NCBI RefSeq assembly: GCF_021531695.1 | Contig: NZ_JADYUI010000008.1 | Location: forward strand, 1-64,000 | Direction: 5' to 3' | DNA: 64,000 nucleotides | From: Roseburia hominis | GTDB taxonomy: Bacteria > Bacillota > Clostridia > Lachnospirales > Lachnospiraceae | Shown: piece after piece, positions 1-64,000 of the stretch | Numbering within the stretch: the first letter of the stretch is position 1 | Layout: each line of letters starts with the position of its first letter | Position numbers and translations under genes: made by a program | Notes under the pieces: model-generated | Told to the model about the DNA's origin: nothing | The model's database searches: none | The model's input: the letters and a program-made list of their open reading frames with translations, nothing else

Positions 1-80
1 CCACCTCATAAGATGGTTTATTTGTTATGCCCCTTGTTTCTTGGCTGTCTTCTACTTATTTATTTCAAACTTATTCCTCT

Positions 81-650
81 TTATTTCTTTCCATTATATA
101 AGTTCATTGCCTTATCGGCTTCCCCTTTCATCATAAGAACAGCAGCATCCATGGCATCCGAGATGGCATCTTCTACTTTTTCCCGATCCAGAGCATCAAA
201 TCGGCCAAGAACATAATCTGCCAGATCCCAGCCTTTTGGTTTTTCTCCGACACCGACTTTAATTCGCATAAACTGTTCTGTTCCTGTCATGGCAATGATA
301 TTCTTTATTCCATTATGCCCTCCGGCACTTCCTTTTTTACGAATTCTGATATGACCCGGTTCCAGACTGATGTCATCAAAAATCACTAAAAATTCGCTTG
401 TTATATCAACTTTGTAATATTTTAATGCCTCTGCAATACTCTCTCCACTCAGATTCATAAACGTCTGCGGTTTTAATAATAGTACCTTTTCCCCTTCGAT
501 CACACCTTTTCCGCAGAGTGCCTTATGTTTCTTTATATCCATGGAGATATCGTATTTTTCTGCCAGTGCATCTATTACATCAAATCCTATATTATGCCTT
601 GTCTTTTCATACTGCTTCGTCGGATTTCCAAGTCCCGCTATTATAAACAT
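81..650 (-). CDS. pth: Peptidyl-tRNA hydrolase
   Basis: This 189-aa protein matches bacterial Pth in full length. It opens with the family signature IAGLGNPTKQYEKTRHNIG, where the His near residue 20 is the catalytic base and Asn10 binds the peptidyl-tRNA, and it carries the later LVIFDDISLEPG and GSAGGHNGIKNI motifs. The enzyme cleaves the ester bond of peptidyl-tRNAs dropped by ribosomes, in the cytoplasm. The ATG lies one base after the stop of the upstream uridylyltransferase gene, so the two are co-transcribed. The ribosome binding site AGAGGAGA lies inside the end of that gene. Nothing in it looks unusual. Confidence 0.97.
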   Translation of the reverse strand: MFIIAGLGNPTKQYEKTRHNIGFDVIDALAEKYDISMDIKKHKALCGKGVIEGEKVLLLKPQTFMNLSGESIAEALKYYKVDITSEFLVIFDDISLEPGHIRIRKKGSAGGHNGIKNIIAMTGTEQFMRIKVGVGEKPKGWDLADYVLGRFDALDREKVEDAISDAMDAAVLMMKGEADKAMNLYNGKK

Positions 651-651
651 A

Positions 652-1389
652 CTACTGCAATCTCCTCTTTATCACTTCTTCTGCCGCTTTTAACTGCTCT
701 TTATCATTTACGCCCATGATATCCTCCGGATTTTCCAATGCAAATGCATCCACCTTAAGTCCTTTTTTTCTTATAATTTCCAATGTATCCGGCAAATAGT
801 ATTCTCCCTGGGCATTATTCGGTGTAATCTCTTCTAATGCATGATTTAATGCTTCTGCATCAAATAAGTACATTCCGGAATTAATCTCATGAGATTCACG
901 TTCTTTTTCATTGGCATCTTTATGTTCTACATTTTTGACAAAATTTCCATCTATATCCCGGATAATTCTTCCATAGCCGGTTGGATCGTCCACCATCGCA
1001 GACAACGCTGTGACGGCATTCCCCTTTTCTCGATGATATGCCACCAGCCGTTTTAAAGTTTCTGCCGTAATGAGTGGAGTATCTCCTGCTAAAATCATCA
1101 CTTCGCCATCTGTACCAATAAAATCTTTTGCACACTTTACCGCATGTCCGGTACCAAGCTGTTCCTCCTGCAATACAAAAGTCACATCTTTGTGTCGTAT
1201 GGAAGCCTCTACCACATCATGCTGATATCCGACAACCAGACAGATTTCTTTCGCTCCGGCTCCTTTTACCGCTTCAATTACATAATCTACAAGACATTTA
1301 TCTTCTATCATATGAACTACCTTCGGTAAATCAGATTTCATTCTGGTTCCCTTTCCGGCAGCTAAAATTACCGCTTTTAAACCGCTCAT
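652..1389 (-). CDS. glmU: GlmU-type UDP-GlcNAc pyrophosphorylase, N-terminal domain only
   Basis: The 245-aa product starts with the nucleotidyltransferase signature LKAVILAAGKGTRMKSDLPKVVH and contains QLGTGHAV, GDTPLI and the GYGRI / HKDAN / E-I-NSG stretches typical of the GlmU uridylyltransferase domain. That domain makes UDP-GlcNAc from UTP and GlcNAc-1-phosphate for cell wall precursors. Typical GlmU is about 450-460 aa, with a C-terminal left-handed beta-helix acetyltransferase domain. Here the protein ends directly after the first domain with its own stop, and pth follows one base later, so no hexapeptide repeats exist downstream. Acetyl transfer must come from another gene, or the substrate differs. 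Some Lachnospiraceae genomes have such short forms, by my recollection. Confidence 0.85.
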   Translation of the reverse strand: MSGLKAVILAAGKGTRMKSDLPKVVHMIEDKCLVDYVIEAVKGAGAKEICLVVGYQHDVVEASIRHKDVTFVLQEEQLGTGHAVKCAKDFIGTDGEVMILAGDTPLITAETLKRLVAYHREKGNAVTALSAMVDDPTGYGRIIRDIDGNFVKNVEHKDANEKERESHEINSGMYLFDAEALNHALEEITPNNAQGEYYLPDTLEIIRKKGLKVDAFALENPEDIMGVNDKEQLKAAEEVIKRRLQ

Positions 1390-1476
1390 GATAATTCCTC
1401 CATTTATACATCAAAATCATCTTTATTGTATACGACACTTCTTAAGAAAGCAACCTTTTTCCCATACATCAAAAAA

Positions 1477-1508
1477 CCTTTGTGTCCTGTCCCCACAGGC
1501 CACAAAGG
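1477..1508 (-). terminator. Intrinsic terminator after spoVG
   Basis: Arms CCTTTGTG and CACAAAGG, with inner CCTGT/ACAGG, form a strong hairpin. Read on the minus strand it is followed by six U residues (positions 1476-1471). It separates spoVG from the glmU-pth unit. Confidence 0.85.
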
Positions 1509-1602
1509 CTTTTCTTTTCCATAAACTACTCGCCCATCTATGGATCATGTATTTTAACTTTCCCCATTTAAAATACCTTCTCACAGAATATTACTTTTCC
1601 CC

Positions 1603-1875
1603 TTATTCTGCTTCTTCTGTTGCTAATTCTGCTTCATATTTATCCAAAATAATCTGCTGAATCCGAGCTCTTGTATCCGAATTAATCGGATGCGCAATGT
1701 CACGATATTCGCCATCTGCGGCTTTTCTGCTCGGCATTGCAATAAATAATCCCTTCTCTCCTTCAATGACTTTTATGTCATGTACAACAAACTCCTCGTC
1801 AATTGTAATAGACACAACCGCCTTCATTTTGCCTTCCTTTTCGACTTTTCTCACTCTTACGTCTGTAATCTGCAT
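1603..1875 (-). CDS. spoVG: SpoVG family regulator
   Basis: The 90-aa product begins [24 protein letters not shown] and has the family's [19 protein letters not shown] and [11 protein letters not shown] stretches. SpoVG is a small site-specific nucleic-acid-binding protein. In Bacillus it affects septation during sporulation, and in many Firmicutes it acts as a pleiotropic regulator. Length matches the family (about 85-100 aa). The start follows an AAAGGGG ribosome binding site. It is followed by its own terminator. Confidence 0.96.
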
Positions 1876-1917
1876 AATTTTTTGCCCCTTTCAAGTCTCA
1901 GCTGCTACCCTGATGTA

Positions 1918-3033
1918 TTATATTGTATATCGTTCGTTGTGTTCTAACACAACTTTAATTCCATCACCGCCACTATAGTATGTATTTGCTTTCAGCGTCC
2001 CCCTGCTTTCCACAATACAATTTTCTATATGTGTATTATCTCCGATGTAAACATCGTTTAAGATAATGGAATTCTTAATTACACAATTTTTCCCTACAAA
2101 TACCTTCTTAAATAGAATGGAATTCTCGACCTTACTGTTAATAATACAGCCACTGGAAATCAAACTGTTGCGAACGTCAGAACCGGCATTGTATTTTGCC
2201 GGTGGAAGATCATCTACTTTTGAATAAATCTTAGGATCTTCTTTAAAATATCTGCGAACCTCCGGTTTTAGGAATGCCATATTTGTATCATAATAAGATT
2301 CCACCGTTGCAATATTATTCCAGTAGGTATCCATCTTATATCCATAAATCTGTTTCATATTTTTATAACGAATCAGAATATCCGTCACAAAATCACTTCT
2401 GCCTTCTTCATGGCACCTTTCAAGCATCTCAATCAGCTGTCTTCTTCTCAAAACATAAATACCGGTTGACACTGTATTTGAATGAGAAAGCATCGGTTTT
2501 TCCTCAAACTCCACAATTCTGGAATCTTCATTCATACGAACAACACCAAAACGGCTTACATCTACATCCGCCGGCATATCTTTGCATACTACGGTGATAT
2601 CTGCTTTCTTTTCGATATGATAATCCAGTACCTTATTATAATCCAGTTTATAAACACAATCCCCACTGGCTATAATAACGTATGGTTCATGGCATGCCTT
2701 TAAGAACTCAACATTCTGATACATGGCATCTGCCGTTCCCTGATACCACCAGCTGTTATCCGGTGTTACCGTAGGTGTAAACGTATAAAGTCCACCCTGC
2801 TTTCTACCAAAATCCCACCATTTTGAAGAATTTAAATGTTCATGTAAAGACCTTGCATTATACTGTGTAAGCACAGCTACTTTCTGAATATGGGAATTTG
2901 CCATATTACTCAATGCAAAATCAATACAGCGAAAACTTCCTCCTATCGGCATTGCTGCAATCGCACGACGTTTTGTCAAATCGCGCATTCTGTTACTGTT
3001 ACCACCTGCTAAAATAATTCCTACTGCTTTCAT
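1918..3033 (-). CDS. glgD: Glucose-1-phosphate adenylyltransferase subunit GlgD
   Basis: This 371-aa protein has an N-terminal nucleotidyltransferase fold beginning [21 protein letters not shown] and a C-terminal beta-helix with imperfect hexapeptide repeats (about residues 290-350). It lacks the intact catalytic GGxGxRL loop of GlgC, as expected for GlgD, the regulatory or non-catalytic partner in Firmicutes. With GlgC it makes ADP-glucose for glycogen synthesis. The ATG overlaps the glgC stop by four bases (ATGA), indicating translational coupling with the catalytic subunit. Confidence 0.95.
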
Positions 3034-4304
3034 TCGCTGTCACCTGCCTTAATTATGTATTCTCCGCTCTTTAATTCCCCATTCGGATAATCGGCCGGTT
3101 CCGTCATACCTGAAATCGCTGTATTCTTTCCTATTTTAACATTTGCCGGTATTGTCGTATTTTCTCCTATTGTGGCCAGTCCAAATGCATAAATCTTTTC
3201 ACTCAGCTTACTTGGTGCCTCTTCCCCAATTCCAAGGCTTGCATTGTCCCCAATCACACAGTTTTCTGCAATGATTGATTTTTCAATAATACAATTTGCC
3301 CCAATATTGCAATCCTGCATAATAATTGAATTGCTTACTTTTGTTCCTTTTCCTATGATCACCCCGGGACCAATAACGGAACTATATACCTCTCCGTAAA
3401 TTTCAGCACCCTCTCCTATGATGCTCTTTTCTACAACAGATTCTGCAGACAAATACTGTGGCTCAATATTGTCGCTTTTTGTATAAATCTTCCAGTATTC
3501 TTCATATAAATTGAACTCTGGAATCAAATCAACCAATTCCATATTTGCTTCCCAATAGGAACCAAGTGTTCCAACGTCTTTCCAATAACTGTTGTATTCA
3601 TATGCAAACAACCGTTTTCCGTTCTCGTGACAATACGGAATAATATGTTTTCCAAAGTCACAATCACTTTGATCTTTCATCGTGACAAGTGCTTCTTTTA
3701 AAACCTTCCAACTAAATATGTAAATACCCATTGACGCAAGATTGCTGCGTGGTTTTTCCGGTTTTTCCTCAAACTCCATAATCCGTTTGTTTTCATCCGT
3801 AATCACAATACCAAAACGGCTTGCCTCCTCAATTGGAACCGGCATTGTTGCAATTGTAACATCTGCATTGTTTTCCTTATGAAAATCCAGCATCACCTCA
3901 TAATCCATCTTATAAATATGATCTCCTGATAAAATCAGTACATAGTCCGGATTATAAGTTTCAATAAATTTGATATTCTGGTAAATCGCATTTGCAGTAC
4001 CGGAATACCACTCACTGTTTTTACTCCTTTCATACGGCGGAAGTACGGTAACTCCACCATTATTTCTGTCCAGATCCCACGGTATGCCAATACCAATGTG
4101 GCGATTCAGACGAAGCGGCTGATACTGTGTCAATACACCCACAGTATCAATTCCAGAGTTTATACAGTTACTTAACGGAAAATCAATAATACGATATTTT
4201 CCCCCAAATGCCACCGCCGGCTTTGCAACTCCAGACGTCAAAACTCCCAGACGACTCCCCTGTCCTCCGGCCAACAGCATGGCAATCATTTCCTTTTTTA
4301 TCAT
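3030..4304 (-). CDS. glgC: Glucose-1-phosphate adenylyltransferase, catalytic subunit
   Basis: From the chosen ATG the product is 424 aa and starts [20 protein letters not shown], the catalytic glycine-rich loop. It continues with [15 protein letters not shown], the sugar-phosphate site [10 protein letters not shown], and a C-terminal hexapeptide beta-helix (about residues 290-400). It forms ADP-glucose from ATP and glucose-1-phosphate, the committed step of glycogen synthesis. An upstream in-frame Met at 4388 exists, but the start at 4304 has an AGAGGTG ribosome binding site and fits the family's N-terminus, so the extra 28 codons are rejected. It is the first gene of a glgC-glgD pair. Confidence 0.95.
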
Positions 4305-4481
4305 GTCTATCACCTCTCGTAATTGTTGGGTCCTTCGATATTTAAAATTATAGCATAACTTTTCCCAAATGTACATAATTTTTAACAATTTTTTTCTATA
4401 ATTTGGTACTTTTTTGTTATTTTATACAAATTTTACCAGTAATTTCATTTTTTTACTTCGTTTTTACGCTTTAAAAATACA

Positions 4482-4510
4482 TTTGCAAAATTATGATATA
4501 TGGTTATAAT
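4482..4510 (+). promoter_or_regulatory. Sigma-A-type promoter of murC
   Basis: TTTGCA (4482-4487) and TATAAT (4505-4510) are 17 bp apart, 38 bp upstream of the murC ATG, in an AT-rich divergent region shared with glgC. Confidence 0.7.
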
Positions 4511-4547
4511 ATATAAATAAGTAAAAAGATAGAAAAGCAGGTAAAGT

Positions 4548-5930
4548 ATGATGTATAAAATTGATTTTAACCAACCAATCCATGTTCATTTCATCGGTAT
4601 CGGCGGTATCAGCATGAGCGGACTCGCCGAAATCTTATTAAAAGAGCATTTTACAATATCCGGTTCGGATGCAAAAAAATCCGAACTTACTGATCATCTT
4701 GCAAATCTGGGGGCATCTGTTTTTTATGGTCAGGCTGCCGGGAACATAAAAGCAGGCACAGACCTTGTCGTGTATACGGCTGCCATAAAAGAAGATAACC
4801 CGGAATATACCGCAGCAAAAAATGCCGGTATTCCGATGTTATCAAGAGCAGAGTTACTAGGTCAGATTATGGATAATTACAAACGTTCCGTTGCCATTTC
4901 CGGCACACACGGAAAAACAACTACAACTTCCATGATTTCCCAGATTTTGTTATGTGCCAATACAGACCCGACACTCTCCATTGGCGGTATTTTAGACGCA
5001 ATCGGTGGAAATATCAGAGTGGGGCATTCTGACATTTTTGTAACAGAGGCCTGTGAGTACACCAACAGTTTTTTAAACTTCCGTCCAAAATACAGTATTA
5101 TCCTGGATATTGAAGCCGAGCATCTTGACTTTTTTAAAGATATTCAGGACATTCGGAATTCTTTCCGCAAATTTGCATCAAATACAAAAAATGATGGTGC
5201 TATCATCATAAATGGACAAATTGAGCAATACAAGGAAATTACTAACGGACTTTCGGCAAGAATCATTACCTTCGGTCTTAATCCTTCTTTTGATTATTCT
5301 GCAACGGATATTACTTATAATGAAAAGGCCTGTGCCAGTTATACCTTATTAAAAAATGGTTCCCCGCTTGGCGAAATCACTTTAAATGTTCCGGGAGAAC
5401 ATAATGTATACAATTCCCTTTCTGCGATTGCCGCATGTCTTGATATGGGCGTTGAACTTTCCTATATTAAGCAGGGACTGTCTGTTTTTGGCGGTGCAAA
5501 ACGAAGATTTGAATACAAAGGAACTTTAAATGGTATTACCATTATTGATGATTATGCCCATCATCCAACAGAAATTACTGCCACTTTACAGGCAGCAAAG
5601 AATTATCCGCACGGACGAATTATCTGTGTATTTCAACCGCATACTTATTCGCGGACAAAAGCTTTTCTAAAGGATTTTGCCAATGCTTTGTCACTGGCTG
5701 ATATTGTAATTCTGGCTGATATTTACGCCGCCAGAGAAAAAAATACATTAGGAATTTCTTCTACCGCCATTTTAGATGAGTTAAAAGCATTGGGACAGGA
5801 AGCCTATTATTTCCCGTCTTTTGATGAAATTGAAAACTTTTTGCTGCAAAATTGTATAAACAATGATTTGTTGATAACTATGGGAGCCGGAAACATTTAT
5901 CTTGTTGGTGAACATCTGCTTGGGCACTAG
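4548..5930 (+). CDS. murC: UDP-N-acetylmuramate--L-alanine ligase
   Basis: The 460-aa protein has the three Mur-ligase domains. The N-terminal Rossmann domain shows HFIGIGGISMSGLAEIL, the central ATP-binding domain shows AISGTHGKTTTTSM (P-loop near residue 120), and the C-terminal domain carries DDYAHHPTEI and FQPHTYSRT. It adds L-Ala to UDP-MurNAc in cytoplasmic peptidoglycan precursor synthesis. Length is normal. It has its own promoter and a hairpin terminator, so it is probably a single-gene unit placed just upstream of the replication gene pair. Confidence 0.97.
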   Translation: MMYKIDFNQPIHVHFIGIGGISMSGLAEILLKEHFTISGSDAKKSELTDHLANLGASVFYGQAAGNIKAGTDLVVYTAAIKEDNPEYTAAKNAGIPMLSRAELLGQIMDNYKRSVAISGTHGKTTTTSMISQILLCANTDPTLSIGGILDAIGGNIRVGHSDIFVTEACEYTNSFLNFRPKYSIILDIEAEHLDFFKDIQDIRNSFRKFASNTKNDGAIIINGQIEQYKEITNGLSARIITFGLNPSFDYSATDITYNEKACASYTLLKNGSPLGEITLNVPGEHNVYNSLSAIAACLDMGVELSYIKQGLSVFGGAKRRFEYKGTLNGITIIDDYAHHPTEITATLQAAKNYPHGRIICVFQPHTYSRTKAFLKDFANALSLADIVILADIYAAREKNTLGISSTAILDELKALGQEAYYFPSFDEIENFLLQNCINNDLLITMGAGNIYLVGEHLLGH

Positions 5931-6088
5931 TTATCCACATTATCCACATTTGAATTGTGTATTACTTCACAATTCAGTGTGGATTTTTTTGTTTACATAA
6001 AAAAATTGTGGATAACTTTTTTCCTTTGGTTTTATGGCATTGTTTTGTTTCCATAATTTTTTTCTGATTTTTTTCCACATTATCCACA
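5931..6088 (+). promoter_or_regulatory. DnaA-box cluster between murC and dnaD
   Basis: Four perfect copies of the consensus DnaA box TTATCCACA occur. They lie at 5931-5939 and 5940-5948 (directly abutting), at 6080-6088, and in reverse as TGTGGATAA at 6007-6015. TTTTCCACA at 6071-6079, which fits the looser TTWTNCACA consensus, abuts the box at 6080. The surrounding sequence is very AT-rich. The cluster is upstream of the promoter for the DnaD-like and DnaI-like helicase-loading genes, so DnaA control of those genes, or titration of DnaA, is the natural inference. No dnaA or dnaN lies in the window. Confidence 0.8.
5944..5990 (+). terminator. Intrinsic terminator of murC, overlapping a DnaA box
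   Basis: The perfect 9-bp arms TGAATTGTG (5951-5959) and CACAATTCA (5968-5976) are extended by CCACA (5944-5948) pairing with TGTGG (5978-5982). They are followed by A and seven T residues. The left outer arm is part of the second DnaA box. Confidence 0.8.
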
Positions 6089-6143
6089 TTGTCCAATTTC
6101 TCTTAAAGCCTTGATTTTTCTGGAATTCTCGTAAAAATAGGAC

Positions 6144-6172
6144 TTCTCATTTCAAAATTCGTATGCTATAAT
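6144..6172 (+). promoter_or_regulatory. Promoter of the dnaD-dnaI-prs unit
   Basis: TATAAT at 6167-6172 is preceded by an extended -10 TG (TGC-TATAAT). A weak -35 TTCTCA lies 17 bp upstream. The -10 is 25 bp before the dnaD-like ATG and about 80 bp downstream of the last DnaA box. Confidence 0.65.
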
Positions 6173-6196
6173 GTGTGAGTTGAAAGAGGTAGTATT

Positions 6197-7297
6197 ATGG
6201 CAGACATTACAATACATAGTGAAAATAACAAAACCGTTACCTGCGTTCCTAATATCTTTATTGACGAATTGATGGCTGACGCAGATGGCGAATTCGTAAA
6301 AATTTATCTTTATCTTTTACGATGCATGAATGCCCCGGAGCAATCCCTTTCGATTTCTTCCATGGCAGATAAATTTGAGCATACGGAAAAGGATATTAAA
6401 CGTGCGTTAAAATATTGGGAAAAAGCTCAGGTACTTCATTTAGAATATAATGACGAAAAACAGCTTACCGGCATCTGCCTTTCCGATACTTCCCAATTTG
6501 GAATTTCCGGGAAGCAGACAACTGCCAGCGATTCTTCTCTTTCCGAGACTTCAAAAGAACTGAACAGGAAATCCCAGCCGGTTTCTGCTGACACTTTAAC
6601 GGTTTCTGAAAAGCCTGATTATTCCATAGACGATATGCAGGCATTTCAGGCAGACAAAAATGTTCAGGAACTTTTATTTATGACAGAAACCTACCTCGGA
6701 CGTACACTCACCGCTACCGATATTACTTCTATTTTATATTGGTATGACGGACTGAAATTTCCGATGGATTTAATTGAATATCTTGTGGAATACTGTGTAG
6801 AAAAGAATCATAAAAGTTTGCATTATATAGAAAAGGTTGCTTTATCCTGGCATGAAGCCGGAATCCATACGGTTTCTGCCGCAAAAGAGGCAAATGCACA
6901 CTATAGCAGAACCAATTCTGCTGTCAAAAAGGCTTTCGGTATTTCCGGGCGTCAGTTGGTCGAAAATGAGCTAAATTACATTGCAAAATGGACGAATCAA
7001 TACGGTTTTTCTGTAGAATTAATCGTTGAGGCATGTAAACGTACTATGCAAAATACGCACCAGCCAAGCTTTGAATATACAGATTCTATTTTAAAGAACT
7101 GGAAAACAAAAAAAGTTTCTTCCTTAGAAGAAATTGCTGCTTTGGATGCTGCTTTTTTAAATCAGAAACCAAAGACCAATAGTTCAAAACCAAAAACAGC
7201 TTCTACTGCAAACAATAAATTCAACAATTTTCCACAACGTAGCTACGACTATGATCAGTTAGAGAAGCAGGCTCAGGCATTGCGCCACTCTTTATAG
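6197..7297 (+). CDS. DnaD domain protein (replication initiation / primosome)
   Basis: This 366-aa protein has an N-terminal winged-helix-like part (about residues 1-110, LSISSMADKFEHTEKDIKRALKYW) and two DnaD/DnaB_2 helical domains, about residues 150-235 (LGRTLTATDITSILYWYD...) and 255-325 (YIAKWTNQYGFSVELIVEACKR...). This is the architecture of primosomal DnaD/DnaB-type proteins of Firmicutes, which remodel DNA and help load the replicative helicase. It lies 23 bp upstream of a DnaI/DnaC-like loader gene, supporting that role. The start is the ATG after GAAAGAGG. The C-terminal 40 residues are Asn/Lys/Ser-rich and probably disordered. Confidence 0.9.
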   Translation: MADITIHSENNKTVTCVPNIFIDELMADADGEFVKIYLYLLRCMNAPEQSLSISSMADKFEHTEKDIKRALKYWEKAQVLHLEYNDEKQLTGICLSDTSQFGISGKQTTASDSSLSETSKELNRKSQPVSADTLTVSEKPDYSIDDMQAFQADKNVQELLFMTETYLGRTLTATDITSILYWYDGLKFPMDLIEYLVEYCVEKNHKSLHYIEKVALSWHEAGIHTVSAAKEANAHYSRTNSAVKKAFGISGRQLVENELNYIAKWTNQYGFSVELIVEACKRTMQNTHQPSFEYTDSILKNWKTKKVSSLEEIAALDAAFLNQKPKTNSSKPKTASTANNKFNNFPQRSYDYDQLEKQAQALRHSL

Positions 7298-7320
7298 CAA
7301 TAGTCCAACAGGAGGCAGCT

Positions 7321-8316
7321 ATGGCATTAAGCAACACCCAGTATGACGAAATCATTCGCCAGTACAATGCAAAACAAATACGCAATCGGCATATCGTGGA
7401 ATCCCGTGTCGAAGAGGTTTATTCAAAAAATCCTCGTCTGCAGGAGATTGATGACTCTATTTCCTCCTGCTCTGTGGAAAAGGCAAAACAACTTTTAGAT
7501 GGTGACGTAAAAGCTCTTTCGGAGTTAAAAGAACAGATTGCTTCCCTAAAAGAAGAAAAAACTGCGCTATTACTTTCCTTAGGATATGACGAGCATTATT
7601 TCATTCCACCTTATGACTGCCCTGACTGTAAAGATACCGGATATGTCGGCAACAAGCGTTGTCATTGTTTTAAACAGGCAGCAATTGACTTAGTCTATAC
7701 CCAGTCGAATATAAAGGCTATTTTACAGGTTGAAAATTTTGAACATTTTTCCTATGATTATTTTTCGGAAGAACTTATCGACCCTTCCACTGGTTTGTCC
7801 TCACGTGCTATTATTGAGGATGCCGTAAAAGAAAGCCAGCGCTTTATCAACTCTTTTGATGATACGTTCCAGAATCTTTTCTTTTATGGAGACACCGGTG
7901 TCGGAAAGACTTTCCTTTCCAATTGTATTGCAAAAGAGCTATTAGACACGGGACATTCCGTTATTTACTTTACTGCATTTGGATTATTTGACATTTTTCA
8001 AAAAAATGTTTTTGATAAAGACAGTGACGCCATACTTGCACATCAAAATCTTTTTGACTGTGACCTTTTGATTATTGATGATCTCGGAACTGAAATGTCA
8101 AATTCCTTTACAACGTCACAATTGTTTTTATGTTTAAATGAAAGACTTTTAAGAAAAAAATCTACGATTATCTCAACAAATCTGACCATGAATCAATTAG
8201 CTGAAACTTACTCGGAACGAACCTTTTCACGAGTATTTTCTAATTATAATATGTTAAAACTTTTTGGTGATGATATTCGTATCAAGAAAAAATTGAAACA
8301 ATGCGCACTCAATTAG
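7321..8316 (+). CDS. DnaI/DnaC-like replicative helicase loader ATPase
   Basis: The 331-aa protein has a helical N-terminal region, then a four-cysteine zinc-ribbon-like segment (CPDCKDTGYVGNKRCHC, near residue 100), then an AAA+ domain. The AAA+ domain shows Walker A GDTGVGKTFL (near residue 190) and Walker B LLIIDDLGTE. This matches helicase loaders of the DnaC/DnaI/IstB family. No IS21 transposase lies beside it and it follows a DnaD-domain gene, so a helicase-loading role is much likelier than IstB. The start has an AGGAGG site eight bases upstream. Confidence 0.92.
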   Translation: MALSNTQYDEIIRQYNAKQIRNRHIVESRVEEVYSKNPRLQEIDDSISSCSVEKAKQLLDGDVKALSELKEQIASLKEEKTALLLSLGYDEHYFIPPYDCPDCKDTGYVGNKRCHCFKQAAIDLVYTQSNIKAILQVENFEHFSYDYFSEELIDPSTGLSSRAIIEDAVKESQRFINSFDDTFQNLFFYGDTGVGKTFLSNCIAKELLDTGHSVIYFTAFGLFDIFQKNVFDKDSDAILAHQNLFDCDLLIIDDLGTEMSNSFTTSQLFLCLNERLLRKKSTIISTNLTMNQLAETYSERTFSRVFSNYNMLKLFGDDIRIKKKLKQCALN

Positions 8317-8365
8317 ATGTTTCATCTATTGAAATAGAAAGATTATATTTATGGAGGATCTACTC

Positions 8366-9544
8366 ATGTCAGATGACAAAAGAAATTTAGAAACCATTCC
8401 AACCGGCAGCCTTGGTCTTATCCCCTTAGAAAGCTGCAAAGAGCTTGGCGAGAAGGTGGACGCTTATCTTGTAAAATGGAGAGAAGAAAGGCACAATGAA
8501 CACAAAGGCAGTATTGCTTTCAAAGGTTATGAAAGCGATTCTTACGTTGTCAACGTAAGCGTACCTCGTTTTGGTACCGGTGAAGCCAAATGTGTAATCA
8601 AACAGTCTGTGCGCGGCTATGATCTCTTTCTCTTAGTTGACGTCACAAACTACAATCTGACTTATACTGTATGTGGTCATGAAAATCATATGTCCCCGGA
8701 TGACCACTATCAGGATTTGAAACGTGTCATTGCTGCAGTCGGTGGAAAAGCAAAAAGAATCACTGTTATCATGCCATTCTTATATGAAAGCAGACAGCAC
8801 AAACGTACTTCCAGAGAATCTTTAGACTGTGCAATTGCCCTTCAGGAATTGATTGCTATGGGTGTTGACAATATCATCACTTTTGATGCACACGATCCTC
8901 GTGTTCAGAATGCTATTCCTCTGAATGGTTTTGAAACGGTACAACCTGCTTATCAGTTTGTAAAAGGTATTTTGGAAAATGTAAAAGATTTGCAGATCGA
9001 CAGTGAACACATGATGGTCATAAGCCCGGATGAAGGAGGTACCGGACGTGCTATTTACCTTGCAAATGTGCTTGGTCTCGATATGGGTATGTTCTACAAA
9101 CGCCGTGATTACAGTAAAATCGTAGATGGACGTAATCCAATTGTTGCACATGAATTTTTAGGTTCTTCTGTAGAAGGAAAAGATGTATTTATCGTAGATG
9201 ATATGATTTCTTCCGGCGAAAGTATGATTGATGTTGCAACAGAATTAAAGAAAAGAAAAGCAAATCGTATTTTCGTAATTTCTACCTTCGGTTTATTTAC
9301 AAATGGTTTACAGAAATTTGATGAGGCTGTAGAACAGGGCATCATTTATAAAGTGGTTACTACAAACCTTACTTACCAGACGCCGGAATTATTATCCAAA
9401 CCATACTATATCAGTTGTGATATGAGTAAATATATCGCTTACATTATTGATACTTTAAATCATGATACCTCCATCAGCGATTTACTCGATCCATATGACA
9501 GAATCCAAAGACTTGTAGCGAAATATAAAGCCGGAAAATTATAA
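8366..9544 (+). CDS. prs: Ribose-phosphate pyrophosphokinase, long form
   Basis: The product is 392 aa from the ATG that follows GGAGG at 8353-8357. An in-frame ATG at 8351 overlaps that ribosome binding site and is rejected. PRPP synthetase features include TFDAHDP, SPDEGGTGRA, the catalytic-loop KRR and the PRPP-binding FIVDDMISSGESMIDVA. The enzyme makes PRPP from ribose-5-phosphate and ATP for nucleotide, His and Trp synthesis. It is about 70 residues longer than the classic 315-aa enzyme, with an N-terminal extension and insertions. I recall such long versions from Clostridia. It ends the dnaD-dnaI unit with a strong terminator. Confidence 0.92.
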   Translation: MSDDKRNLETIPTGSLGLIPLESCKELGEKVDAYLVKWREERHNEHKGSIAFKGYESDSYVVNVSVPRFGTGEAKCVIKQSVRGYDLFLLVDVTNYNLTYTVCGHENHMSPDDHYQDLKRVIAAVGGKAKRITVIMPFLYESRQHKRTSRESLDCAIALQELIAMGVDNIITFDAHDPRVQNAIPLNGFETVQPAYQFVKGILENVKDLQIDSEHMMVISPDEGGTGRAIYLANVLGLDMGMFYKRRDYSKIVDGRNPIVAHEFLGSSVEGKDVFIVDDMISSGESMIDVATELKKRKANRIFVISTFGLFTNGLQKFDEAVEQGIIYKVVTTNLTYQTPELLSKPYYISCDMSKYIAYIIDTLNHDTSISDLLDPYDRIQRLVAKYKAGKL

Positions 9545-9564
9545 ATTATATTTCCTATCCAGCA

Positions 9565-9598
9565 AAAAACCGCTTTCCCGATTGGGAAAGCGGTTTTT
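9565..9598 (+). terminator. Bidirectional intrinsic terminator
   Basis: The hairpin has perfect 15-nt arms, AAAAACCGCTTTCCC and GGGAAAGCGGTTTTT, with a four-base loop. Both strands end in a U-run, so it serves prs on the plus strand and the facing DUF6465 gene on the minus strand. Confidence 0.92.
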
Positions 9599-9617
9599 AT
9601 CGTCTCTTTGTCAAATC

Positions 9618-10181
9618 TTAAAATAAGGAAACACTTCCGGCATACTTCTGATTAATAACATAATATGCTGCATTTTCTTCTGGTTTTAAATAAACCTGAA
9701 GTGTTTTTATTGAGCCTGCTCTATGTCCTTCTGCAACATACGCAGCTTTAATATTTTCAATGATATCCTTCTGATTTGCTTCTCTTCCGGTATACTGAAC
9801 ATAGATTTCCGGAACCAAAGCTTCTTTCTCTGCTTTTTTAGTACTTGCAGTAACCTTGTCTGCCGTCTTCTTTGCGGCAGTTTTTACTGTTGTTTTCGCA
9901 TCCGTGGCTTTTTCACTTACTTTTGTTGCTACATCGCTAACCTTCTCACCGGCTTTTGCTACCACATCACTGACTTTCTCTTCGACTTTTGTTGTCGCAC
10001 CTGTCACAGTTTCGCTGGCTTTTGTCGCTGCATCATCCACTTTTTCAGAAATCTTTGTTTCAGCTGCTTTAACCGTATCTTTGACTTCTTCTTTTACGCT
10101 TTCAACCGGTTTTGCCTGTGCAGTTGTTCCGAACTGTACTGTCTGATTTGTGCTTTTTGTTGTTACTGACTTCTTTTTCAT
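9618..10181 (-). CDS. DUF6465-type protein with amphipathic repeat region
   Basis: The 187-aa protein has a long low-complexity N-terminal part (about residues 20-120) of degenerate 11-15-residue Val/Lys/Ala/Thr/Glu repeats of the form KVxEKVxDVATK. This is predicted to be a long amphipathic helix resembling phasin or apolipoprotein repeats. A compact C-terminal domain of about 65 residues follows, starting PEIYVQYTGREANQKDI. That end matches what I know as DUF6465 in Lachnospiraceae, function unknown. The start has a GGGAGG site. It precedes the HPr-like gene by 20 bp in transcription order from the right, so the two may share a transcript. Confidence 0.8.
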   Translation of the reverse strand: MKKKSVTTKSTNQTVQFGTTAQAKPVESVKEEVKDTVKAAETKISEKVDDAATKASETVTGATTKVEEKVSDVVAKAGEKVSDVATKVSEKATDAKTTVKTAAKKTADKVTASTKKAEKEALVPEIYVQYTGREANQKDIIENIKAAYVAEGHRAGSIKTLQVYLKPEENAAYYVINQKYAGSVSLF

Positions 10182-10201
10182 GTAAAATCCCTCCCATTAT
10201 A

Positions 10202-10456
10202 CTATTCACAAGTTAAAAATTTCTCCATTGTCTGTAAAGCTTCTTCTTCATCATCACCATTTGCAACAATGTCAACAGACATTCCCACAGTTGGGTTAAA
10301 TGCCATAATCCCCATAATACTTTTGGCATTTATTTTTCGGTTATTGCTTTCCAAAATAATCTCGCTGTCAAAGCAACATGCAACCTGTACTAACTCAGCA
10401 ATCGGATTATCATGCTTTTTTGAAACATCTGACACAACTACTTTTTTTCTACTCAT
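10202..10456 (-). CDS. HPr-like phosphocarrier protein, atypical active site
   Basis: This 84-aa protein aligns across the length of HPr. His15 is present in the motif KKHDNPIAE and Ser46 in INAKSIMGIMA, the sites phosphorylated by enzyme I and HPr kinase respectively in PTS control. The normally conserved Arg17 next to His15 (canonical HARPA) is Asn here, so phosphotransfer may be altered. It may be a regulatory paralogue, by analogy with Crh, but unlike Crh it keeps the histidine. No PTS genes lie nearby. Confidence 0.88.
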   Translation of the reverse strand: MSRKKVVVSDVSKKHDNPIAELVQVACCFDSEIILESNNRKINAKSIMGIMAFNPTVGMSVDIVANGDDEEEALQTMEKFLTCE

Positions 10457-10587
10457 GTTTTTCCCTCTTCCTTATGTTCTAGTACAAACTATAATATACC
10501 TTAGTAGTCATAAATTTACAATAGATTTCGCCAAAATCTGTCACTTTAAACGAAAACGGAACTCTTTTGTATGAATTTTTATACAAT

Positions 10588-11991
10588 TTAATGATGCTTT
10601 TTTGCGTCAATCTCCGGCTGAAATTCTTCAACATCTTTTGCAATTTCGCCGCTTAAAACCAGAAGGCAGATTAAATTTGGAATCGCCATAAGGGCATTGG
10701 CAATGTCTGAAAAATCCCAGACAATGTTGAGTGCAGTCGTTGCACCAACAAATGCAATCAAAGAAAATACCACACGATAAATCATATTATATTTCGGTGA
10801 ATCAAATAAATATTCAAACGCTTTTTCACCATGATATTCCCAGCCTAAAATCGTTGAAAAAGCAAACAGTGCAATACCGATACATACAATCACAGCACCG
10901 GCTTCTCCCAGCACTGTACGAAATGCTGCCATGGTAAGATTGACACCGGTATATAATTCTCCGGTTGCCGGGTCTATGGTTCCCAATGCCCCGGAGCTTG
11001 CAATACAAAGCCCCGTTATGGTACAGACAACAATCGTATCCCAGAATGTTCCTGTCATATTTATGTATCCCTGACGCACCGGATTATCTGTAGTTGCTGA
11101 TGCTGCAGTAATTGCTGCAGAACCCATACCTGCTTCATTTGAAAAACAGCCTCTTGCCACTCCATAATGCATTGCATTCATCATTGCAGCCGTAATCGAA
11201 CCACACAATCCCCCTCCAACTGCTTTTACGCTAAATGCCATTTTAAAAATCATTGCAATTCCTGCCGGAAGATTTGTAATATTCCCAAGAATTACAATAA
11301 TTCCTCCAATCACATAAAAAATTGCCATTAATGGCACTACGACAGAAGAAACTTTTGAAATGCTCTTAATACCACCTACAATAATAATCAATGCAAGTAC
11401 TGTAATAATTAGACCAGTTATCCACGTCGGAACATGAAAAGTTGTCTCCAATGCAGACGAGATTGAATTTGCCTGTGTCAGATTTCCAATTCCAAACGAT
11501 GCAATTACCGCAAACAATGCAAACAAAAATCCAAGAACCGCTCCTACTTTTTTGTTTTTAAATCCTCTCTTCATTGTATACATCGGTCCACCGGTCATCT
11601 CACCATGTTCATTGACTTCGCGATATTTTACTGCGAGCATACATTCACTGAATTTTGTTGTAAGTCCAAAAAATGCAGATATCTCCATCCATATCAACGC
11701 GCCCGGTCCTCCGGAAACCATAGCGGTAGCTACACCAACAATGTTACCGGTTCCTATGGTCGCTGCAAGTGCAGTTGTTAAAGCTGCAAATGGTGATACA
11801 TCTCCATCTCCCCGCTTTTTTGTTCTTGCCTCTTTACTCAAAGTACTTTTTAATGCATAACCGAGATTTCTCCATGGACGAAATTTCAGTCTTACCGTCA
11901 AAAAGACTCCGGTTCCAACCAGAAGTACCAGCATCACCGGTCCCCACACAAAGTCATCAATTACTGCCAAAACATCTTCTAACATTTCCAT
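10588..11991 (-). CDS. Sodium/alanine (glycine) symporter, AGCS family
   Basis: The 467-aa membrane protein has around ten or eleven hydrophobic segments and AGCS signatures: PFAALTTALAATIGTGNIVGVATA, GGPGALIWMEISAFFG, MTGGPMYTMKRGF and ARGCFSNEAGMGSAAITAA. It takes up alanine or glycine with Na+. The start at 11991 has an AGGAGG eight bases upstream. The upstream Met at 12027 has none and is rejected. The C-terminus (EEFQPEIDAKKHH) is cytoplasmic. It forms a single-gene unit 24 bp downstream of the 841-aa gene. Confidence 0.95.
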   Translation of the reverse strand: MEMLEDVLAVIDDFVWGPVMLVLLVGTGVFLTVRLKFRPWRNLGYALKSTLSKEARTKKRGDGDVSPFAALTTALAATIGTGNIVGVATAMVSGGPGALIWMEISAFFGLTTKFSECMLAVKYREVNEHGEMTGGPMYTMKRGFKNKKVGAVLGFLFALFAVIASFGIGNLTQANSISSALETTFHVPTWITGLIITVLALIIIVGGIKSISKVSSVVVPLMAIFYVIGGIIVILGNITNLPAGIAMIFKMAFSVKAVGGGLCGSITAAMMNAMHYGVARGCFSNEAGMGSAAITAASATTDNPVRQGYINMTGTFWDTIVVCTITGLCIASSGALGTIDPATGELYTGVNLTMAAFRTVLGEAGAVIVCIGIALFAFSTILGWEYHGEKAFEYLFDSPKYNMIYRVVFSLIAFVGATTALNIVWDFSDIANALMAIPNLICLLVLSGEIAKDVEEFQPEIDAKKHH

Positions 11992-12051
11992 ATGAAACGC
12001 CTCCTTTTGCCTTATCTTTTGTATCATTATTCTATATCTATTCCTTTTTTA

Positions 12052-14577
12052 CTATTCCAGATAGGTAAAAAAGGTATCCCCTGCCTGTAAAAACAATTCA
12101 TTTGCGCTTTCCATACTCATTGTTTTATTACTGCCACCTGCCGGATCATAAAAGGTAATATTATTGGCATCATAACCGGTAATCAATACGGCATCATTTT
12201 CCCCCGTCATTGCAAAAACCGGATTTCCATTACTAATGTAGTACAACAGTTCTTCTATTTCACATCCGCTCAAATCCAGAATCGTACATTCCTGCATGGT
12301 ATCTTCTAGAACTTCCTTTGGAGTGTCACCACTATCCAATAACTCCTGTACATTTAAATTAATATCTTTTCTATTCAAAATTGCACTAATGCATTTTGCA
12401 ATGGCACTTCCATTTGCATCAGCTTCTCCCACCGTAACCGGAATCGGATTACAGCTCGTCTTTCTTGCTCTTTTCCAGATATAGCGCTGTCCATTTCCAA
12501 TCACGACGCCCATCTCTTCATTGGCTCTTCCTATTGCTTCTACAATACTGTAAGTTGCATCGCTCACCTGTCCCTTGCTGTAAACATAATATTTCTCACC
12601 AGGTACCGGAAGCTCAATCGTTACATTCCTGTCCTCTTCTAAGACAATCTGTTTCGGTGTCAAAAGTTTTGGTGACGTATCCTTAATTTCTTCCGCAAGC
12701 GCTAACTGATACTCTGTTTCTTTCACCTCTGTATTAGTACTGTGAACTTCAACTATCTTAAGAGAATCACCTTCCCGATTCATAATTGTATCCGAATCTG
12801 CCTGCACATATGCTGTGCCATTAAAAGTCATACGGTCAAGATATATCGTGTAATCTGAGATTCGCACGTCTGAAACAAAATACCCTTCCTTTTGATATTC
12901 CTTTAACATGATATGAGCTGCGTCATTCATATCCACAATGCATACTTTATACATAGGAAATGTGGTCTTTCCGGCTGCATCCATTGAAATTTCTCCCGTT
13001 CTGGCAAGTCCATAAATAAAATCCCCCTGCATAAAGCCCAAAGGACGGATACATTCTCCGGCTCCGGCTTCAATGGTATAATCACTTCCATCCGAAAAAT
13101 CTATGACATGAAGTTTTGTTGCCGCATTATGATCTTTTCCCTCAATATATGCAATATATTGATCGGTATCCGAAATAGCATAAGAGTCCGCATCTAAGTC
13201 TGTCACCATTTCATTTACTTCCCGGGTCAACAAATCAATTTTATATACCGTTCCTTCTATCATAATGTAAAGCTGCTGATCCTCATTTTCAAAAATCAAT
13301 TGCCCAACATTCGATTTCATAACCTGATATGACTGATTAAAAGGAAGAAATGCCTCTTCTTCTACCGTATTTGCCACACTATCATAATGATAAATACCAA
13401 CGCCTACCTGTCCCTCATGAATACCACGATTCATATATCCATACACCGCAAAATTGATACTTCCCAATTCGTCAATGCTAATAATTTTTATATCATGCTC
13501 TTTATAATTCTCTCTTGCATCAATTCCTTCAAATCCACGAAAACTAAATACTTTTGACAATTTACTGTTATTTTCATCATAACTCCAAAGCTCACCTTCC
13601 TGCACAAAGCAGACCACAGAACCTTTTTCATTTGTTTTATATTCAATGTCTCCGGAGCGGATTCCAAGCTGAATATAATTGTCATAAAAGCTGTCGTTTT
13701 CTCCACGAAACAGCTGATTCATAGTTCTCTCAAAATTCAAAAGATAAATACGGGAACTGGTATAGCGAATCCGGTAATATTCCTCTACATTATAATATTC
13801 TATCTCACCATTATTTCCGGTTGATGTCATAACATAATCCAACGTAATAACATTGTAAGAATTCTGCATTTCTTTTACAGATGCAACCGGCTCCGATAAA
13901 CGTGTTCCATTAAATTGATTCCATGTAACCTGATTTAAAGTCGAATGAATTGATACTTCATGAAGCGTAGAATTGTCCGATGATGCATTTGGCTCCATAT
14001 AAGTTGCCAATGCTTCTGACTGGGATTTATCAAACGTCTTCTCATGAAAATCAAGTGCAAATGAAACACATGCTGCTACATCATCACTATCCTCTTTTAA
14101 AATTCTGGTATAGTAATAATAGATATTATCTTTATTTGTTAATTCAATAATTAGATTATATTCCTGTCCTTCTTTTATCAAATTCTGGATTGGAATCTCT
14201 ATGGAAATTTTTCCACCCTCTTCTTTATAGTTCGTAATATCAGAATCCGCGATTAAATCTTTTCCATCAATACTTCTGATTTTATATGAAATTGCATCAA
14301 TTTCCATCCCATAAGTCTGAATGTCTGCCGGAATTTCCATTGTATCTCCAACCGGCGTGATCGTATCTCTCATATACGAAGCATCCATCTGTACGGTATA
14401 ACCGTGCAGTTCATTTACTTTTGTATCTCCAATATATAAGTGCATCATCGGCAAAGTGGCGTCCTCCATCTCTGTCGTTAAATCTTCGTTTGTATGATTC
14501 GTAATAAAGCTGAAAGTGAACAACGCTGCAAAAAATAAAAGAATTAAAACCGTTGTCTTTATTACTCCTTTTTTCAT
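12052..14577 (-). CDS. Membrane-anchored extracellular protein with degenerate C39-like C-terminal domain
   Basis: This 841-aa protein starts MKKGVIKTTVLILLFFAALFTFSF, an uncleaved signal anchor or signal peptide. The long middle region (about 150-640) is beta-rich with Tyr/Asp-containing repeats suggesting a propeller or sensor domain (for example TYKIDLLTREV, DTDQYIAYIEGKDH). The last 150 residues resemble a peptidase C39/papain-like fold: GNPVFAMTGENDAVLITGYD followed by YDPAGGSNKTMS. The expected catalytic Cys is replaced (ANGSAIAKCISAIL where CGPTS-type is usual), and the His before the VLITGYD strand is Asp or Asn. I infer a non-catalytic peptide- or wall-binding role. Substrate and partner are unknown. 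Confidence 0.7.
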   Translation of the reverse strand: MKKGVIKTTVLILLFFAALFTFSFITNHTNEDLTTEMEDATLPMMHLYIGDTKVNELHGYTVQMDASYMRDTITPVGDTMEIPADIQTYGMEIDAISYKIRSIDGKDLIADSDITNYKEEGGKISIEIPIQNLIKEGQEYNLIIELTNKDNIYYYYTRILKEDSDDVAACVSFALDFHEKTFDKSQSEALATYMEPNASSDNSTLHEVSIHSTLNQVTWNQFNGTRLSEPVASVKEMQNSYNVITLDYVMTSTGNNGEIEYYNVEEYYRIRYTSSRIYLLNFERTMNQLFRGENDSFYDNYIQLGIRSGDIEYKTNEKGSVVCFVQEGELWSYDENNSKLSKVFSFRGFEGIDARENYKEHDIKIISIDELGSINFAVYGYMNRGIHEGQVGVGIYHYDSVANTVEEEAFLPFNQSYQVMKSNVGQLIFENEDQQLYIMIEGTVYKIDLLTREVNEMVTDLDADSYAISDTDQYIAYIEGKDHNAATKLHVIDFSDGSDYTIEAGAGECIRPLGFMQGDFIYGLARTGEISMDAAGKTTFPMYKVCIVDMNDAAHIMLKEYQKEGYFVSDVRISDYTIYLDRMTFNGTAYVQADSDTIMNREGDSLKIVEVHSTNTEVKETEYQLALAEEIKDTSPKLLTPKQIVLEEDRNVTIELPVPGEKYYVYSKGQVSDATYSIVEAIGRANEEMGVVIGNGQRYIWKRARKTSCNPIPVTVGEADANGSAIAKCISAILNRKDINLNVQELLDSGDTPKEVLEDTMQECTILDLSGCEIEELLYYISNGNPVFAMTGENDAVLITGYDANNITFYDPAGGSNKTMSMESANELFLQAGDTFFTYLE

Positions 14578-14699
14578 GGGCGTACCCCTCTCTATCCATT
14601 TTATGTTCCGGCTTTTTCGGCAGGAAACATCACATGAAATATATTTTACGTTTTTTTTTTCAAAATCACAAGTACTTCTTGGGATTTTGAAGTAAAGAT

Positions 14700-14756
14700 G
14701 TAACAGTTCAGCCCACGCTTATTGGCACATGATAACAGTTATGACTGAACTGTTAC
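14700..14756. repeat. Short terminal-inverted-repeat element, family 1 (57-bp copy)
   Basis: GTAACAGTTCAG at 14700-14711 is a perfect inverted match to CTGAACTGTTAC at 14745-14756, with an inner ATAACAGTTAT. The same termini bound longer copies at 52865-53028 and 63311-63476. There is no coding potential. It sits between the promoter side of the 841-aa gene and the terminator of the next unit. Confidence 0.75.
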
Positions 14757-14770
14757 GTAAAGATAAAACC

Positions 14771-14818
14771 GGGGGCCGACGCTTCTACGACTCTCACATC
14801 GTTCCTGCATCAGCCCCC
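14771..14818 (-). terminator. Intrinsic terminator of the 15.3-14.8 kb unit
   Basis: Arms GGGGGC (14771-14776) and GCCCCC (14813-14818) have further pairing inside. On the minus strand they are followed by GGTTTTATC. It lies 13 bp after the stop of the 141-aa gene. Confidence 0.7.
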
Positions 14819-14830
14819 ATGTTCTGTTTT

Positions 14831-15256
14831 TTACCACCATCTGCGACAACGATTGTGTCTGCAACGCCTTCTAAACATCTCATCAAACAATAAAACCTGC
14901 ACCAAATCCATTCCCGGTCGACGACGATGTGATGGTGGTGGATACATTTCCGGTCTTCGTCTTCTGGTTTCTTCCGTTTCCATTTCGGCAGCATCCATCG
15001 GATAAACCCTGTCATAAATCTCATCACACAGCTTTTTTAACATGACACGATCGGGATATTCATCAAACATAAGGCTTCCGTCATATTCCATCTTGTCACA
15101 TTCTTCTTCCACAATCTGTTGGATTTTTCTTGCTTCCTTCGGATACAGTTCCTTCATCCTGTCTTTATCCTTTTCGTAATCCATCTCCGTCAGATATACA
15201 TTCTGCATCGGATACACCATATAAAAAGGCATTTTATATCCACCGTAATAATCCAT
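14831..15256 (-). CDS. Conserved-looking hypothetical protein, Arg-rich C-terminus
   Basis: I chose the ATG at 15256, preceded by AGGAG. A TTG five codons upstream overlaps that site. The 141-aa product begins MDYYGGYKMPFYMVYPMQ, followed by an acidic helical segment (TEMDYEKDKDRMKELYPKEARKIQQ and EECDKMEYDGSLMFDEYPDR). It ends in a basic tail with several RRR clusters and Trp-Trp. There is no signal peptide or membrane span. I recall similar acidic YPMQNVYLTE proteins in Lachnospiraceae but know no function. It may be co-transcribed with the upstream patatin gene (64-bp gap). Confidence 0.75.
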   Translation of the reverse strand: MDYYGGYKMPFYMVYPMQNVYLTEMDYEKDKDRMKELYPKEARKIQQIVEEECDKMEYDGSLMFDEYPDRVMLKKLCDEIYDRVYPMDAAEMETEETRRRRPEMYPPPSHRRRPGMDLVQVLLFDEMFRRRCRHNRCRRWW

Positions 15257-15320
15257 CTTCTGCTCCTGCAATAGGTTTCTCTATATACTATATGCCGGAT
15301 TTTCTGTTCTGACAGTGAAA

Positions 15321-16616
15321 CTACAGACATACAAATAAAAATGCTGCAGCAAGCAGTTCTTTTGGTAAAATCGTAAGACAACCTGCTTTTTCATAACTAT
15401 CGATTTTTTCTTCCTTCAATGCAAAATAAATGCAGGAAGTGATATATGCACTGTCCTTATTCAGACTCCAGTCTGTGAGCTTTACCAGAATACTATGCTT
15501 ATTCTTCTTCACAAAAAGGTCTGCTCCATCACACAATTCTTTTGCAAGAATTTTACCACGCAGTTTCTTGATAAAATCAGAAAATTCATACACTTCCCGC
15601 TTATCCAAAGCAAACACTTCACCTGCAAGTTCTGCCCCCCGGATAAAATAATCTTCCTTCGTTCGCCTTCCTTCTCCAAGATGTGCTTCAAGCTCTCCAA
15701 AAGCATTCTTCATGTCTCCCGGCTTTGCTAATTTTTTCAGGCTGTTTTCCGAACAAACTGCCTCTGCCTTTGCAATCAGTGAAGAAAATTTTTCTATCTT
15801 TGCTTTCCAGTAAAATGCATGAAATTTTGTGAAAGTATATAAAAATCCTTTGTATTTTCCAAACATTTTCATGGCATCACAATATCCCATCTGCATATTA
15901 TCCAGTAACAGTTGATGATCAAAATTCATCATGGTACCAAGAGAACTGCTTGGTTTTATATAAGTCACATATGGTCTGTTTACATAATTTGGATGTGCCG
16001 GACTATTTCTAAGATCGACAGCAATCACTTCATCCGCACCCATCTTAAACGCAAAATCAATCGGAAGATTATCATAATAGCATCCATCCAGATAGGTTTC
16101 CGTCCCGATTTTATGCATGGGAAACAATGGAAAAATTGCAGAAGATGCCAGAATGTATTCCTTTAACATTCCTCTCGGGATATCTTTTTTTGCAAGTTCA
16201 ATTCCTTTTAAAGAAGGGAACTGTACCGTCACAAGCCCATAGTCGATATCAGAATCCATCACCGCCTGCTCATCAATCATGCGATCTACAAATTCCGTAT
16301 AGGGAGAGATATCTGCTCCTTTATTTTTCACATATTTTTTCAGAAAAGGACGAATCGCCTGCTTTTGCTCTAAGATTCCCTCCAACGTCTCTGTCAGATT
16401 GATACCGTCCTCCATCATATCTGCCATGGTTATCGTGTTCCATAGCTCATATGCCTCGTCATATTGTTTTGTCACCATAAAAGCTCCATTGATAGAACCA
16501 ATGGAAGTCCCGGTAACGATCTGGTAATCTATATCCTTTTCCAGTAAAGCCTTCCAGACTCCTACTTCATAAGAGCCTTTTGTACCGCCCCCGCTTAATG
16601 CAATCGCCCGTTTCAT
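15321..16616 (-). CDS. Patatin-like phospholipase (RssA-type)
   Basis: The 431-aa protein has the full patatin set near the N-terminus: oxyanion loop SGGGTKGSYEVGVW (residues 8-21), nucleophile elbow GTSIGSINGAF (Ser near 41) and the dyad Asp in YLDGCYYDNLPID (near 173). It is expected to hydrolyse acyl esters of phospholipids or related lipids in the cytoplasm or at the inner face of the membrane. No signal peptide is seen. The C-terminal 200 residues are helical and unassigned. The start follows GGCGGAGGCG. The end is unusually hydrophobic (LLAAAFLFVCL). Confidence 0.92.
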   Translation of the reverse strand: MKRAIALSGGGTKGSYEVGVWKALLEKDIDYQIVTGTSIGSINGAFMVTKQYDEAYELWNTITMADMMEDGINLTETLEGILEQKQAIRPFLKKYVKNKGADISPYTEFVDRMIDEQAVMDSDIDYGLVTVQFPSLKGIELAKKDIPRGMLKEYILASSAIFPLFPMHKIGTETYLDGCYYDNLPIDFAFKMGADEVIAVDLRNSPAHPNYVNRPYVTYIKPSSSLGTMMNFDHQLLLDNMQMGYCDAMKMFGKYKGFLYTFTKFHAFYWKAKIEKFSSLIAKAEAVCSENSLKKLAKPGDMKNAFGELEAHLGEGRRTKEDYFIRGAELAGEVFALDKREVYEFSDFIKKLRGKILAKELCDGADLFVKKNKHSILVKLTDWSLNKDSAYITSCIYFALKEEKIDSYEKAGCLTILPKELLAAAFLFVCL

Positions 16617-16641
16617 ACACGCCTCCGCCTTTTGTTTTCAT

Positions 16642-17499
16642 TTATATAATAAGTAACAACGTTCCTCCCACAATTGCAAGCAATCCGAAAAACGCTTTCG
16701 GTGTCAGTTTCTCATTCAAAAATATGGAAGAAAATGCAACCGTAATCACAATACTTAATTTATCAATCGGTACCACGATACTTGCCGGTCCCTCTTGCAA
16801 TGCCCTGTAATAACAAAGCCAGGATGCTCCGGTCGATACACCAGATAAGCAAATAAATATTCCATTGGCAAACGTAATCCGTGAGAACTCTTTCTGCTTG
16901 TGTGTCACAAAAACCACCAGCCATGCCATCACAAGCACTACACAGGTTCGAATTGCCGTACCAAGTGTAGAATCTACACCCCGGATACCGACTTTCCCCA
17001 AAATGGAAGTCAAACTTGCAAAAAGTGCCGACAATACTGCGAAAAAGAACCAACTCTTTCCTTTACTTCTGCCGGAAGAATCCTTCTTGGTAATCATAAG
17101 AAATGTTCCGGCCAAAATAAGTACCATGGCAAAAATCGTCTTCTTTGTTAAAGATTCATGCAGAAATATCACTGCCAGAATCATGGTGAGAACCGTACTG
17201 GATTTATCGATTGGTGTCACCTTATTGACATCACCGATCTGCAATGCTTTAAAATAGCAAAGCCAGGATGCTCCGGTCGACATTCCCGATAACACCAGAA
17301 AAAGCAGTGAATGTCTGTCAATCTGTGTAATTCCCTGACCGGAACCGGTGACACCCACCATCATCCATGAAAAAATCACAACTACAATCGTTCGAATCGC
17401 CGTAACCAGCGACGAATCTGTCTGTTTCATTCCCACTTTTGCCAAAATCGCTGTAATTCCGGCAAAAAAAGCAGAACCAAATGCAAATGTAATCCACAT
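16642..17499 (-). CDS. EamA/DMT-family transporter
   Basis: The 285-aa protein has ten hydrophobic segments arranged as two homologous halves. SGMSTGASWLCYFKALQIG with TPIDKSSTVLT in the first half is mirrored by SGVSTGASWLCYYRALQEG with VPIDKLSIVIT in the second. That is the duplicated EamA domain of drug/metabolite transporters. Substrate cannot be told. It is 25 bp upstream of the patatin gene in the same direction, so the two are probably co-transcribed. It is divergent from the MATE gene. Confidence 0.92.
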   Translation of the reverse strand: MWITFAFGSAFFAGITAILAKVGMKQTDSSLVTAIRTIVVVIFSWMMVGVTGSGQGITQIDRHSLLFLVLSGMSTGASWLCYFKALQIGDVNKVTPIDKSSTVLTMILAVIFLHESLTKKTIFAMVLILAGTFLMITKKDSSGRSKGKSWFFFAVLSALFASLTSILGKVGIRGVDSTLGTAIRTCVVLVMAWLVVFVTHKQKEFSRITFANGIFICLSGVSTGASWLCYYRALQEGPASIVVPIDKLSIVITVAFSSIFLNEKLTPKAFFGLLAIVGGTLLLII

Positions 17500-17554
17500 A
17501 TCAAATTCCTTCTTGTTCTTACATATTATAATGAATTTATCTTATCAAAAAAAC

Positions 17555-17583
17555 TTCAAAAAAGGAACAAAATATGCTATAAT
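17555..17583 (+). promoter_or_regulatory. Promoter of the MATE transporter gene
   Basis: TGC-TATAAT (-10 at 17578-17583, extended) has TTCAAA 17 bp upstream, 31 bp before the ATG. Confidence 0.55.
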
Positions 17584-17614
17584 TTTCAAAAATTTCTAGC
17601 AAAGGATTATTATT

Positions 17615-18949
17615 ATGAAGGATTTAACTAAGGGGAATATTTCAAAGCTTATTTTTTCTTTTGCAATTCCGCTCTTTATCGGGCATATACTTCAATTGAC
17701 CTATAGCCTGATTGATACCCGTATTGTAGGATCTGCACTTGGAGAATCTGCACTCGCTGCAGTTGGTGCAACCAGTTCCTTAAGCAGTCTCTTAATCGGA
17801 TTTTTACAGGGGCTTACCAATGGTTTTGCAGTGATTGTATCGCAATACTTTGGTGCAAAGGATATCAAAGGTTTGAAACATGCAGCTGCCTCATCCCTCG
17901 TTCTTGGAATTGGAATCAGCATTACACTAACCGTTTTTATGTTACTTTTTCTCAATCCATTACTTCGTATTTTACATACACCGCAAGATGTTTTTAAACC
18001 GGCATATGATTATATTTTTATTATTTTTCTCGGGCTTACCATCTCTATGCTTTATAATGTCTGTTCCGCCCTGCTTCGTGCTATCGGAGACACCGTGACA
18101 CCGCTTATTTTTCTCGCTGTGTCCGTCGTTTTAAATATTTTTTGGGATATTTTATGTGTTTATTCGCTCGGCATGGGGGTAAGAGGAGCTGCCGTTGCTA
18201 CCGTTTTTTCTCAATTTATTGCTCTTCTTTCCTGCTATTTTTATATGATAAAACGATATGAAATTTTACATTTCCACAAAGAAGACTTTAGCGGGTTTCA
18301 GGGAAATCTTATCCGCACTCTTTTAAGCTGCGGTCTTTCCATGGGATTTATGAGTTCACTCGTTAATTTGGGAACGGTTGCTTTACAGACTTCTATTAAC
18401 ACGCTTGGTACCGATATTATCGTCGCCCACACTGCTGCCCGAAAACTTTCCGAACTCTTTATGTTAGCTTTCAGTGTTTTCGGCACTACCATGGCAACCT
18501 TCTGTGGGCAAAATCTCGGTGCAGGAGAAATCAAGCGTATCAAAAGCGGCATCAAAAAAGCAATCCTTTACACCTGGATATGGTGTGCCGGTGTTGTGCT
18601 TGTAACCTACCTTGCTGCTCCGAAACTTATTTATCTTATAACAGGAAGCACGAATCCTGTTGTAATATCAAATGCCACTGCTTACTTAAAATTTGATACT
18701 CTATTTTATTTTGTAACAGCAGTTATCTGTGTTTTAAGAAATGCAATGCAGGGAATCGGCGACCACATTACACCCCTTATTTCCAGCGGTCTGGAACTAA
18801 TTGGCAAAACTGTATTTGCTTTTCTCCTGGTTCCTTCCTTAAAATATACCGGTGTTATCTTATCGGAACCAGCCGTATGGTTCATTATGGTCATTCCCCT
18901 TTTGATTCAAATCCTGCGCACACCGATTTTAAAAGAAAATGGGCAATAA
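17615..18949 (+). CDS. MATE family efflux transporter
   Basis: The 444-aa protein has twelve hydrophobic segments in two MatE halves, starting MKDLTKGNISKLIFSFAIPLFIGHILQ. It includes GFLQGLTNGFAVIVSQYFGAKD in the first half and GQNLGAGEIKRIKSGI in the second, both typical of MATE proteins. It is expected to export cationic drugs or metabolites with Na+ or H+. It ends 107 bp before the ABC importer, which has its own promoter. Confidence 0.94.
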   Translation: MKDLTKGNISKLIFSFAIPLFIGHILQLTYSLIDTRIVGSALGESALAAVGATSSLSSLLIGFLQGLTNGFAVIVSQYFGAKDIKGLKHAAASSLVLGIGISITLTVFMLLFLNPLLRILHTPQDVFKPAYDYIFIIFLGLTISMLYNVCSALLRAIGDTVTPLIFLAVSVVLNIFWDILCVYSLGMGVRGAAVATVFSQFIALLSCYFYMIKRYEILHFHKEDFSGFQGNLIRTLLSCGLSMGFMSSLVNLGTVALQTSINTLGTDIIVAHTAARKLSELFMLAFSVFGTTMATFCGQNLGAGEIKRIKSGIKKAILYTWIWCAGVVLVTYLAAPKLIYLITGSTNPVVISNATAYLKFDTLFYFVTAVICVLRNAMQGIGDHITPLISSGLELIGKTVFAFLLVPSLKYTGVILSEPAVWFIMVIPLLIQILRTPILKENGQ

Positions 18950-18995
18950 CCTCTGTATTTTTTTTGATACTCTTATTCTATGCCGTATCGTTTGC

Positions 18996-19023
18996 TTTAC
19001 AATCATTGAAAATATGCTATGAT
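18996..19023 (+). promoter_or_regulatory. Promoter of the ABC importer operon
   Basis: TTTACA (18996-19001) and TATGAT (19018-19023, preceded by extended TGC) are 16 bp apart, 33 bp upstream of the lipoprotein start. Confidence 0.55.
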
Positions 19024-19056
19024 AGGACTGTATTTTTAATAGAAAAGAGGTTCATT

Positions 19057-20124
19057 ATGAAAAAATTTTTATCTATTCAGCTTGTTCTTGCTTTAGCAAT
19101 AACAATGCTTTGCGGTTGTGGAAAAACAACTGACACCAAAAGCACTTCAGACACTACAGGTAATACTGCTGTTTCTACTGAAACTACCACAGAAGATGTT
19201 ATCTCTACTGAAACCGTTTCAGCTGAAAGTACAGAGCTACCATCAAATCCAGATTCCATTTCTGTTACTGCCCTAAAGGGACCGACTGCGATGGGAATGG
19301 TAAAGATGATGGAAGACGCCGGCACAAACTATCAGTTTCATATCGCCGCATCCGTTGACGAAGTAACGCCTGCGATTGTTCAGGGAAATACGGATATTGC
19401 TGCCGTACCTGCAAATCTTGCTTCCGTACTTTACAATAATACCAAGGGTGACATGGAAGTTCTTGCCATCAACACCTTAGGCGTTTTATATATTGTAGAA
19501 AACGGAACTACCATTCAGTCTGTTTCTGATTTAAAAGGAAAGACTATTTATGCCAGCGGAAAAGGTGCAACCCCGGAATATGCTTTAAATTATATCCTTT
19601 CTTCCAACGGCATCGACCCACAGAATGATGTAACCATCGACTGGAAGAGTGAACATACGGAATGTCTCACTGCTTTGACAAACAGTGAAAACGGTATTGC
19701 CCTGCTTCCGCAACCATTCGTAACCGTTGCACAGACTAAGCTTCCAACTTTAAACGTTGCCCTGGATCTTACGGAAGAATGGAACAAATTAGATAACAGT
19801 TCTGCTTTGCTTACCGGTGTTATTATTGCCAAAAAAAGCTTTATTGAATCCCATCCGGATGCTGTAAATGAATTCCTTGCACAGTACAAAGAATCTGTTA
19901 CTTATGTCAATGAAAATGTAGAAGATGCTGCTGCTTTAGTTGGAAAATATGGTATCGTAGAAGAAGCTGTTGCCAGAAATGCCATTCCTGCCTGCAACAT
20001 TACCTATATTGATGGCAATGAAATGAAAGAAAAGCTTTCAGGTTACTTACAGACATTATACGAGCAGAATCCTGCCGCAGTAGGAGGTACACTTCCAGCA
20101 GATGATTTCTATTATCAACCATAA
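19057..20124 (+). CDS. ABC transporter substrate-binding lipoprotein (NMT1/SsuA-like)
   Basis: From the ATG after AAAGAGG the product is 355 aa with a lipoprotein signal MKKFLSIQLVLALAITMLCGC, lipid-modified Cys21. A Thr/Ser/Glu-rich linker follows (about 22-65), then a periplasmic-binding-protein type II fold (ISVTALKGPTAMGMVKMM; DLKGKTIYASGKGATPEYAL). This fold serves nitrate, sulfonate, taurine or thiamine-precursor importers. The exact ligand cannot be deduced. The in-frame upstream start at 18877 lies inside the MATE gene and is rejected. Its end overlaps the permease start, indicating coupling. Confidence 0.9.
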   Translation: MKKFLSIQLVLALAITMLCGCGKTTDTKSTSDTTGNTAVSTETTTEDVISTETVSAESTELPSNPDSISVTALKGPTAMGMVKMMEDAGTNYQFHIAASVDEVTPAIVQGNTDIAAVPANLASVLYNNTKGDMEVLAINTLGVLYIVENGTTIQSVSDLKGKTIYASGKGATPEYALNYILSSNGIDPQNDVTIDWKSEHTECLTALTNSENGIALLPQPFVTVAQTKLPTLNVALDLTEEWNKLDNSSALLTGVIIAKKSFIESHPDAVNEFLAQYKESVTYVNENVEDAAALVGKYGIVEEAVARNAIPACNITYIDGNEMKEKLSGYLQTLYEQNPAAVGGTLPADDFYYQP

Positions 20125-20872
20125 CTCAAATTCAACAAAAATAAAAGGATGGTCCGTTTTATTCTGGCTTGCAGTCTGGGAGATTGCAAGCCGTCTTCTC
20201 GGACAATCTTTGCTTTTAGCCTCTCCGCTTACCGTTATAAAACGCCTTGCCGTTCTCGCTGTCACCACACCATTCTGGCAATCTATTTTGTTTTCTTTGT
20301 TACGAATTATCGGTGGTTTCCTGTGTGGTGTCCTATTTGGAACCTTGCTTGCAATATTCGCAGTTAATCATACAAAATTTGAGGAACTGATCGCCCCTCT
20401 TATTTTATTAATAAAAACCATACCGGTTGCTTCTTTTATTATTCTGGTTCTCATTTTTATTTCTTCAAAGAACCTGTCCGTCATGATATCCTTTCTTATG
20501 GTTTTACCGATTGTGTACACCAATGTACGAAACGGAATTCTGGAAACCGACCGAAATCTGCTTGAAATGGCAAGTGTTTTTTCACTGTCACGTTTCAAAA
20601 AATTTCGTTACATTTATGTTCCACAGGTATTTCCATATTTTCAAAGCGCCTGCAGTGTATGTCTCGGACTTGCTTTTAAATCCGGTATTGCTGCAGAAGT
20701 TATCGGCATTCCGACCGGTTCTATCGGGGAACATCTCTACAACGCCAAAATTTATTTGAACACACCTGACTTGTTTGCCTGGACACTTGTAATTGTACTT
20801 TTAAGCCTTACATTAGAGAAACTTCTCTTAGCGCTGTTACATGTTTGCATGACATATATAGAACGAGGATAA
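20102..20872 (+). CDS. ABC transporter permease (SsuC/TauC type)
   Basis: The 256-aa membrane protein has about six hydrophobic segments and the BPD_transp_1 EAA-loop equivalent (LEMASVFSLSRFKKFRYIYVPQVFPYF, then GLAFKSGIAAEVIG), typical of SsuC/TauC/NrtB permeases. It forms the membrane channel for the importer with the neighbouring lipoprotein and ATPase. Its start overlaps the lipoprotein gene by 23 bases. A GGAGG lies 14 bases upstream, a long spacing, so the exact start is uncertain. Confidence 0.92.
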   Translation: MISIINHNSNSTKIKGWSVLFWLAVWEIASRLLGQSLLLASPLTVIKRLAVLAVTTPFWQSILFSLLRIIGGFLCGVLFGTLLAIFAVNHTKFEELIAPLILLIKTIPVASFIILVLIFISSKNLSVMISFLMVLPIVYTNVRNGILETDRNLLEMASVFSLSRFKKFRYIYVPQVFPYFQSACSVCLGLAFKSGIAAEVIGIPTGSIGEHLYNAKIYLNTPDLFAWTLVIVLLSLTLEKLLLALLHVCMTYIERG

Positions 20873-20876
20873 TATT

Positions 20877-21473
20877 ATGAACGATATAATTTCATTAAAT
20901 CATATTTCAAAATCATATCAGGGACAATCTGTATTTTCTGACCTGTGTCTTTCGATTCCAAAAGGCGAATTTACTGCAATTACCGCCCCTTCTGGTTATG
21001 GAAAAACCACACTTCTGCGTCTTCTTATGGAGCTCGAAAAACCAGATGGCGGAACTATTACCGGATTAACCGGGCAAAAAAAAAGCGCTGTCTTCCAGGA
21101 AGACCGCCTATGTGAAAATTTAAGTTCACTTACCAATATCAGACTGACTGCCTCCAAATCGGATGAAACTCATATTCTCACCGCCATGGAGCAAATCGGC
21201 TTATATGACTGTGCAAAGAAAAAAGTAAGTGAATTGTCCGGCGGCATGAAACGACGCGTTGCCATTTTACGTGCCTTACTTGCTGACTATGATATATTAT
21301 TTTTAGATGAACCTTTTAAAGGTTTAGACAAAGATACCAAAGATCTGGTCATAAAATATACCGGACAACATATTACAGGAAAAACCGTAATTTTCACCAC
21401 ACATGTCCACTCTGAAATTTCTGCTTTACATGTGAAAAATACAATTTCCCTGCCTGAATTGTCCGGTCATTAA
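20877..21473 (+). CDS. ABC transporter ATP-binding protein (short)
   Basis: The 198-aa ATPase has Walker A APSGYGKTTLL, the Q-loop region AVFQEDRLCENL, signature LSGGMKRRVAILRAL and Walker B DILFLDEPF followed by the H-loop FTTHVH. It energises the importer encoded just upstream (4-bp gap after the permease). It is shorter than SsuB/TauB (about 250 aa) because the C-terminal extension is missing, but all catalytic motifs are intact. Confidence 0.93.
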   Translation: MNDIISLNHISKSYQGQSVFSDLCLSIPKGEFTAITAPSGYGKTTLLRLLMELEKPDGGTITGLTGQKKSAVFQEDRLCENLSSLTNIRLTASKSDETHILTAMEQIGLYDCAKKKVSELSGGMKRRVAILRALLADYDILFLDEPFKGLDKDTKDLVIKYTGQHITGKTVIFTTHVHSEISALHVKNTISLPELSGH

Positions 21474-21493
21474 ACCCTATCTTTATAGTAATG

Positions 21494-22420
21494 TTACTTC
21501 AAAAATCCATTCACAATCTGTTCTTCTGCTTCCGCTTCTGTAAGCCCCAGTGTCATTAACTTAATGAGCTGTTCTCCGGCAATCTTTCCGATTGCAGCCT
21601 CATGAATCAGACTCGCATCGATATTATTCGCAGAAAGCGATGGCACTGCCTGTACTTTTCCGGAATCCATAATAATCGCATCACATTCCGTATGACCATA
21701 ACATTTGTTATTTCCATTAATATGGGAATTGAAGATCTGTCTGGAACTTTCCTTGGCAACAGAACGTGAGATTACATTCGCACTGGAATCTACTCCATCC
21801 AAATCAACCGTAAAATTAGTCTCTGCCGTCTGATTTCCATGTGTCATAATCTTCTCATGAATCACAAGCGAAGCTCCGTCCTTTAAATCTGCCTCGGTAT
21901 TGCGAACTGTGGAATCCACGCCTTTAATCTGCACGGTTTCCATCTCCATATATCCGCCTTCTGCAATATGAACGACTGTTGTCGGATTTAAGATACGTTC
22001 TCCCTTGCCGTCACCTTCACCATAATGCTTTTCGATATAACGTACTTTCGCATTCTTTTCAATATAAAAGGTATGAATTCCATCGTGTTCGGAAGACTGA
22101 TCCCCGCAATTGTGAATACCGCAGCCGGCTACAATCGTCACATCCGCACCTTCTCCAATATAGAAATCATTATAGACCATGTCCTTTAAACCGCTTTCGC
22201 TTAATATGACCGGAATATGCACACTCTCATGCACCGTATGCGGTTTAATAATAATATCAATTCCTGGTTTATCTGTCTTGGTTACAATATCTATATTGGC
22301 TGTTGTATTGCGTCCCGCGAGACTTCCATTGGAACGAATGTTGTATGCCCCCTCCGGCACATCATGTATATCAGCGATTTCTGCCAACAAATTTTTCTGT
22401 ATACTATCCATCTTTATCAC
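21494..22420 (-). CDS. SufB/SufD-family Fe-S assembly scaffold protein
   Basis: The 308-aa protein has the SufBD core beta-helix and the characteristic C-terminal end: CYGHTECDAIIMDSGKVQAVP, then ASLIHEAAIGKIAGEQL and LTEAEAEEQIVNGF. Those His and acidic residues belong to the conserved SufB/SufD interface and cluster-assembly region. It is shorter than SufB (about 470 aa) and has no SufD partner. With the adjacent SufC it forms a two-gene pair like the minimal SufB-SufC (SMS-type) systems described in archaea and Clostridia. Role in Fe-S cluster assembly is inferred from the family. Confidence 0.85.
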   Translation of the reverse strand: MIKMDSIQKNLLAEIADIHDVPEGAYNIRSNGSLAGRNTTANIDIVTKTDKPGIDIIIKPHTVHESVHIPVILSESGLKDMVYNDFYIGEGADVTIVAGCGIHNCGDQSSEHDGIHTFYIEKNAKVRYIEKHYGEGDGKGERILNPTTVVHIAEGGYMEMETVQIKGVDSTVRNTEADLKDGASLVIHEKIMTHGNQTAETNFTVDLDGVDSSANVISRSVAKESSRQIFNSHINGNNKCYGHTECDAIIMDSGKVQAVPSLSANNIDASLIHEAAIGKIAGEQLIKLMTLGLTEAEAEEQIVNGFLK

Positions 22421-22435
22421 CTGTTTCTTCTAGAT

Positions 22436-23164
22436 TTATTTCACGATCTTATCCATCAACGTACTGCAAGCCTCTGAAGTCCCAAGCAGATGTGGCAGTA
22501 CCTCTTCTTTCGTTCCTACTTTGCGGATCTCTCCGTCTGCAATCAGAACAATCTTATCTGCGATATTAAGAATACGTTCCTGATGAGATATAATAAGAAT
22601 CGAACCGTTAATCTTCTGATACATATTTTCAAAAACCTGAATCAGATTATTAAAACTCCATAAATCAATCCCGGCTTCCGGTTCATCGAAGATCGAAAGC
22701 TTTGTTCCTCGTGCGATGACCATCGCAATCTCAATTCGTTTTAACTCTCCGCCGGAAAGACTTGCATTTACCTCGCGGTCAATATAATCCTTCGCGCAAA
22801 GCCCAACCTCTGAAAGATAAGAGCATGCCTCTCCTACCGATATGCTCTTTCCGGATGCAAGTGTAATTAAATCCTTCACTGTCAGTCCTTTAAATCGAAC
22901 CGGCTGTTGAAAAGCAAAACTGATTCCTGCTTTTGCACGATCTGTAATAGAATAATCCGTAATATCCACACCATCCAGCAAAATCTTTCCGCTGGTCGGC
23001 TTAATAATTCCCGCAATCATCTTTGCAAGCGTTGATTTTCCGCCGCCGTTTGGTCCGGTAATGGCAATAAAACGGTCATCCAGTTTCAAGTTGATGTTCT
23101 TTAAAATTTCTTTATCCTCTGTGTCTTCACTGACCTGAAAACAAATATCTTTTAACTCTAACAT
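22436..23164 (-). CDS. sufC: SufC-type Fe-S assembly ATPase
   Basis: The 242-aa ABC ATPase carries Walker A ITGPNGGGKSTLAK, SufC-typical FAFQQPVRFKG at the Q-loop, signature NASLSGGELKRIEIAMV and Walker B LSIFDEPEAGIDLW, with HQERIL as the H-loop. The DEPEAGIDLWS and ELKRIE variants separate SufC from transport ATPases. It should bind and drive the SufB-like scaffold encoded 15 bp downstream, in the cytosol. No SufS or SufU lies beside it. NifS and NifU homologues occur about 38 kb away. Confidence 0.93.
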   Translation of the reverse strand: MLELKDICFQVSEDTEDKEILKNINLKLDDRFIAITGPNGGGKSTLAKMIAGIIKPTSGKILLDGVDITDYSITDRAKAGISFAFQQPVRFKGLTVKDLITLASGKSISVGEACSYLSEVGLCAKDYIDREVNASLSGGELKRIEIAMVIARGTKLSIFDEPEAGIDLWSFNNLIQVFENMYQKINGSILIISHQERILNIADKIVLIADGEIRKVGTKEEVLPHLLGTSEACSTLMDKIVK

Positions 23165-23278
23165 TATGATACCTCTTCTTTATCCGGAATCTTGTCCGGT
23201 CATATGTGTATCTAGAGAATAACACAATTTGGATATTTTGCCAATTCCTTTTCCATGTAAAAATTCAAGATTACTTTT

Positions 23279-23380
23279 ACCCGAATTATTCACCCGCCAA
23301 GTGAAATCATAAATTCGGCTTACAAGCAAGCTTGACGCACGAATTACAGATTTCACTTGGCTGCTGTGAATAATTCGGGT
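23279..23380. repeat. Terminal-inverted-repeat element, family 3 (102-bp copy)
   Basis: CCCGAATTATTCAC (23280-23293) is inverted at 23366-23379. Inside, an imperfect palindrome (AAGTGAAATC ... GATTTCACTT) surrounds a centre with TTACAAGCAAGCTTG. The right 85 bp or so is repeated almost identically at 62280-62364. There is no ORF. It is probably a non-autonomous mobile or folded repeat. Confidence 0.75.
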
Positions 23381-23661
23381 TTTATTATATTTAAGAGTTT
23401 CTTTCTAATTTCTTAAGAAATCTGTGTTATCCTTTTATCTATGATATTTCTTTACCTGTTTTTTGTTTGGATTTTACATTTTTTACACTTTCTAAAAATA
23501 AATTTTTATCAAACTTTACAATTGATTTTTTCATAAATTAGATTTATCCTTTCATATGCGAGTTGTAACTCGTGTTTTTTCTTATATATATAGTAGTAGA
23601 AAAAAACAACAATATTAATTTATTTTAGGTATATACAGATACTACAGGAGGATTGTTTCGT
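23381..23661 (+). other. AT-rich region upstream of the LTA-synthase-family gene
   Basis: No gene is seen. The region is very AT-rich. It has a short hairpin CGAGTT/AACTCG at 23559-23572 followed by a T-run, which could act as a weak attenuator. A TA-rich stretch (TATATATATAG near 23585) may hold the -10. No clear -35/-10 pair can be assigned. AGGAGG at 23646-23651 is the ribosome binding site of the next gene. Confidence 0.5.
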
Positions 23662-25935
23662 ATGCAGATTTTTAAAAATTTTACAACGAAAATACAAGCT
23701 TTCAGACAGAACGCAGCAACTAAACGCGCTAATAAAAAGCCAAACCCGCGTATTGAAAAGCTGGTTTCTTTCATGAATCGTTATTCTTTATTTTTTCATG
23801 GAGTTTTATCCTGCTTACTTTGTTTTATCATTGAATGCTTTTCCAGACGTTCTGTTGTTTCCGCGTTTTCATTCGTCGGCGAACACACAATGGCATATTT
23901 GTATAATTCATTAATTATATTTGCCTCTTTATCATTAGTATATTTAGTAAAAAGAAGAGCTTTATTTCGCGTTTTAATCAGTGGTTTCTGGTTGTTTTTG
24001 GGTACTGTAAATGGTTGTATTCTTGCCAAACGTGTTACCCCATTCAGCTACACGGATTTAAAATGCTTATCCGATTTATTTGCAATGCAAAATACGAACT
24101 ATTTTACTGCCACTGAGGCAATCACCGTCGTTTCCATTGTTGCGCTTTTTCTTGCATTTTGTATCTGGCTTTGGGTCAGAGGTCCGAAATTCGAGGGAAA
24201 AACGCACCGCGTATTGAATCCGGTTTTCGTAGCTTCTTTACTTTTGGCAGTTCCGATTGCGACAAAAGCGGCGCAGAGTTCTAATATTGTTGCCTCTTAT
24301 TTTTCAAATATCGCACAGGGTTATGAAAATTATGGTTTTGTATATGGATTTTCATCCAGTGTGGTTGGCAGAGGTATGACAAAGCCGGAGACCTATGATG
24401 AAACTACCATTTCAGAATTAACTTCTTCTAATACGGCAGAAACTACTTTAAATGAAGAAGACAAACCAAACATCATTGTCGTATTGCTGGAATCTTTTAT
24501 TGATCCGACAGAGGTAAATTTCTTACAGATGTCCGAAGATCCGATTCCAAACTTCCGTAATTTGTACGAAAATTATTCTTCCGGTTATCTGACTGTTCCG
24601 GTTGTTGGTGCGGGAACTGCCAACACCGAATTTGAAGTTCTGACCGGTATGAATATGCAGTATTTCGGAACCGGCGAATATCCGTACAAAACAATTTTAA
24701 AGCAGACGGATTGTGAGAGCATTGCTTCTGATTTATCTTCCATCGGTTATGGAACTCACGTTGTTCATAACAATGGCGGTAACTTCTATAGCCGTGCAAA
24801 TGCTTTTTCCATGATGGGATTCGATACCTTTACCAGTAAGGAACTCATGAATATTCAGGAATATACACCGCTTGGTGACTGGCCGACAGACCACATTCTC
24901 ATTAATGAAACCAAGAAAGCCTTGGATTCCACTCCGAACCAGTCTGACCTTGTATACACGATTACGGTTCAGGGACATGGTGATTATCCTTCCGAAAAAA
25001 TTATCGAAAATCCGGAAATTACCGTTACCGGTGCTGCTACGGAAGAGCAGAACAATCAATGGGAATATTATGTAAATGAAATTCATGAAGTAGATAAGTT
25101 TATTAATGATTTAACTACTATGTTAGCACATAGAAACGAAAAAACAGTTGTTGTTATGTTCGGTGATCACCTTCCGACCATGGGACTGGAAGATAGTGAT
25201 ATGAAATCCGGTGATATTTTTAAAACAAAATATATCACCTGGAACAATTTCGGCATGGAGAAAAAAGATGCAGACCTTACTTCTTACCAGCTGCTTGCCA
25301 ATATTACCGATCAAATCGGAATCCATGAAGGAACCATGTTCTCTTATACACAGAATCAGTTAAATCAGGGATTAGCCGGTACCGATGCTTATCTCACCGG
25401 TTTGGAAAATCTTCAGTATGACATTCTTTACGGTGACCGCTACTGCTATAACGGAGAGGATCCTTATCCTGCAACTGATCTGGTCATGGGTATTGATGAT
25501 GTAACCATTGACCGTACCTGGGTAAACAGTTCCGGTGAAATTTGTATTGCAGGAACTCATTTTACTCCATGGAGCCGCGTGTTCGTAAATGGAGAAAAAG
25601 TAAAAACTACATTCCTTGCAAGTACCTTGCTTCGCATCCCTGGTGATGCAATTAAGGATGGCGATACGATTGTTGTAAATCAGATGGGTTCTAACAGTAC
25701 CGTATTCCGAAGTTCCAACGAAGTAATTTTCCTTAATCCAAACGTTGAAGATACAGAAGAAAGTACGATGACAAAAGATGAATCACAAACTTATCCTGAC
25801 AATACATCAGATACCACCACTGCACCGGAGAATGACGAAATTACTGATTTTAATGCTGCGGCGCACAATGTTGACGCTTTAAATGAAAATGACGCAGATG
25901 AGCAAAATACAGATACCAAAAACACAACTAATTAA
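23662..25935 (+). CDS. LTA synthase family protein (membrane sulfatase-fold phosphoglycerol transferase)
   Basis: The 757-aa protein has about five N-terminal membrane segments (residues 40-220), then an extracellular sulfatase-fold domain. That domain shows PNIIVVLLESFIDPTEV (metal site), a Thr nucleophile region GAGTANTEFEVLTGMNMQYF, VHNNGGNFYSR and VVMFGDHLPTMGLE. This fits LtaS/YfnI-type enzymes that transfer glycerol phosphate for lipoteichoic acid or related polymers. A C-terminal Ig/IPT-like domain (about 620-700) and an acidic Thr-rich tail follow, which is longer than classic LtaS. I chose the ATG ten bases after AGGAGG. A TTG at 23653 is too close to it. Confidence 0.88.
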   Translation: MQIFKNFTTKIQAFRQNAATKRANKKPNPRIEKLVSFMNRYSLFFHGVLSCLLCFIIECFSRRSVVSAFSFVGEHTMAYLYNSLIIFASLSLVYLVKRRALFRVLISGFWLFLGTVNGCILAKRVTPFSYTDLKCLSDLFAMQNTNYFTATEAITVVSIVALFLAFCIWLWVRGPKFEGKTHRVLNPVFVASLLLAVPIATKAAQSSNIVASYFSNIAQGYENYGFVYGFSSSVVGRGMTKPETYDETTISELTSSNTAETTLNEEDKPNIIVVLLESFIDPTEVNFLQMSEDPIPNFRNLYENYSSGYLTVPVVGAGTANTEFEVLTGMNMQYFGTGEYPYKTILKQTDCESIASDLSSIGYGTHVVHNNGGNFYSRANAFSMMGFDTFTSKELMNIQEYTPLGDWPTDHILINETKKALDSTPNQSDLVYTITVQGHGDYPSEKIIENPEITVTGAATEEQNNQWEYYVNEIHEVDKFINDLTTMLAHRNEKTVVVMFGDHLPTMGLEDSDMKSGDIFKTKYITWNNFGMEKKDADLTSYQLLANITDQIGIHEGTMFSYTQNQLNQGLAGTDAYLTGLENLQYDILYGDRYCYNGEDPYPATDLVMGIDDVTIDRTWVNSSGEICIAGTHFTPWSRVFVNGEKVKTTFLASTLLRIPGDAIKDGDTIVVNQMGSNSTVFRSSNEVIFLNPNVEDTEESTMTKDESQTYPDNTSDTTTAPENDEITDFNAAAHNVDALNENDADEQNTDTKNTTN

Positions 25936-25953
25936 TCATATAGTAAGCATAGC

Positions 25954-25998
25954 AAAAAGCAGAACCAGATTCCGAACAAAATCTGGTTCTGCTTTTTT
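25954..25998 (+). terminator. Intrinsic terminator after the LTA-synthase-family gene
   Basis: Seventeen-base arms AAAAAGCAGAACCAGAT (25954-25970) and ATCTGGTTCTGCTTTTT (from 25981) pair, followed by T residues. It also works on the opposite strand for the DUF2268 gene. Confidence 0.92.
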
Positions 25999-26054
25999 GT
26001 GCTTATCTTCTTTACTTCCGATCTTTACTGTTCATATTTACCGTTCTTATACTA

Positions 26055-27014
26055 CTATTTTTCCTTTTTAAGATACTCCCAGGTAAAATCACTTTTTTCT
26101 TTCCAAAACTCTTCTGCTTCTTCCAATATTTCCTGTGCCGGTAAAATTGTAGCTTCTATGATGTTTTTGCCGGTTTTCTCAAGATAATATTTTACAAGAT
26201 GATAACCACAGGCATATCCTGCGCAATATGGCATTCCTGCCGGAATATAATTCTGCATTTGTGCCAATTCATCCCCATACATATAGGCTGTAATATTGTC
26301 AAAGCCCTGTACATGAAGTGCTTCTTTCATAAGCGGCTTAATATACTCATTCAAGGTTTCTTTATCTGTTTTCGTGACCCATGGACCCACGTACTCTTCT
26401 CCGTATATACTTGCTGCATAATTTTCTGCCAGCCCCTCGCATACTATATATTCTCCCAGCGAAATATCATTACTCCATTTAATGAACTGAAATCTCACAT
26501 TATGATTTGCTTCATGCGCAAGTGCCACCGGAAGCCTGGACATTGTATATTCTGATGGTACAATTGCACCAAATATGTATCCGGGAATTCCTCCGTCTCC
26601 ACAGTAATTATCACACATTTTCATGTACGGACTTTCCGGATTTGCCAATGTTATCGTAAAGAGATATTCCCTTACCTTAAGTTCTATTCCATTTTCCTCA
26701 AATCGTGTTAATGAATTCTCAATTGACCTCTGACATTTATCCCAGAAGTCATCATCGGATAAGAGAGCTATCATATCTGCGCTCTTCTCGTCAATTTTAC
26801 GTGGTGACAGATTTCCCAGCATTTCGCTTGCCATAATGACATCATAACCGCCTTCCTGTTTTGCTTTCAAAGGACAATGTAACATATTCCACTTCGTTTC
26901 AAATAATTTCATAAAATCATATCGATAAATATCATCCTTTTTTTCTACAGGAGCCATCATTATTTTGCTGTAGATTCTATCCGAACGTACCGCCTTTACT
27001 GTTAATTTTTCCAT
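26055..27014 (-). CDS. DUF2268-type putative zinc-dependent protease
   Basis: The 319-aa product contains the metalloprotease motif LAHEANHNVRF (HExxH, near residue 195) followed by the downstream glutamate motif CEGLAENYAASIYGE. I recognise this as the DUF2268 family. There is no signal peptide, so it is probably cytoplasmic. The start at 27014 follows GGAGG. A Met at 27077 lies inside the promoter and is rejected. It sits 85 bp downstream of jetC in the same direction but has its own promoter with a 13-bp palindrome. A role in the adjacent defence region is possible but unproven. Confidence 0.82.
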   Translation of the reverse strand: MEKLTVKAVRSDRIYSKIMMAPVEKKDDIYRYDFMKLFETKWNMLHCPLKAKQEGGYDVIMASEMLGNLSPRKIDEKSADMIALLSDDDFWDKCQRSIENSLTRFEENGIELKVREYLFTITLANPESPYMKMCDNYCGDGGIPGYIFGAIVPSEYTMSRLPVALAHEANHNVRFQFIKWSNDISLGEYIVCEGLAENYAASIYGEEYVGPWVTKTDKETLNEYIKPLMKEALHVQGFDNITAYMYGDELAQMQNYIPAGMPYCAGYACGYHLVKYYLEKTGKNIIEATILPAQEILEEAEEFWKEKSDFTWEYLKKEK

Positions 27015-27048
27015 TTCTATATACCTCCGTTTCTTTTTCAAAAACAAA

Positions 27049-27077
27049 GATATACTATGACGTAACGTCAGAGTCAA
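27049..27077 (-). promoter_or_regulatory. Promoter of the DUF2268 gene with a palindromic operator
   Basis: On the minus strand TTGACT (27077-27072) and TATATC (27054-27049) are 17 bp apart. The spacer holds a perfect palindrome TGACGTTACGTCA (27058-27070). A palindrome in the -35/-10 spacer is the arrangement used by MerR-family activators. A 19-bp spacing with TATCTT as -10 is also possible. Confidence 0.6.
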
Positions 27078-27099
27078 TAGTTATTTGAGAAATGCTACA

Positions 27100-30000
27100 T
27101 TAGAAAAGCAATTCCTGTTGTTCCGTCACTTCGATTCTCGATACAATCATCGTTTCTTCTTCCGAACCCCTCCTATGATCTGCTCTTAAATACTGCATGC
27201 CATTCCGGAGGTTAGATGCAATCAGGGTTAAGACATAAATATTATCAAACTGATTATAAATGGATTCTCCACCAAGACCTGACAGACAAATCAGCTGTGT
27301 ATTTGTCTTTTTTGCCATATCCATCATTGGTTTCAACAAATGCGATGCGTTAGTCTGCGCAAATGGATTGTCCATAAGCAATACTTTTCCTTCATTTCGT
27401 TCTGCAAAAATATCCGTATCATCCTTTCGCATATAATAAAGCAATGCAGACAGAATCACAAAAGCCGAAAGGAATCCTTCTCCACCGGAGTTTCTTGCTA
27501 CATCTGCCCAAGTAATGGCATATTCCCTCTGTTCCTCAATCTTATATAAACGAATCTGCACATTTCCAATTCCTACTACTGCATCATACAGACTCTTTGT
27601 TGTAACCTTGGTTCCAAGATACTCATGTACGTTTTTGTTTTCTTCTAAAAGTGCAATTCCTTTTGTTGTAATATCATCAATATAATCCTGAAGCCGCAGT
27701 TCGTAGAGATTTTCGTTTTCTGTCCAATCCGGCAATTCAATTTTTAACATCTTGACCGGATGCTCTCTTATCGTTATCGTAGAGTTATGATCAATTTTAT
27801 TCAGATTCTCATGCACTTCTTTTAAGTAATCACCGATTAATTCTATAATTTTCGCTTTTTCTTTTTCCACCATAGAAATATCCACAAGCAGTTTTTCCAT
27901 CAGACTACGATAAGATGCCAACGTTGTATCCAATTGTTTTATGACACGCTCTGCATCATCTGTCAATTGTAGCATAGATTCCAATGGCTTCTGATAAAAA
28001 TCTTCTGAAAATGTCTCCATCCGAATGATCTGATTCAATACACGTTCCAATCCTGCTCTTGCATCCCGCCGCTGTTCCATATATGAATTGTAATCTCTTA
28101 TCAGAAATCCTTTTTGCTTTGTCAGATCCTCGTTGCTCATAACAGAAAAATCAACCTGCCATTCCACTGCTCTGTCACAAGAAAAATCTTCATACTCTGC
28201 CAATGCTGTCAAATTATTTTCATAGCCCTGTATTTTCTTTTGGATCTGTTCTTTGGTCTTTTTTGTCTCTTTCTTTTCATATTCCAGCTTTTTCACTGCT
28301 TCTGCAAAATCTATGGTCTGAATTTCTTCTTTTGCAATTGGTTCTTCTTTTTGACAATTTTCCCTTAATTCTGCATATTTAGCTTCTCGTTCCTGACGCA
28401 AAAGCGCGGATTGAATTTCCTCTGTATGAATTTGTTCTTCTTTTCTATGAAGTTTATTCTCTTGTTCCTCTAAACGCTTTTCCTGATGTAGTTCCTCCTT
28501 TACATCATAGGATATCTCTGCCCATGCATCCTCAGAAAAATGATACTTTTCCTGCAAAAATTCTAATTCTTTCCGCGCTTTTTCATATCGTTTCTCTGCT
28601 CGTTCTACTCGCTCCTCCAGTTCCTTTTGTTCTGCATTAACTCCGCTCGTAATAACCTCATAACGAATCTCTGCTTCTTTTGCCTGTTCTTCTTTTAACT
28701 CCTGTAATTGTTTCTCGGACATAGGCGGATATTGTTGATAATGAGCCTTCTTTTTATTACACTCTTCTGTTTGCCTTTCCAGTATTAACAAATTATTTTT
28801 TTCGGTATCCAGCTCCTCTTCTATCCTGTCAATTTTCTCTTTTACCAGTTTCTTTTGATTTAACAAACGCTCTTTTTCGCTCTTATTTTTTTCTAACAGA
28901 CTTCTATTTTCCTGATATATTCCATAGTTCTCACGCAACTGCAAAAAATCCGCAAGCCTTCGCTGCTGATAAACTAATTCCTGTTCTAACACTAAAATCT
29001 GTTGTTCTTTCTTTGTCTGAAGATTTTCTAATTCTTCCTGTTCTTCTCTTTTATGTAACAGTTCCTGCTCTAACACTGCCAGTTCTGTTTCCTGTCCTTT
29101 GATTTTTTCTTTGACAGCATCATAGTTTTCTTTTGTTACTCTCTGACTCTTAATCTTTTCCTGTTTCTCAACATATTCTGTATATTCCTGTTTTTTCAGT
29201 TCAATCGATTTCTTCAACTTTTCAATAAGAGTTGTTTTCTCTGCGAGCATTTGTTGCAGCTTTTCTTCCTCCAGCAGGTTATCATTAAACCAGACATAAA
29301 AATTCAAATTGGTGAAAGCACAGACTGCTCCTTTTTTTCCACTTTCATTCTCTTTTTGTTCCAGTTCTTCACGAATCAGAATCGGAACCGGAAATGATGT
29401 ATACACCTGTTCCGTCAACCCCGCCAGTCGTTTCAGTTCCATCCTGGATAAAATTAAAGAATAGGGAAGAAATGGCTGTTCCTCTATGAGTTTTTTATTT
29501 TTTTCAACCGGATACTGGTTCTTTTTTAACCATTCCATACCATAAACAAAATGGATTCCTGCTTCCTCCAGCATTCCTTCAAATTCTTCTGATAATTCCA
29601 ACACCTGTCCTTCTGCCAGCTTACGATATTCCTTTTCCAGTTCATCTGCTTCTTTTTCCAGACTCTGTCTTATCCTATCCGTATCTGCCAGTTTTCGTTG
29701 CGCTGCTGCCAGTATTTTTTTCTTATCAAAAAGCTCTGTCTGCTCCAATCCAAAATATTGTAAAATAACGTTGCGTTCGGTTAATTCTTTTTCATAGTCA
29801 GCCAATTCTTTTTCTGCTGTATTGTGCATGGCTTCTAACCGGATTTTATCTGCATTTTTATCTTCAATCAGACGTTGCATGCTTTTATGCTGTTCCCGAT
29901 ACTGTTCAACCTCATTTTTTACAGTGGTCTTTCTGTGTTCCGTATCTTTTAACTCTTTTTCATATTCCATCTGCTGAACCTGCAACACTCCCGGTTCGTA

Positions 30001-31518
30001 TTCTCCCAAAATATTTCTGTTCCAGTTTGCCTGATATTCCTGATTAAACTTTTCTTCAACTTCATCAAAAGCTCTTATTTTAGCTCCTAAAGCTCCATTC
30101 TGTTCCGCCAGCTCTCCTTCTGTCTTCCGTATCTCCTCTAACTTATTCTGTGCCTCTGTCCGTTCTTTTGTCATATTTTGAATCTCACATGCACGTTTCT
30201 CTTTTTCTTCTTCTTTCTGTGCCGTAAGCTGCTCGTAATATTGCTTCAGTTGCATTCCCAACAAATTTCTTTCCGGTTCCAGATTCTCCTCTTTTTTTTG
30301 ACATAATAACAGCCGTTCTTTTTCTTGGTCCCGTTCTTTTTCACATTCTGTGACATTCTCCTTTTGTTTTGCACATGCCAAAACCTGAAGCTTATGAGAA
30401 ATTTTCTCTTTTTCCCGCTCTAAATCACTTCTTTCTATCTGTAACATTTCCAGATTATTATTACAAAATCGTTCTTTCTCTATGATGCGATAGATTTCTT
30501 CGGACAATTTTTCATATTCCAGATGAGCCAATTGATTTTCCATCTCTTCGAGTTTCTGTTCTGTCTCACTGGCATAATTCTTTTCCTTCTCATAAAGTTC
30601 ATGCAATTTTTCTATAAAATCTGCAATCCGCGCTTTCTGCTCACCTAAGTGTTCCGATATCTCTTTGTATTTTTCCGCACCGGCATATATACGCTCTGCT
30701 TCCTGTTCAAATGCATGAATCGTATCCCGCCGCTCAATTTTGGACTTATTGTCCTTATACTGTCCCGTATACTTTTCCAGAATAACCTGAAATTCTTTCA
30801 TGCGGTTCTTGTCTTTATTTAGTTTATTCTCTACCGCTTCCAAAAACCATTTTTCTACCAAACCTTTTTCATCCTTACAATCAGCAAATAATTCTGACAG
30901 TCCGGACTCTTTTATATTTACTTTTTTTATAATTGTTTCCCATTCTTTATAATTAATCTGATACTCTGACAATTTATCATAATACTGCTTTGACTGGGCA
31001 AAATTATTCATATCATAGTAAAAAAATGGTACATTCCTCTCACGTTTATAACTTTCAAAAAGCTGTTTACAGACATGAAATCCTTTTAATGTAATGTCAT
31101 TTTTGGTTTTCTCTACCACCGGAAGATGATAAATATCCTGCATACATCGTTCTTTATACTCTGATATAAAATTTATAATTTCCAGGTCATCCTGATGTTC
31201 CTCGGAAATTTCCTGATTTTTTCGTATCATCATACCTGTCAGTACATAACCGGCACCCTGATCCAATTTCCACTCTACTAAAATAAAGGTAGGCTTATTT
31301 GTTGTGAAATAACTGGAAAATGGACGATCTTTCGTATCCCGATAACGCTTATGCACGAATGGTGCTGTCATCATCTGCACCAAAACAGACTTTCCCCCAC
31401 CATTTCGCAGAGAAAGAAGTGTACTTTCCCCATTCAGTTGAAAAATCTCATCACTGATTCGAATCGCATTATTGTTATAGTTTAAATTTATAAAACGTAC
31501 CGCATTTATTTTACTCAT
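27100..31518 (-). CDS. jetC: JetC: SMC/MukB-like ATPase of a Wadjet-type defence system
   Basis: The 1472-aa protein is built like an SMC. The N-terminal head has Walker A LRNGGGKSVLVQ (near residue 40), a very long Glu/Lys-rich coiled coil spans roughly 230-1230, with a break at about 640-730 that may be a hinge, and the C-terminal head has the ABC signature NSGGEGFLSAFVIL and Walker B KVLLMDNPFAQTNASHL. In Wadjet it is the motor that extrudes and senses small circular DNA, leading to plasmid cleavage by JetD. The chosen ATG follows GGAGGG. It overlaps the jetB end by 8 bases, a coupled pair. It is the last gene of the jetD-A-B-C unit. Confidence 0.88.
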   Translation of the reverse strand: MSKINAVRFINLNYNNNAIRISDEIFQLNGESTLLSLRNGGGKSVLVQMMTAPFVHKRYRDTKDRPFSSYFTTNKPTFILVEWKLDQGAGYVLTGMMIRKNQEISEEHQDDLEIINFISEYKERCMQDIYHLPVVEKTKNDITLKGFHVCKQLFESYKRERNVPFFYYDMNNFAQSKQYYDKLSEYQINYKEWETIIKKVNIKESGLSELFADCKDEKGLVEKWFLEAVENKLNKDKNRMKEFQVILEKYTGQYKDNKSKIERRDTIHAFEQEAERIYAGAEKYKEISEHLGEQKARIADFIEKLHELYEKEKNYASETEQKLEEMENQLAHLEYEKLSEEIYRIIEKERFCNNNLEMLQIERSDLEREKEKISHKLQVLACAKQKENVTECEKERDQEKERLLLCQKKEENLEPERNLLGMQLKQYYEQLTAQKEEEKEKRACEIQNMTKERTEAQNKLEEIRKTEGELAEQNGALGAKIRAFDEVEEKFNQEYQANWNRNILGEYEPGVLQVQQMEYEKELKDTEHRKTTVKNEVEQYREQHKSMQRLIEDKNADKIRLEAMHNTAEKELADYEKELTERNVILQYFGLEQTELFDKKKILAAAQRKLADTDRIRQSLEKEADELEKEYRKLAEGQVLELSEEFEGMLEEAGIHFVYGMEWLKKNQYPVEKNKKLIEEQPFLPYSLILSRMELKRLAGLTEQVYTSFPVPILIREELEQKENESGKKGAVCAFTNLNFYVWFNDNLLEEEKLQQMLAEKTTLIEKLKKSIELKKQEYTEYVEKQEKIKSQRVTKENYDAVKEKIKGQETELAVLEQELLHKREEQEELENLQTKKEQQILVLEQELVYQQRRLADFLQLRENYGIYQENRSLLEKNKSEKERLLNQKKLVKEKIDRIEEELDTEKNNLLILERQTEECNKKKAHYQQYPPMSEKQLQELKEEQAKEAEIRYEVITSGVNAEQKELEERVERAEKRYEKARKELEFLQEKYHFSEDAWAEISYDVKEELHQEKRLEEQENKLHRKEEQIHTEEIQSALLRQEREAKYAELRENCQKEEPIAKEEIQTIDFAEAVKKLEYEKKETKKTKEQIQKKIQGYENNLTALAEYEDFSCDRAVEWQVDFSVMSNEDLTKQKGFLIRDYNSYMEQRRDARAGLERVLNQIIRMETFSEDFYQKPLESMLQLTDDAERVIKQLDTTLASYRSLMEKLLVDISMVEKEKAKIIELIGDYLKEVHENLNKIDHNSTITIREHPVKMLKIELPDWTENENLYELRLQDYIDDITTKGIALLEENKNVHEYLGTKVTTKSLYDAVVGIGNVQIRLYKIEEQREYAITWADVARNSGGEGFLSAFVILSALLYYMRKDDTDIFAERNEGKVLLMDNPFAQTNASHLLKPMMDMAKKTNTQLICLSGLGGESIYNQFDNIYVLTLIASNLRNGMQYLRADHRRGSEEETMIVSRIEVTEQQELLF

Positions 31519-32224
31519 TTTCACCCTCCAGCACTCGTTTTACCCTCTGAAAATGGTTCTGATTTAAAAGATTCCAGTCCATAAAGTTGTCCAGTTTTTT
31601 GGTTGTTTTTATCATCTCATCTTCTTCCACATATTCAATCAATCCCTGTTTTTCCAGGAAACTCAAGATATGATACAAAAATCCTTCCTTTGTTGTCTTC
31701 GCTCTGGAACCTTTTTCATCCGAACGTAATGCTTCATATGCTTCTAACATATTAGAAAAAGCAATTCCAACCTCATCTTCTTTTTCTTCGCTTACACGTT
31801 CTTTTCCTTCTTTCAATCGTTCAGAGATTCTGTTCTGCAACTCACCAACTCTCATATAATCTCTTGTTTTACTGGTAGCCCCCTGACCATCATAAAATTC
31901 TACCAGAAGCGTTACTATAACAAACTGGGAAAGATAATAGTCTTTATCCGTTCCATTCGATTTGCATAGTGCCTGCTTTAACTGAGCTTTCGAAAAGCCC
32001 AAAAATGTATTATCTTCCTTTGGAATCAGATAAATTACGTTTCCATACCGCTCTATCTCACACTCTGCAATCTCTCCTTGTGATTTTACCAGATTCTGTA
32101 TCCGTTCACTTTCTGCGTATGCACGATATAACCGTTCCTGTTTTTCCTCACCAAGTTCATGATGTTCTAACAGATAATAAAAAATTTCCTGTCCCATACG
32201 GATTTCGTCTATTTCATATGCCAT
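31511..32224 (-). CDS. jetB: JetB-like (MukE/DUF6063-type) subunit
   Basis: The 237-aa mostly helical protein begins MAYEIDEIRMGQEIFYYLLEH. It has the size and position of the winged-helix kite-type subunit (MukE/JetB) between JetA and JetC. I associate the sequence with DUF6063, found with DUF5716-type JetA, but the assignment rests mainly on context. It starts three bases after the jetA stop and overlaps jetC at its end, so stoichiometric co-translation is expected. In the complex it should bridge the JetA kleisin and the JetC heads. Confidence 0.78.
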   Translation of the reverse strand: MAYEIDEIRMGQEIFYYLLEHHELGEEKQERLYRAYAESERIQNLVKSQGEIAECEIERYGNVIYLIPKEDNTFLGFSKAQLKQALCKSNGTDKDYYLSQFVIVTLLVEFYDGQGATSKTRDYMRVGELQNRISERLKEGKERVSEEKEDEVGIAFSNMLEAYEALRSDEKGSRAKTTKEGFLYHILSFLEKQGLIEYVEEDEMIKTTKKLDNFMDWNLLNQNHFQRVKRVLEGENE

Positions 32225-32227
32225 CTC

Positions 32228-33847
32228 TTATCCCTCCCGTCTCACTCGAATCAGTACATTCGAACAGCAAATACTTTTTCTATTCCCTGTCTCATCTTCT
32301 ACCTGTTCAAAAACGATTACCTTACCATCTTCAATCCGGTAAATTTCTATTTTATCTATCTGCCATCCGCTATTTTCCACTAAAGACAAAACCATCTCAT
32401 TCAGCTGAAAACTATTGGAAAAATCACTAATGTACTCACGTCTTTCTTCTTTCAGCTGTCTAATACTGATTTCTTTACTTCTTAACAGTTCCACCATAAT
32501 TTCCTTGAATATTTCTACATTCGGAATTAATTCCAAAAGATCCGTGCTCCGTTCTTCTATGCTGTTTCTGATTTCTTCTAAAGAAATCTCTCCCCGGTCG
32601 GAGTTCATAGCTTTTTCTATCAGATATTTAAGACTTTTTTCATATTTCCTAAGTTTTTCTCTTCGACGATGTTCCTCTGCCTCCATCCATGCTTCATCGC
32701 CAAACTCCATCACCTCTCCCAATTCTTCCACTTCTTTTTTACGAATCGGTTTTTGAAGTTCCGTTGCCTTTTTTAAATTATAAATTTTTTCAGGAGTATT
32801 AGAAAAAAGAGGACGTAAAAATATCTCCATTCGCTCTAAACCTCTGGGATTTTCTAAGATTTTTTCATACAATTCATTCTGAAGCGAAAACCTTCGAATA
32901 AAAGACATCTGGGAAAGCTGTTCCAATTCTTTGGTATACAAAGATTTCAAATCAAAATGACTGCTTAATATCTTCTGATGTTCGTCAATCGTCCGATTCA
33001 GATAATTTTCTATAATCCCAAGATTCTTAAGCTTCTCTTCCTCTTTTTCATCTAACTTTCTGACATTTAAATTGATGTCTTCCAATTCTTTTTCTCTGCT
33101 CTTAACCAGTTCCCTGTAATTTTGAAATTTCTGCTTTGTATCACTAATAGTCTCCAGATTTTCCGTTAAGACCGTTTCATACTCCGCAACCGAATAACTA
33201 AGTGCATTTCTTCTGATTCGTCCCATTGCTTCTTCAATTTTCTGAAGCTGGATACGCAAGAGATTAAATATATTTTTAATTTCATCCACAGCCTTATCAT
33301 AACTCTGCTTTTCCAGATGCATTTTGAAAACCATTTCATGAATGGTAAGCTTCATATTATTCTCTATCTCCAATGTCGATAACAGCAAATTATAGCCATC
33401 TTCCGTGAGATAATAAGAGGTTCTCCTCACCTCAGAATCTACATAGACAATCCGGTTTGCCACATAGCTGATGTTCATACTCTGATAAGCTCTCTGTTCA
33501 AAATCATATCCATCAAAATACATTGCCTTCCCTTCATTGGAAAGAATAACATTAAGAATAAAATCTCCCAGATTCTTGCAATCCTCGTAACTCATATTCT
33601 TCTTAAAATAGCGCATATTCAGGTTGTCCAAATATGCGCCAATATCATCAATCGTACAGTTTTCTTCTTTTAATGACTGCTCCATAATATATAACATCAC
33701 AGAAAAAATGACATTAATCTGCTCATCCAGTTTCAAAAATCCATACTGCTTCCATATCATTTTCTGACTACTGTTTATAAATAATAACACATAACGACCA
33801 ACATGTTTCATTCTTTTTGGAAACTGTTTTAAAAATTCGTACTGCAT
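32228..33847 (-). CDS. jetA: JetA-like (kleisin/MukF, DUF5716-type) subunit
   Basis: The 539-aa protein has an N-terminal part about 200 residues long that looks like winged helices (KLDEQINVIFSVMLYIMEQS...), a central coiled coil (about 190-320) and a C-terminal domain. This follows the MukF/JetA kleisin plan. I recognise it as the DUF5716-type JetA family. It would connect JetC heads and bind JetB. It begins 29 bp after the jetD stop. All residues appear intact, with no frameshift. Confidence 0.82.
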   Translation of the reverse strand: MQYEFLKQFPKRMKHVGRYVLLFINSSQKMIWKQYGFLKLDEQINVIFSVMLYIMEQSLKEENCTIDDIGAYLDNLNMRYFKKNMSYEDCKNLGDFILNVILSNEGKAMYFDGYDFEQRAYQSMNISYVANRIVYVDSEVRRTSYYLTEDGYNLLLSTLEIENNMKLTIHEMVFKMHLEKQSYDKAVDEIKNIFNLLRIQLQKIEEAMGRIRRNALSYSVAEYETVLTENLETISDTKQKFQNYRELVKSREKELEDINLNVRKLDEKEEEKLKNLGIIENYLNRTIDEHQKILSSHFDLKSLYTKELEQLSQMSFIRRFSLQNELYEKILENPRGLERMEIFLRPLFSNTPEKIYNLKKATELQKPIRKKEVEELGEVMEFGDEAWMEAEEHRRREKLRKYEKSLKYLIEKAMNSDRGEISLEEIRNSIEERSTDLLELIPNVEIFKEIMVELLRSKEISIRQLKEERREYISDFSNSFQLNEMVLSLVENSGWQIDKIEIYRIEDGKVIVFEQVEDETGNRKSICCSNVLIRVRREG

Positions 33848-33876
33848 CTTTGCTCTCCCTGTATCTATTGCTCTTC

Positions 33877-34863
33877 CTAAAAATCCGCAATATTTAAAAT
33901 CTCCTGCGGTATGTATTTTCCTGCATGAAGAACCTGCCTTATTTTCTCTTTCGTTTCATCGGAAAAGTACCAAAAAAACTGTCCCGAAATATTACGGTTC
34001 TGATTTTCACTTGTATCCGGCAAAAAATCCATCCCATTTTTTTCTGCTTTTTGTATCATCTTTTCATAAGCCTGCACGAATGGTTTGATTCCATGTTCTG
34101 CACCAAAAATTTCTTCTAATCGTTCGTAAATTCCAATTCCTTCATAATCCAAATCACCAAAATACAGAATCTGATTCCCGGAATCATTAATATAAGGCTC
34201 AACACAAAAACGAAAATCTTCAAAAGACCGCAAAATGCCTTTTCCTGCCCCGTAAATTACCGTTCCTATTTTTTCCCCTAAAATCTTATCTCCTCCACTT
34301 ATTAAATGCCTTCGCATACTGTAAAATGTGTCTTTATTTTCCAATATCAGAACTGTCTGCGGAACTTCCCTGCTGCCGGAATAGTATGCCAATGGTTCTG
34401 TGGTTTCATAAATATCCAACTGCTCTAACGTCACCCCACAATGTGCCAGAACGCGCTTCCCTTGTCCTTTTTGTAAAAACTTCTCTCTCCCCCAGATTTG
34501 AAAACTCCGTTCATTCAACGAAACCGGCTCCTGCTGTTTGTCTCCATATTTCAAAAAATAGCGGTTTAAAAGATTCACCCATGGTTCTTCCTTTTGATAA
34601 ACATCCAGATGATTCAGATAATAATCTGTCCGAATCATTGAAACCAGCTTATATTGCAATTCCTCAATCAGCGTATGATAATCGGGTTTCTTTTCAAGCA
34701 CCCAGTAACTCTGGTGTAATGCCGGTGTTTTTCCATTGAGAGGTGAATTTTTAACCGCTTTTATTTTTTGTTTTTCAATTTGTTCTATGATATATTGATA
34801 CTGCTCAGGATAAGTCAGTTTTCCACTTTCCTTAAGCAATTGTTCTAACGAAATCCGTTTCAT
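33877..34863 (-). CDS. jetD: JetD-like topoisomerase-fold nuclease of the Wadjet system
   Basis: The 328-aa protein has the Toprim-like features of JetD: the acidic motif VLILENKDTFYSMRRHL (near residue 175) and the DxD motif LYFGDLDYEGIGIYERL (near residue 235). The N-terminal half is the DUF3322-like arm. JetD is the nuclease that cuts plasmid DNA after the JetABC motor stalls. Here it is the first gene of the operon, whereas in classical jetABCD it is last. The start follows AGGAAAATGAG, and the operon promoter lies about 65 bp upstream. Confidence 0.85.
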   Translation of the reverse strand: MKRISLEQLLKESGKLTYPEQYQYIIEQIEKQKIKAVKNSPLNGKTPALHQSYWVLEKKPDYHTLIEELQYKLVSMIRTDYYLNHLDVYQKEEPWVNLLNRYFLKYGDKQQEPVSLNERSFQIWGREKFLQKGQGKRVLAHCGVTLEQLDIYETTEPLAYYSGSREVPQTVLILENKDTFYSMRRHLISGGDKILGEKIGTVIYGAGKGILRSFEDFRFCVEPYINDSGNQILYFGDLDYEGIGIYERLEEIFGAEHGIKPFVQAYEKMIQKAEKNGMDFLPDTSENQNRNISGQFFWYFSDETKEKIRQVLHAGKYIPQEILNIADF

Positions 34864-34927
34864 CTCATTTTCCTGTTTTGTTTCCTGCCACTTTCTTTCT
34901 CATACACAATTTAATCGTCATGTCATC

Positions 34928-34956
34928 ATTATACAAAAACAAGCTGTAAAGTTCAA
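34928..34956 (-). promoter_or_regulatory. Promoter of the jetD-jetA-jetB-jetC operon
   Basis: On the minus strand TTGAAC (34956-34951) and TATAAT (34933-34928) are 17 bp apart, 65 bp before the jetD ATG. No obvious operator palindrome surrounds it. Confidence 0.7.
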
Positions 34957-35088
34957 TGTAAAACTTTATACACCTTTAACAATACATTTCAAAATCTTAC
35001 TTTGATTATTATATTTTGGTTCTTTCATCATAGTTTAAATAAATACACCAATATAGCAATCTTGAAACGATTTACAATGCGGTGCTAT

Positions 35089-35319
35089 CTATCCATTACA
35101 ATCTTCTGGTTTTCCATAGTTTCTAAAAGTTGCACATGTCATAGGACGATAATTGTATATAGAACATAATTTATCTTCACTTAACAACGGGCATTCCAAA
35201 TCAAGTTTTAAATACCGTTCATTATTTTCTTTATCATAAAACACATTATCTAAAGTAATATAGAGAAGGATGCCGTTATCTACAGCAATATTTCTTTTTC
35301 TAACACCTCTGCATTTTTG
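35089..35319 (-). pseudogene. C-terminal remnant of a YkgJ-type cysteine-cluster protein
   Basis: Directly after the HipA-like stop codon, and in the same frame, an open stretch of 76 codons begins QKCRGVRKRNIAVDNGILLY. It ends with LECPLLSEDKLCSIYNYRP, MTCATFRNYG and a TAG at 35089-35091. The CSIYxxRPxxC pattern is the Fe-S or zinc-binding end of YkgJ-family proteins. The CxxCxxCC start of the family is missing and there is no start codon or ribosome binding site. I read it as a truncated gene left by a rearrangement next to the HipA-like cassette. Confidence 0.55.
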
Positions 35320-36258
35320 TTATTCTCCTCTATGGTTTTTTCGTATACAGACCTCGTTTTTAGCATTCAAAACCTTTGACTTGTCAACTAACTTATTATA
35401 AGTCTCATCAAGAATAATATGCTTTCGTTCAACCAACATTGTACTGTAAAATTCTCTCTGTAATTCAGATATGGCAGATATTCCATCAATGATTTTGTAA
35501 ATCCCATTTTCAGTTATACGAGGAACAATTCTTAGAAGAGCCTTATTAAGATCCTCATTTTCCATACTACTTATATAATCATAATAGTTGATTTTTTTGT
35601 CACCAATACGAATAGCCGATACCGGACGATTATATATTCTCGTCCCTCTCTCTCCTGCATCTGAAAGAACTAAACGCATGACTTCCTCATCTGCTTGCGG
35701 ATACAATGAGCTTCCACAATCATATACGGGTGCAATTTTCATTTCATCAGTTTCTTGATTATATAAAAAACCCCAGTTTCCATTATGACGATCCCAATTA
35801 CCAATCAGAGCATCCACTACAAACATATCCCAGAAAAACTTTCTTAATTTCTCCGGATCAACTGCCATTTGTTCATCAAATGTATATAAAATCTCATTCA
35901 ATTCTGTTCCATATCCGTTACGTTCTGATGTAATGGACTGATTCTTTAAGGATGCAAAATCCTGAAGGACAACACCAACACTTGTCATATCCTTACATGC
36001 TACAACCATCTTTTCTTTATTTCCGTCGTGATAAGTTCCCAGCAATGTTTCCTGCACCGGTATTTGTGCTAATTCAAAAATACGGCAGCCTATATACTCT
36101 GATATACAACCATTCGTATAATGCATATTCACGTTTATTTTTCCACCACTTGGGAACTTCAGCATATAAATATCACCATTATACCTCACGCTGATTTTAT
36201 TTCCATTTGCTCCAGCATATCCTCGCTTTAGTTGTTCGCATTTTGTAAAATCAATCAT
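35320..36258 (-). CDS. Short HipA-like kinase (CtkA/HipT type)
   Basis: The 312-aa protein has HipA-kinase features. These are a Gly-containing loop RGYAGANGNK (near residue 12), the ATP-anchoring lysine in YMLKFPSGG, the catalytic loop DALIGNWDRHNGNWGFL (Asp and Asn near 150) and the metal-binding Asp in IAPVYDCGSSL. It lacks the roughly 100-residue N-terminal subdomain of full-length HipA, as do CtkA and HipT. Such Ser/Thr kinases can be toxins that phosphorylate translation factors, but the target here is unknown. It begins 15 bp after the 75-aa gene, with GGAGG. Its last 15 residues (NAKNEVCIRKNHRGE) may be acquired from the fused remnant that follows. Confidence 0.87.
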   Translation of the reverse strand: MIDFTKCEQLKRGYAGANGNKISVRYNGDIYMLKFPSGGKINVNMHYTNGCISEYIGCRIFELAQIPVQETLLGTYHDGNKEKMVVACKDMTSVGVVLQDFASLKNQSITSERNGYGTELNEILYTFDEQMAVDPEKLRKFFWDMFVVDALIGNWDRHNGNWGFLYNQETDEMKIAPVYDCGSSLYPQADEEVMRLVLSDAGERGTRIYNRPVSAIRIGDKKINYYDYISSMENEDLNKALLRIVPRITENGIYKIIDGISAISELQREFYSTMLVERKHIILDETYNKLVDKSKVLNAKNEVCIRKNHRGE

Positions 36259-36273
36259 AACTAATCCTCCGTG

Positions 36274-36501
36274 TTACCCTTTTTGTAATCCCAAATACTG
36301 TTCCCTTAATCTCCATGCTTCTTCCGATGTAATCATTTGTTCTACTTCACAAACATTTATATCTGTCTGTAAATCACAATAATCCATATCAAACTCTGCA
36401 TATCCAGTACCTTTTTCATACTTTTCTTTTCCAAGAAGAAAAGCCCTAATGGACTCTTTCAAAAATTCAGGTAATGAACTGTCTATTTTACACATTTCCA
36501 T
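36274..36501 (-). CDS. Small acidic protein between antitoxin-like and kinase genes
   Basis: The 75-aa product is read from the ATG eight bases after GGAGG. A GTG three codons upstream overlaps that site. It is acidic, with no membrane segment: IDSSLPEFLKESIRAFLLG, then DMDYCDLQTDINVCEVEQMITSEEAWRLREQYLG. I do not know a named family. Its placement directly before a short HipA-like kinase parallels HipS in the hipBST operons, where a small second protein neutralises the HipT kinase. No clear sequence similarity to HipS is claimed. Confidence 0.72.
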   Translation of the reverse strand: MEMCKIDSSLPEFLKESIRAFLLGKEKYEKGTGYAEFDMDYCDLQTDINVCEVEQMITSEEAWRLREQYLGLQKG

Positions 36502-36560
36502 ATGTGCCACCTCCGCATCAAATACATTTCTATAAACACTTGTTTCTTTAATTATCTTCT

Positions 36561-36592
36561 GACTTTAATAATTTATCAATTTTACTAAAGTC
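36561..36592 (-). other. Hairpin between the AbiEi-like gene and the 75-aa gene
   Basis: GACTTTAGTAA and TTATTAAAGTC (minus strand) pair over 11 bp with one G-U pair and a 10-base AT-rich loop. There is no U-run. It begins four bases after the AbiEi-like stop, and may lower or stabilise expression of the downstream two genes. Confidence 0.55.
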
Positions 36593-36595
36593 ATC

Positions 36596-37222
36596 CTATG
36601 CAAATGCAGTTCCATCATTATGGTATACTTCCTCAATTTCCAATACCATATCCAGCACAAATTTAGGATACAATTTTTTTGCCATCAATATTATAGTTAT
36701 TTCATCTAATTGCAACTGCTGTAATTGCTTCGCAAATATCTCTAATGATTTCCCAGCATCACAATGGTTTTTAGATAAAGAATGAATTCCATCCAATAAT
36801 TGCAAATATAGTCTATTTTCTTTTGTGATCATTTTTCTTGGTTTTACAATATCCGTGTTTGTCAAATCATCTAAAATATAATTATATTTGTTCGTTGTGA
36901 TTTCCCTTCGATTAGGCATCAATGTAGATATACCAATCGCATTATAATATGCAGGACCAGACAAATATCCCTCTCCATTTGCCATATAAAAATTATTTGT
37001 GATTTCTACTTCTGTTGGAACCACTTTACCCCATTTAGTATTCCAAACTATTGTATATACACCTCTACCAACTCTTCTAATTTTATCTTTATCACAGAGA
37101 CGTTTTATCTCCGTATTAAGAATCGCATACTGGTTTGTTTGAATTTTCAAATTGTCTCGTATTTCTTGATTTGTTAAAACTGTATGCTTTTCGAAAAGAA
37201 TCATAATTTCATTTTGAAACAT
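36596..37222 (-). CDS. AbiEi-like winged-helix antitoxin/regulator
   Basis: The 208-aa protein has an N-terminal winged helix (FEKHTVLTNQEIRDNLKIQTNQYAILNTEIKRLCDKDKIRRVGRGVYTIV, residues 10-58). A C-terminal domain follows with GEGYLSGPAYYNAIGISTLMPNR, the pattern of AbiEi/DUF6088-type proteins. In AbiE systems this protein binds inverted repeats at its own promoter and represses the operon. Here it is the first gene of a cassette with a 75-aa protein and a HipA-like kinase instead of the usual AbiEii nucleotidyltransferase. An inverted repeat frames its promoter. The start has an AAAGGAGG. Confidence 0.75.
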   Translation of the reverse strand: MFQNEIMILFEKHTVLTNQEIRDNLKIQTNQYAILNTEIKRLCDKDKIRRVGRGVYTIVWNTKWGKVVPTEVEITNNFYMANGEGYLSGPAYYNAIGISTLMPNRREITTNKYNYILDDLTNTDIVKPRKMITKENRLYLQLLDGIHSLSKNHCDAGKSLEIFAKQLQQLQLDEITIILMAKKLYPKFVLDMVLEIEEVYHNDGTAFA

Positions 37223-37237
37223 AACGCACGCCTCCTT

Positions 37238-37287
37238 TGTTATTATTATATGTCAATATTTTATTTTTATCAATTGTAATAATAACA
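37238..37287 (-). promoter_or_regulatory. Promoter inside an 11-bp inverted repeat, upstream of the AbiEi-like gene
   Basis: TGTTATTATTA (37238-37248) and TAATAATAACA (37277-37287) are perfect inverted arms 28 bp apart. Between and overlapping them lie, on the minus strand, TTGATA (37273-37268) and TATAAT (37250-37245), 17 bp apart. The -10 overlaps one arm. This geometry fits autorepression by the first gene product, as known for AbiEi. No other gene lies in 37223-37582; the rest holds AT-rich sequence and the gdhA terminator. Confidence 0.75.
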
Positions 37288-37496
37288 TTTTTAACAATAA
37301 ACGTACTTTATTTTTGATTACATTGTATTATATTGATTCACTATTGTACCCTTTGCAATGAAAATACATTGTCAGACATCTGCTTAGGCTAATTTATGTA
37401 GAAGGTATATAAAGCGTTTGCAGCTCACTTATAACTCACTCGCAACTCAAAATTTTTCTCTACTTAAAATTACATCATATTTTCTAATTTTACGTC

Positions 37497-37534
37497 AAAA
37501 AATGCTCCGCAAATCTCTTTGCGAAGCATTTTTC
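37497..37534 (-). terminator. Intrinsic terminator after gdhA
   Basis: AATGCTCCGCAAA (37501-37513) and TTTGCGAAGCATT (37518-37530) pair with a four-base loop. A-runs on the left give a U-run on the minus strand. Confidence 0.9.
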
Positions 37535-37582
37535 TTGTTCATTTTATACAATTTTAATATCACGAACCTGTGACTTTTTACC

Positions 37583-38962
<1,380 letters not shown>

Positions 38963-39072
38963 TTATATTTTATTCGTTTTTTCCAGAAATATCAACTGAT
39001 TTTACGTCGATAAGCCATGCTATCTGGTTATAGAATGTTTAACTTTCATTTATAGTTTATGCACAAACAAAT

Positions 39073-39678
39073 TTATTGCTTTTCTTCTGCCTTAATCCGT
39101 CCCTTTTTTACATTGGGCTCTATCATATTTTGATAGGCATAATCCCATAATACTTCCGAGCCTTCTGCCGTTTTTTTATTTCGTCCGAGAATCTGTTCTA
39201 ACTGCACTCCATGCAAAACCCAGTCAGCACCATCCATTGCAGCATTTAACATGGCAGGCTGAATATTATCCATGGTATGTGCAAATTTTGCCTCTTTCGT
39301 CTCGTAGGCTTCAAATTCTTCCCAAAGCTCACGCAGTTTCTTCCCCTGATCCTCCGGTAAAATTCCAAATATCCGCTCAGCAGCTTTTTCCTCTCTTTCG
39401 TGCTGTGTCTTCTTTCCTTCTTCATCATAAGCATAAGTGTCTCCGGCATCAATCTCAACCAGATCATGAATAAGGAGCATTGTGACCGTTTTTAAAACAT
39501 CAATTTCTTCATTCGCATATTCACTCAAAAGAATGGTCATAATTGCCATATGCCACGCATGCTCGGCATCATTTTCCCGCCGTTTTCCATCTGTCAGATG
39601 TGTCTGACGGAAAATAAATTTCTCTTTATCTATTTCTCTAAAAAAATCAAACTGTTTCTCTAAACGTTCCTTGTCCAT
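39073..39678 (-). CDS. HD-domain hydrolase (YfbR/HDDC2-like 5'-nucleotidase)
   Basis: The 201-aa protein has the HD metal-binding pattern: FIFRQTHLTDGKRRENDAEHAWHMA (His, then EHAWH), LLIHDLVEIDAGDT (HD) and a late Asp in TMDNIQPAMLNA. This is the arrangement of YfbR/YGK1-type deoxyribonucleoside 5'-monophosphatases. Substrate is inferred from the family only. The start at 39678 follows AAGGAG. It stands alone, with no neighbour suggesting a pathway. Confidence 0.88.
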   Translation of the reverse strand: MDKERLEKQFDFFREIDKEKFIFRQTHLTDGKRRENDAEHAWHMAIMTILLSEYANEEIDVLKTVTMLLIHDLVEIDAGDTYAYDEEGKKTQHEREEKAAERIFGILPEDQGKKLRELWEEFEAYETKEAKFAHTMDNIQPAMLNAAMDGADWVLHGVQLEQILGRNKKTAEGSEVLWDYAYQNMIEPNVKKGRIKAEEKQ

Positions 39679-39937
39679 GTTACGTTCACTCCTTCTTTCA
39701 TCCCTGTAATACCGAATCAATCCTCATCTATATAATCCGCGTCACCTGTACGAAGCTATTTTAACAGTGTAACTCGAAACTATTTCTGTTACAACATTTT
39801 AAAGTAGTATTTTTCATTTTCTTTGCAATTTTCCATTATTACTTTTCAAAAATTTTACGTAAATTACAGATAAATATGATAGTTTTCCTTCCCATTTTTT
39901 GCTATTTTTAAGTAAAAAAACGAATGGCGGGAATAGT

Positions 39938-41692
39938 ATGCTTCAAATTACGACAGAAATCAAAAGACAATTTCATGAAATTTTAGAAAAGAAACTGGTT
40001 TATCCGGTATATCAGCCAATCATTTCCTTAAAAGATGGTGAACTTACCGGATATGAAGCATTAAGCAGAATCTCTTTAAAAGATGCACAATTTAATGTAG
40101 AAGAAATGTTTCAAATATCAGAACAGCTTGACAAAGTCTGGGAATTGGAAGAAATTTGCCGAATAAAATCCATAGAAAACGCAAAGAAAAAACCAAAAGG
40201 TACCAAACTCTATCTCAATGTCAATCCAAATGTCTTAAAAGATAAACAATTTCATGAGGGCATGACAGCCTCCTATCTAAAAACACAGGGATTCAAAAAC
40301 AAAGATATTGTTTTTGAAATAACAGAACGAACTTCCATTGATGACAGTGAATTATTTTCTAAAACCATCGAGCATTACAAAAAGCAGGATTTCAAAATAG
40401 CAATTGATGATTTCGGTGACGGATATGCCTCTCTTAACCGCATCTGTGCATTACGTCCTAAATTCATCAAACTTGATATCCAGATGATTCATGATATTGA
40501 TAAGGATCATTTAAAACAATCCTTAATCGAAAGCTGTGCTATTTTCTGCAAAAACTCCGGAATCAAACTGATTGCAGAAGGAATCGAAACAGCTGACGAA
40601 CTAAAAGAGCTGATTCGTCTCGGCGTAGACTACGGACAGGGTTACTATATCAGATATCCTGCCAAAAACATGGAAGATATTTCACCGGAATTGAAACAAA
40701 ATATTCAGAAATGGAACTATCAGCATATTCTTGCCAGCGACAAACCTTCTTTTTGGAATGGCATTGGAACCATTGCTACGCAGACAGCTCCTGTTCAAAT
40801 TGATGACTCTGCCCTACATTTGTATGAATCCTTTCAGGAAAATGAAGACATGTCAGAAATTTGTGCCATAGACTCTGAATACCAGGTGAGAGGATTAGTT
40901 ACAAGAGAACAAATTTACCGGACATTCGGTGGCAGATATGGGTTTACGCTTCATTCCAGAAGCACCGTAGAAAAAATTATAGATGACGATACCCTGATTG
41001 TGGATTATGAAACACCGATTGAACTCGTATCAAGAATGGCACTGGCTCGTCCAAAGCCTACACTTTATGATGCAATTGTTGTAACCAGGAATCAAAAATA
41101 TGAAGGAATCGTAACGGTGAAAGATTTGTTGGAAACCGCCCTGACCATTCAGGTTTCCAAGGCGATGGATGCCAGTCCTTTAACCGGATTACCAGGCAAC
41201 TCCGTTATTCAGGAAAAAATTGCAGAACTGATTGGCAGTACAAAAGAATATGCCGTAGTATATTTTGATTTAGACAACTTTAAAGCCTATAACGATGCTT
41301 ATGGTTTTCAAAATGGCGACCGCATGATTAAGATTCTTGCCGAAAGCATCACCGAAGCTGCAAAACACAATGAATTTATCGGACATATCGGGGGAGATGA
41401 TATCGTAATGATATCCAAACATCGTAACGTTGAAGAAACTTGTATGGAAATTACCACCAAATTTTCTACACGAATCAAAGAACTTTACAATACCACAGAC
41501 TGGAACCGTGGTTATATTCTATCCACAAACCGAAATGGCTTCCCGGAACAATTTCCCATTGCTACTGTTTCCATTGCCGCCATCACAGACAAAAGCAATT
41601 CACATGAATCCTTGGAAAGCTTTTCAGAAAAAATCGCAAAATTAAAAAAGAAGGCAAAAAAACAGGAAGGAAACAGTTTTATTTGTGATTGA
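39938..41692 (+). CDS. EAL-CBS-GGDEF protein with intact EAL and altered GGDEF
   Basis: The 584-aa cytoplasmic protein has an EAL domain (about 1-250) with the phosphodiesterase residues in place: YEALSRI, LYLNVNPNVL, FEITERT, IDDFGDGYASL, LDIQMI and IAEGIETADEL. Two CBS-like repeats follow (about 270-420), then a GGDEF-type domain (about 425-580) with DLDNFKAYNDAYGFQNGD. The active-site loop reads IGGDDIVMI instead of GGDEF, so cyclase activity is doubtful. I infer a c-di-GMP phosphodiesterase with a regulatory C-terminal part. The start follows a weak GGCGGGA site, chosen because the EAL domain begins right after it. Confidence 0.9.
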   Translation: MLQITTEIKRQFHEILEKKLVYPVYQPIISLKDGELTGYEALSRISLKDAQFNVEEMFQISEQLDKVWELEEICRIKSIENAKKKPKGTKLYLNVNPNVLKDKQFHEGMTASYLKTQGFKNKDIVFEITERTSIDDSELFSKTIEHYKKQDFKIAIDDFGDGYASLNRICALRPKFIKLDIQMIHDIDKDHLKQSLIESCAIFCKNSGIKLIAEGIETADELKELIRLGVDYGQGYYIRYPAKNMEDISPELKQNIQKWNYQHILASDKPSFWNGIGTIATQTAPVQIDDSALHLYESFQENEDMSEICAIDSEYQVRGLVTREQIYRTFGGRYGFTLHSRSTVEKIIDDDTLIVDYETPIELVSRMALARPKPTLYDAIVVTRNQKYEGIVTVKDLLETALTIQVSKAMDASPLTGLPGNSVIQEKIAELIGSTKEYAVVYFDLDNFKAYNDAYGFQNGDRMIKILAESITEAAKHNEFIGHIGGDDIVMISKHRNVEETCMEITTKFSTRIKELYNTTDWNRGYILSTNRNGFPEQFPIATVSIAAITDKSNSHESLESFSEKIAKLKKKAKKQEGNSFICD

Positions 41693-41694
41693 TA

Positions 41695-41736
41695 AAAGAC
41701 AGAACGGTCGCATACGCAATCGTTCTGTCTTTTTGT
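41695..41736 (+). terminator. Bidirectional terminator between EAL gene and fab operon
   Basis: AAAAGACAGAACG pairs with CGTTCTGTCTTTT, followed by T on the plus strand and A-run/U-run on the minus strand. It closes both converging units. Confidence 0.9.
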
Positions 41737-41772
41737 AAAAATATTGTATATTGTAAAATATTAGAAAGCAAT

Positions 41773-42249
41773 TTAATCTTGTAACATATCGTTTACCATC
41801 TCTCCGATTTTGAAATTCAATCGGAAGGAATCCTTTAATTTTGCAAGGATATTGATAAGAAAACAGATTTCCTCCTCCGACATTCCTCTGGTCGCGCGCT
41901 TGATTAATATCTTATGGAAATTTTCATGATGATGAAAGGCACGCACTCCTTTTTCCGTAAGAGAAATTAAAACCACACGTTTGTCTTCCTCACTCCGGTT
42001 CCGATTAACGTACTGTTTACGAACCAGACCATCCATCGACTTTGTCAGAGTTCCGGTTGTAACCGAAAGTGTTTTTGCTATATCCGTCATTTTTTTATGA
42101 CCATCCAGACCGATTGCCTCTATCACGTGCATATCATTATTGGTAATATCTTTAAATTCACCACTGATTAAAAATTTTTCTTCGATTTCCATAATGTCTT
42201 TCATCAGCCAGACCAATAAATGATTTAAGGTATCTTCTCTGCTACTCAT
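41773..42249 (-). CDS. MarR-family regulator of the fatty acid operon (FabT-like)
   Basis: The 158-aa winged-helix protein has the MarR core: FKDITNNDMHVIEAIGLDGHKKMTDIAKTLSVTTGTLTKSMDGLVRKQYVNRNRSEEDKRVVLISLTEKG. It is the last gene of the fatty acid operon, 12 bp after fabH, and the operon promoter carries three FabT-like boxes. FabT of streptococci represses fab genes when loaded with acyl-ACP. In streptococci fabT lies near the start of the cluster, here it is at the end. Function as the local fab repressor is inferred from context. Confidence 0.88.
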   Translation of the reverse strand: MSSREDTLNHLLVWLMKDIMEIEEKFLISGEFKDITNNDMHVIEAIGLDGHKKMTDIAKTLSVTTGTLTKSMDGLVRKQYVNRNRSEEDKRVVLISLTEKGVRAFHHHENFHKILIKRATRGMSEEEICFLINILAKLKDSFRLNFKIGEMVNDMLQD

Positions 42250-42261
42250 CTGCTTTCTCCT

Positions 42262-43239
42262 CTACCAGGTCAGGACTGCCGCTCCCCAGGTGAGACCTGC
42301 GCCAAAGCCTGCAAGAACAATCCTGTTTCCTTTTTTCAATAACCCTTTTCGGTTAATATCATCCAGCAAGATTGGAACACTTGCCGCTGATATATTACCA
42401 CATTCCTGCAGGTTTGTGGGAAATTTTTCGATCGGCTGATGCAAATGTTTTGCCACCGATTCAATAATTCTTATATTCGCCTGATGAAGCACAAAATAAT
42501 CAATGTCATCTAACGTGACTTCTGCCTTTTCTACTGCCTCTTTCACTGCCTTTGGCACGGTACGGACAGCAAATTTATAAACTTCCTGCCCATCCATGGT
42601 CACATAAGACATTCTTTCCTCTTCTGTCTCTACATAAGGATTTTTTACCGGTCTTCCTTTGCAGGCAAGCACCATGCCCTTTGCTCCGTCAGATCCCTGA
42701 ACCAGACTTTCAATTCCGATTCCCTCTTCATCCGGCATATTTCTTACAATTGCCGCACCTGCACCATCACCAAATAAAACGCAGGTGGAACGATCTTCCC
42801 AGTCCATCATCTTAGACAATGTTTCCGCACCAAGAATTAATGCTGTCTGATACTGACCGCTTTTCAGATAAGAATATGCTGTATTTAACGCGAACAAAAA
42901 ACCGGAACACGCTGCACCGATATCAAATGCTACTGCATTTTTTGCACCAAGTTCACGCTGCACTTCACAAGAAAGTGTCGGTATAATATAATCCTGTGAA
43001 ATCGTAGCTGCAATAATAAGATCGATATCTTCTGCAGAAACATTCGCCTGCTCCATTGCAAGTTTCGCTGCTTCTGCCGACATCATCGTTGTTGTTTCTT
43101 CCGTAACAAGATGACGTGCTTTCATTCCCGTTCTTGTCTGAATCCACTCATCGGAAGTATCCATAATTTCACTCAAATCATCATTCGTAACACGATGCTT
43201 TGGCAAATAACTTCCTGTTCCACATATTTTGATTGCCAT
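42262..43239 (-). CDS. fabH: 3-oxoacyl-ACP synthase III
   Basis: The 325-aa enzyme has the KASIII triad: Cys in FDIGAACSGFLFAL (near 112), His in FVLHQANIRII (near 250) and Asn in ECGNISAASVPILL (near 280), and ends in GAGLTWGA. It starts fatty acid synthesis by condensing acetyl- or branched acyl-CoA with malonyl-ACP. It lies 18 bp after the fused carboxyltransferase gene. Confidence 0.97.
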   Translation of the reverse strand: MAIKICGTGSYLPKHRVTNDDLSEIMDTSDEWIQTRTGMKARHLVTEETTTMMSAEAAKLAMEQANVSAEDIDLIIAATISQDYIIPTLSCEVQRELGAKNAVAFDIGAACSGFLFALNTAYSYLKSGQYQTALILGAETLSKMMDWEDRSTCVLFGDGAGAAIVRNMPDEEGIGIESLVQGSDGAKGMVLACKGRPVKNPYVETEEERMSYVTMDGQEVYKFAVRTVPKAVKEAVEKAEVTLDDIDYFVLHQANIRIIESVAKHLHQPIEKFPTNLQECGNISAASVPILLDDINRKGLLKKGNRIVLAGFGAGLTWGAAVLTW

Positions 43240-43257
43240 TTGTCTACTCCCACTGTA

Positions 43258-44964
43258 TCAGAATGCACGGAAACGCTGATATCGTTCTTCGGCAAGTTCT
43301 TCTCCCGTTTTATTTGCATTTTTTTCTAAGAACTCTCTGATATTTACTTTAAGATAACGGGAAATTGAATCCAATGCCTTGCTGTCTGCCCCGCCATATT
43401 CCGGAATAATTTTTTCTACTACATGAAGTTCATACAAATCATGTGCCGTAATCTTCATGATTCCGGCTGCTTCTTTTGAACGCTTGGAATCTTTCCACAA
43501 AATAGATGCAAAACCTTCCGGTGATAATACAGAATACGTTGCATTTTCCATCATCCACACTTCATTTCCGACAGAAAGTGCCAATGCACCACCACTTCCG
43601 CCTTCGCCAATCATAAGACAAAGTACCGGAACTTTTAAGGAAGACATCTCATACAGATTTCTTGCAATTGCCTCACCCTGTCCGCGTTCTTCTGCTTCCA
43701 TTCCGCAGAATGCACCGGATGTATTTACAAATGTAATGATTGGGCGGCCAAATTTTTCTGCCTGTTTCATCAGACGAATTGCCTTTCGGTATCCTTCCGG
43801 TGACGGCATTCCGTAATTGTGACGCATACAGTCTTTTAAATCTTTGCCCTTTTGAACTCCAATTACTGTGACCGGCTGACCATCCAGATAAGCAATTCCA
43901 CCCACAATTGCAGGATCATCTCTGAAATAACGGTCTCCATGCATTTCCATGAACTTGTCAAAAATCTGTTCAATATATTCTTCCGAGGAAATACGGGTTA
44001 CCTTACGTGCCATTTCTACTTTTTCCCATGCTCCCTTTAACGGAGTTTTTGCTGCACGCTCCCGCATAAGTTCTGTCGGCTCTGCCGATACTTGACATGG
44101 ACCATCAAAGTTTGCGAAACCTTCGCCTCTTTTATGATGAAATCTCAAAATCTCATATAAAGTCTTCTTTAAATCTTTTCTTTCTACAATACGGTCTACA
44201 AAACCATGCTCCAACTGAAATTCCGAACGCTGGAATCCTGCCGGAAGTTTCTGCCCGATCGTCTGTTCAATGACACGCGGTCCTGCAAAACCAATCAAAG
44301 CCTTTGGCTCTGCCAGAATAATATCTCCAAGCATTGCAAAACTTGCCGTCATACCACCCGTCGTAGGATCCGTCAATACCGGGACGTATAAAAGTCCGGC
44401 ATCGGAATGTTTCTTTAATGCTGCCGATGTTTTTTCCATCTGCATCAGAGAAATAATACCTTCCTGCATTCTTGCGCCACCGGAGCAGCAAAACAGAATA
44501 ACCGGTAACTTCTCTTCGGTCGCTCTTTCCACTGCCAAAGCTATTTTTTCTCCAAATGCATGACTCATGCTTCCCATTAAAAATCTCGCATCGCAAACAC
44601 CGATTACGGTATCTTCACCGTATATCTGTGCCTTTCCGACTGTAACTCCCTCTTTTAAGCCGGTCTTTTCCTGTACGGCTTTGATTTTTTCTTCATATCC
44701 CGGAAATGACAGTGAATTTCCACCAACCACATCCTCAAACCATGGCGTAAAGCTTCCGGTATCTACCACCATTTTTAAACGGTTTTTGGTATTTACCCTG
44801 AAATAGCCGCCACATTCCGGACAAACATAAAGATTTCTGATTGCTTCCGCACGATTTACCTTTTTACCACAGGCTTTACAGTCAACAGTTTCCGGCTTTT
44901 CTTCTTTTTTTAATTCTGATTTTATTTCTTTTTTATGTTTCAGTTTTTCTATTAAATTTTCCAT
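43258..44964 (-). CDS. Fused acetyl-CoA carboxylase carboxyltransferase (AccD-AccA)
   Basis: The 568-aa protein joins both carboxyltransferase subunits. The N-terminal half is AccD-like with the zinc ribbon [25 protein letters not shown] and [15 protein letters not shown]. The C-terminal half (from about 300) is AccA-like with [36 protein letters not shown] and [13 protein letters not shown]. In most bacteria these are two proteins. It makes malonyl-CoA with biotin carboxylase and BCCP, but accB and accC are absent from this operon. The ATG lies one base after the fabZ stop and the ribosome binding site is inside fabZ. Confidence 0.93.
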
Positions 44965-44965
44965 T

Positions 44966-45400
44966 TTATTCACCACCAATTGCAAAAACTAACTCAGCAC
45001 TTACGGCAAGCTTCCCATCAACATACGCGGTTGCTTTTCCAACACCGATTGGTCCTTTTTGCTTAATGATCTCTGTTTCTAGGGTAAGAACATCTCCCGG
45101 AAATACTTTCTTCTTGAATTTTGCCTGATTGATTCCCGCAAAATATGCAATCTTCCCCTTGTTTTCTTCCTGGCTTAAAATTGCTACGGCTCCGGTCTGT
45201 GCCAATGCTTCAATAATAAGCACCCCAGGCATTACCGGTTCCCCCGGAAAATGTCCTGCAAAAAACGGCTCATTATAAGTTACGCATTTTTTTCCAACGG
45301 CACGTTTTCCGACTTCTAATTCTTCAATTGTATCAATGAGTAAAAATGGCTGTCTGTGCGGAATAATTTCCATAATTTCCTTTGTTGTATATACTGACAT
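44966..45400 (-). CDS. fabZ: 3-hydroxyacyl-ACP dehydratase
   Basis: The 144-aa hot-dog-fold protein has the active-site motif [11 protein letters not shown] (His near 15) and the [22 protein letters not shown] stretch with the catalytic Glu. It dehydrates 3-hydroxyacyl-ACP in each elongation round. It is 12 bp after fabF. Because the operon lacks fabM and fabA here, the source of unsaturated chains is not visible in the window. Confidence 0.97.
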
Positions 45401-45412
45401 CTCTATCCATCC

Positions 45413-46645
45413 TTATTGATATTTTTTTAACAAAATGCTGGCATTATGACCACCAAATCCCAAAGAATTACTCAATGCATAGGTGAAATCTTCTTCATAT
45501 GCATCTTTACAATAATCCAGATCAATTTCTTCATCCGGTGTGGTATATCCAACTGTTTTATGGATGTATCCCTCTTCCAGTTCCTTGACACAGGTAACAA
45601 ATTCAATTGCTCCTGCAGCACCAAGTAAATGTCCTACCATGGATTTTGTGGAATTGATGTGAATATTCTTTGCATGATCCCCAAATGCATATTTAATGGC
45701 TCTGGTTTCAAACAAATCGTTGTGATGTGTTCCGGTTCCGTGCGCATTGATGTAAGTAATTTCTTCTTTTGCAATTCCTGCATCATTTACTGCATTTTCC
45801 ATTGCCTTCGCAGCACCGGAGCCATCTTCTGCCGGAGAAGTAATATGATAAGCATCGCTTGAGCATCCATATCCGACAACCTCTGCGTATATCTTAGCTC
45901 CTCTTTTCTTTGCATGCTCTAATTCTTCCAAAACAACAACTGCTGCTCCCTCACCCATAACAAAACCGCTACGATTCTTATCAAACGGAAGAGAACATTT
46001 TGTTGGGTCTGTTTCCGTGGATAACGCTGTAAGCGCGGTAAATCCTGCAATTCCAATCGGAGTTACTGCACCTTCCGTACCACCACTTACCATAACGTCT
46101 GCATCCCCGTACTGAATGGTTCGAAATGCTTCTCCAATACAATTCGTTCCTGTAGTACATGCCGTTACTACATTTAAACTCTTTCCTTTCAATCCGAACT
46201 GAATGGATACATTTCCTGCAGCCATATTGGAAATCATCATAGGAACCAGTAATGGATTTACTCTGGATGGTCCTTTTTCCAATAATTTTTTATATTCTCT
46301 TTCAATTGCCTGCAAACTTCCGATTCCGGAACCAATGGCACAGCCTACGCGGTATGGATCTTCCTTTTCCATATCAATTCCGGCATCTTCCATTGCCTGT
46401 TTTGTTGCCGCAACCGCATACTGTGAAAATGGCTCCATACGCTTTGCCGAACGAAAATCCATAAATTCCTTCGGGTCAAAATCCTTTACTTCTGCTGCTA
46501 ATTTACATTTATAATCCGTGGTATCAAACCGGGTAATCTCTCCAAATCCAATTTTTCCTTCTTTTATACCTGACCAGAAATCTGCTACATTTAAACCGAT
46601 TGGAGTGATGGCTCCCATCCCGGTTACTACAACTCGTCTACTCAT
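45413..46645 (-). CDS. fabF: 3-oxoacyl-ACP synthase II
   Basis: The 410-aa ketosynthase has the nucleophile Cys in NVVTACTTGTNCIGEAF (near 163), both active-site histidines in NAHGTGTHHNDLFE and STKSMVGHLLGAAG, and the C-terminal NSLGFGGHNASIL. It elongates acyl-ACP chains. I chose the ATG after GGAGG. The upstream Met at 46657 overlaps that site. It is followed closely by fabZ. Confidence 0.97.
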   Translation of the reverse strand: MSRRVVVTGMGAITPIGLNVADFWSGIKEGKIGFGEITRFDTTDYKCKLAAEVKDFDPKEFMDFRSAKRMEPFSQYAVAATKQAMEDAGIDMEKEDPYRVGCAIGSGIGSLQAIEREYKKLLEKGPSRVNPLLVPMMISNMAAGNVSIQFGLKGKSLNVVTACTTGTNCIGEAFRTIQYGDADVMVSGGTEGAVTPIGIAGFTALTALSTETDPTKCSLPFDKNRSGFVMGEGAAVVVLEELEHAKKRGAKIYAEVVGYGCSSDAYHITSPAEDGSGAAKAMENAVNDAGIAKEEITYINAHGTGTHHNDLFETRAIKYAFGDHAKNIHINSTKSMVGHLLGAAGAIEFVTCVKELEEGYIHKTVGYTTPDEEIDLDYCKDAYEEDFTYALSNSLGFGGHNASILLKKYQ

Positions 46646-46680
46646 ATTTTCCTCCATTTTGCAAATGCTGTATTAATTTG

Positions 46681-47421
46681 CTACATCGTCATACCGCCGT
46701 CTACTGCAATTACCTGTCCGGTAATATAAGAAGCCGCATCAGATGCAAGAAATGCAACTGTCTTTGCCACATCTTCCGGTGCGCCCACACGACGTAGCGG
46801 AACCTGTGCCAGAAGGCTGTCCTTTACAGTATCGCTAAGTACATCTGTCATCTCCGTTGCGATAAAGCCCGGAGCAATGGCATTCGCTGTAATTCCCCTT
46901 GATGCAAGCTCTCTTGCAACACTTTTCGTAAGACCGATGACTCCCGCTTTTGATGCACAGTAATTGCTCTGCCCTGCATTCCCAATTAATCCGGAAACAG
47001 AAGAAATATTTATAATTCTTCCGCTTCTTTGTTTTAAGAACTGACGGGATAAATGCTTTATGGTATGAAATGTTCCCTTCAAATTCGTGTTAAGAACAGC
47101 ATCAAAGTCCTCTTCTGACATTTTCATCATAAGATTATCCCTGGTAATTCCCGCATTATTTACAAGGATATCAATGTGCCCATACTCTTTTACCAACGCA
47201 TCAATCATTGCTTTACATGCTGCATCATCCGAAACATTGCAGCAGACTGCAACTGCATCTCCACCGCTTTCTTTTATCATTGCTACGGTTTCTTCTGCTT
47301 TTTCTTTGGAACCATTATAATTTACAACTACAAATGCTCCATTTCTTGCAAGTTCTAATGCAATTGCACGACCAATGCCTCTGGAAGCTCCCGTAACCAA
47401 TGCATTTTTACCCTTCAACAT
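46681..47421 (-). CDS. fabG: 3-oxoacyl-ACP reductase
   Basis: The 246-aa short-chain dehydrogenase has [16 protein letters not shown] (NADP(H) loop), [10 protein letters not shown], the catalytic Ser/Tyr/Lys in [24 protein letters not shown] and the PGFIATEMT motif typical of FabG. It reduces 3-oxoacyl-ACP. Its start overlaps the fabD end by 14 bases. Confidence 0.97.
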
Positions 47422-48322
47422 ATTTTTTAAAGTCCTCCATCGTATCGACGTTACAGGTTTTCACATCACGGTTAATTTTTTTCATAAATCCGGATAACGT
47501 ATGGCCCGGTCCGATTTCTACAAATTCATCATATCCATCTGCCAACAGACGCTCAATACTCTGCTGCCATCTTACCGAAGAAGAAACCTGTCTGGTCAAA
47601 AGTCCTTTTACTTCTGATTTATCTTTTACATAATCTGCTGTTACATTGGCAAGATAAGGAATGCTAATCTCATTCACCGTAACATTTTCTAATTCTTTTC
47701 CCAATTTTTCACCGGCAGTTTCAAGTAATGCCGAATGGAATGGTCCGCTGACCTTAAGCGGTACCACACGTTTTGCTCCTGCTTCTTTTAATGCGGCTCC
47801 TGCTTTTTCTACTGCCCCTGCCTCTCCTGTAATAACAATCTGTCCCGGACAGTTATAATTTGCAATAGAAACAATTCCTTCGGTTTCTTCACATACCTTT
47901 TCAATAGTTGTTGCATCAAGTGCCAAGACAGCGGACATTGCTCCTCCTGTCGGATAAGCCTCCTGCATATAGATTCCACGCTTTCTTACTACTGCAAACG
48001 CATCTTTTAAGCTGAGTACATCTGCTGCAAGTAACGCACCATATTCACCAAGACTAAGTCCTGCTGTCGCATCACAGCTTTTTCCTGCTTCTTTGATTGC
48101 CGTATATAAAGCTGCTTCTGTGGTAAGCATCGCAATCTGTGTATATTCCGTAATATTTAACTTATCATTTTCTTCAAAGCACAAAGCCGGCAGGTCGAGT
48201 CCTGTCACTTCGCTTGCCAGATCATAGACTGCTTTGCAGGCAGGAATCGTATCATAAAATTCTTTTCCCATTCCTACATACTGTGCGCCCTGACCCGGAA
48301 ACATAAATACTGTCTTTCCCAT
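47408..48322 (-). CDS. fabD: Malonyl-CoA:ACP transacylase
   Basis: The 304-aa enzyme shows [13 protein letters not shown] at the N-terminus and the nucleophile motif [10 protein letters not shown] (Ser near 90), with the partner His in SGPFHSALL. It loads malonyl groups onto ACP. The start at 48322 follows AAAGGAG. The Met nine codons upstream has no such site. Confidence 0.96.
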
Positions 48323-48385
48323 CTTTACACTCCTTTTTGTAGCTTGCACCTACATTTCATTAAAAGACGGAAGTTATCTCCCATC

Positions 48386-49309
48386 TTATCTATTTAAAAG
48401 CTCTTTAGCCTGTTTCATAACGTTCTCAATAATTTCCTTTGTGGTCTGTTCCTCTTTAATCATTCCGGCAATCTGACCTGCCATAACACTTCCATTTACA
48501 ACGTCTCCGTCCATAACCGCTTTTCTGAGAGAACCAAGGGTTAAAAGCTCCAACTCCTCAAAAGAAGCTCCTTCCTTTTCCTTTCTCTGATACTCCTTTG
48601 TCATCTTATTTCGAATGACACGAATCGGATGTCCGGTCGACATTCCGGTAATCTCTGAATCAATATCTTTTGCTTTAATAATTCTTTGCTTGTAATTCTC
48701 ATGTACAATAGACTCTTTTGCAACCACAAATGCTGTTCCCATCTGAACACCCTCTGCGCCAAGCATTGTTGCTGCTGCAAATCCTCTTCCATCTGCAATT
48801 CCACCGGCTGCAATAACCGGAATGGAAACTGCATCTACAATCTGCGGAACTAATGTCATGGTTGTCGCAGAACCGATATGTCCACCGGACTCCATTCCCT
48901 CTGCAACAACTGCATCCGCACCACCACGCTGCATCATTTTTGCCATGGCGACACTTGCCACTACCGGTATGACTTTCACGCCATTTTCTTTCCAGAGCTC
49001 CATAAATTTCCCCGGATTTCCGGCTCCCGTAGTAACAACCTTAACGCCTTCTTCCACAACAATGTGCGCAACTTCCTCCGCATTTGGATTCAAAAGCATA
49101 ACATTTACTCCAAATGGCTTATCGGTAAGCTCTTTTGTCTTTCTTATCTCTTCACGTACCACTTCAGGTGGTGCACTTGCCGCTGCAATCAGTCCAAGAC
49201 CACCGGCATTTGACACGGCAGCAGCCAGATTATGCTCTGCTACCCATGCCATGCCCCCCTGAATAATCGGATACTCAATACCAAGAAGTTCTGTGATTCT
49301 TGTTTTCAT
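48386..49309 (-). CDS. fabK: Enoyl-ACP reductase FabK (FMN-dependent)
   Basis: The 307-aa protein is a TIM-barrel FMN enzyme of the NMO/FabK type: ITELLGIEYPIIQGGMAWVAEHNLAAAVSNAGGLGLIAAA, VVTTGAGNP, VVAEGMESGGHIG and PVIAAGGIADGRG. Position between acpP and fabD in the fatty acid operon marks it as FabK, performing the last reduction of each cycle in place of FabI. The start follows AGAGG with the ATG at 49309. A related but broken NMO-like gene lies at 51338-52423. Confidence 0.95.
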   Translation of the reverse strand: MKTRITELLGIEYPIIQGGMAWVAEHNLAAAVSNAGGLGLIAAASAPPEVVREEIRKTKELTDKPFGVNVMLLNPNAEEVAHIVVEEGVKVVTTGAGNPGKFMELWKENGVKVIPVVASVAMAKMMQRGGADAVVAEGMESGGHIGSATTMTLVPQIVDAVSIPVIAAGGIADGRGFAAATMLGAEGVQMGTAFVVAKESIVHENYKQRIIKAKDIDSEITGMSTGHPIRVIRNKMTKEYQRKEKEGASFEELELLTLGSLRKAVMDGDVVNGSVMAGQIAGMIKEEQTTKEIIENVMKQAKELLNR

Positions 49310-49351
49310 CCCATTTCCTCTTTCCAAGCTTTTGCTTCCTTCAGGTTTCTT

Positions 49352-49588
49352 TTATTCTTCTACTCCATGCTCTTTCATGTAATTGATAACATCACCTACT
49401 GTTGCAATGCTCTCTAAATCCTCAGACGGAATTTCTACTCCGAATTCTTCCTCTAAAGACATAACAAGTTCAAATAAGTCCAAAGAATCTGCTCCTAAAT
49501 CATCCTTGAAAGAAGATTTCTCCGTGATTTCTGTAGAATCATCCAAATTTAACTGTTCCTTAATGATTTTTGCTAATTTTTCTAACAT
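49352..49588 (-). CDS. acpP: Acyl carrier protein
   Basis: The 78-aa acidic protein has the phosphopantetheine site [18 protein letters not shown] (Ser near 37). It carries growing acyl chains and is the first gene of the fatty acid operon. The start follows AAAGGAGA, with the FabT-like boxes immediately upstream. Confidence 0.97.
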
Positions 49589-49618
49589 GATATGTGTTCT
49601 CCTTTATTCGACATTTTG

Positions 49619-49691
49619 TTTGACTTTCAAATAGTTTGATTATCAAAATATTTTACTATCAAACTATATTATATCTGGAAACATATGTCAA
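49619..49691 (-). promoter_or_regulatory. Fatty acid operon promoter with three phased FabT-like boxes
   Basis: On the minus strand TTGACA (49691-49686) and TATAGT (49668-49663) are 17 bp apart. Three 13-bp boxes start exactly 16 bp apart on the plus strand: TTTGACTTTCAAA (49619), TTTGATTATCAAA (49635, perfect palindrome) and TTTTACTATCAAA (49651). They match the known FabT pattern. The last lies just inside the -10 and the others cover the start of transcription. This predicts repression by the MarR-type protein encoded at the operon's end. Confidence 0.85.
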
Positions 49692-49713
49692 CTACTTTTT
49701 ATCAGTTGGTAAC

Positions 49714-49742
49714 TTTACAACCTATGTCTTTTGTGCTATTTT
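49714..49742 (+). promoter_or_regulatory. Probable promoter of the thiT riboswitch transcript
   Basis: TTTACA (49714-49719) and TGC-TATTTT (-10 at 49737-49742) are 17 bp apart, about 25 bp before the TPP aptamer. Confidence 0.5.
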
Positions 49743-49765
49743 ATTTACTGATAAAACTGTATCAT

Positions 49766-49847
49766 TGCTAGGGGCGCTGATTGCTGAGAGATATTATTAT
49801 ATATCGACCCTTAATACTTGAACCGGGTAATACCGGCGTAAGGAAGC
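49766..49847 (+). ncRNA. TPP riboswitch aptamer (THI element)
   Basis: The conserved blocks of the thiamine pyrophosphate aptamer are present in order: TAGGGGCGCTGA, GCTGAGAGAT (the CUGAGA core), ACCCTTAATACTTGAACC and GGGTAATACCGGCGTAAGGAAG (the AACC...GGUAAUACC.GCGUAGGGA core). It lies directly before thiT. TPP binding should lower expression of the thiamine transporter. Confidence 0.95.
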
Positions 49848-49855
49848 ATTTTCGT

Positions 49856-49895
49856 ATCCTCCTGGCATATCGTACAGCACCAAGGAGGATTTTTT
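49856..49895 (+). terminator. Expression-platform hairpin that also pairs the thiT Shine-Dalgarno
   Basis: ATCCTCCT (49856-49863) pairs perfectly with AGGAGGAT (49883-49890), followed by five more T (49891-49895) and then the ATG. The right arm is the thiT ribosome binding site, so the hairpin can both end transcription and hide translation initiation. Confidence 0.8.
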
Positions 49896-50576
49896 ATGAA
49901 TAATTTTTTTGCTGCCCCAACCGATGCATGGGGCGATGACGCTGTAAAGCTTACAACAACCGGTGTGATTATTATCGTTGCTGTTATCGCTGCTTTATTT
50001 ATTTTGTCTTTATTTTTAGGGAAAAAAGAAGAACATTCCAAAAAGCTTACCACAAAACAGCTGGTCTGTTCTGCCGTTGCCATGGCACTTGCTTTGGTTA
50101 CGTCTTTAATTAAGCTTTTTGATTTGCCGATGGGCGGATCTGTTACTTTATGTTCTATGCTTTTTATTGTATTGATCGGATACTGGTATGGACCGAAAGT
50201 TGCTATCACTGCCGGAATTGCCTATGGTTTCCTGCAATTCGTAATAGAACCGATTTTTTATACAATTCCGCAGATGCTCACAGATTATCCGCTCGCTTTT
50301 GGAGCACTTGGAATCTCCGGTTTCTTTTATAAGAAAAAACATGGTTTGATTCTCGGTTATATTGCCGGTGTTTTAGGCAGATATTTCTTTGCTTTTTTAT
50401 CCGGAGTTATTTTCTTTGGTGCATATGCCGCAGATTACAACATGGCAGTACCGGTATATTCTCTTGTATACAATGGTTCCTACCTGTTTGCAGAAGCTGC
50501 AATCACACTGATTATTATTGCACTTCCACCGGTGCAAAAGGCTTTGGCACATGTAAAAATAAGTGTGACAGAGTAA
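49896..50576 (+). CDS. thiT: ThiT thiamine-specific S component of an ECF transporter
   Basis: The 226-aa membrane protein has about six hydrophobic segments. It has a cytoplasmic stretch LTTKQLVCSAVAMALALVTSLIKLFDLPMGGSVTLCSMLFIVLIGYWYGP close to the ThiT N-terminus (its ALAxxxA helix contacts the ECF-T subunit) and QFVIEPIFYTIPQMLTDYPLAF in the thiamine-binding region. An upstream TPP riboswitch confirms the substrate. It carries roughly 40 extra N-terminal residues including one more membrane segment. ECF-A and ECF-T genes are not in the window. Confidence 0.94.
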   Translation: MNNFFAAPTDAWGDDAVKLTTTGVIIIVAVIAALFILSLFLGKKEEHSKKLTTKQLVCSAVAMALALVTSLIKLFDLPMGGSVTLCSMLFIVLIGYWYGPKVAITAGIAYGFLQFVIEPIFYTIPQMLTDYPLAFGALGISGFFYKKKHGLILGYIAGVLGRYFFAFLSGVIFFGAYAADYNMAVPVYSLVYNGSYLFAEAAITLIIIALPPVQKALAHVKISVTE

Positions 50577-50579
50577 AGC

Positions 50580-50623
50580 AAAGCGGAGCAACTCCCTCAT
50601 TCATGAGAGACTTGCTCCACTTT
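50580..50623. terminator. Bidirectional terminator between thiT and the 132-aa gene
   Basis: AAAGCGGAGCAA... and ...TTGCTCCACTTT form long arms (one mismatch) with an inner CTCCCTCAT/ATGAGAGA pairing. It sits between two converging genes. Confidence 0.75.
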
Positions 50624-50629
50624 ATCTAT

Positions 50630-51028
50630 TTACACATCCTCTAATTGAAAATCCCCTTCTTCTTCGATTAACATCTCATTGTTTCTTAATTCATCAATTA
50701 AATTGATATAATAATCAACTGCAAGTTTTGCTGTCTGAAACTGCAATGCTTTCGCTTCTTCTTTCTCCGGTTTATAATACACCACATTGTAATCAAGATA
50801 AGCAAGTACTACCTTCTCATGATCCAAAATATCCGAAAACACTTTATGCATTACGACTGCCATATCCTTCGCTTTCCTGTGAATTGGATAATAATCTTCT
50901 TTTTGCTCTTCTGCTTCAGGTTCTTTCTTTGCCTCCGGTTCGTCTACATCTATCTCATTTGTCTCATCATCGTTAAGTACCTCAAAAAGATTCATCTGTC
51001 CATCTAAATCTGCTTTTTCTGTTTTCAT
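50630..51028 (-). CDS. Hypothetical acidic protein
   Basis: The 132-aa protein has an acidic, probably disordered N-terminal third (EDETNEIDVDEPEAKKEPEAEEQKED-type composition). A folded part follows (IHRKAKDMAVVMHKVFSDILDHEKVVLAYLDYNVVYYKPEKEEAKALQ, then AVDYYINLIDELRNNEMLIEEEGDF). I do not recognise a family. An AGGAGG lies seven bases before the ATG, so expression is likely. It is a monocistronic unit. Confidence 0.75.
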   Translation of the reverse strand: MKTEKADLDGQMNLFEVLNDDETNEIDVDEPEAKKEPEAEEQKEDYYPIHRKAKDMAVVMHKVFSDILDHEKVVLAYLDYNVVYYKPEKEEAKALQFQTAKLAVDYYINLIDELRNNEMLIEEEGDFQLEDV

Positions 51029-51138
51029 TGTTTCCTCCTGATTTCAAATCCAATCTTATAAGTATGATTTGACTTCTCGTCCTGTCTTATTTTATAATCA
51101 TATCAAATTAAAAACAATTTGCAAGTGGAGGTAATAAA

Positions 51139-51321
51139 ATGTCTGAAACACTACCCAAAGATCCGGTTATGCTTTTAAGCTTTATTAATTTAAAACTGCG
51201 CGATTTTTATCCTTCTTTGGATGAATTCTGCAAAGCTTTTAACGTAAACGAATCCGATATCCGTCAAAAATTAGAAACCATTGATTATGTGTATGATTCA
51301 AAGATTAATCAGTTCATCTGA
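51139..51321 (+). CDS. DUF4250 family small protein
   Basis: The 60-aa protein (LPKDPVMLLSFINLKLRD ... CKAFNVNESDIRQKLETIDYVYDSKINQFI) matches what I know as DUF4250, a small conserved protein of Clostridia and Bacteroidetes with unknown function. The predicted helix-turn arrangement could bind nucleic acid, but there is no evidence. A GGAGG lies eight bases before the ATG. It stands alone between two minus-strand genes. Confidence 0.85.
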   Translation: MSETLPKDPVMLLSFINLKLRDFYPSLDEFCKAFNVNESDIRQKLETIDYVYDSKINQFI

Positions 51322-51337
51322 TTATCTGAATTTAATT

Positions 51338-52423
51338 CTAACCATACACAAGCTCTTTTATCAACTGATGAACCGGAACGATTTCTTTAATTTTCCCTAC
51401 ATTGGCACCGCAAAAAATAAGTCCATGATCTAAGTCGCCTTTTACTGCATTCGTCAATGCCTTGGTAATACAATACGGCACTTCTCCCGGATTACATTTC
51501 TTCAGACAATTGTAGCATTTTGTTACTGGTACTCTGTGTGCTTCTACCTGTTTTACAAAAGCATTGCGGATGGCACGCCCAGGCATTCCGACCGGACTTT
51601 TTACAATCTGGATATCTTCCGGTTTTGCATCAACATAACTTTGCTTATATGCCTGCGATGCATCACATTCATCTGTTGCCACAAATCGGCTGGCAATCTG
51701 CACGCCATCTGCTCCTAAATCCATCACATGAACGATATCATCTCTGTTAAAAACTCCACCGCCTACTACAACCGGAATCGAAACATGATATTTCTCCTCA
51801 TAGGTCTTCTTACATTCCACGATTTCTCTGACCTGTTCATCAAAATCAATATGATCCACGTCTTTTAATTCTTCCTCATGAAAGCCAAGATGTCCTCCTG
51901 CTTTCGGTCCTTCTACGACCAATAAATCAGCTGTTCTTTCATATTGTTTATCCCATTTTTTCAATAAAATCTCCGCTGCACGTCTGGAAGAAACAATTGG
52001 TGCAATCTTGCTTCCGCTTTCTTTTGGAACCAGAGATGGCAATTCCAGTGGCAGTCCGGCTCCACAGACAATTAAATCTGCACCTGCTGCGACTGCTGCC
52101 TTTACATGCTCTTTATAATGCTTGAGTGCTACCATAACATTAACACCAATAAGTCCTTTTCCTTTTGCAATTTCCTTTGCTTTTTGGATATGCTTTTTGA
52201 TTGCCAGAAGATTGCATTCCTCTTCGTGCTGCTCAAATCCTTCCTCATCATATCCAATCTGTGCCGTAGAAATAATTCCTACGCCCCCTTCTTATGCAAC
52301 TGCTCCCGCAAGTGAGGAACGACTGATTCCAACTCCCATTCCTCCTTGAATAATCGGTAGCTCTGCAATTTTTCCTCCAATGTTTAATACCTTTTTCGCA
52401 AAAACTGTTTTAACTCTTTCCAT
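51338..52423 (-). pseudogene. Nitronate monooxygenase-like gene with one in-frame stop
   Basis: From the ATG at 52423 (GGGAGA upstream) the frame reads MERVKTVFAKKVLNIGGK, then ELPIIQGGMGVGISRSSLAGAVA, then TAA at codon 44 (52294-52292). It continues EGGVGIISTAQIGYDEEG without frameshift to the end. The whole frame (361 residues) is a complete FMN-binding NMO/FabK-type protein with VVEGPKAGGHLGFH, PVVVGGGVFNRDDI and a Cys-rich CYNCLKKCNPG insert near the end. A single substitution of a Lys, Gln or Glu codon explains the stop. Reinitiation at 52135 would give 265 aa lacking the first FMN-loop strands. It may be a true pseudogene or an assembly error. Confidence 0.82.
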
Positions 52424-52440
52424 ATTTCAATCTCCCATTA

Positions 52441-52481
52441 AAAGCGGACATTCGCAATCCGCTTCGCTACTTGCTCATGAA
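52441..52481 (-). repeat. 41-bp 5'-leader repeat with hairpin (copy 1)
   Basis: This copy lies 18 bp upstream of the NMO-like start codon. A second copy with three differences is at 60497-60537, 20 bp upstream of nifU. On the minus strand it holds AAGCGGA-TTGCGAATG-TCCGCTT, a 7-bp hairpin. Confidence 0.7.
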
Positions 52482-52516
52482 CCGTTTTTTCAAATCTATA
52501 TTTTTACAACATGGTT

Positions 52517-52557
52517 AGCATAACGCAATACAGTTTTATTGTCAACAATATATTGTT
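52517..52557 (-). promoter_or_regulatory. Promoter of the NMO-like gene with a 14-bp palindrome
   Basis: On the minus strand TTGACA (52545-52540) and TATGCT (52522-52517) are 17 bp apart. The perfect palindrome AACAATATATTGTT (52544-52557) overlaps the -35 and resembles a MarR-type operator. The promoter looks functional although the gene is broken. Confidence 0.65.
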
Positions 52558-52598
52558 ATTGTTTTTACGGCATGTAGTTTTGAATACCACTTACATCT

Positions 52599-52670
52599 TC
52601 CCACTAGCGCGGGTCCCTCCTGCACGGATAATGGTCATAAGGTATCCTCCCACTAGCGCGGGTCCCTCCT
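52599..52670. repeat. Two 23-bp GC-rich direct repeats
   Basis: A 23-bp sequence beginning TCCCACTAGCGCGGG and ending TCCCTCCT occurs at 52599-52621 and 52648-52670, identical, with a 26-bp spacer. Each copy holds an inner CCCAC/GCGGG near-palindrome. Composition differs sharply from the AT-rich surroundings. Function unknown. Confidence 0.8.
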
Positions 52671-52686
52671 TATGACAAACAACAAA

Positions 52687-52711
52687 AAACCACCGTACGT
52701 ACCGGTGGTTT
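52687..52711. terminator. Perfect 9-bp hairpin, probable terminator on the minus strand
   Basis: AAACCACCG and CGGTGGTTT pair perfectly around TACGTAC. On the minus strand a run of six U follows, so it can end transcription arriving from mecA. On the plus strand it sits just before the ribosome binding site of a 12-codon ORF. Confidence 0.7.
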
Positions 52712-52728
52712 AAAAAGGGGGAGAGTTT

Positions 52729-52767
52729 ATGAAAAAGTTTATTCATCACCTACATCTTCTTAAGTGA
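52729..52767 (+). CDS. Putative 12-aa peptide MKKFIHHLHLLK
   Basis: A 12-codon frame (ATG 52729 to TGA 52765-52767, then TAA one base later) follows GGGGGAGAG at normal spacing. The peptide is basic with an HHLHLL core. No longer gene follows it, so it is not a leader of an adjacent gene. It may be a real small peptide or a chance ORF. The strong ribosome binding site is the only positive evidence. Confidence 0.35.
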   Translation: MKKFIHHLHLLK

Positions 52768-52864
52768 TAACTATATCATAATGGCAATTTGTGAACTTCT
52801 TATGACTCTCCGTTGAAAAAAATATGAACTTTCTGCATAGAATTTATGACGAATTTATTTATAT

Positions 52865-53028
52865 GTAACAGTTCAGCCATAACAATTATCATGTGTGAAT
52901 CATGCTTGCATGTTTAAGCACATGATGACTGTTATGGGATGAACGCCCGATTATGAGCAATCCGCTTGTGAAACAAGCTTTGAAGCACGAAGTGCGAGAT
53001 TGCGAATGGGTGTGGGCTGAACTATTAC
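52865..53028. repeat. Terminal-inverted-repeat element, family 1 (164-bp copy)
   Basis: GTAACAGTTCAGC (52865-52877) is inverted at 53016-53028 as GCTGAACTATTAC (one mismatch). The interior shares long words with the copy at 63311-63476 (GATTATGA-CAATCCGCTTGTG; AGCTTTGAAGCACGAAGTGCG). It lies nine bases after the mecA stop. Confidence 0.8.
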
Positions 53029-53037
53029 ATTTATATA

Positions 53038-53703
53038 CTATAAAGTTTGCAAACACTGTACTGCATTCTGAGCAATCAGGCACTTCTGATGTTCCATAAT
53101 ATCATATGCCCGAAATCCGCTCATAACAATGCTTTGCGCATATTCTGCCGCCTGTAACCGGATTGCTTCCATCTCTTCTTTTCCCAAATCTGCCGTATCT
53201 AAAATCAAAGCATATTTTTGTTCACATTTATATAATCTTTCCATCGGAAAAGCAAATCCCGGAAACCGTTTACAAAAAGTGCATGTTGCATCCAGACTAC
53301 GGAAAAATATAGTAATCAGGCGTTCTCCTAATGCATCTGTCTTTCCCTCAGGTTCTACGCTCTCCTCTGATATCTCAACATAATTAGAATCCTTTAACGT
53401 CACATCTTCAGAAAGCAAATCCTTTAACTGATCAATTGCCTGATCCATTCCCATGCTCTTCGCATTATCCGAAAAAGTAAATACAATATCATGATTTGGC
53501 AAAAATGCTGCCTGAACCGCCTGAATACCGGAAGTCATCTTAAAGCCGATTTCTTCCTCCGCCATGTCTACTACTTCATTCAAAAATTCCTGTGCCTTAT
53601 CGCCATTTCGAATCAGGTCTTCTATTTTAAGTCCGCGCTCTTCTATTTCATCCTGCGAAACGATACATCTTACTGTACTTTTATCTACTCGTTTAAATCT
53701 CAT
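53038..53703 (-). CDS. mecA: MecA-type adaptor protein
   Basis: The 221-aa protein has the MecA plan. The N-terminal domain (MRFKRVDKSTVRCIVSQDEIEERGLKIEDLI, residues 1-70) recognises targets, an acidic linker lies near 120-140, and the C-terminal domain (LITIFFRSLDATCTFCKRF ... LYKCEQKYALILDTADLG) contacts ClpC. MecA delivers substrates such as ComK to ClpCP in Bacillus, and related proteins exist in Clostridia. The start follows AAAGAGAG. A family-1 repeat element abuts its end. Target proteins are unknown here. Confidence 0.87.
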   Translation of the reverse strand: MRFKRVDKSTVRCIVSQDEIEERGLKIEDLIRNGDKAQEFLNEVVDMAEEEIGFKMTSGIQAVQAAFLPNHDIVFTFSDNAKSMGMDQAIDQLKDLLSEDVTLKDSNYVEISEESVEPEGKTDALGERLITIFFRSLDATCTFCKRFPGFAFPMERLYKCEQKYALILDTADLGKEEMEAIRLQAAEYAQSIVMSGFRAYDIMEHQKCLIAQNAVQCLQTL

Positions 53704-53824
53704 ATTATCTCTCTTTCATCCTCGCATTATTCTGATTATTCATAGTATAACACAAAGCTTAACGTTTCATCTACTCCAAATTTTTCTATAACAAGAACAA
53801 AAGTGTGCTTTTTGTTGTATAGGA

Positions 53825-54136
53825 TTAGGGTGTCAAAAGGTCGCAAGAAAATTTAATCTGTCATATTACACAAAGATGTAATTTGGTATTTGTGACTTAT
53901 GAAGGATATTAGATTTTCTTAATGTTCTGTAAACTATTCCAGCAACTCAGCAACAGGATGTTGATGAGAGCCCATGCTGAGCCATGGATGGCGAATCGTG
54001 GGCGGTTGCGGTCGTGATCCAATTACCTGCCAGAATATTTAGAAAATGTTATATCCGTAATTCGGAACAAATGACAAATTACATCTTTGTGTAATATGAC
54101 AAGCAAAAAATAGTTTGCGACCTTTTGACACCCTAA
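53825..54136. repeat. Terminal-inverted-repeat element, family 2 (312-bp copy)
   Basis: The ends are perfect 22-bp inverted repeats beginning TTAGGGTGTCAAAAGG. A second inverted pair lies inside (ATTACACAAAGATGTAATTT with AAATTACATCTTTGTGTAAT). There is no ORF. A second copy is at 61945-62458. TGTATAGGA occurs directly on both sides (53816-53824 and 54139-54147), though similar flanks at the other copy make a target duplication uncertain. Region 53704-53824 holds only AT-rich sequence upstream of mecA. Confidence 0.82.
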
Positions 54137-54174
54137 TCTGTATAGGAAATTCCTTGAAATTTCCTATACAACAG

Positions 54175-54205
54175 AAAGGACCATTACTTTCGTAACGGCC
54201 CTTCC
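54175..54205 (-). terminator. Intrinsic terminator of pta
   Basis: On the minus strand AAGGGCCGTTAC-GAAA-GTAATGGTCCTTT folds into a stem with G-U pairs, followed by CTGTTG. A second perfect palindrome (TATAGGAAATT...AATTTCCTATA) lies just beyond at 54141-54167. Confidence 0.7.
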
Positions 54206-54233
54206 CTGTATTTTTATTTGTAAATTTCCGCCA

Positions 54234-55217
54234 TTATGCTAATGCTGCTGTGATGATTGCCATGGAATATACCTCAGAAGCATTGCATCCACGTGACAAA
54301 TCGTTAATTGGTGCATTAAGTCCTAACAAAATCGGACCATAGGCATCGAAATTACCAAGACGCTGTGCAATTTTGTAACCAATATTTCCTGCATTGATAT
54401 CCGGGAAAATAAAGGTATTTGCATATCCTGCCACTTCAGATTCCGGACATTTGGTACGTGCAACTCTCGGTGCGACTGCTGCATCAAACTGAATCTCTCC
54501 TTCAATTGGAAGATCCGGATATTTTGCTTTTGCTTTTGCTGCTGCATTACGCATCTTATCTACATCCTCACCTTTACCGGAACCCAATGTAGAATAGCTC
54601 AAAAATGCAATTTTCGGTTCTATACCGAAGATTTTTGCACACTCGGCTGTCTCGCCTGCAATTTCTACTAATTCATCTTCGGTTGGGTGAATATTGATGG
54701 CACAATCACTCATTGCTAATACGGCATTTTCACCCGTTGCAGATGGACGAACTAAAATAAAGCAGGATGACACAATACTGTTGCCCGGTTTTGTTTTGAT
54801 AAGCTGTAATGCAGGACGAACGGTATCTGCAGTAGAATATGTAGCTCCACCAAGTAACGCATCAGCAAGACCCATTTTTACCAACATGGTTCCAAAATAA
54901 TTTGCCTGAGAAAGGATTCCTCTTGCCTGTTCCGGTGTCACACCTTTGGATTTACGCAATTCACAAAATAAATCAACCATTTCATCGAAACGATCAAATG
55001 TCTTAGGATTTACAATTTCTGCTCCGCGGATATTAAAACCACACTCAGATGCAGCTTCGGTAACTTCATTCTCATCACCAACCAGAATCGGCTGAAGGAA
55101 ATTGCTTGCAAGAAGTCTGGATGCCGCCTCTAAAATACGTGGATCTGTTCCCTCTGTAAAAACGATTTTCTTTGGGCTTTTCTTTAAAATATCAATTAAT
55201 TGACCAAAACCAAACAT
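54234..55217 (-). CDS. pta: Phosphate acetyltransferase
   Basis: The 327-aa protein is a short-type Pta with KIVFTEGTDPRILEAASRLL at the start, MLVKMGLADALLGGATYSTADTVRPAL and the C-terminal CPESEVAGYANTFIFPDINAGNIGYKIAQRLG with GPILLGLNAPINDLSRG. It interconverts acetyl-CoA and acetyl phosphate in acetate formation. The usual partner ackA is not adjacent in the window. It is a single-gene unit with an AGGAGA site before the ATG. Confidence 0.96.
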   Translation of the reverse strand: MFGFGQLIDILKKSPKKIVFTEGTDPRILEAASRLLASNFLQPILVGDENEVTEAASECGFNIRGAEIVNPKTFDRFDEMVDLFCELRKSKGVTPEQARGILSQANYFGTMLVKMGLADALLGGATYSTADTVRPALQLIKTKPGNSIVSSCFILVRPSATGENAVLAMSDCAINIHPTEDELVEIAGETAECAKIFGIEPKIAFLSYSTLGSGKGEDVDKMRNAAAKAKAKYPDLPIEGEIQFDAAVAPRVARTKCPESEVAGYANTFIFPDINAGNIGYKIAQRLGNFDAYGPILLGLNAPINDLSRGCNASEVYSMAIITAALA

Positions 55218-55381
55218 AATATAGATTCTCCTATTCTATGATTTCTATTCATGATTTTTCTCTCAACGCTTCTTTTATTCTATACCCAATTTTTCCACAA
55301 AACAAGCGGTTGCGTGTATTTTTCACAGAACATTCCATGGGCATTTTTACCAATTTTTTGTTGTGTTTTTTATACATAAAA

Positions 55382-55427
55382 ACTCCCTTTTAGCGACTAT
55401 GTTTATAAAGTCTGCCTAAAAGGGAGT
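55382..55427 (-). terminator. Intrinsic terminator of the metY-cysK unit
   Basis: ACTCCCTTTTAG (55382-55393) pairs with CTAAAAGGGAGT (55416-55427). On the minus strand U residues follow (55381-55377). Confidence 0.92.
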
Positions 55428-55453
55428 CTTTCTATTCAGATTTTCCAATAATA

Positions 55454-56386
55454 TTAATCAAGGAACAAAGCAGTAGAATAATAACGGTCACCACTGTCCG
55501 GGAGTAATGCTACAATCGTTTTTCCTTCATTTTCCGGACGTTTTGCTACTTCAAGCGCTGCATATAATGCTGCTCCGGAAGAAATTCCAACCAAAAATCC
55601 TTCGGTTGCTGCAATTTCTTTTCCAACTTCAAAGGCAGCATCATTTGAAACCTTAAACACTTCGTCATAAACTTCCGTATTCAATGTTTCCGGTACGAAA
55701 CCTGCACCAATTCCCTGAATCTTATGCGGTCCGCTTACGCCTTCGGAAAGAACCGGTGAGCTTTCCGGCTCAACAGCAATAACTTTTACATTTGGGTTCT
55801 GGGATTTTAAATATTCTCCGGTTCCGGTAATTGTTCCACCGGTACCAACACCTGCAATAAAGATATCCACTTTTCCGTCCGTATCTTTCCAGATTTCCGG
55901 TCCGGTCGTTTTTCTGTGAACTTCCGGGTTTGCAGGATTGTTGAACTGTCCCGGAATAAAACTGTTCGGGATTTCTTTACTGAGTTCTTCTGCCTTTGCA
56001 ATTGCACCTTTCATTCCTTTGGTTCCGTCTGTCAACACAATTTCTGCACCATAAGCTTTTAAAATATTACGACGTTCTACACTCATGGTCTCCGGCATGG
56101 TAAGAATTGCACGATATCCCTTTGCTGCTGCAATTGCCGCAAGACCAATTCCCGTATTGCCGGAAGTCGGCTCAATGATAACAGAGCCTTCTTTTAATAA
56201 TCCTTTTGCTTCCGCATCTTCAATCATTCCCTTTGCGATACGATCCTTAACACTTCCCGCCGGATTAAAATACTCTAACTTTGCAAGAATCGTTGCCTTT
56301 GTATTATGCTTTTTCTCGATATTAGTTACCTCCACCAATGGAGTGTTTCCGATTAATCCCAATGTTCCCTTATAAATGTTTGCCAT
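55454..56386 (-). CDS. cysK: Cysteine synthase (O-acetylserine sulfhydrylase)
   Basis: The 310-aa PLP enzyme has the family signature [19 protein letters not shown] (PLP Lys near 46), [19 protein letters not shown], the Gly-rich loop [16 protein letters not shown] and [12 protein letters not shown]. It makes cysteine from O-acetylserine and sulfide. It lies 32 bp downstream of metY, and the pair is preceded by a Cys-rich leader peptide, so cysteine-linked control of both is likely. Confidence 0.96.
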
Positions 56387-56418
56387 GATTTTTCTTTCCT
56401 TTCTATTATTATTTTATT

Positions 56419-57729
56419 CTATTTTTGAACTGCTTTAAATGCTTCCTCTAAATCCTCAATAATATCATCAATGTGCTCTGTTCCGATTGATAAACGAATC
56501 GTATTCGGTTTGATTCCCTGCTCTAAAAGTTCCTCGTTGCTTAACTGTGAGTGTGTGGTTGATGCCGGATGAATCGCAAGTGATTTTACATCTGCAACAT
56601 TCGCAAGCAGTGAGAATATCTGCAAGTTATCAATAAAGTCTTTCGCTGTTCTGTCATCCCCTTTGATTTCAAAAGTAAAGATAGAACCTCCTCCGTTCGG
56701 GAAGTACTTTTTGTAAAGTGCCTGCTGTTCTTTATCCTCAGTTACGGATGGATGATGTACCTTCTCTACCTGCGGATGATTATTAAGATACTCAACTACC
56801 TTTAAGGCATTTTCCACATGACGCTCTACCCTTAACGATAATGTTTCCAATCCCTGCAGGAATAAGAAAGAGTGGAATGGAGAAATCGTTGCTCCGGTAT
56901 CTCTTAACAAAATTGCTCTGATTTTAGTCACAAATGCTGCCGGACCAACTGCTTTGGTAAAACTAATTCCATGATAACTTGGATTCGGTTCCGTAAGAGA
57001 TGGGAACTTGCCGGAAGCTTCCCAGTCAAATTTACCGCTGTCTACAATGACACCACCGATTGCTGTTCCATGACCACCGATAAATTTCGTTGCAGAGTGT
57101 ACCACAATGTCTGCCCCATATTCAATCGGGCGAAGCAGATATGGTGTCGCAAATGTGCTGTCTACGACCAATGGAATCTTATGTGCATGCGCAATCTTCG
57201 CCAATGCTTCAATGTCTGTCACCTCAGAATTCGGATTTCCGAGTGTTTCAACGTACAATGCCTTTGTATTATCCTGAATAGCTGCTTCAAATGCATCTAA
57301 ATCCAAAGGACTTACAAATGTTGTCTTGATTCCGTACTGTGAAAGTGTGTGCTCTAATAAATTATAAGTACCACCGTAAATATTATTGGCCGCAACAATA
57401 TGGTCGCCTGCCTGCGCCAGATTCTGAATCGTATATGTAATTGCTGCTGCGCCGGAAGCAACGGCAAGTGCTGCCACGCCACCCTCTAATGCTGCAATTC
57501 TTTTCTCAAACACGTCTTCCGTTGGATTCGTCAATCTTCCATAAATATTTCCCGCATCACTTAATCCAAATCTTGCTGCCGCATGATCGGAATTATGAAA
57601 TACATAAGATGATGTTGCATAAATCGGAACTGCTCTTGCGTCCGTAGCCGGATCTGCTTCTTCCTGACCAACGTGTAACTGTAATGTCTCAAATTTTAAA
57701 TTTCTATCTTCATATGCTGATTTACTCAT
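56419..57729 (-). CDS. metY: O-acetylhomoserine sulfhydrylase (MetY type)
   Basis: The 436-aa PLP enzyme belongs to the Cys/Met metabolism family: [32 protein letters not shown], the PLP Lys in [25 protein letters not shown] and [17 protein letters not shown]. Length and start fit O-acetylhomoserine aminocarboxypropyltransferase, which makes homocysteine from O-acetylhomoserine and sulfide. It is the first full gene of a metY-cysK unit, both using sulfide. The start follows AGGAG. Confidence 0.94.
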
Positions 57730-57802
57730 AGTTTTATTCTCCTATCTGTTTTTCAATGATATTTTCCTGTTCTCTCTATGTCTTTCATGTCTTTGTAACA
57801 GA

Positions 57803-57880
57803 TTATTCTGTGACAAGACAGCACATGCAACACATTCGATCATCCTTTATATCATTTTGCAATTGTTCTTTTTGTTTCAT
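57803..57880 (-). CDS. Cys-rich leader peptide upstream of metY-cysK
   Basis: A 25-codon frame beginning MKQKEQLQNDIKDD and ending RMCCMCCLVTE lies between a strong promoter and metY. It has an AGGAG eight bases before its ATG. Four Cys codons (TGT TGC, ATG, TGC TGT) cluster near its end, as in leader peptides that sense charged tRNA. The codons TGC TGT CTT are perfectly complementary to AAGACAGCA around the leader's own start. I infer translation-dependent control by cysteine supply. It is too short to be found by default ORF cut-offs. Confidence 0.75.
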   Translation of the reverse strand: MKQKEQLQNDIKDDRMCCMCCLVTE

Positions 57881-57940
57881 GCTGTCTTCTCCTTTTCCCT
57901 TATTTCATATTGAATAACTATGATTTCTCTTTTCAATTGT

Positions 57941-57969
57941 ATCTTAACTCACTATTCCTACTTTGTCAA
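57941..57969 (-). promoter_or_regulatory. Promoter of the leader-metY-cysK transcript
   Basis: On the minus strand TTGACA (57969-57964) and TAAGAT (57946-57941) are 17 bp apart, about 60 bp before the leader peptide ATG. The 341-bp gap between metY and the radical SAM gene holds this promoter, the leader and no other gene. Confidence 0.8.
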
Positions 57970-58070
57970 TAGGTTTATAGGGAAATATTTCTTTTTTTAT
58001 TTCATATTCTCATAAATTAAATTTCTATGTTATACTAAGCTCGGATTATTCACAATCGGAGGCGAATCTT

Positions 58071-58946
58071 ATGCATGAAGTATATGCAAAATCTATTTTA
58101 TCTGCAAAAAATGGTATGAATCTCTATCGTGGCTGCTCACATGGCTGCATTTACTGTGATTCCAGAAGTACCTGCTATCAGATGAATCATCCCTTTTCTG
58201 ATATTGAAATTAAAATAAATGCACCGGAACTTTTAGAACAGGCTTTAAAGAAAAAAAGAAAACGGTGCATGATTGGAACCGGTTCCATGTGTGATCCCTA
58301 TCTGCACCTTGAAAAAGAATATGAACTTACCAGAAAATGTCTTGCTCTGATTGACCATTACAACTTCGGTGTTTCGCTTCTGACCAAATCCGATTTGATT
58401 TTGCGCGACCTTGATCTTTTAAAAAGCATTCACCGTAAATCAAAATGTGTGGTTCAAATGACAATCACGACTTATGACGAAGCGTTATGCAAAATTATTG
58501 AACCCAATGTCTGTACCACCAAAAGACGTTTTGAAGTTTTAAATATTTTAAAAGAAGAAGGAATTCCAACCATTGTATGGATGACACCCCTTCTTCCTTT
58601 TATTAATGATACCAGAGAAAATATCGAAAACATTTTAGCCGGCTGCGTACAGGCAAATGTTTACGGAATTCTTCTTTTTGATATTGGTTTGACTCTCAGA
58701 GACGGTAACCGCGAATATTTTTACAAAAATCTTGATACCTATTTCCCGGGTCTGAAAGAAAAGTACATTGCATCCTACGGAAATGCCTATGAAGTTGCAT
58801 CGCCAAATCGCAAAGAGTTACTTTTACTTATTCAAAATACCTGTAAAGCTCATGGTATTATCTGCGACCCTGCTGCACTATTTACCTATATGAATACCTA
58901 CGAAGATAAACAGGCAGGTACACAGTTAAGTTTGTTTGATTTGTAA
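58071..58946 (+). CDS. Radical SAM protein, SplB-like (COG1533 type)
   Basis: The 291-aa protein has the radical SAM cluster YRGCSHGCIYCD (Cys residues in a CxxxCxxC pattern, near 22-29). It also has features of the SplB-like Rv2578c group: GTGSMCDPYLHLEKEYELTRKCL, LLTKSDLILRDLDLL and WMTPLLPFINDTRENI. It lacks the length and C-terminal cysteine expected of true spore photoproduct lyase (about 340 aa). The substrate is unknown. A GGAGGCG site precedes the ATG. It converges with mnmA at a 5-bp gap without a visible terminator. Confidence 0.9.
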   Translation: MHEVYAKSILSAKNGMNLYRGCSHGCIYCDSRSTCYQMNHPFSDIEIKINAPELLEQALKKKRKRCMIGTGSMCDPYLHLEKEYELTRKCLALIDHYNFGVSLLTKSDLILRDLDLLKSIHRKSKCVVQMTITTYDEALCKIIEPNVCTTKRRFEVLNILKEEGIPTIVWMTPLLPFINDTRENIENILAGCVQANVYGILLFDIGLTLRDGNREYFYKNLDTYFPGLKEKYIASYGNAYEVASPNRKELLLLIQNTCKAHGIICDPAALFTYMNTYEDKQAGTQLSLFDL

Positions 58947-58951
58947 GTATA

Positions 58952-60022
58952 TTATTCAATAATTCCACCGCAATACACATAATCATCTTTATAAAATACA
59001 GCTGCCTGTCCCGGTGTAATTGCCCGTTGCGGCTCTTTAAATGTCACCTTCAGCTTGTCCTCCCCGTATGGCTCCACAAGGCATGGTGCCCCTTTGTGAG
59101 CATAACGGATTTTTCCACAAAGTTCTACCGGCTCTTCAATCTTTTCCACAGCCATATAATTCACATGGTTGACAACCATGGTATCTGAAAATACGCTATC
59201 TGCCCCACCGATAACAACCTCATTTGTTTCCGGCCGTATCTCTTTTACAAAAGCCGGTGCTCCAAGAGAAAGATTCAGTCCCTTTCGCTGTCCGATAGTA
59301 TAATGCCAGATTCCTTTATGCGTACCGAGAATTTTACCGGATTCATCCACAAAATTCCCCGGAATTGGTTTCTCTCCGGTCTCCTCTTCCAAAAACTTCA
59401 CATAATCCCCATCCGGCACAAAACAAATATCCTGGCTGTCCGGTTTATGGGCGACCATAAGATTCGCCTCTTCCGCGATCTCGCGTACACGCGGCTTTTC
59501 ATAATCCCCGACCGGCATCAACGTATGTGCAAGCTGAAATTGTGTCAAATTGTAAAGTGCATAGGTCTGATCCTTTTCTTCTGTCACGGATTTCGCAATT
59601 GTATACCTGCCATTTGAAAGTTTCTTTATTCTCGCATAATGACCGGTCGCAATATAATCTGCACCGATTTCAAGGGAACGCTGCAATAAAGATTCCCATT
59701 TCACATACCGGTTACAGGCAATACAAGGATTCGGCGTCCTCGCATTTTTATATTCATTCACAAAATAATCAATGACCTTTTCCTTAAAGTCCTGCTTAAA
59801 ATTCATGACATAATAAGGAATTCCCAGTGTATTCGCAACACGCCTTGCATCATCAACTGCAGAAAGTCCGCAACATCCTCCGTTTTCTTCCTGCGAAACC
59901 TGGTCTTCATCCTGCCAGATCTGCATCGTGGCTCCGATTACATCATATCCCTGTTCTTTTAATAAATACGCTGCAACTGAAGAATCTACTCCGCCTGACA
60001 TTCCTACTACAACTTTACTCAT
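58952..60022 (-). CDS. mnmA: tRNA-specific 2-thiouridylase
   Basis: The 356-aa enzyme starts VVVGMSGGVDSSVAAYLLKEQGYDVIGATMQIW (PP-loop). It has the catalytic Cys in NPCIACNRYVKW (near 100) and the second in SQDICFVPDGDY (near 200). It makes 2-thiouridine at the wobble base of Lys, Glu and Gln tRNAs, using sulfur from a cysteine desulfurase. Its place just after nifU and nifS supports sulfur supply from that NifS. Confidence 0.97.
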   Translation of the reverse strand: MSKVVVGMSGGVDSSVAAYLLKEQGYDVIGATMQIWQDEDQVSQEENGGCCGLSAVDDARRVANTLGIPYYVMNFKQDFKEKVIDYFVNEYKNARTPNPCIACNRYVKWESLLQRSLEIGADYIATGHYARIKKLSNGRYTIAKSVTEEKDQTYALYNLTQFQLAHTLMPVGDYEKPRVREIAEEANLMVAHKPDSQDICFVPDGDYVKFLEEETGEKPIPGNFVDESGKILGTHKGIWHYTIGQRKGLNLSLGAPAFVKEIRPETNEVVIGGADSVFSDTMVVNHVNYMAVEKIEEPVELCGKIRYAHKGAPCLVEPYGEDKLKVTFKEPQRAITPGQAAVFYKDDYVYCGGIIE

Positions 60023-60033
60023 TCTTTTCCATC

Positions 60034-60477
60034 CTAATATACTTCTTGTGGTGCTTCTTCTTTTTCACCAATATCATTCACCGGCTGCTCCAAGCCATCA
60101 ATCGTGATATTATGCTTTGTTGCATAATCCCATAAAGCCGCATGAATGGCTTCCTCCGCAAGCAGGGAACAGTGTACCTTGACCGGTGGAAGTCCGTCCA
60201 ACGCTTCCATTACTGCTTTGTTCGTAACGTTAAGCGCTTCCTGTACGGTCTTACCCTTTACAAGCTCTGTTGCCATACTGCTGGTTGCAACGGCTGCACC
60301 ACAGCCAAATGTTTTAAATTTTGCTTCTTTAATAACCTGATTTTCATCAATATCAAGATACATTCTCATAATGTCACCGCACTTTGCATTTCCGACTGTG
60401 CCGACACCACTCGGATTCTCAATCTCTCCTACATTTCTCGGGTTATTAAAATGATCCATTACTTTTTCACTATACAT
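60034..60477 (-). CDS. NifU/IscU-type Fe-S cluster scaffold
   Basis: The 147-aa protein starts MYSEKVMDHFNNPRNVGEIENPSG and has the three cluster-ligand cysteines: GNAKCGDIM, FKTFGCGAAVATSS and VKVHCSLLAEEAI. It is the N-terminal NifU/IscU domain alone with a short acidic tail. It receives sulfur from NifS for cluster building. The ATG at 60477 follows AGGAGG. A Met twelve codons upstream is rejected. A hairpin repeat sits in the leader upstream. Confidence 0.94.
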   Translation of the reverse strand: MYSEKVMDHFNNPRNVGEIENPSGVGTVGNAKCGDIMRMYLDIDENQVIKEAKFKTFGCGAAVATSSMATELVKGKTVQEALNVTNKAVMEALDGLPPVKVHCSLLAEEAIHAALWDYATKHNITIDGLEQPVNDIGEKEEAPQEVY

Positions 60478-60496
60478 AAAACATTCCTCCTGCCAT

Positions 60497-60537
60497 AAAG
60501 CGAACATTTGCAATCCGCTTCGCTATTTGCTCATGAA
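60497..60537 (-). repeat. 41-bp 5'-leader repeat with hairpin (copy 2)
   Basis: This copy differs at three positions from 52441-52481. The stem AAGCGGA/TTCGCTT keeps pairing through a G-U pair. It lies 20 bp before the nifU start codon, the same place as copy 1 relative to its gene. Confidence 0.7.
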
Positions 60538-60639
60538 GGTGTTTTCACACCATTATAAAATATTTTTTTTAATTTCTCAAGTTGTCTATACAATGTTCCA
60601 TAACTAATCTGCTTTTAAAACATCACGCTGTCATTTTTC

Positions 60640-61824
60640 TTATGCACTCTGCTTTTTCACAAAATCTTCGTACAACGGAGACATACTGCGCAAACGCTCA
60701 ATTATTTTCTTAAGTTCATCTACCGTATAATCAATCTCTTCTTTGGTTGTTTTCTCCGATAACGTCACTCGCAACGAACCATGTGCAATCTCATGCGGCA
60801 GACCGATTGCCAAAAGTACATGAGACGGATCTAAAGAACCGGATGTGCAGGCCGAACCGCTCGAAGCGCAGATTCCTTTCTGGTCAAGTAAAATTAGCAT
60901 CGATTCGCCTTCAATAAAGCGGAAGCAGAAATTCGTATTATTCGGCAAACGGGATGTCCGGTCCCCATTTAATTTTGCATATGGAATCTCCGTTTCCACA
61001 CGATGAATATAATAATCACGAAGCTCTGTCTCATACTTTATGCGTTCTTCCAAATGTGCACTTGCAAGCTCTACTGCCTTTGCAAAACCTACGATACCGG
61101 GTACATTATGCGTTCCTGCACGTCTGTGACGTTCCTGTGCCCCACCGTGAATAAAGGAACCGAGTTTTAATCCCTTTCTGATATACATAAGACCGATTCC
61201 TTTTGGTCCGTTAATCTTATGCCCACTGGCACTTAACATATCAATATTCATTTTCTCGACATCGATTGGTACATGTCCAAATGCCTGAACCGCGTCTGTA
61301 TGGAACAATACACCATGTTCTTTTGCAATTTTACCAATCTCTGCAATCGGCTCAATCGTTCCTATTTCATTATTTGCAAACATAACCGAAATTAAAATCG
61401 TATCCGGGCGGATTGCTTTTTCCACTTCTTCCGGATTCACGAGACCATTCTCATCCACATCCAGATATGTCACTTCAAATCCCTGCTTTTCCAGATATTC
61501 ACAGGTGTGCAAAATCGCATGATGCTCAATCTTTGAAGTAATAATGTGTTTTCCCTTGCTCTTATACGCCTCTGCCGTCGCTTTTAACGCCCAGTTATCT
61601 GATTCACTTCCTCCACCGGTAAAATAAATCTCCTCCGATGTTGCATGCAAAAAATCTGCAATTGTCTGTCTTGCCTCATCTACTGCCTTCTTGCTCTCAC
61701 CTGCAAACGAATAGATGCTGGATGGATTTCCGTAATATTCCGTAAAATAAGGTTCCATTGCTTTTAACACTTCCGGATATACCTGTGTAGTTGCTGCATT
61801 ATCTAAATAAATGAACTTACTCAT
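60640..61824 (-). CDS. nifS: Cysteine desulfurase (NifS/IscS type)
   Basis: The 394-aa PLP enzyme has IYLDNAATTQVYPEVL, the PLP Lys in SASGHKINGPKGIG (near 205) and the active-site Cys in GICASSGSACTSGSLDPSHVL (near 330), a NifS/IscS-like long loop. It gives persulfide sulfur to NifU and MnmA, encoded downstream. The start follows AAGGAAG. A family-2 repeat with a nested insertion separates it from iscR. Confidence 0.95.
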   Translation of the reverse strand: MSKFIYLDNAATTQVYPEVLKAMEPYFTEYYGNPSSIYSFAGESKKAVDEARQTIADFLHATSEEIYFTGGGSESDNWALKATAEAYKSKGKHIITSKIEHHAILHTCEYLEKQGFEVTYLDVDENGLVNPEEVEKAIRPDTILISVMFANNEIGTIEPIAEIGKIAKEHGVLFHTDAVQAFGHVPIDVEKMNIDMLSASGHKINGPKGIGLMYIRKGLKLGSFIHGGAQERHRRAGTHNVPGIVGFAKAVELASAHLEERIKYETELRDYYIHRVETEIPYAKLNGDRTSRLPNNTNFCFRFIEGESMLILLDQKGICASSGSACTSGSLDPSHVLLAIGLPHEIAHGSLRVTLSEKTTKEEIDYTVDELKKIIERLRSMSPLYEDFVKKQSA

Positions 61825-61944
61825 CGCTAATTACTTCCTTTCATACTTATTTACTAGGATATGTTATGAACCTTATTATAATCCTTTTATTCCTATTGTC
61901 AAGCTAGGAATTAAATTTTTTTGTATAAGATATTTCATGTACAA

Positions 61945-62458
61945 ATTCGGGTGTCAAAAGGTCGCAAGAAAATTTAAGCTGTCATATTGCACAAAGATGT
62001 AATTTGCTATTTGTGACTTATGAAGGATATTAGATTTTCTTTATGTTCTGTAAACTACTCCAGCAACTCAGCAACAGGATGTTGATGAGAGCCCATGCTG
62101 AGCCATGGATGGCGAATCTTGGGCGGTTGCGGCCGTGATTCAAACACCTGCCAGAACATTTTAGCCCGAATTATTCACAGCCACCACACAAACAAGCCAC
62201 AGACCAGCTACGCAATGCGTATCTGTCGCTGCTTCACAGCTTCTGTCTGAGGCTGTGTGGTGGGTGAATTCTATTCTCCAACCAAGTGAAATCATAAATT
62301 CGGCTTACAAGCAAGCTTGCCGCACGAATTACAGATTTCACTTGGCTGCTGTGAATAATTCGGGTTGAGAAAATGTTATATCCGTAATTCGGAACAAATG
62401 ACAAATTACATCTTTGTGCAATATAACAAAAATTAGTTTGCGACCTTTTGACCCCGAA
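61945..62458. repeat. Terminal-inverted-repeat element, family 2 (514-bp copy, interrupted)
   Basis: It starts TTCGGGTGTCAAAAGGTCGC and ends with the inverted GCGACCTTTTGACCCCGAA, with one base lost near the right end. Apart from a 200-bp insertion at about 62165-62364 it is nearly identical to 53825-54136. It fills most of the 699-bp gap between nifS and iscR. There is no real ORF. The rest of the gap is AT-rich, with no clear promoter. Confidence 0.82.
62165..62364. repeat. Family-3 element nested inside the family-2 copy
   Basis: The CCCGAATTATTCAC terminus at 62165 is inverted at 62351-62364. The right half matches 23290-23379. The left half adds a second hairpin (CAGCCACCACAC ... GTGTGGTGGG). 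Comparison with 53825-54136 shows the uninterrupted sequence ATTTAGAAAATG at the insertion point. Confidence 0.82.
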
Positions 62459-62471
62459 TCCTATACAGCAA

Positions 62472-62512
62472 AAGAGCCGCTCCCAGCTTTTTACAAGCTG
62501 AACGCGGCTCTT
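62472..62512 (-). terminator. Intrinsic terminator directly after iscR
   Basis: AAGAGCCGC (62472-62480) and GCGGCTCTT (62504-62512) pair, with an inner CAGCTT/AAGCTG pair. On the minus strand the stem's U-rich end TTTTGC follows. It lies 12 bp after the iscR stop. Confidence 0.82.
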
Positions 62513-62523
62513 CTCCGATAAGA

Positions 62524-62958
62524 CTAAATAACATATTGTCCTTTTCCCTGCATTTTCCATGATACTAAATCAGCAAGTGTAATTCCATCTACTACTTCAT
62601 TAATTGCATCATTAATCTTCCGATAAACAATAACCGACACGCAATCGTCCACATGTTCACACGAAACCTCACCATCTTCCAGGCAGGACACCGGTGCAAG
62701 ACTTCCTTCGGTCAGACGTAAAATCATCCCAACCGTATATTCCTCCGGCTTCTTACGCAGGCTGTATCCACCTTGCGCCCCACGGACACTCTTCACATAA
62801 CCGGCTTTATTTAAAACGGAAATGATCTGCTCCAGATACTTATCTGATATATTTTCTCTCTTGGCAATATCCTTTAAACTGATAGGCTCTCCTGTATTAT
62901 TTACTGCAAGATCAAGCATAAGACGCAAAGCATATCTTCCCTTGGTAGAAATCTTCAT
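62524..62958 (-). CDS. iscR: Rrf2-family regulator, IscR-like
   Basis: The 144-aa winged-helix protein begins MKISTKGRYALRLMLDLAVN and has the Rrf2 helix ISLKDIAKRENISDKYLEQIISVLNKAGYVKSVRGAQGGY. Three cysteines in VSCLEDGEVSCEHVDDC match the Fe-S ligand positions of IscR. It probably senses Fe-S status and controls nifS and nifU downstream. I chose the second ATG (62958), nine bases from AGAGG. The first is too close. A strong promoter lies upstream. Confidence 0.92.
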   Translation of the reverse strand: MKISTKGRYALRLMLDLAVNNTGEPISLKDIAKRENISDKYLEQIISVLNKAGYVKSVRGAQGGYSLRKKPEEYTVGMILRLTEGSLAPVSCLEDGEVSCEHVDDCVSVIVYRKINDAINEVVDGITLADLVSWKMQGKGQYVI

Positions 62959-63005
62959 TCTCGTCATCCTCTCTTCTTCGTATTGTACAAAGTTTTTGTT
63001 CTCTT

Positions 63006-63034
63006 ATTATATCCCTGTATTCATACTAAGTCAA
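63006..63034 (-). promoter_or_regulatory. Promoter of iscR
   Basis: On the minus strand TTGACT (63034-63029) and TATAAT (63011-63006) are 17 bp apart, 48 bp before the iscR ATG. Confidence 0.8.
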
Positions 63035-63109
63035 TGGGAATTATAAAGGATTCAAGCGCACATTATCGCATGAAGTGCTTTTTATTGTATAGAAAATTTT
63101 CCATACAAC

Positions 63110-63132
63110 AAAAACTCCTGCAAAAGCAGGAG
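63110..63132 (-). terminator. Intrinsic terminator of the tRNA-Pro gene
   Basis: CTCCTGC (63115-63121) and GCAGGAG (63126-63132) form a perfect stem with an AAAA loop. Five U follow on the minus strand. It lies 12 bp after the tRNA end. Confidence 0.9.
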
Positions 63133-63144
63133 CTCTTATTTTAG

Positions 63145-63218
63145 TCGATGCGACAGGATTCGAACCTGCGACCTCTGCGTCCCGAACGCAGCGCTCTACC
63201 AAGCTGAGCCACGCATCG
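63145..63218 (-). tRNA. tRNA-Pro, anticodon CGG
   Basis: The 74-nt gene folds as a cloverleaf. Acceptor arms are CGATGCG and CGCATCG, the anticodon stem is CTGCG/CGCAG around loop TTCGGGA (anticodon CGG), and the T arm is GCAGG-TTCGAAT-CCTGT. Discriminator A, no encoded CCA. It reads the proline codon CCG. Confidence 0.95.
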
Positions 63219-63310
63219 ATAATTTCAATTGTCTTGTAAAAACGTGCTTGATTATAATATCACAATCTCATATGTTTGTCCATATATTTTTTAAAATTTC
63301 TTATATTTTC

Positions 63311-63476
63311 GTAACAGTTGTGAGACAAACGCACGATTATGAACAATCCGCTTGTGCTGTATCATTGACTTTGGGTGAAACAAATAAACAGATGATTACC
63401 CAATTATCAATGATATGTACACAAGCTTTGAAGCACGAAGTGCGTGATTGCAAATAAACGTGGGATGAACGGTTAC
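63311..63476. repeat. Terminal-inverted-repeat element, family 1 (166-bp copy)
   Basis: It starts GTAACAGTTGTGAGAC and ends with the inverted GTCATCCC-type terminus (ATGAACGGTTAC). The interior shares the words GATTATGA-CAATCCGCTTGTG and AGCTTTGAAGCACGAAGTGCG with 52865-53028. Its right terminus overlaps the stop codon of the ROK gene. The rest of 62968-63472 holds the iscR promoter, the tRNA and its terminator. Confidence 0.75.
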
Positions 63477-64000
63477 ATATCTAACAACATCTGTACGCAT
63501 CCATACATTCCTGCCTGATTGCCAAGTGTTGCCATTGCGAACTTAGCATTTCTGCATGCATGGAATGTTCTGTCCATAAAATTTTTCTCGGTGACATCTA
63601 TCAGGATTGTTCCGGCTTTGGAAACACCACCACCGATAACAAAAACCTCCGGATTTACAACACATGCGACTGCTGCAAGCGCAGACCCTAACACTTCACC
63701 TAACTTTTCTACTAATTCCATTGCAACAGCATCTCCTGCTTTTGCTGCATCAAAAATGTCCTTTGCAGTAAGTTCGGACAAACTTTTTAAGGTAGTTTCT
63801 CTGCTCTCTGTTGCCAATGCTTTCTTTGCCATACGAACAATGCCGGTTGCAGACGCATACTGCTCCAGGCACCCTTTCTTTCCACAGCCACAAACATCTG
63901 TCTCTTCTTCATTTACCATGATATGACCGATTTCTCCGCCTGCACCATTAGAGCCTGCAATAATTTTTCCATTTACAATGATTCCGCCACCGACTCCGGT
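63473..64000 (-). CDS. ROK-family glucokinase, 5' part beyond the window
   Basis: The visible 175 codons encode the C-terminal half of a ROK sugar kinase: TGVGGGIIVNGKIIAGSNGAGGEIGH, the zinc motif CGCGKKGCLEQYAS and NPEVFVIGGGVSKAG. ROK glucokinases phosphorylate glucose with ATP at the entry of glycolysis. The start lies past position 64000. The gene ends QMLLDM with the TAA formed by the terminus of a family-1 repeat element, so the original C-terminus may have been changed. Confidence 0.92.
   Translation of the reverse strand, partial: TGVGGGIIVNGKIIAGSNGAGGEIGHIMVNEEETDVCGCGKKGCLEQYASATGIVRMAKKALATESRETTLKSLSELTAKDIFDAAKAGDAVAMELVEKLGEVLGSALAAVACVVNPEVFVIGGGVSKAGTILIDVTEKNFMDRTFHACRNAKFAMATLGNQAGMYGCVQMLLDM

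Follow-up and report, generated by a model that had tools for sequence, protein, structure and literature searches.

A divergent member of a Clostridia leader-peptide family upstream of metY and a possible role in translation attenuation at CGA-Met-Cys codons

The window, a stretch of 64,000 nucleotides of a Roseburia hominis contig, carries on its reverse strand the sulphur amino-acid genes metY and cysK, followed by pta as the third gene of the row (TIGR00651, 368 bits). An unannotated ORF of 25 codons lies directly upstream of metY. A sequence-only reading had proposed that this ORF encodes a leader peptide with a CCMCC run, preceded by a good promoter and ribosome binding site, and that the genes behind it are controlled by amino-acid attenuation with cysteine as the signal. 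The features of the locus, some of which are also found in a second genome of the genus (the congener), are the following.

56419..57729, reverse strand: metY, O-acetylhomoserine/O-acetylserine sulfhydrylase (TIGR01326, 641 bits; Pfam Cys_Met_Meta_PP)
55454..56386, reverse strand: cysK, cysteine synthase A (TIGR01139, 462 bits)
57803-57880, reverse strand: unannotated leader ORF, 25 codons, MKQKEQLQNDIKDDRMCCMCCLVTE and a stop; ATG start, led by a Shine-Dalgarno (SD) sequence, same ORF in the congener
57889..57893, reverse strand: leader Shine-Dalgarno AGGAG, 8 nt before the leader ATG, read from the sequence
57833..57838, reverse strand: CGA-ATG (Arg15-Met16), the core common to the family, from the sequence and the family comparison
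57818..57832, reverse strand: TGT TGC ATG TGC TGT (Cys17-Cys18-Met19-Cys20-Cys21), from the sequence
57969-57941, reverse strand: promoter-like TTGACA-17-TAAGAT, 10/12 matches, from the promoter scan
57789..57819, reverse strand: possible imperfect hairpin GTCTTGTCACAGA / TCTGTTACAAAGAC across the leader stop, seen by eye in both genomes
57704..57747, reverse strand: SD, start and first codons of metY, predicted best partner of the leader Cys-codon region (-18.0 kcal/mol)

To evaluate how often such an ORF arises by chance, we took the 330 nt upstream of metY and generated 20,000 dinucleotide shuffles. SD-led ATG ORFs of 8-50 codons were common when no Cys condition was imposed (5,943 shuffles), but none of the shuffles had one with four Cys in five codons. 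The SD-led leader with its CCMCC run is therefore real, and the proposal that its Cys density is far above expectation holds. The same can be said of its location before sulphur amino-acid genes, given the matches of metY and cysK to TIGR01326 and TIGR01139. The proposed expression signals fared unevenly: AGGAG stands 8 nt before the ATG, whereas the promoter-like site, 60 nt further up from it, is weak evidence when taken alone because the scan total was near the chance rate (5 sites found, 4.2 expected). The gap before metY matched no Rfam family at or above the gathering score, and thus no T-box, SAM or other riboswitch, in line with the sequence-only reading; the leader peptide itself had no match in NCBIfam or Pfam. 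When we looked for the features of a classical amino-acid transcription attenuator, we found the clustered regulatory codons (CCMCC) and no intrinsic terminator between leader and gene. Between 57300 and 58400 there were no terminator-like sites on the leader strand (-), both sites found being on the + strand, and the candidate hairpin at the leader stop is not followed by a U-run, as read by eye. The leader stop is 73 nt away from the metY ATG.

The surroundings of these genes are also related to sulphur. MnmA, NifU, the cysteine desulfurase NifS and an Rrf2 regulator make up a sulphur and tRNA-thiolation neighbourhood (58952-61824 and 62524-62967, reverse strand). The best NCBIfam match of this regulator is CymR, with 138 bits, under the cut-off of 195. 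At two other loci (L031, L033) the gene next upstream of metY ends, by eye, like an Rrf2/CymR-type regulator, and other members of the family also have TAGGAA ahead of metY. The stretch around the -35 box, CCTATTGACAAAGTAGGAATA (57941-57975, reverse strand), is possibly a CymR-type operator, in which case transcriptional control of metY may act alongside that by the leader. Two TwoAYGGAY RNAs (RF01731), about 8 kb apart on the forward strand (53897-54063, 115 bits; 62018-62183, 81 bits), flank the metY-cysK-pta and nifS-nifU genes and are on the opposite strand to both. A TPP riboswitch is found at 49760-49861, also on the forward strand (Rfam RF00059, 67 bits).

The congener set consisted of one other genome of the genus (G001, locus L007), which has MKNMNQTYHYIAKDDRMCCCMGCLFTESNLLER at the same place before metY and behind the same SD. 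Both the SD region of the leader (AAGGAGAAGACAGCATG) and the promoter-like stretch CCTATTGACAAAGTAGGAATA are identical in the two genomes. Within the shared reading frame, the leaders differ by two 3-nt indels, and a 2-nt indel after the GAA codon shifts the leader stop. Their peptides have KDDRM-C-C in common, but not the exact CCMCC.

We then analysed the bacterial family at large. The gene metY was found in 199 of 200 genomes, and we examined the upstream DNA of the best 90 by score, of which one (L027) was dropped for having less than 200 nt. Among the 89 remaining regions, 13, including that of the window, have a short SD-led ORF with an in-frame CGA-ATG-TG[ACT] or CGA-TGY-TGY, and 76 lack this core. 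Over 60 rounds of shuffling, the 89 regions had on average 0.07 such ORFs and never more than 1; the same test gave 1 with the five other Arg codons together and 0 on the reverse strand. The peptides of these 13 leaders vary widely (LLRENYRNGRMCCCCM, HYLSEGNRMCCCCWK, ACFKRMCCQE, LNFKRCCSQF, FIREERMC, LSRNRM and others). Hence, the leader is conserved in relatives, both in the congener and, by its core, in these 13 regions, and the search of Lachnospiraceae metY 5' regions that had been suggested does recover recurrent short leader ORFs, but the Cys cluster that it was meant to follow is not what the family conserves. A search for Cys conservation only, which took the first 30 metY loci and asked for at least two C.?C pairs, recovered no leaders besides those of the window and the congener, and was abandoned. 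So were the generic RMCC patterns MGNATGTGYTGY (two genomes of the genus) and GGNMGNATGTGYTGY (397 genomes of the family), whose matches were mostly background, L158 being a true leader.

A context-blind DNA pattern for N-[FY]-R-x-G-R-M-C-C, allowing any AGN or CGN for Arg, was run over 84,980 genomes and matched 105 stretches, or 106 places by count. Leader-type ORFs account for 98 of these places (89 with a strict SD-like 4-mer) and background for 8; a locus with a metY-like motif by chance (L204) was classed as background. The genes behind the 98 leaders are metY in 85 cases, metQ-like in nine and other genes in two (L196, an ECF transporter S component by Pfam, and L229), the last two leaders being at contig ends. 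The host titles, listed for 80 of the 105 stretches, are almost all from Clostridia, plus Erysipelatoclostridium, and the records from a cyanobacterium, Pantoea and Ignavibacterium are among the background places. Smaller samples gave a compatible picture. Among 391 genomes sampled from the class, 15, spread over eight families, have the CGA form with one Cys; all 15 places were short ORFs before metY, and the reversed pattern had no match. An order-wide sample of 392 genomes contained three that matched the pattern, two of them with true leaders. One of the metQ-like proteins behind leaders matches the Pfam NlpA lipoprotein model with 276 bits and the NCBIfam MetQ/NlpA models below their cut-offs. 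The MetQ-like protein of L191 is matched by the NlpA profile in two stretches, and its N-terminal part (residues 43-180) aligns with the C-terminal part of the profile (positions 98-235), as might be expected of a circularly permuted MetQ. Rfam had no match at the leaders of 19 other loci and NCBIfam none for three canonical leaders. We found no description of this leader family in the literature, most subscription journals being outside the scope of the search.

The window leader is a divergent member of this Clostridia family. It is a short SD-led ORF directly upstream of metY, with an in-frame CGA-ATG-TGY (GAT CGA ATG TGT TGC at the core), and we call it divergent, not canonical, because NDIKDDRM takes the place of N[FY]R.G. 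Other variants exist. In L177 the segment NFRCGRMCCSCSNS is tandemly duplicated in frame within the leader before metY. Four loci (L045, L046, L037, L056) have leaders of a second look before metY, MRVI...N..(V/I)YDVMCC or ...REERMC, and one leader of this look ends in LERM with CGA ATG TGA. The VIYDVMCC type is rare, with 3 of 397 family genomes, of which two had already been seen before metY; the third (L317) has no evident SD-led leader before metY.

What defines the core of the family is F..L[LV]R.N[FY]R.G-Arg-Met, with either Cys or a stop next, and not a Cys run; classical members read F..L[LV]R.N[FY]R[FN]G-R-M before their Cys codons or stop. We searched 191 genomes of the class with a pattern devoid of any Cys condition and found 15 places, of which 14 are leaders (the reversed pattern matched in 2 genomes). 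Thirteen precede metY and one a gene that is metQ-like by its N-terminus. The codon after GRM encodes Cys in seven of these leaders and Gln in one, and it is a stop in six (four TGA and two TAA). Even when Cys follows Met, the run is often broken, as in GRMCHC, GRMCRF, GRMCWRQ and GRMCYML. Runs of 2-5 Cys are found in 75 of 78 canonical leaders, most of which were identified by a pattern asking for two Cys. The N, R and G of the core were similarly fixed by the search pattern, which left their synonymous codons free. Yet several positions that the pattern did not require are conserved among 85 distinct leaders: Arg at -2 (before Asn) is found in 84, written with six different codons, Leu at -4 in 74% and Phe at -7 in 65%. 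At the positions left free by the pattern, selection acts at the level of the peptide.

At one position, the codon itself is invariant. After dropping near-identical leaders (same first 12-14 residues), the key Arg before Met is encoded by CGA in 78 of 78 distinct leaders, even if the pattern allowed any AGN or CGN, and in 69 of 69 when only strict-SD leaders are counted. Elsewhere in the same leaders, CGA makes up 18 of 196 upstream Arg codons, and in the genes behind them 2.8% of 1070. The corresponding Arg codons at the background places of the same searches were AGC, AGT, AGG, AGT, CGA, AGA, CGT, CGA and CGA. Later Arg codons of the leaders are CGA in 10 of 15 cases before Cys and in 3 of 17 before a stop. 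CGA is thus preferred when a Met or Cys codon follows. Two loci (L030 and L078) have CGA directly before Cys, as CGA TGT TGC. The invariant Met after CGA is not independent evidence, because it was partly a search condition in the canonical patterns. A Salmonella his-leader assay ranks CGA among the slowly read codons (PMC4046918).

Leader ends may act by pairing with the gene behind them. Since the thermodynamic folding of single leaders gave mixed z-scores, we compared the pairing of leader ends with their own and with reassorted initiation regions. In 83 distinct leaders (near-identical ones and two loci with too short a gap having been dropped), the mean duplex energy was -12.87 with own targets and -11.11 (sd 0.25) with reassorted ones, and 0 of 20,000 reassortments did as well; when the arm was instead taken from the leader start, as a control, 7,088 of 20,000 did. 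The removal of 21 near-duplicates left 62 cluster representatives with similar values (-12.92 and -11.32; 0 of 20,000). A first version of the test, with the Cys codons alone as the arm, was weaker (13 of 20,000). This average signal is carried by a subset of the loci. Individually, 19 of 60 reach a shuffle p <= 0.05 (median p 0.25); among 60 representatives, 37 pair more strongly with their own target than with the others on average (2/3, 5/8 and 30/49 by subgroup). The pairing arm covers the SD and start in L158, L175 and L180. At other loci it falls immediately before the SD, where a CACAT element is complementary to ATGTG; of 64 intergenic stretches, 14 contain CACAT, compared with 3.7 in mononucleotide shuffles. 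When a ribosome was simulated on CGA-ATG-Cys, the predicted openness from SD to start rose from 0.427 to 0.522, with increases at 51 and decreases at 12 of the 83 loci; placing it on the leader start gave 0.453. On average, these models support translation attenuation in the family, where a pause at the leader end would free the metY start.

The window's leader is predicted to pair strongly with its own metY start, one of 62 foreign targets being equally good, but the duplex has a shuffle p of 0.15. Its helix is not conserved in the congener, whose leader pairs at least as well with 43 of 62 foreign targets, and its ensemble is unchanged by a parked ribosome (openness 0.62 and 0.62). For the window's own leader, the mechanism is extrapolated from the rest of the family and should be read as such.

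Starting from the family, its association with particular genes, the CGA constraint, the conserved peptide and the average complementarity between leader ends and targets, we infer the pause, its signal and the direction of control in the following model. The leader would be translated and the ribosome would pause around CGA-Met-Cys when Met- or Cys-tRNA is scarce, at a spot that would also be slow owing to CGA and the nascent peptide. The paused ribosome would cover the last leader codons, which could otherwise pair with the translation-initiation region of the gene behind; this region would then be freed and the gene translated. When sulphur amino acids suffice, the ribosome would leave, the helix would close and the expression of the gene would go down. 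The leader thus probably turns metY on when sulphur amino acids run short. The nature of the targets, metY and metQ-like genes, favours sulphur amino acids as the signal. The original proposal of amino-acid attenuation was right about a leader-type ORF, but attenuation of the classical, terminator-based kind is unsupported and the RNA pairing points to control of metY translation; likewise, the Cys codons are present, but methionine, given the metY and metQ-like targets, is as much part of the signal as cysteine. Overall, we favour the view that the window ORF belongs, as a divergent member, to a family of regulatory leaders working by translation attenuation at CGA-Met-Cys, and find it reasonably likely to be correct.

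The conservation of the peptide speaks for some contribution of the nascent chain, and perhaps for a different mechanism, in which the nascent F..LLR.N[FY]R.GRM itself stalls the ribosome in response to a small molecule (methionine, SAM or cysteine). Met-tRNA would then occupy the P site and a Cys codon or a stop the A site, and Cys codons would only tune the response. TnaC, for example, stalls the ribosome in answer to tryptophan. Such an arrest would account for amino-acid conservation that extends far past the sensed codons (Arg at -2 in 84 of 85, Leu at -4 in 74%, Phe at -7 in 65%) and for the 6 of 14 leaders that stop right after GRM (four TGA, two TAA). Yet the window leader, and those with KDDRMCC, FKRMCC, SRNRM or LKRCC, retain CGA-ATG or CGA-Cys without most of the motif, and Cys runs of up to five residues call for something more than arrest by a ligand. 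We see this mechanism as possible but not likely. These runs, in 75 of 78 canonical leaders, and the CCMCC of the window are what one would expect of a plain cysteine attenuator, in which nothing but the Cys codons counts and the remaining residues are neutral. It would be hard to reconcile with leaders lacking Cys after Met (six with a stop and one with Gln among 14), and it leaves unexplained both CGA in 78 of 78 leaders and the conserved peptide, which makes it very unlikely.

The conserved stretch could also be an RNA element (CGAAUGUG and a partner) where the reading of codons is incidental. In agreement with this, CGAATGTG is common even to leaders with TGA after Met, and 14 of 64 intergenic stretches contain CACAT, where mononucleotide shuffles have 3.7. 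But the conserved residues show synonymous changes, with six codons for the Arg at -2, the SD and start are in frame, and CGA is also found directly before Cys (L030, L078) and in 10 of 15 later Arg codons before Cys, which a fixed string would not give. We regard this explanation as highly improbable. We give practically no credence to the possibility that the ORF is a short functionless one with a Cys cluster by chance: the absence of the core from 76 of 89 family metY upstream regions would fit it, but the outcome of 0 in 20,000 shuffles, the conservation in the congener and the recurrence in the family do not.

Within translation attenuation at CGA-Met-Cys, the invariant CGA might itself gauge sulphur: the thiolation of tRNA-Arg(ICG) would set the reading of CGA, and the Met and Cys codons would be a second sensor. 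In Escherichia coli, the s2C32 form of this tRNA cannot read CGA and the unmodified form can, according to a published report (PMC5372741). If C32 is thiolated in these bacteria, the reading of CGA by the leader ribosome would report on sulphur supply. The preference for CGA exactly where a Met or Cys codon comes next fits this idea, and C32 is present in the four tRNA-Arg(ACG) genes that we identified, in three relatives; none was seen in the fragmented assembly of the window's own genome. This genome encodes two TtcA-like PP-loop proteins (L269, 1465-2241, reverse strand; L270, 1159-2343, forward strand), with about 210 bits each against a TtcA cut-off of 272, one of them with an N-terminal rhodanese-like domain. 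We also considered m2A37 as a second modification needed for CGA and rejected it, as all four tRNA-Arg(ACG) loops have G37. On the whole, a sulphur gauge of this kind seems rather doubtful.

If our interpretation is true, metY and metQ are under leader-peptide control in a broad set of gut and rumen Clostridia. This would be a type of control unnamed in the libraries searched, in a group for which textbooks would point to riboswitches and T-boxes; in Firmicutes, T-boxes are the rule. The use of CGA in 78 of 78 leaders at one place, and in around 3% of cases elsewhere, is a rare clean case of selection on the identity of a codon and not on the amino acid. It would also offer a route to a direct test of tRNA thiolation as a bacterial sulphur sensor.

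Several known systems resemble parts of this one. Translation attenuation of the ermC type answers antibiotic stalling, and the likeness is that a pause in the leader ORF would open a helix over the start of the next gene. Unlike in ermC, the pause site would be made of Met and Cys codons behind CGA, and the helix arms differ between species. The arrest peptides TnaC and SpeFL have a conserved nascent peptide near the pause site, and several leaders of our family stop right after the motif, but no known arrest motif was recognised here and, to our knowledge, an invariant rare CGA codon is not a feature of these peptides. Arabidopsis CGS1 undergoes SAM-induced nascent-chain arrest, so that a nascent peptide controls an enzyme from the Cys/Met PLP family to which MetY also belongs. 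Its peptide is inside the reading frame of the enzyme itself, in a plant, and has no visible sequence likeness to the leaders described here.

Among Firmicutes, histidine leader peptides of Bacilli are a leader-peptide system that works by terminator-based attenuation with a His run (PMC2965389); the present leaders have neither a terminator nor a simple run. Translation attenuation with a masked Shine-Dalgarno is described in general terms in another publication (PMC13236596). The latter cites what is the closest published system that we found by name, the poly-cysteine uORFs of mycobacteria (Canestrari et al. 2020, doi 10.1111/mmi.14498), as a case of cysteine-responsive translation attenuation. 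As far as this citation goes, the two systems share a short Cys-rich ORF upstream of sulphur amino-acid genes. The mycobacterial uORFs are leaderless and poly-Cys, as stated in the title, whereas the window ORF has the SD AGGAG and a promoter-like site upstream, and its family is SD-led, with CGA-Met-Cys or CGA-Met-stop in a conserved peptide. The targets, metY and metQ-like genes, and the Clostridia hosts further distinguish this family from the mycobacterial system as cited.
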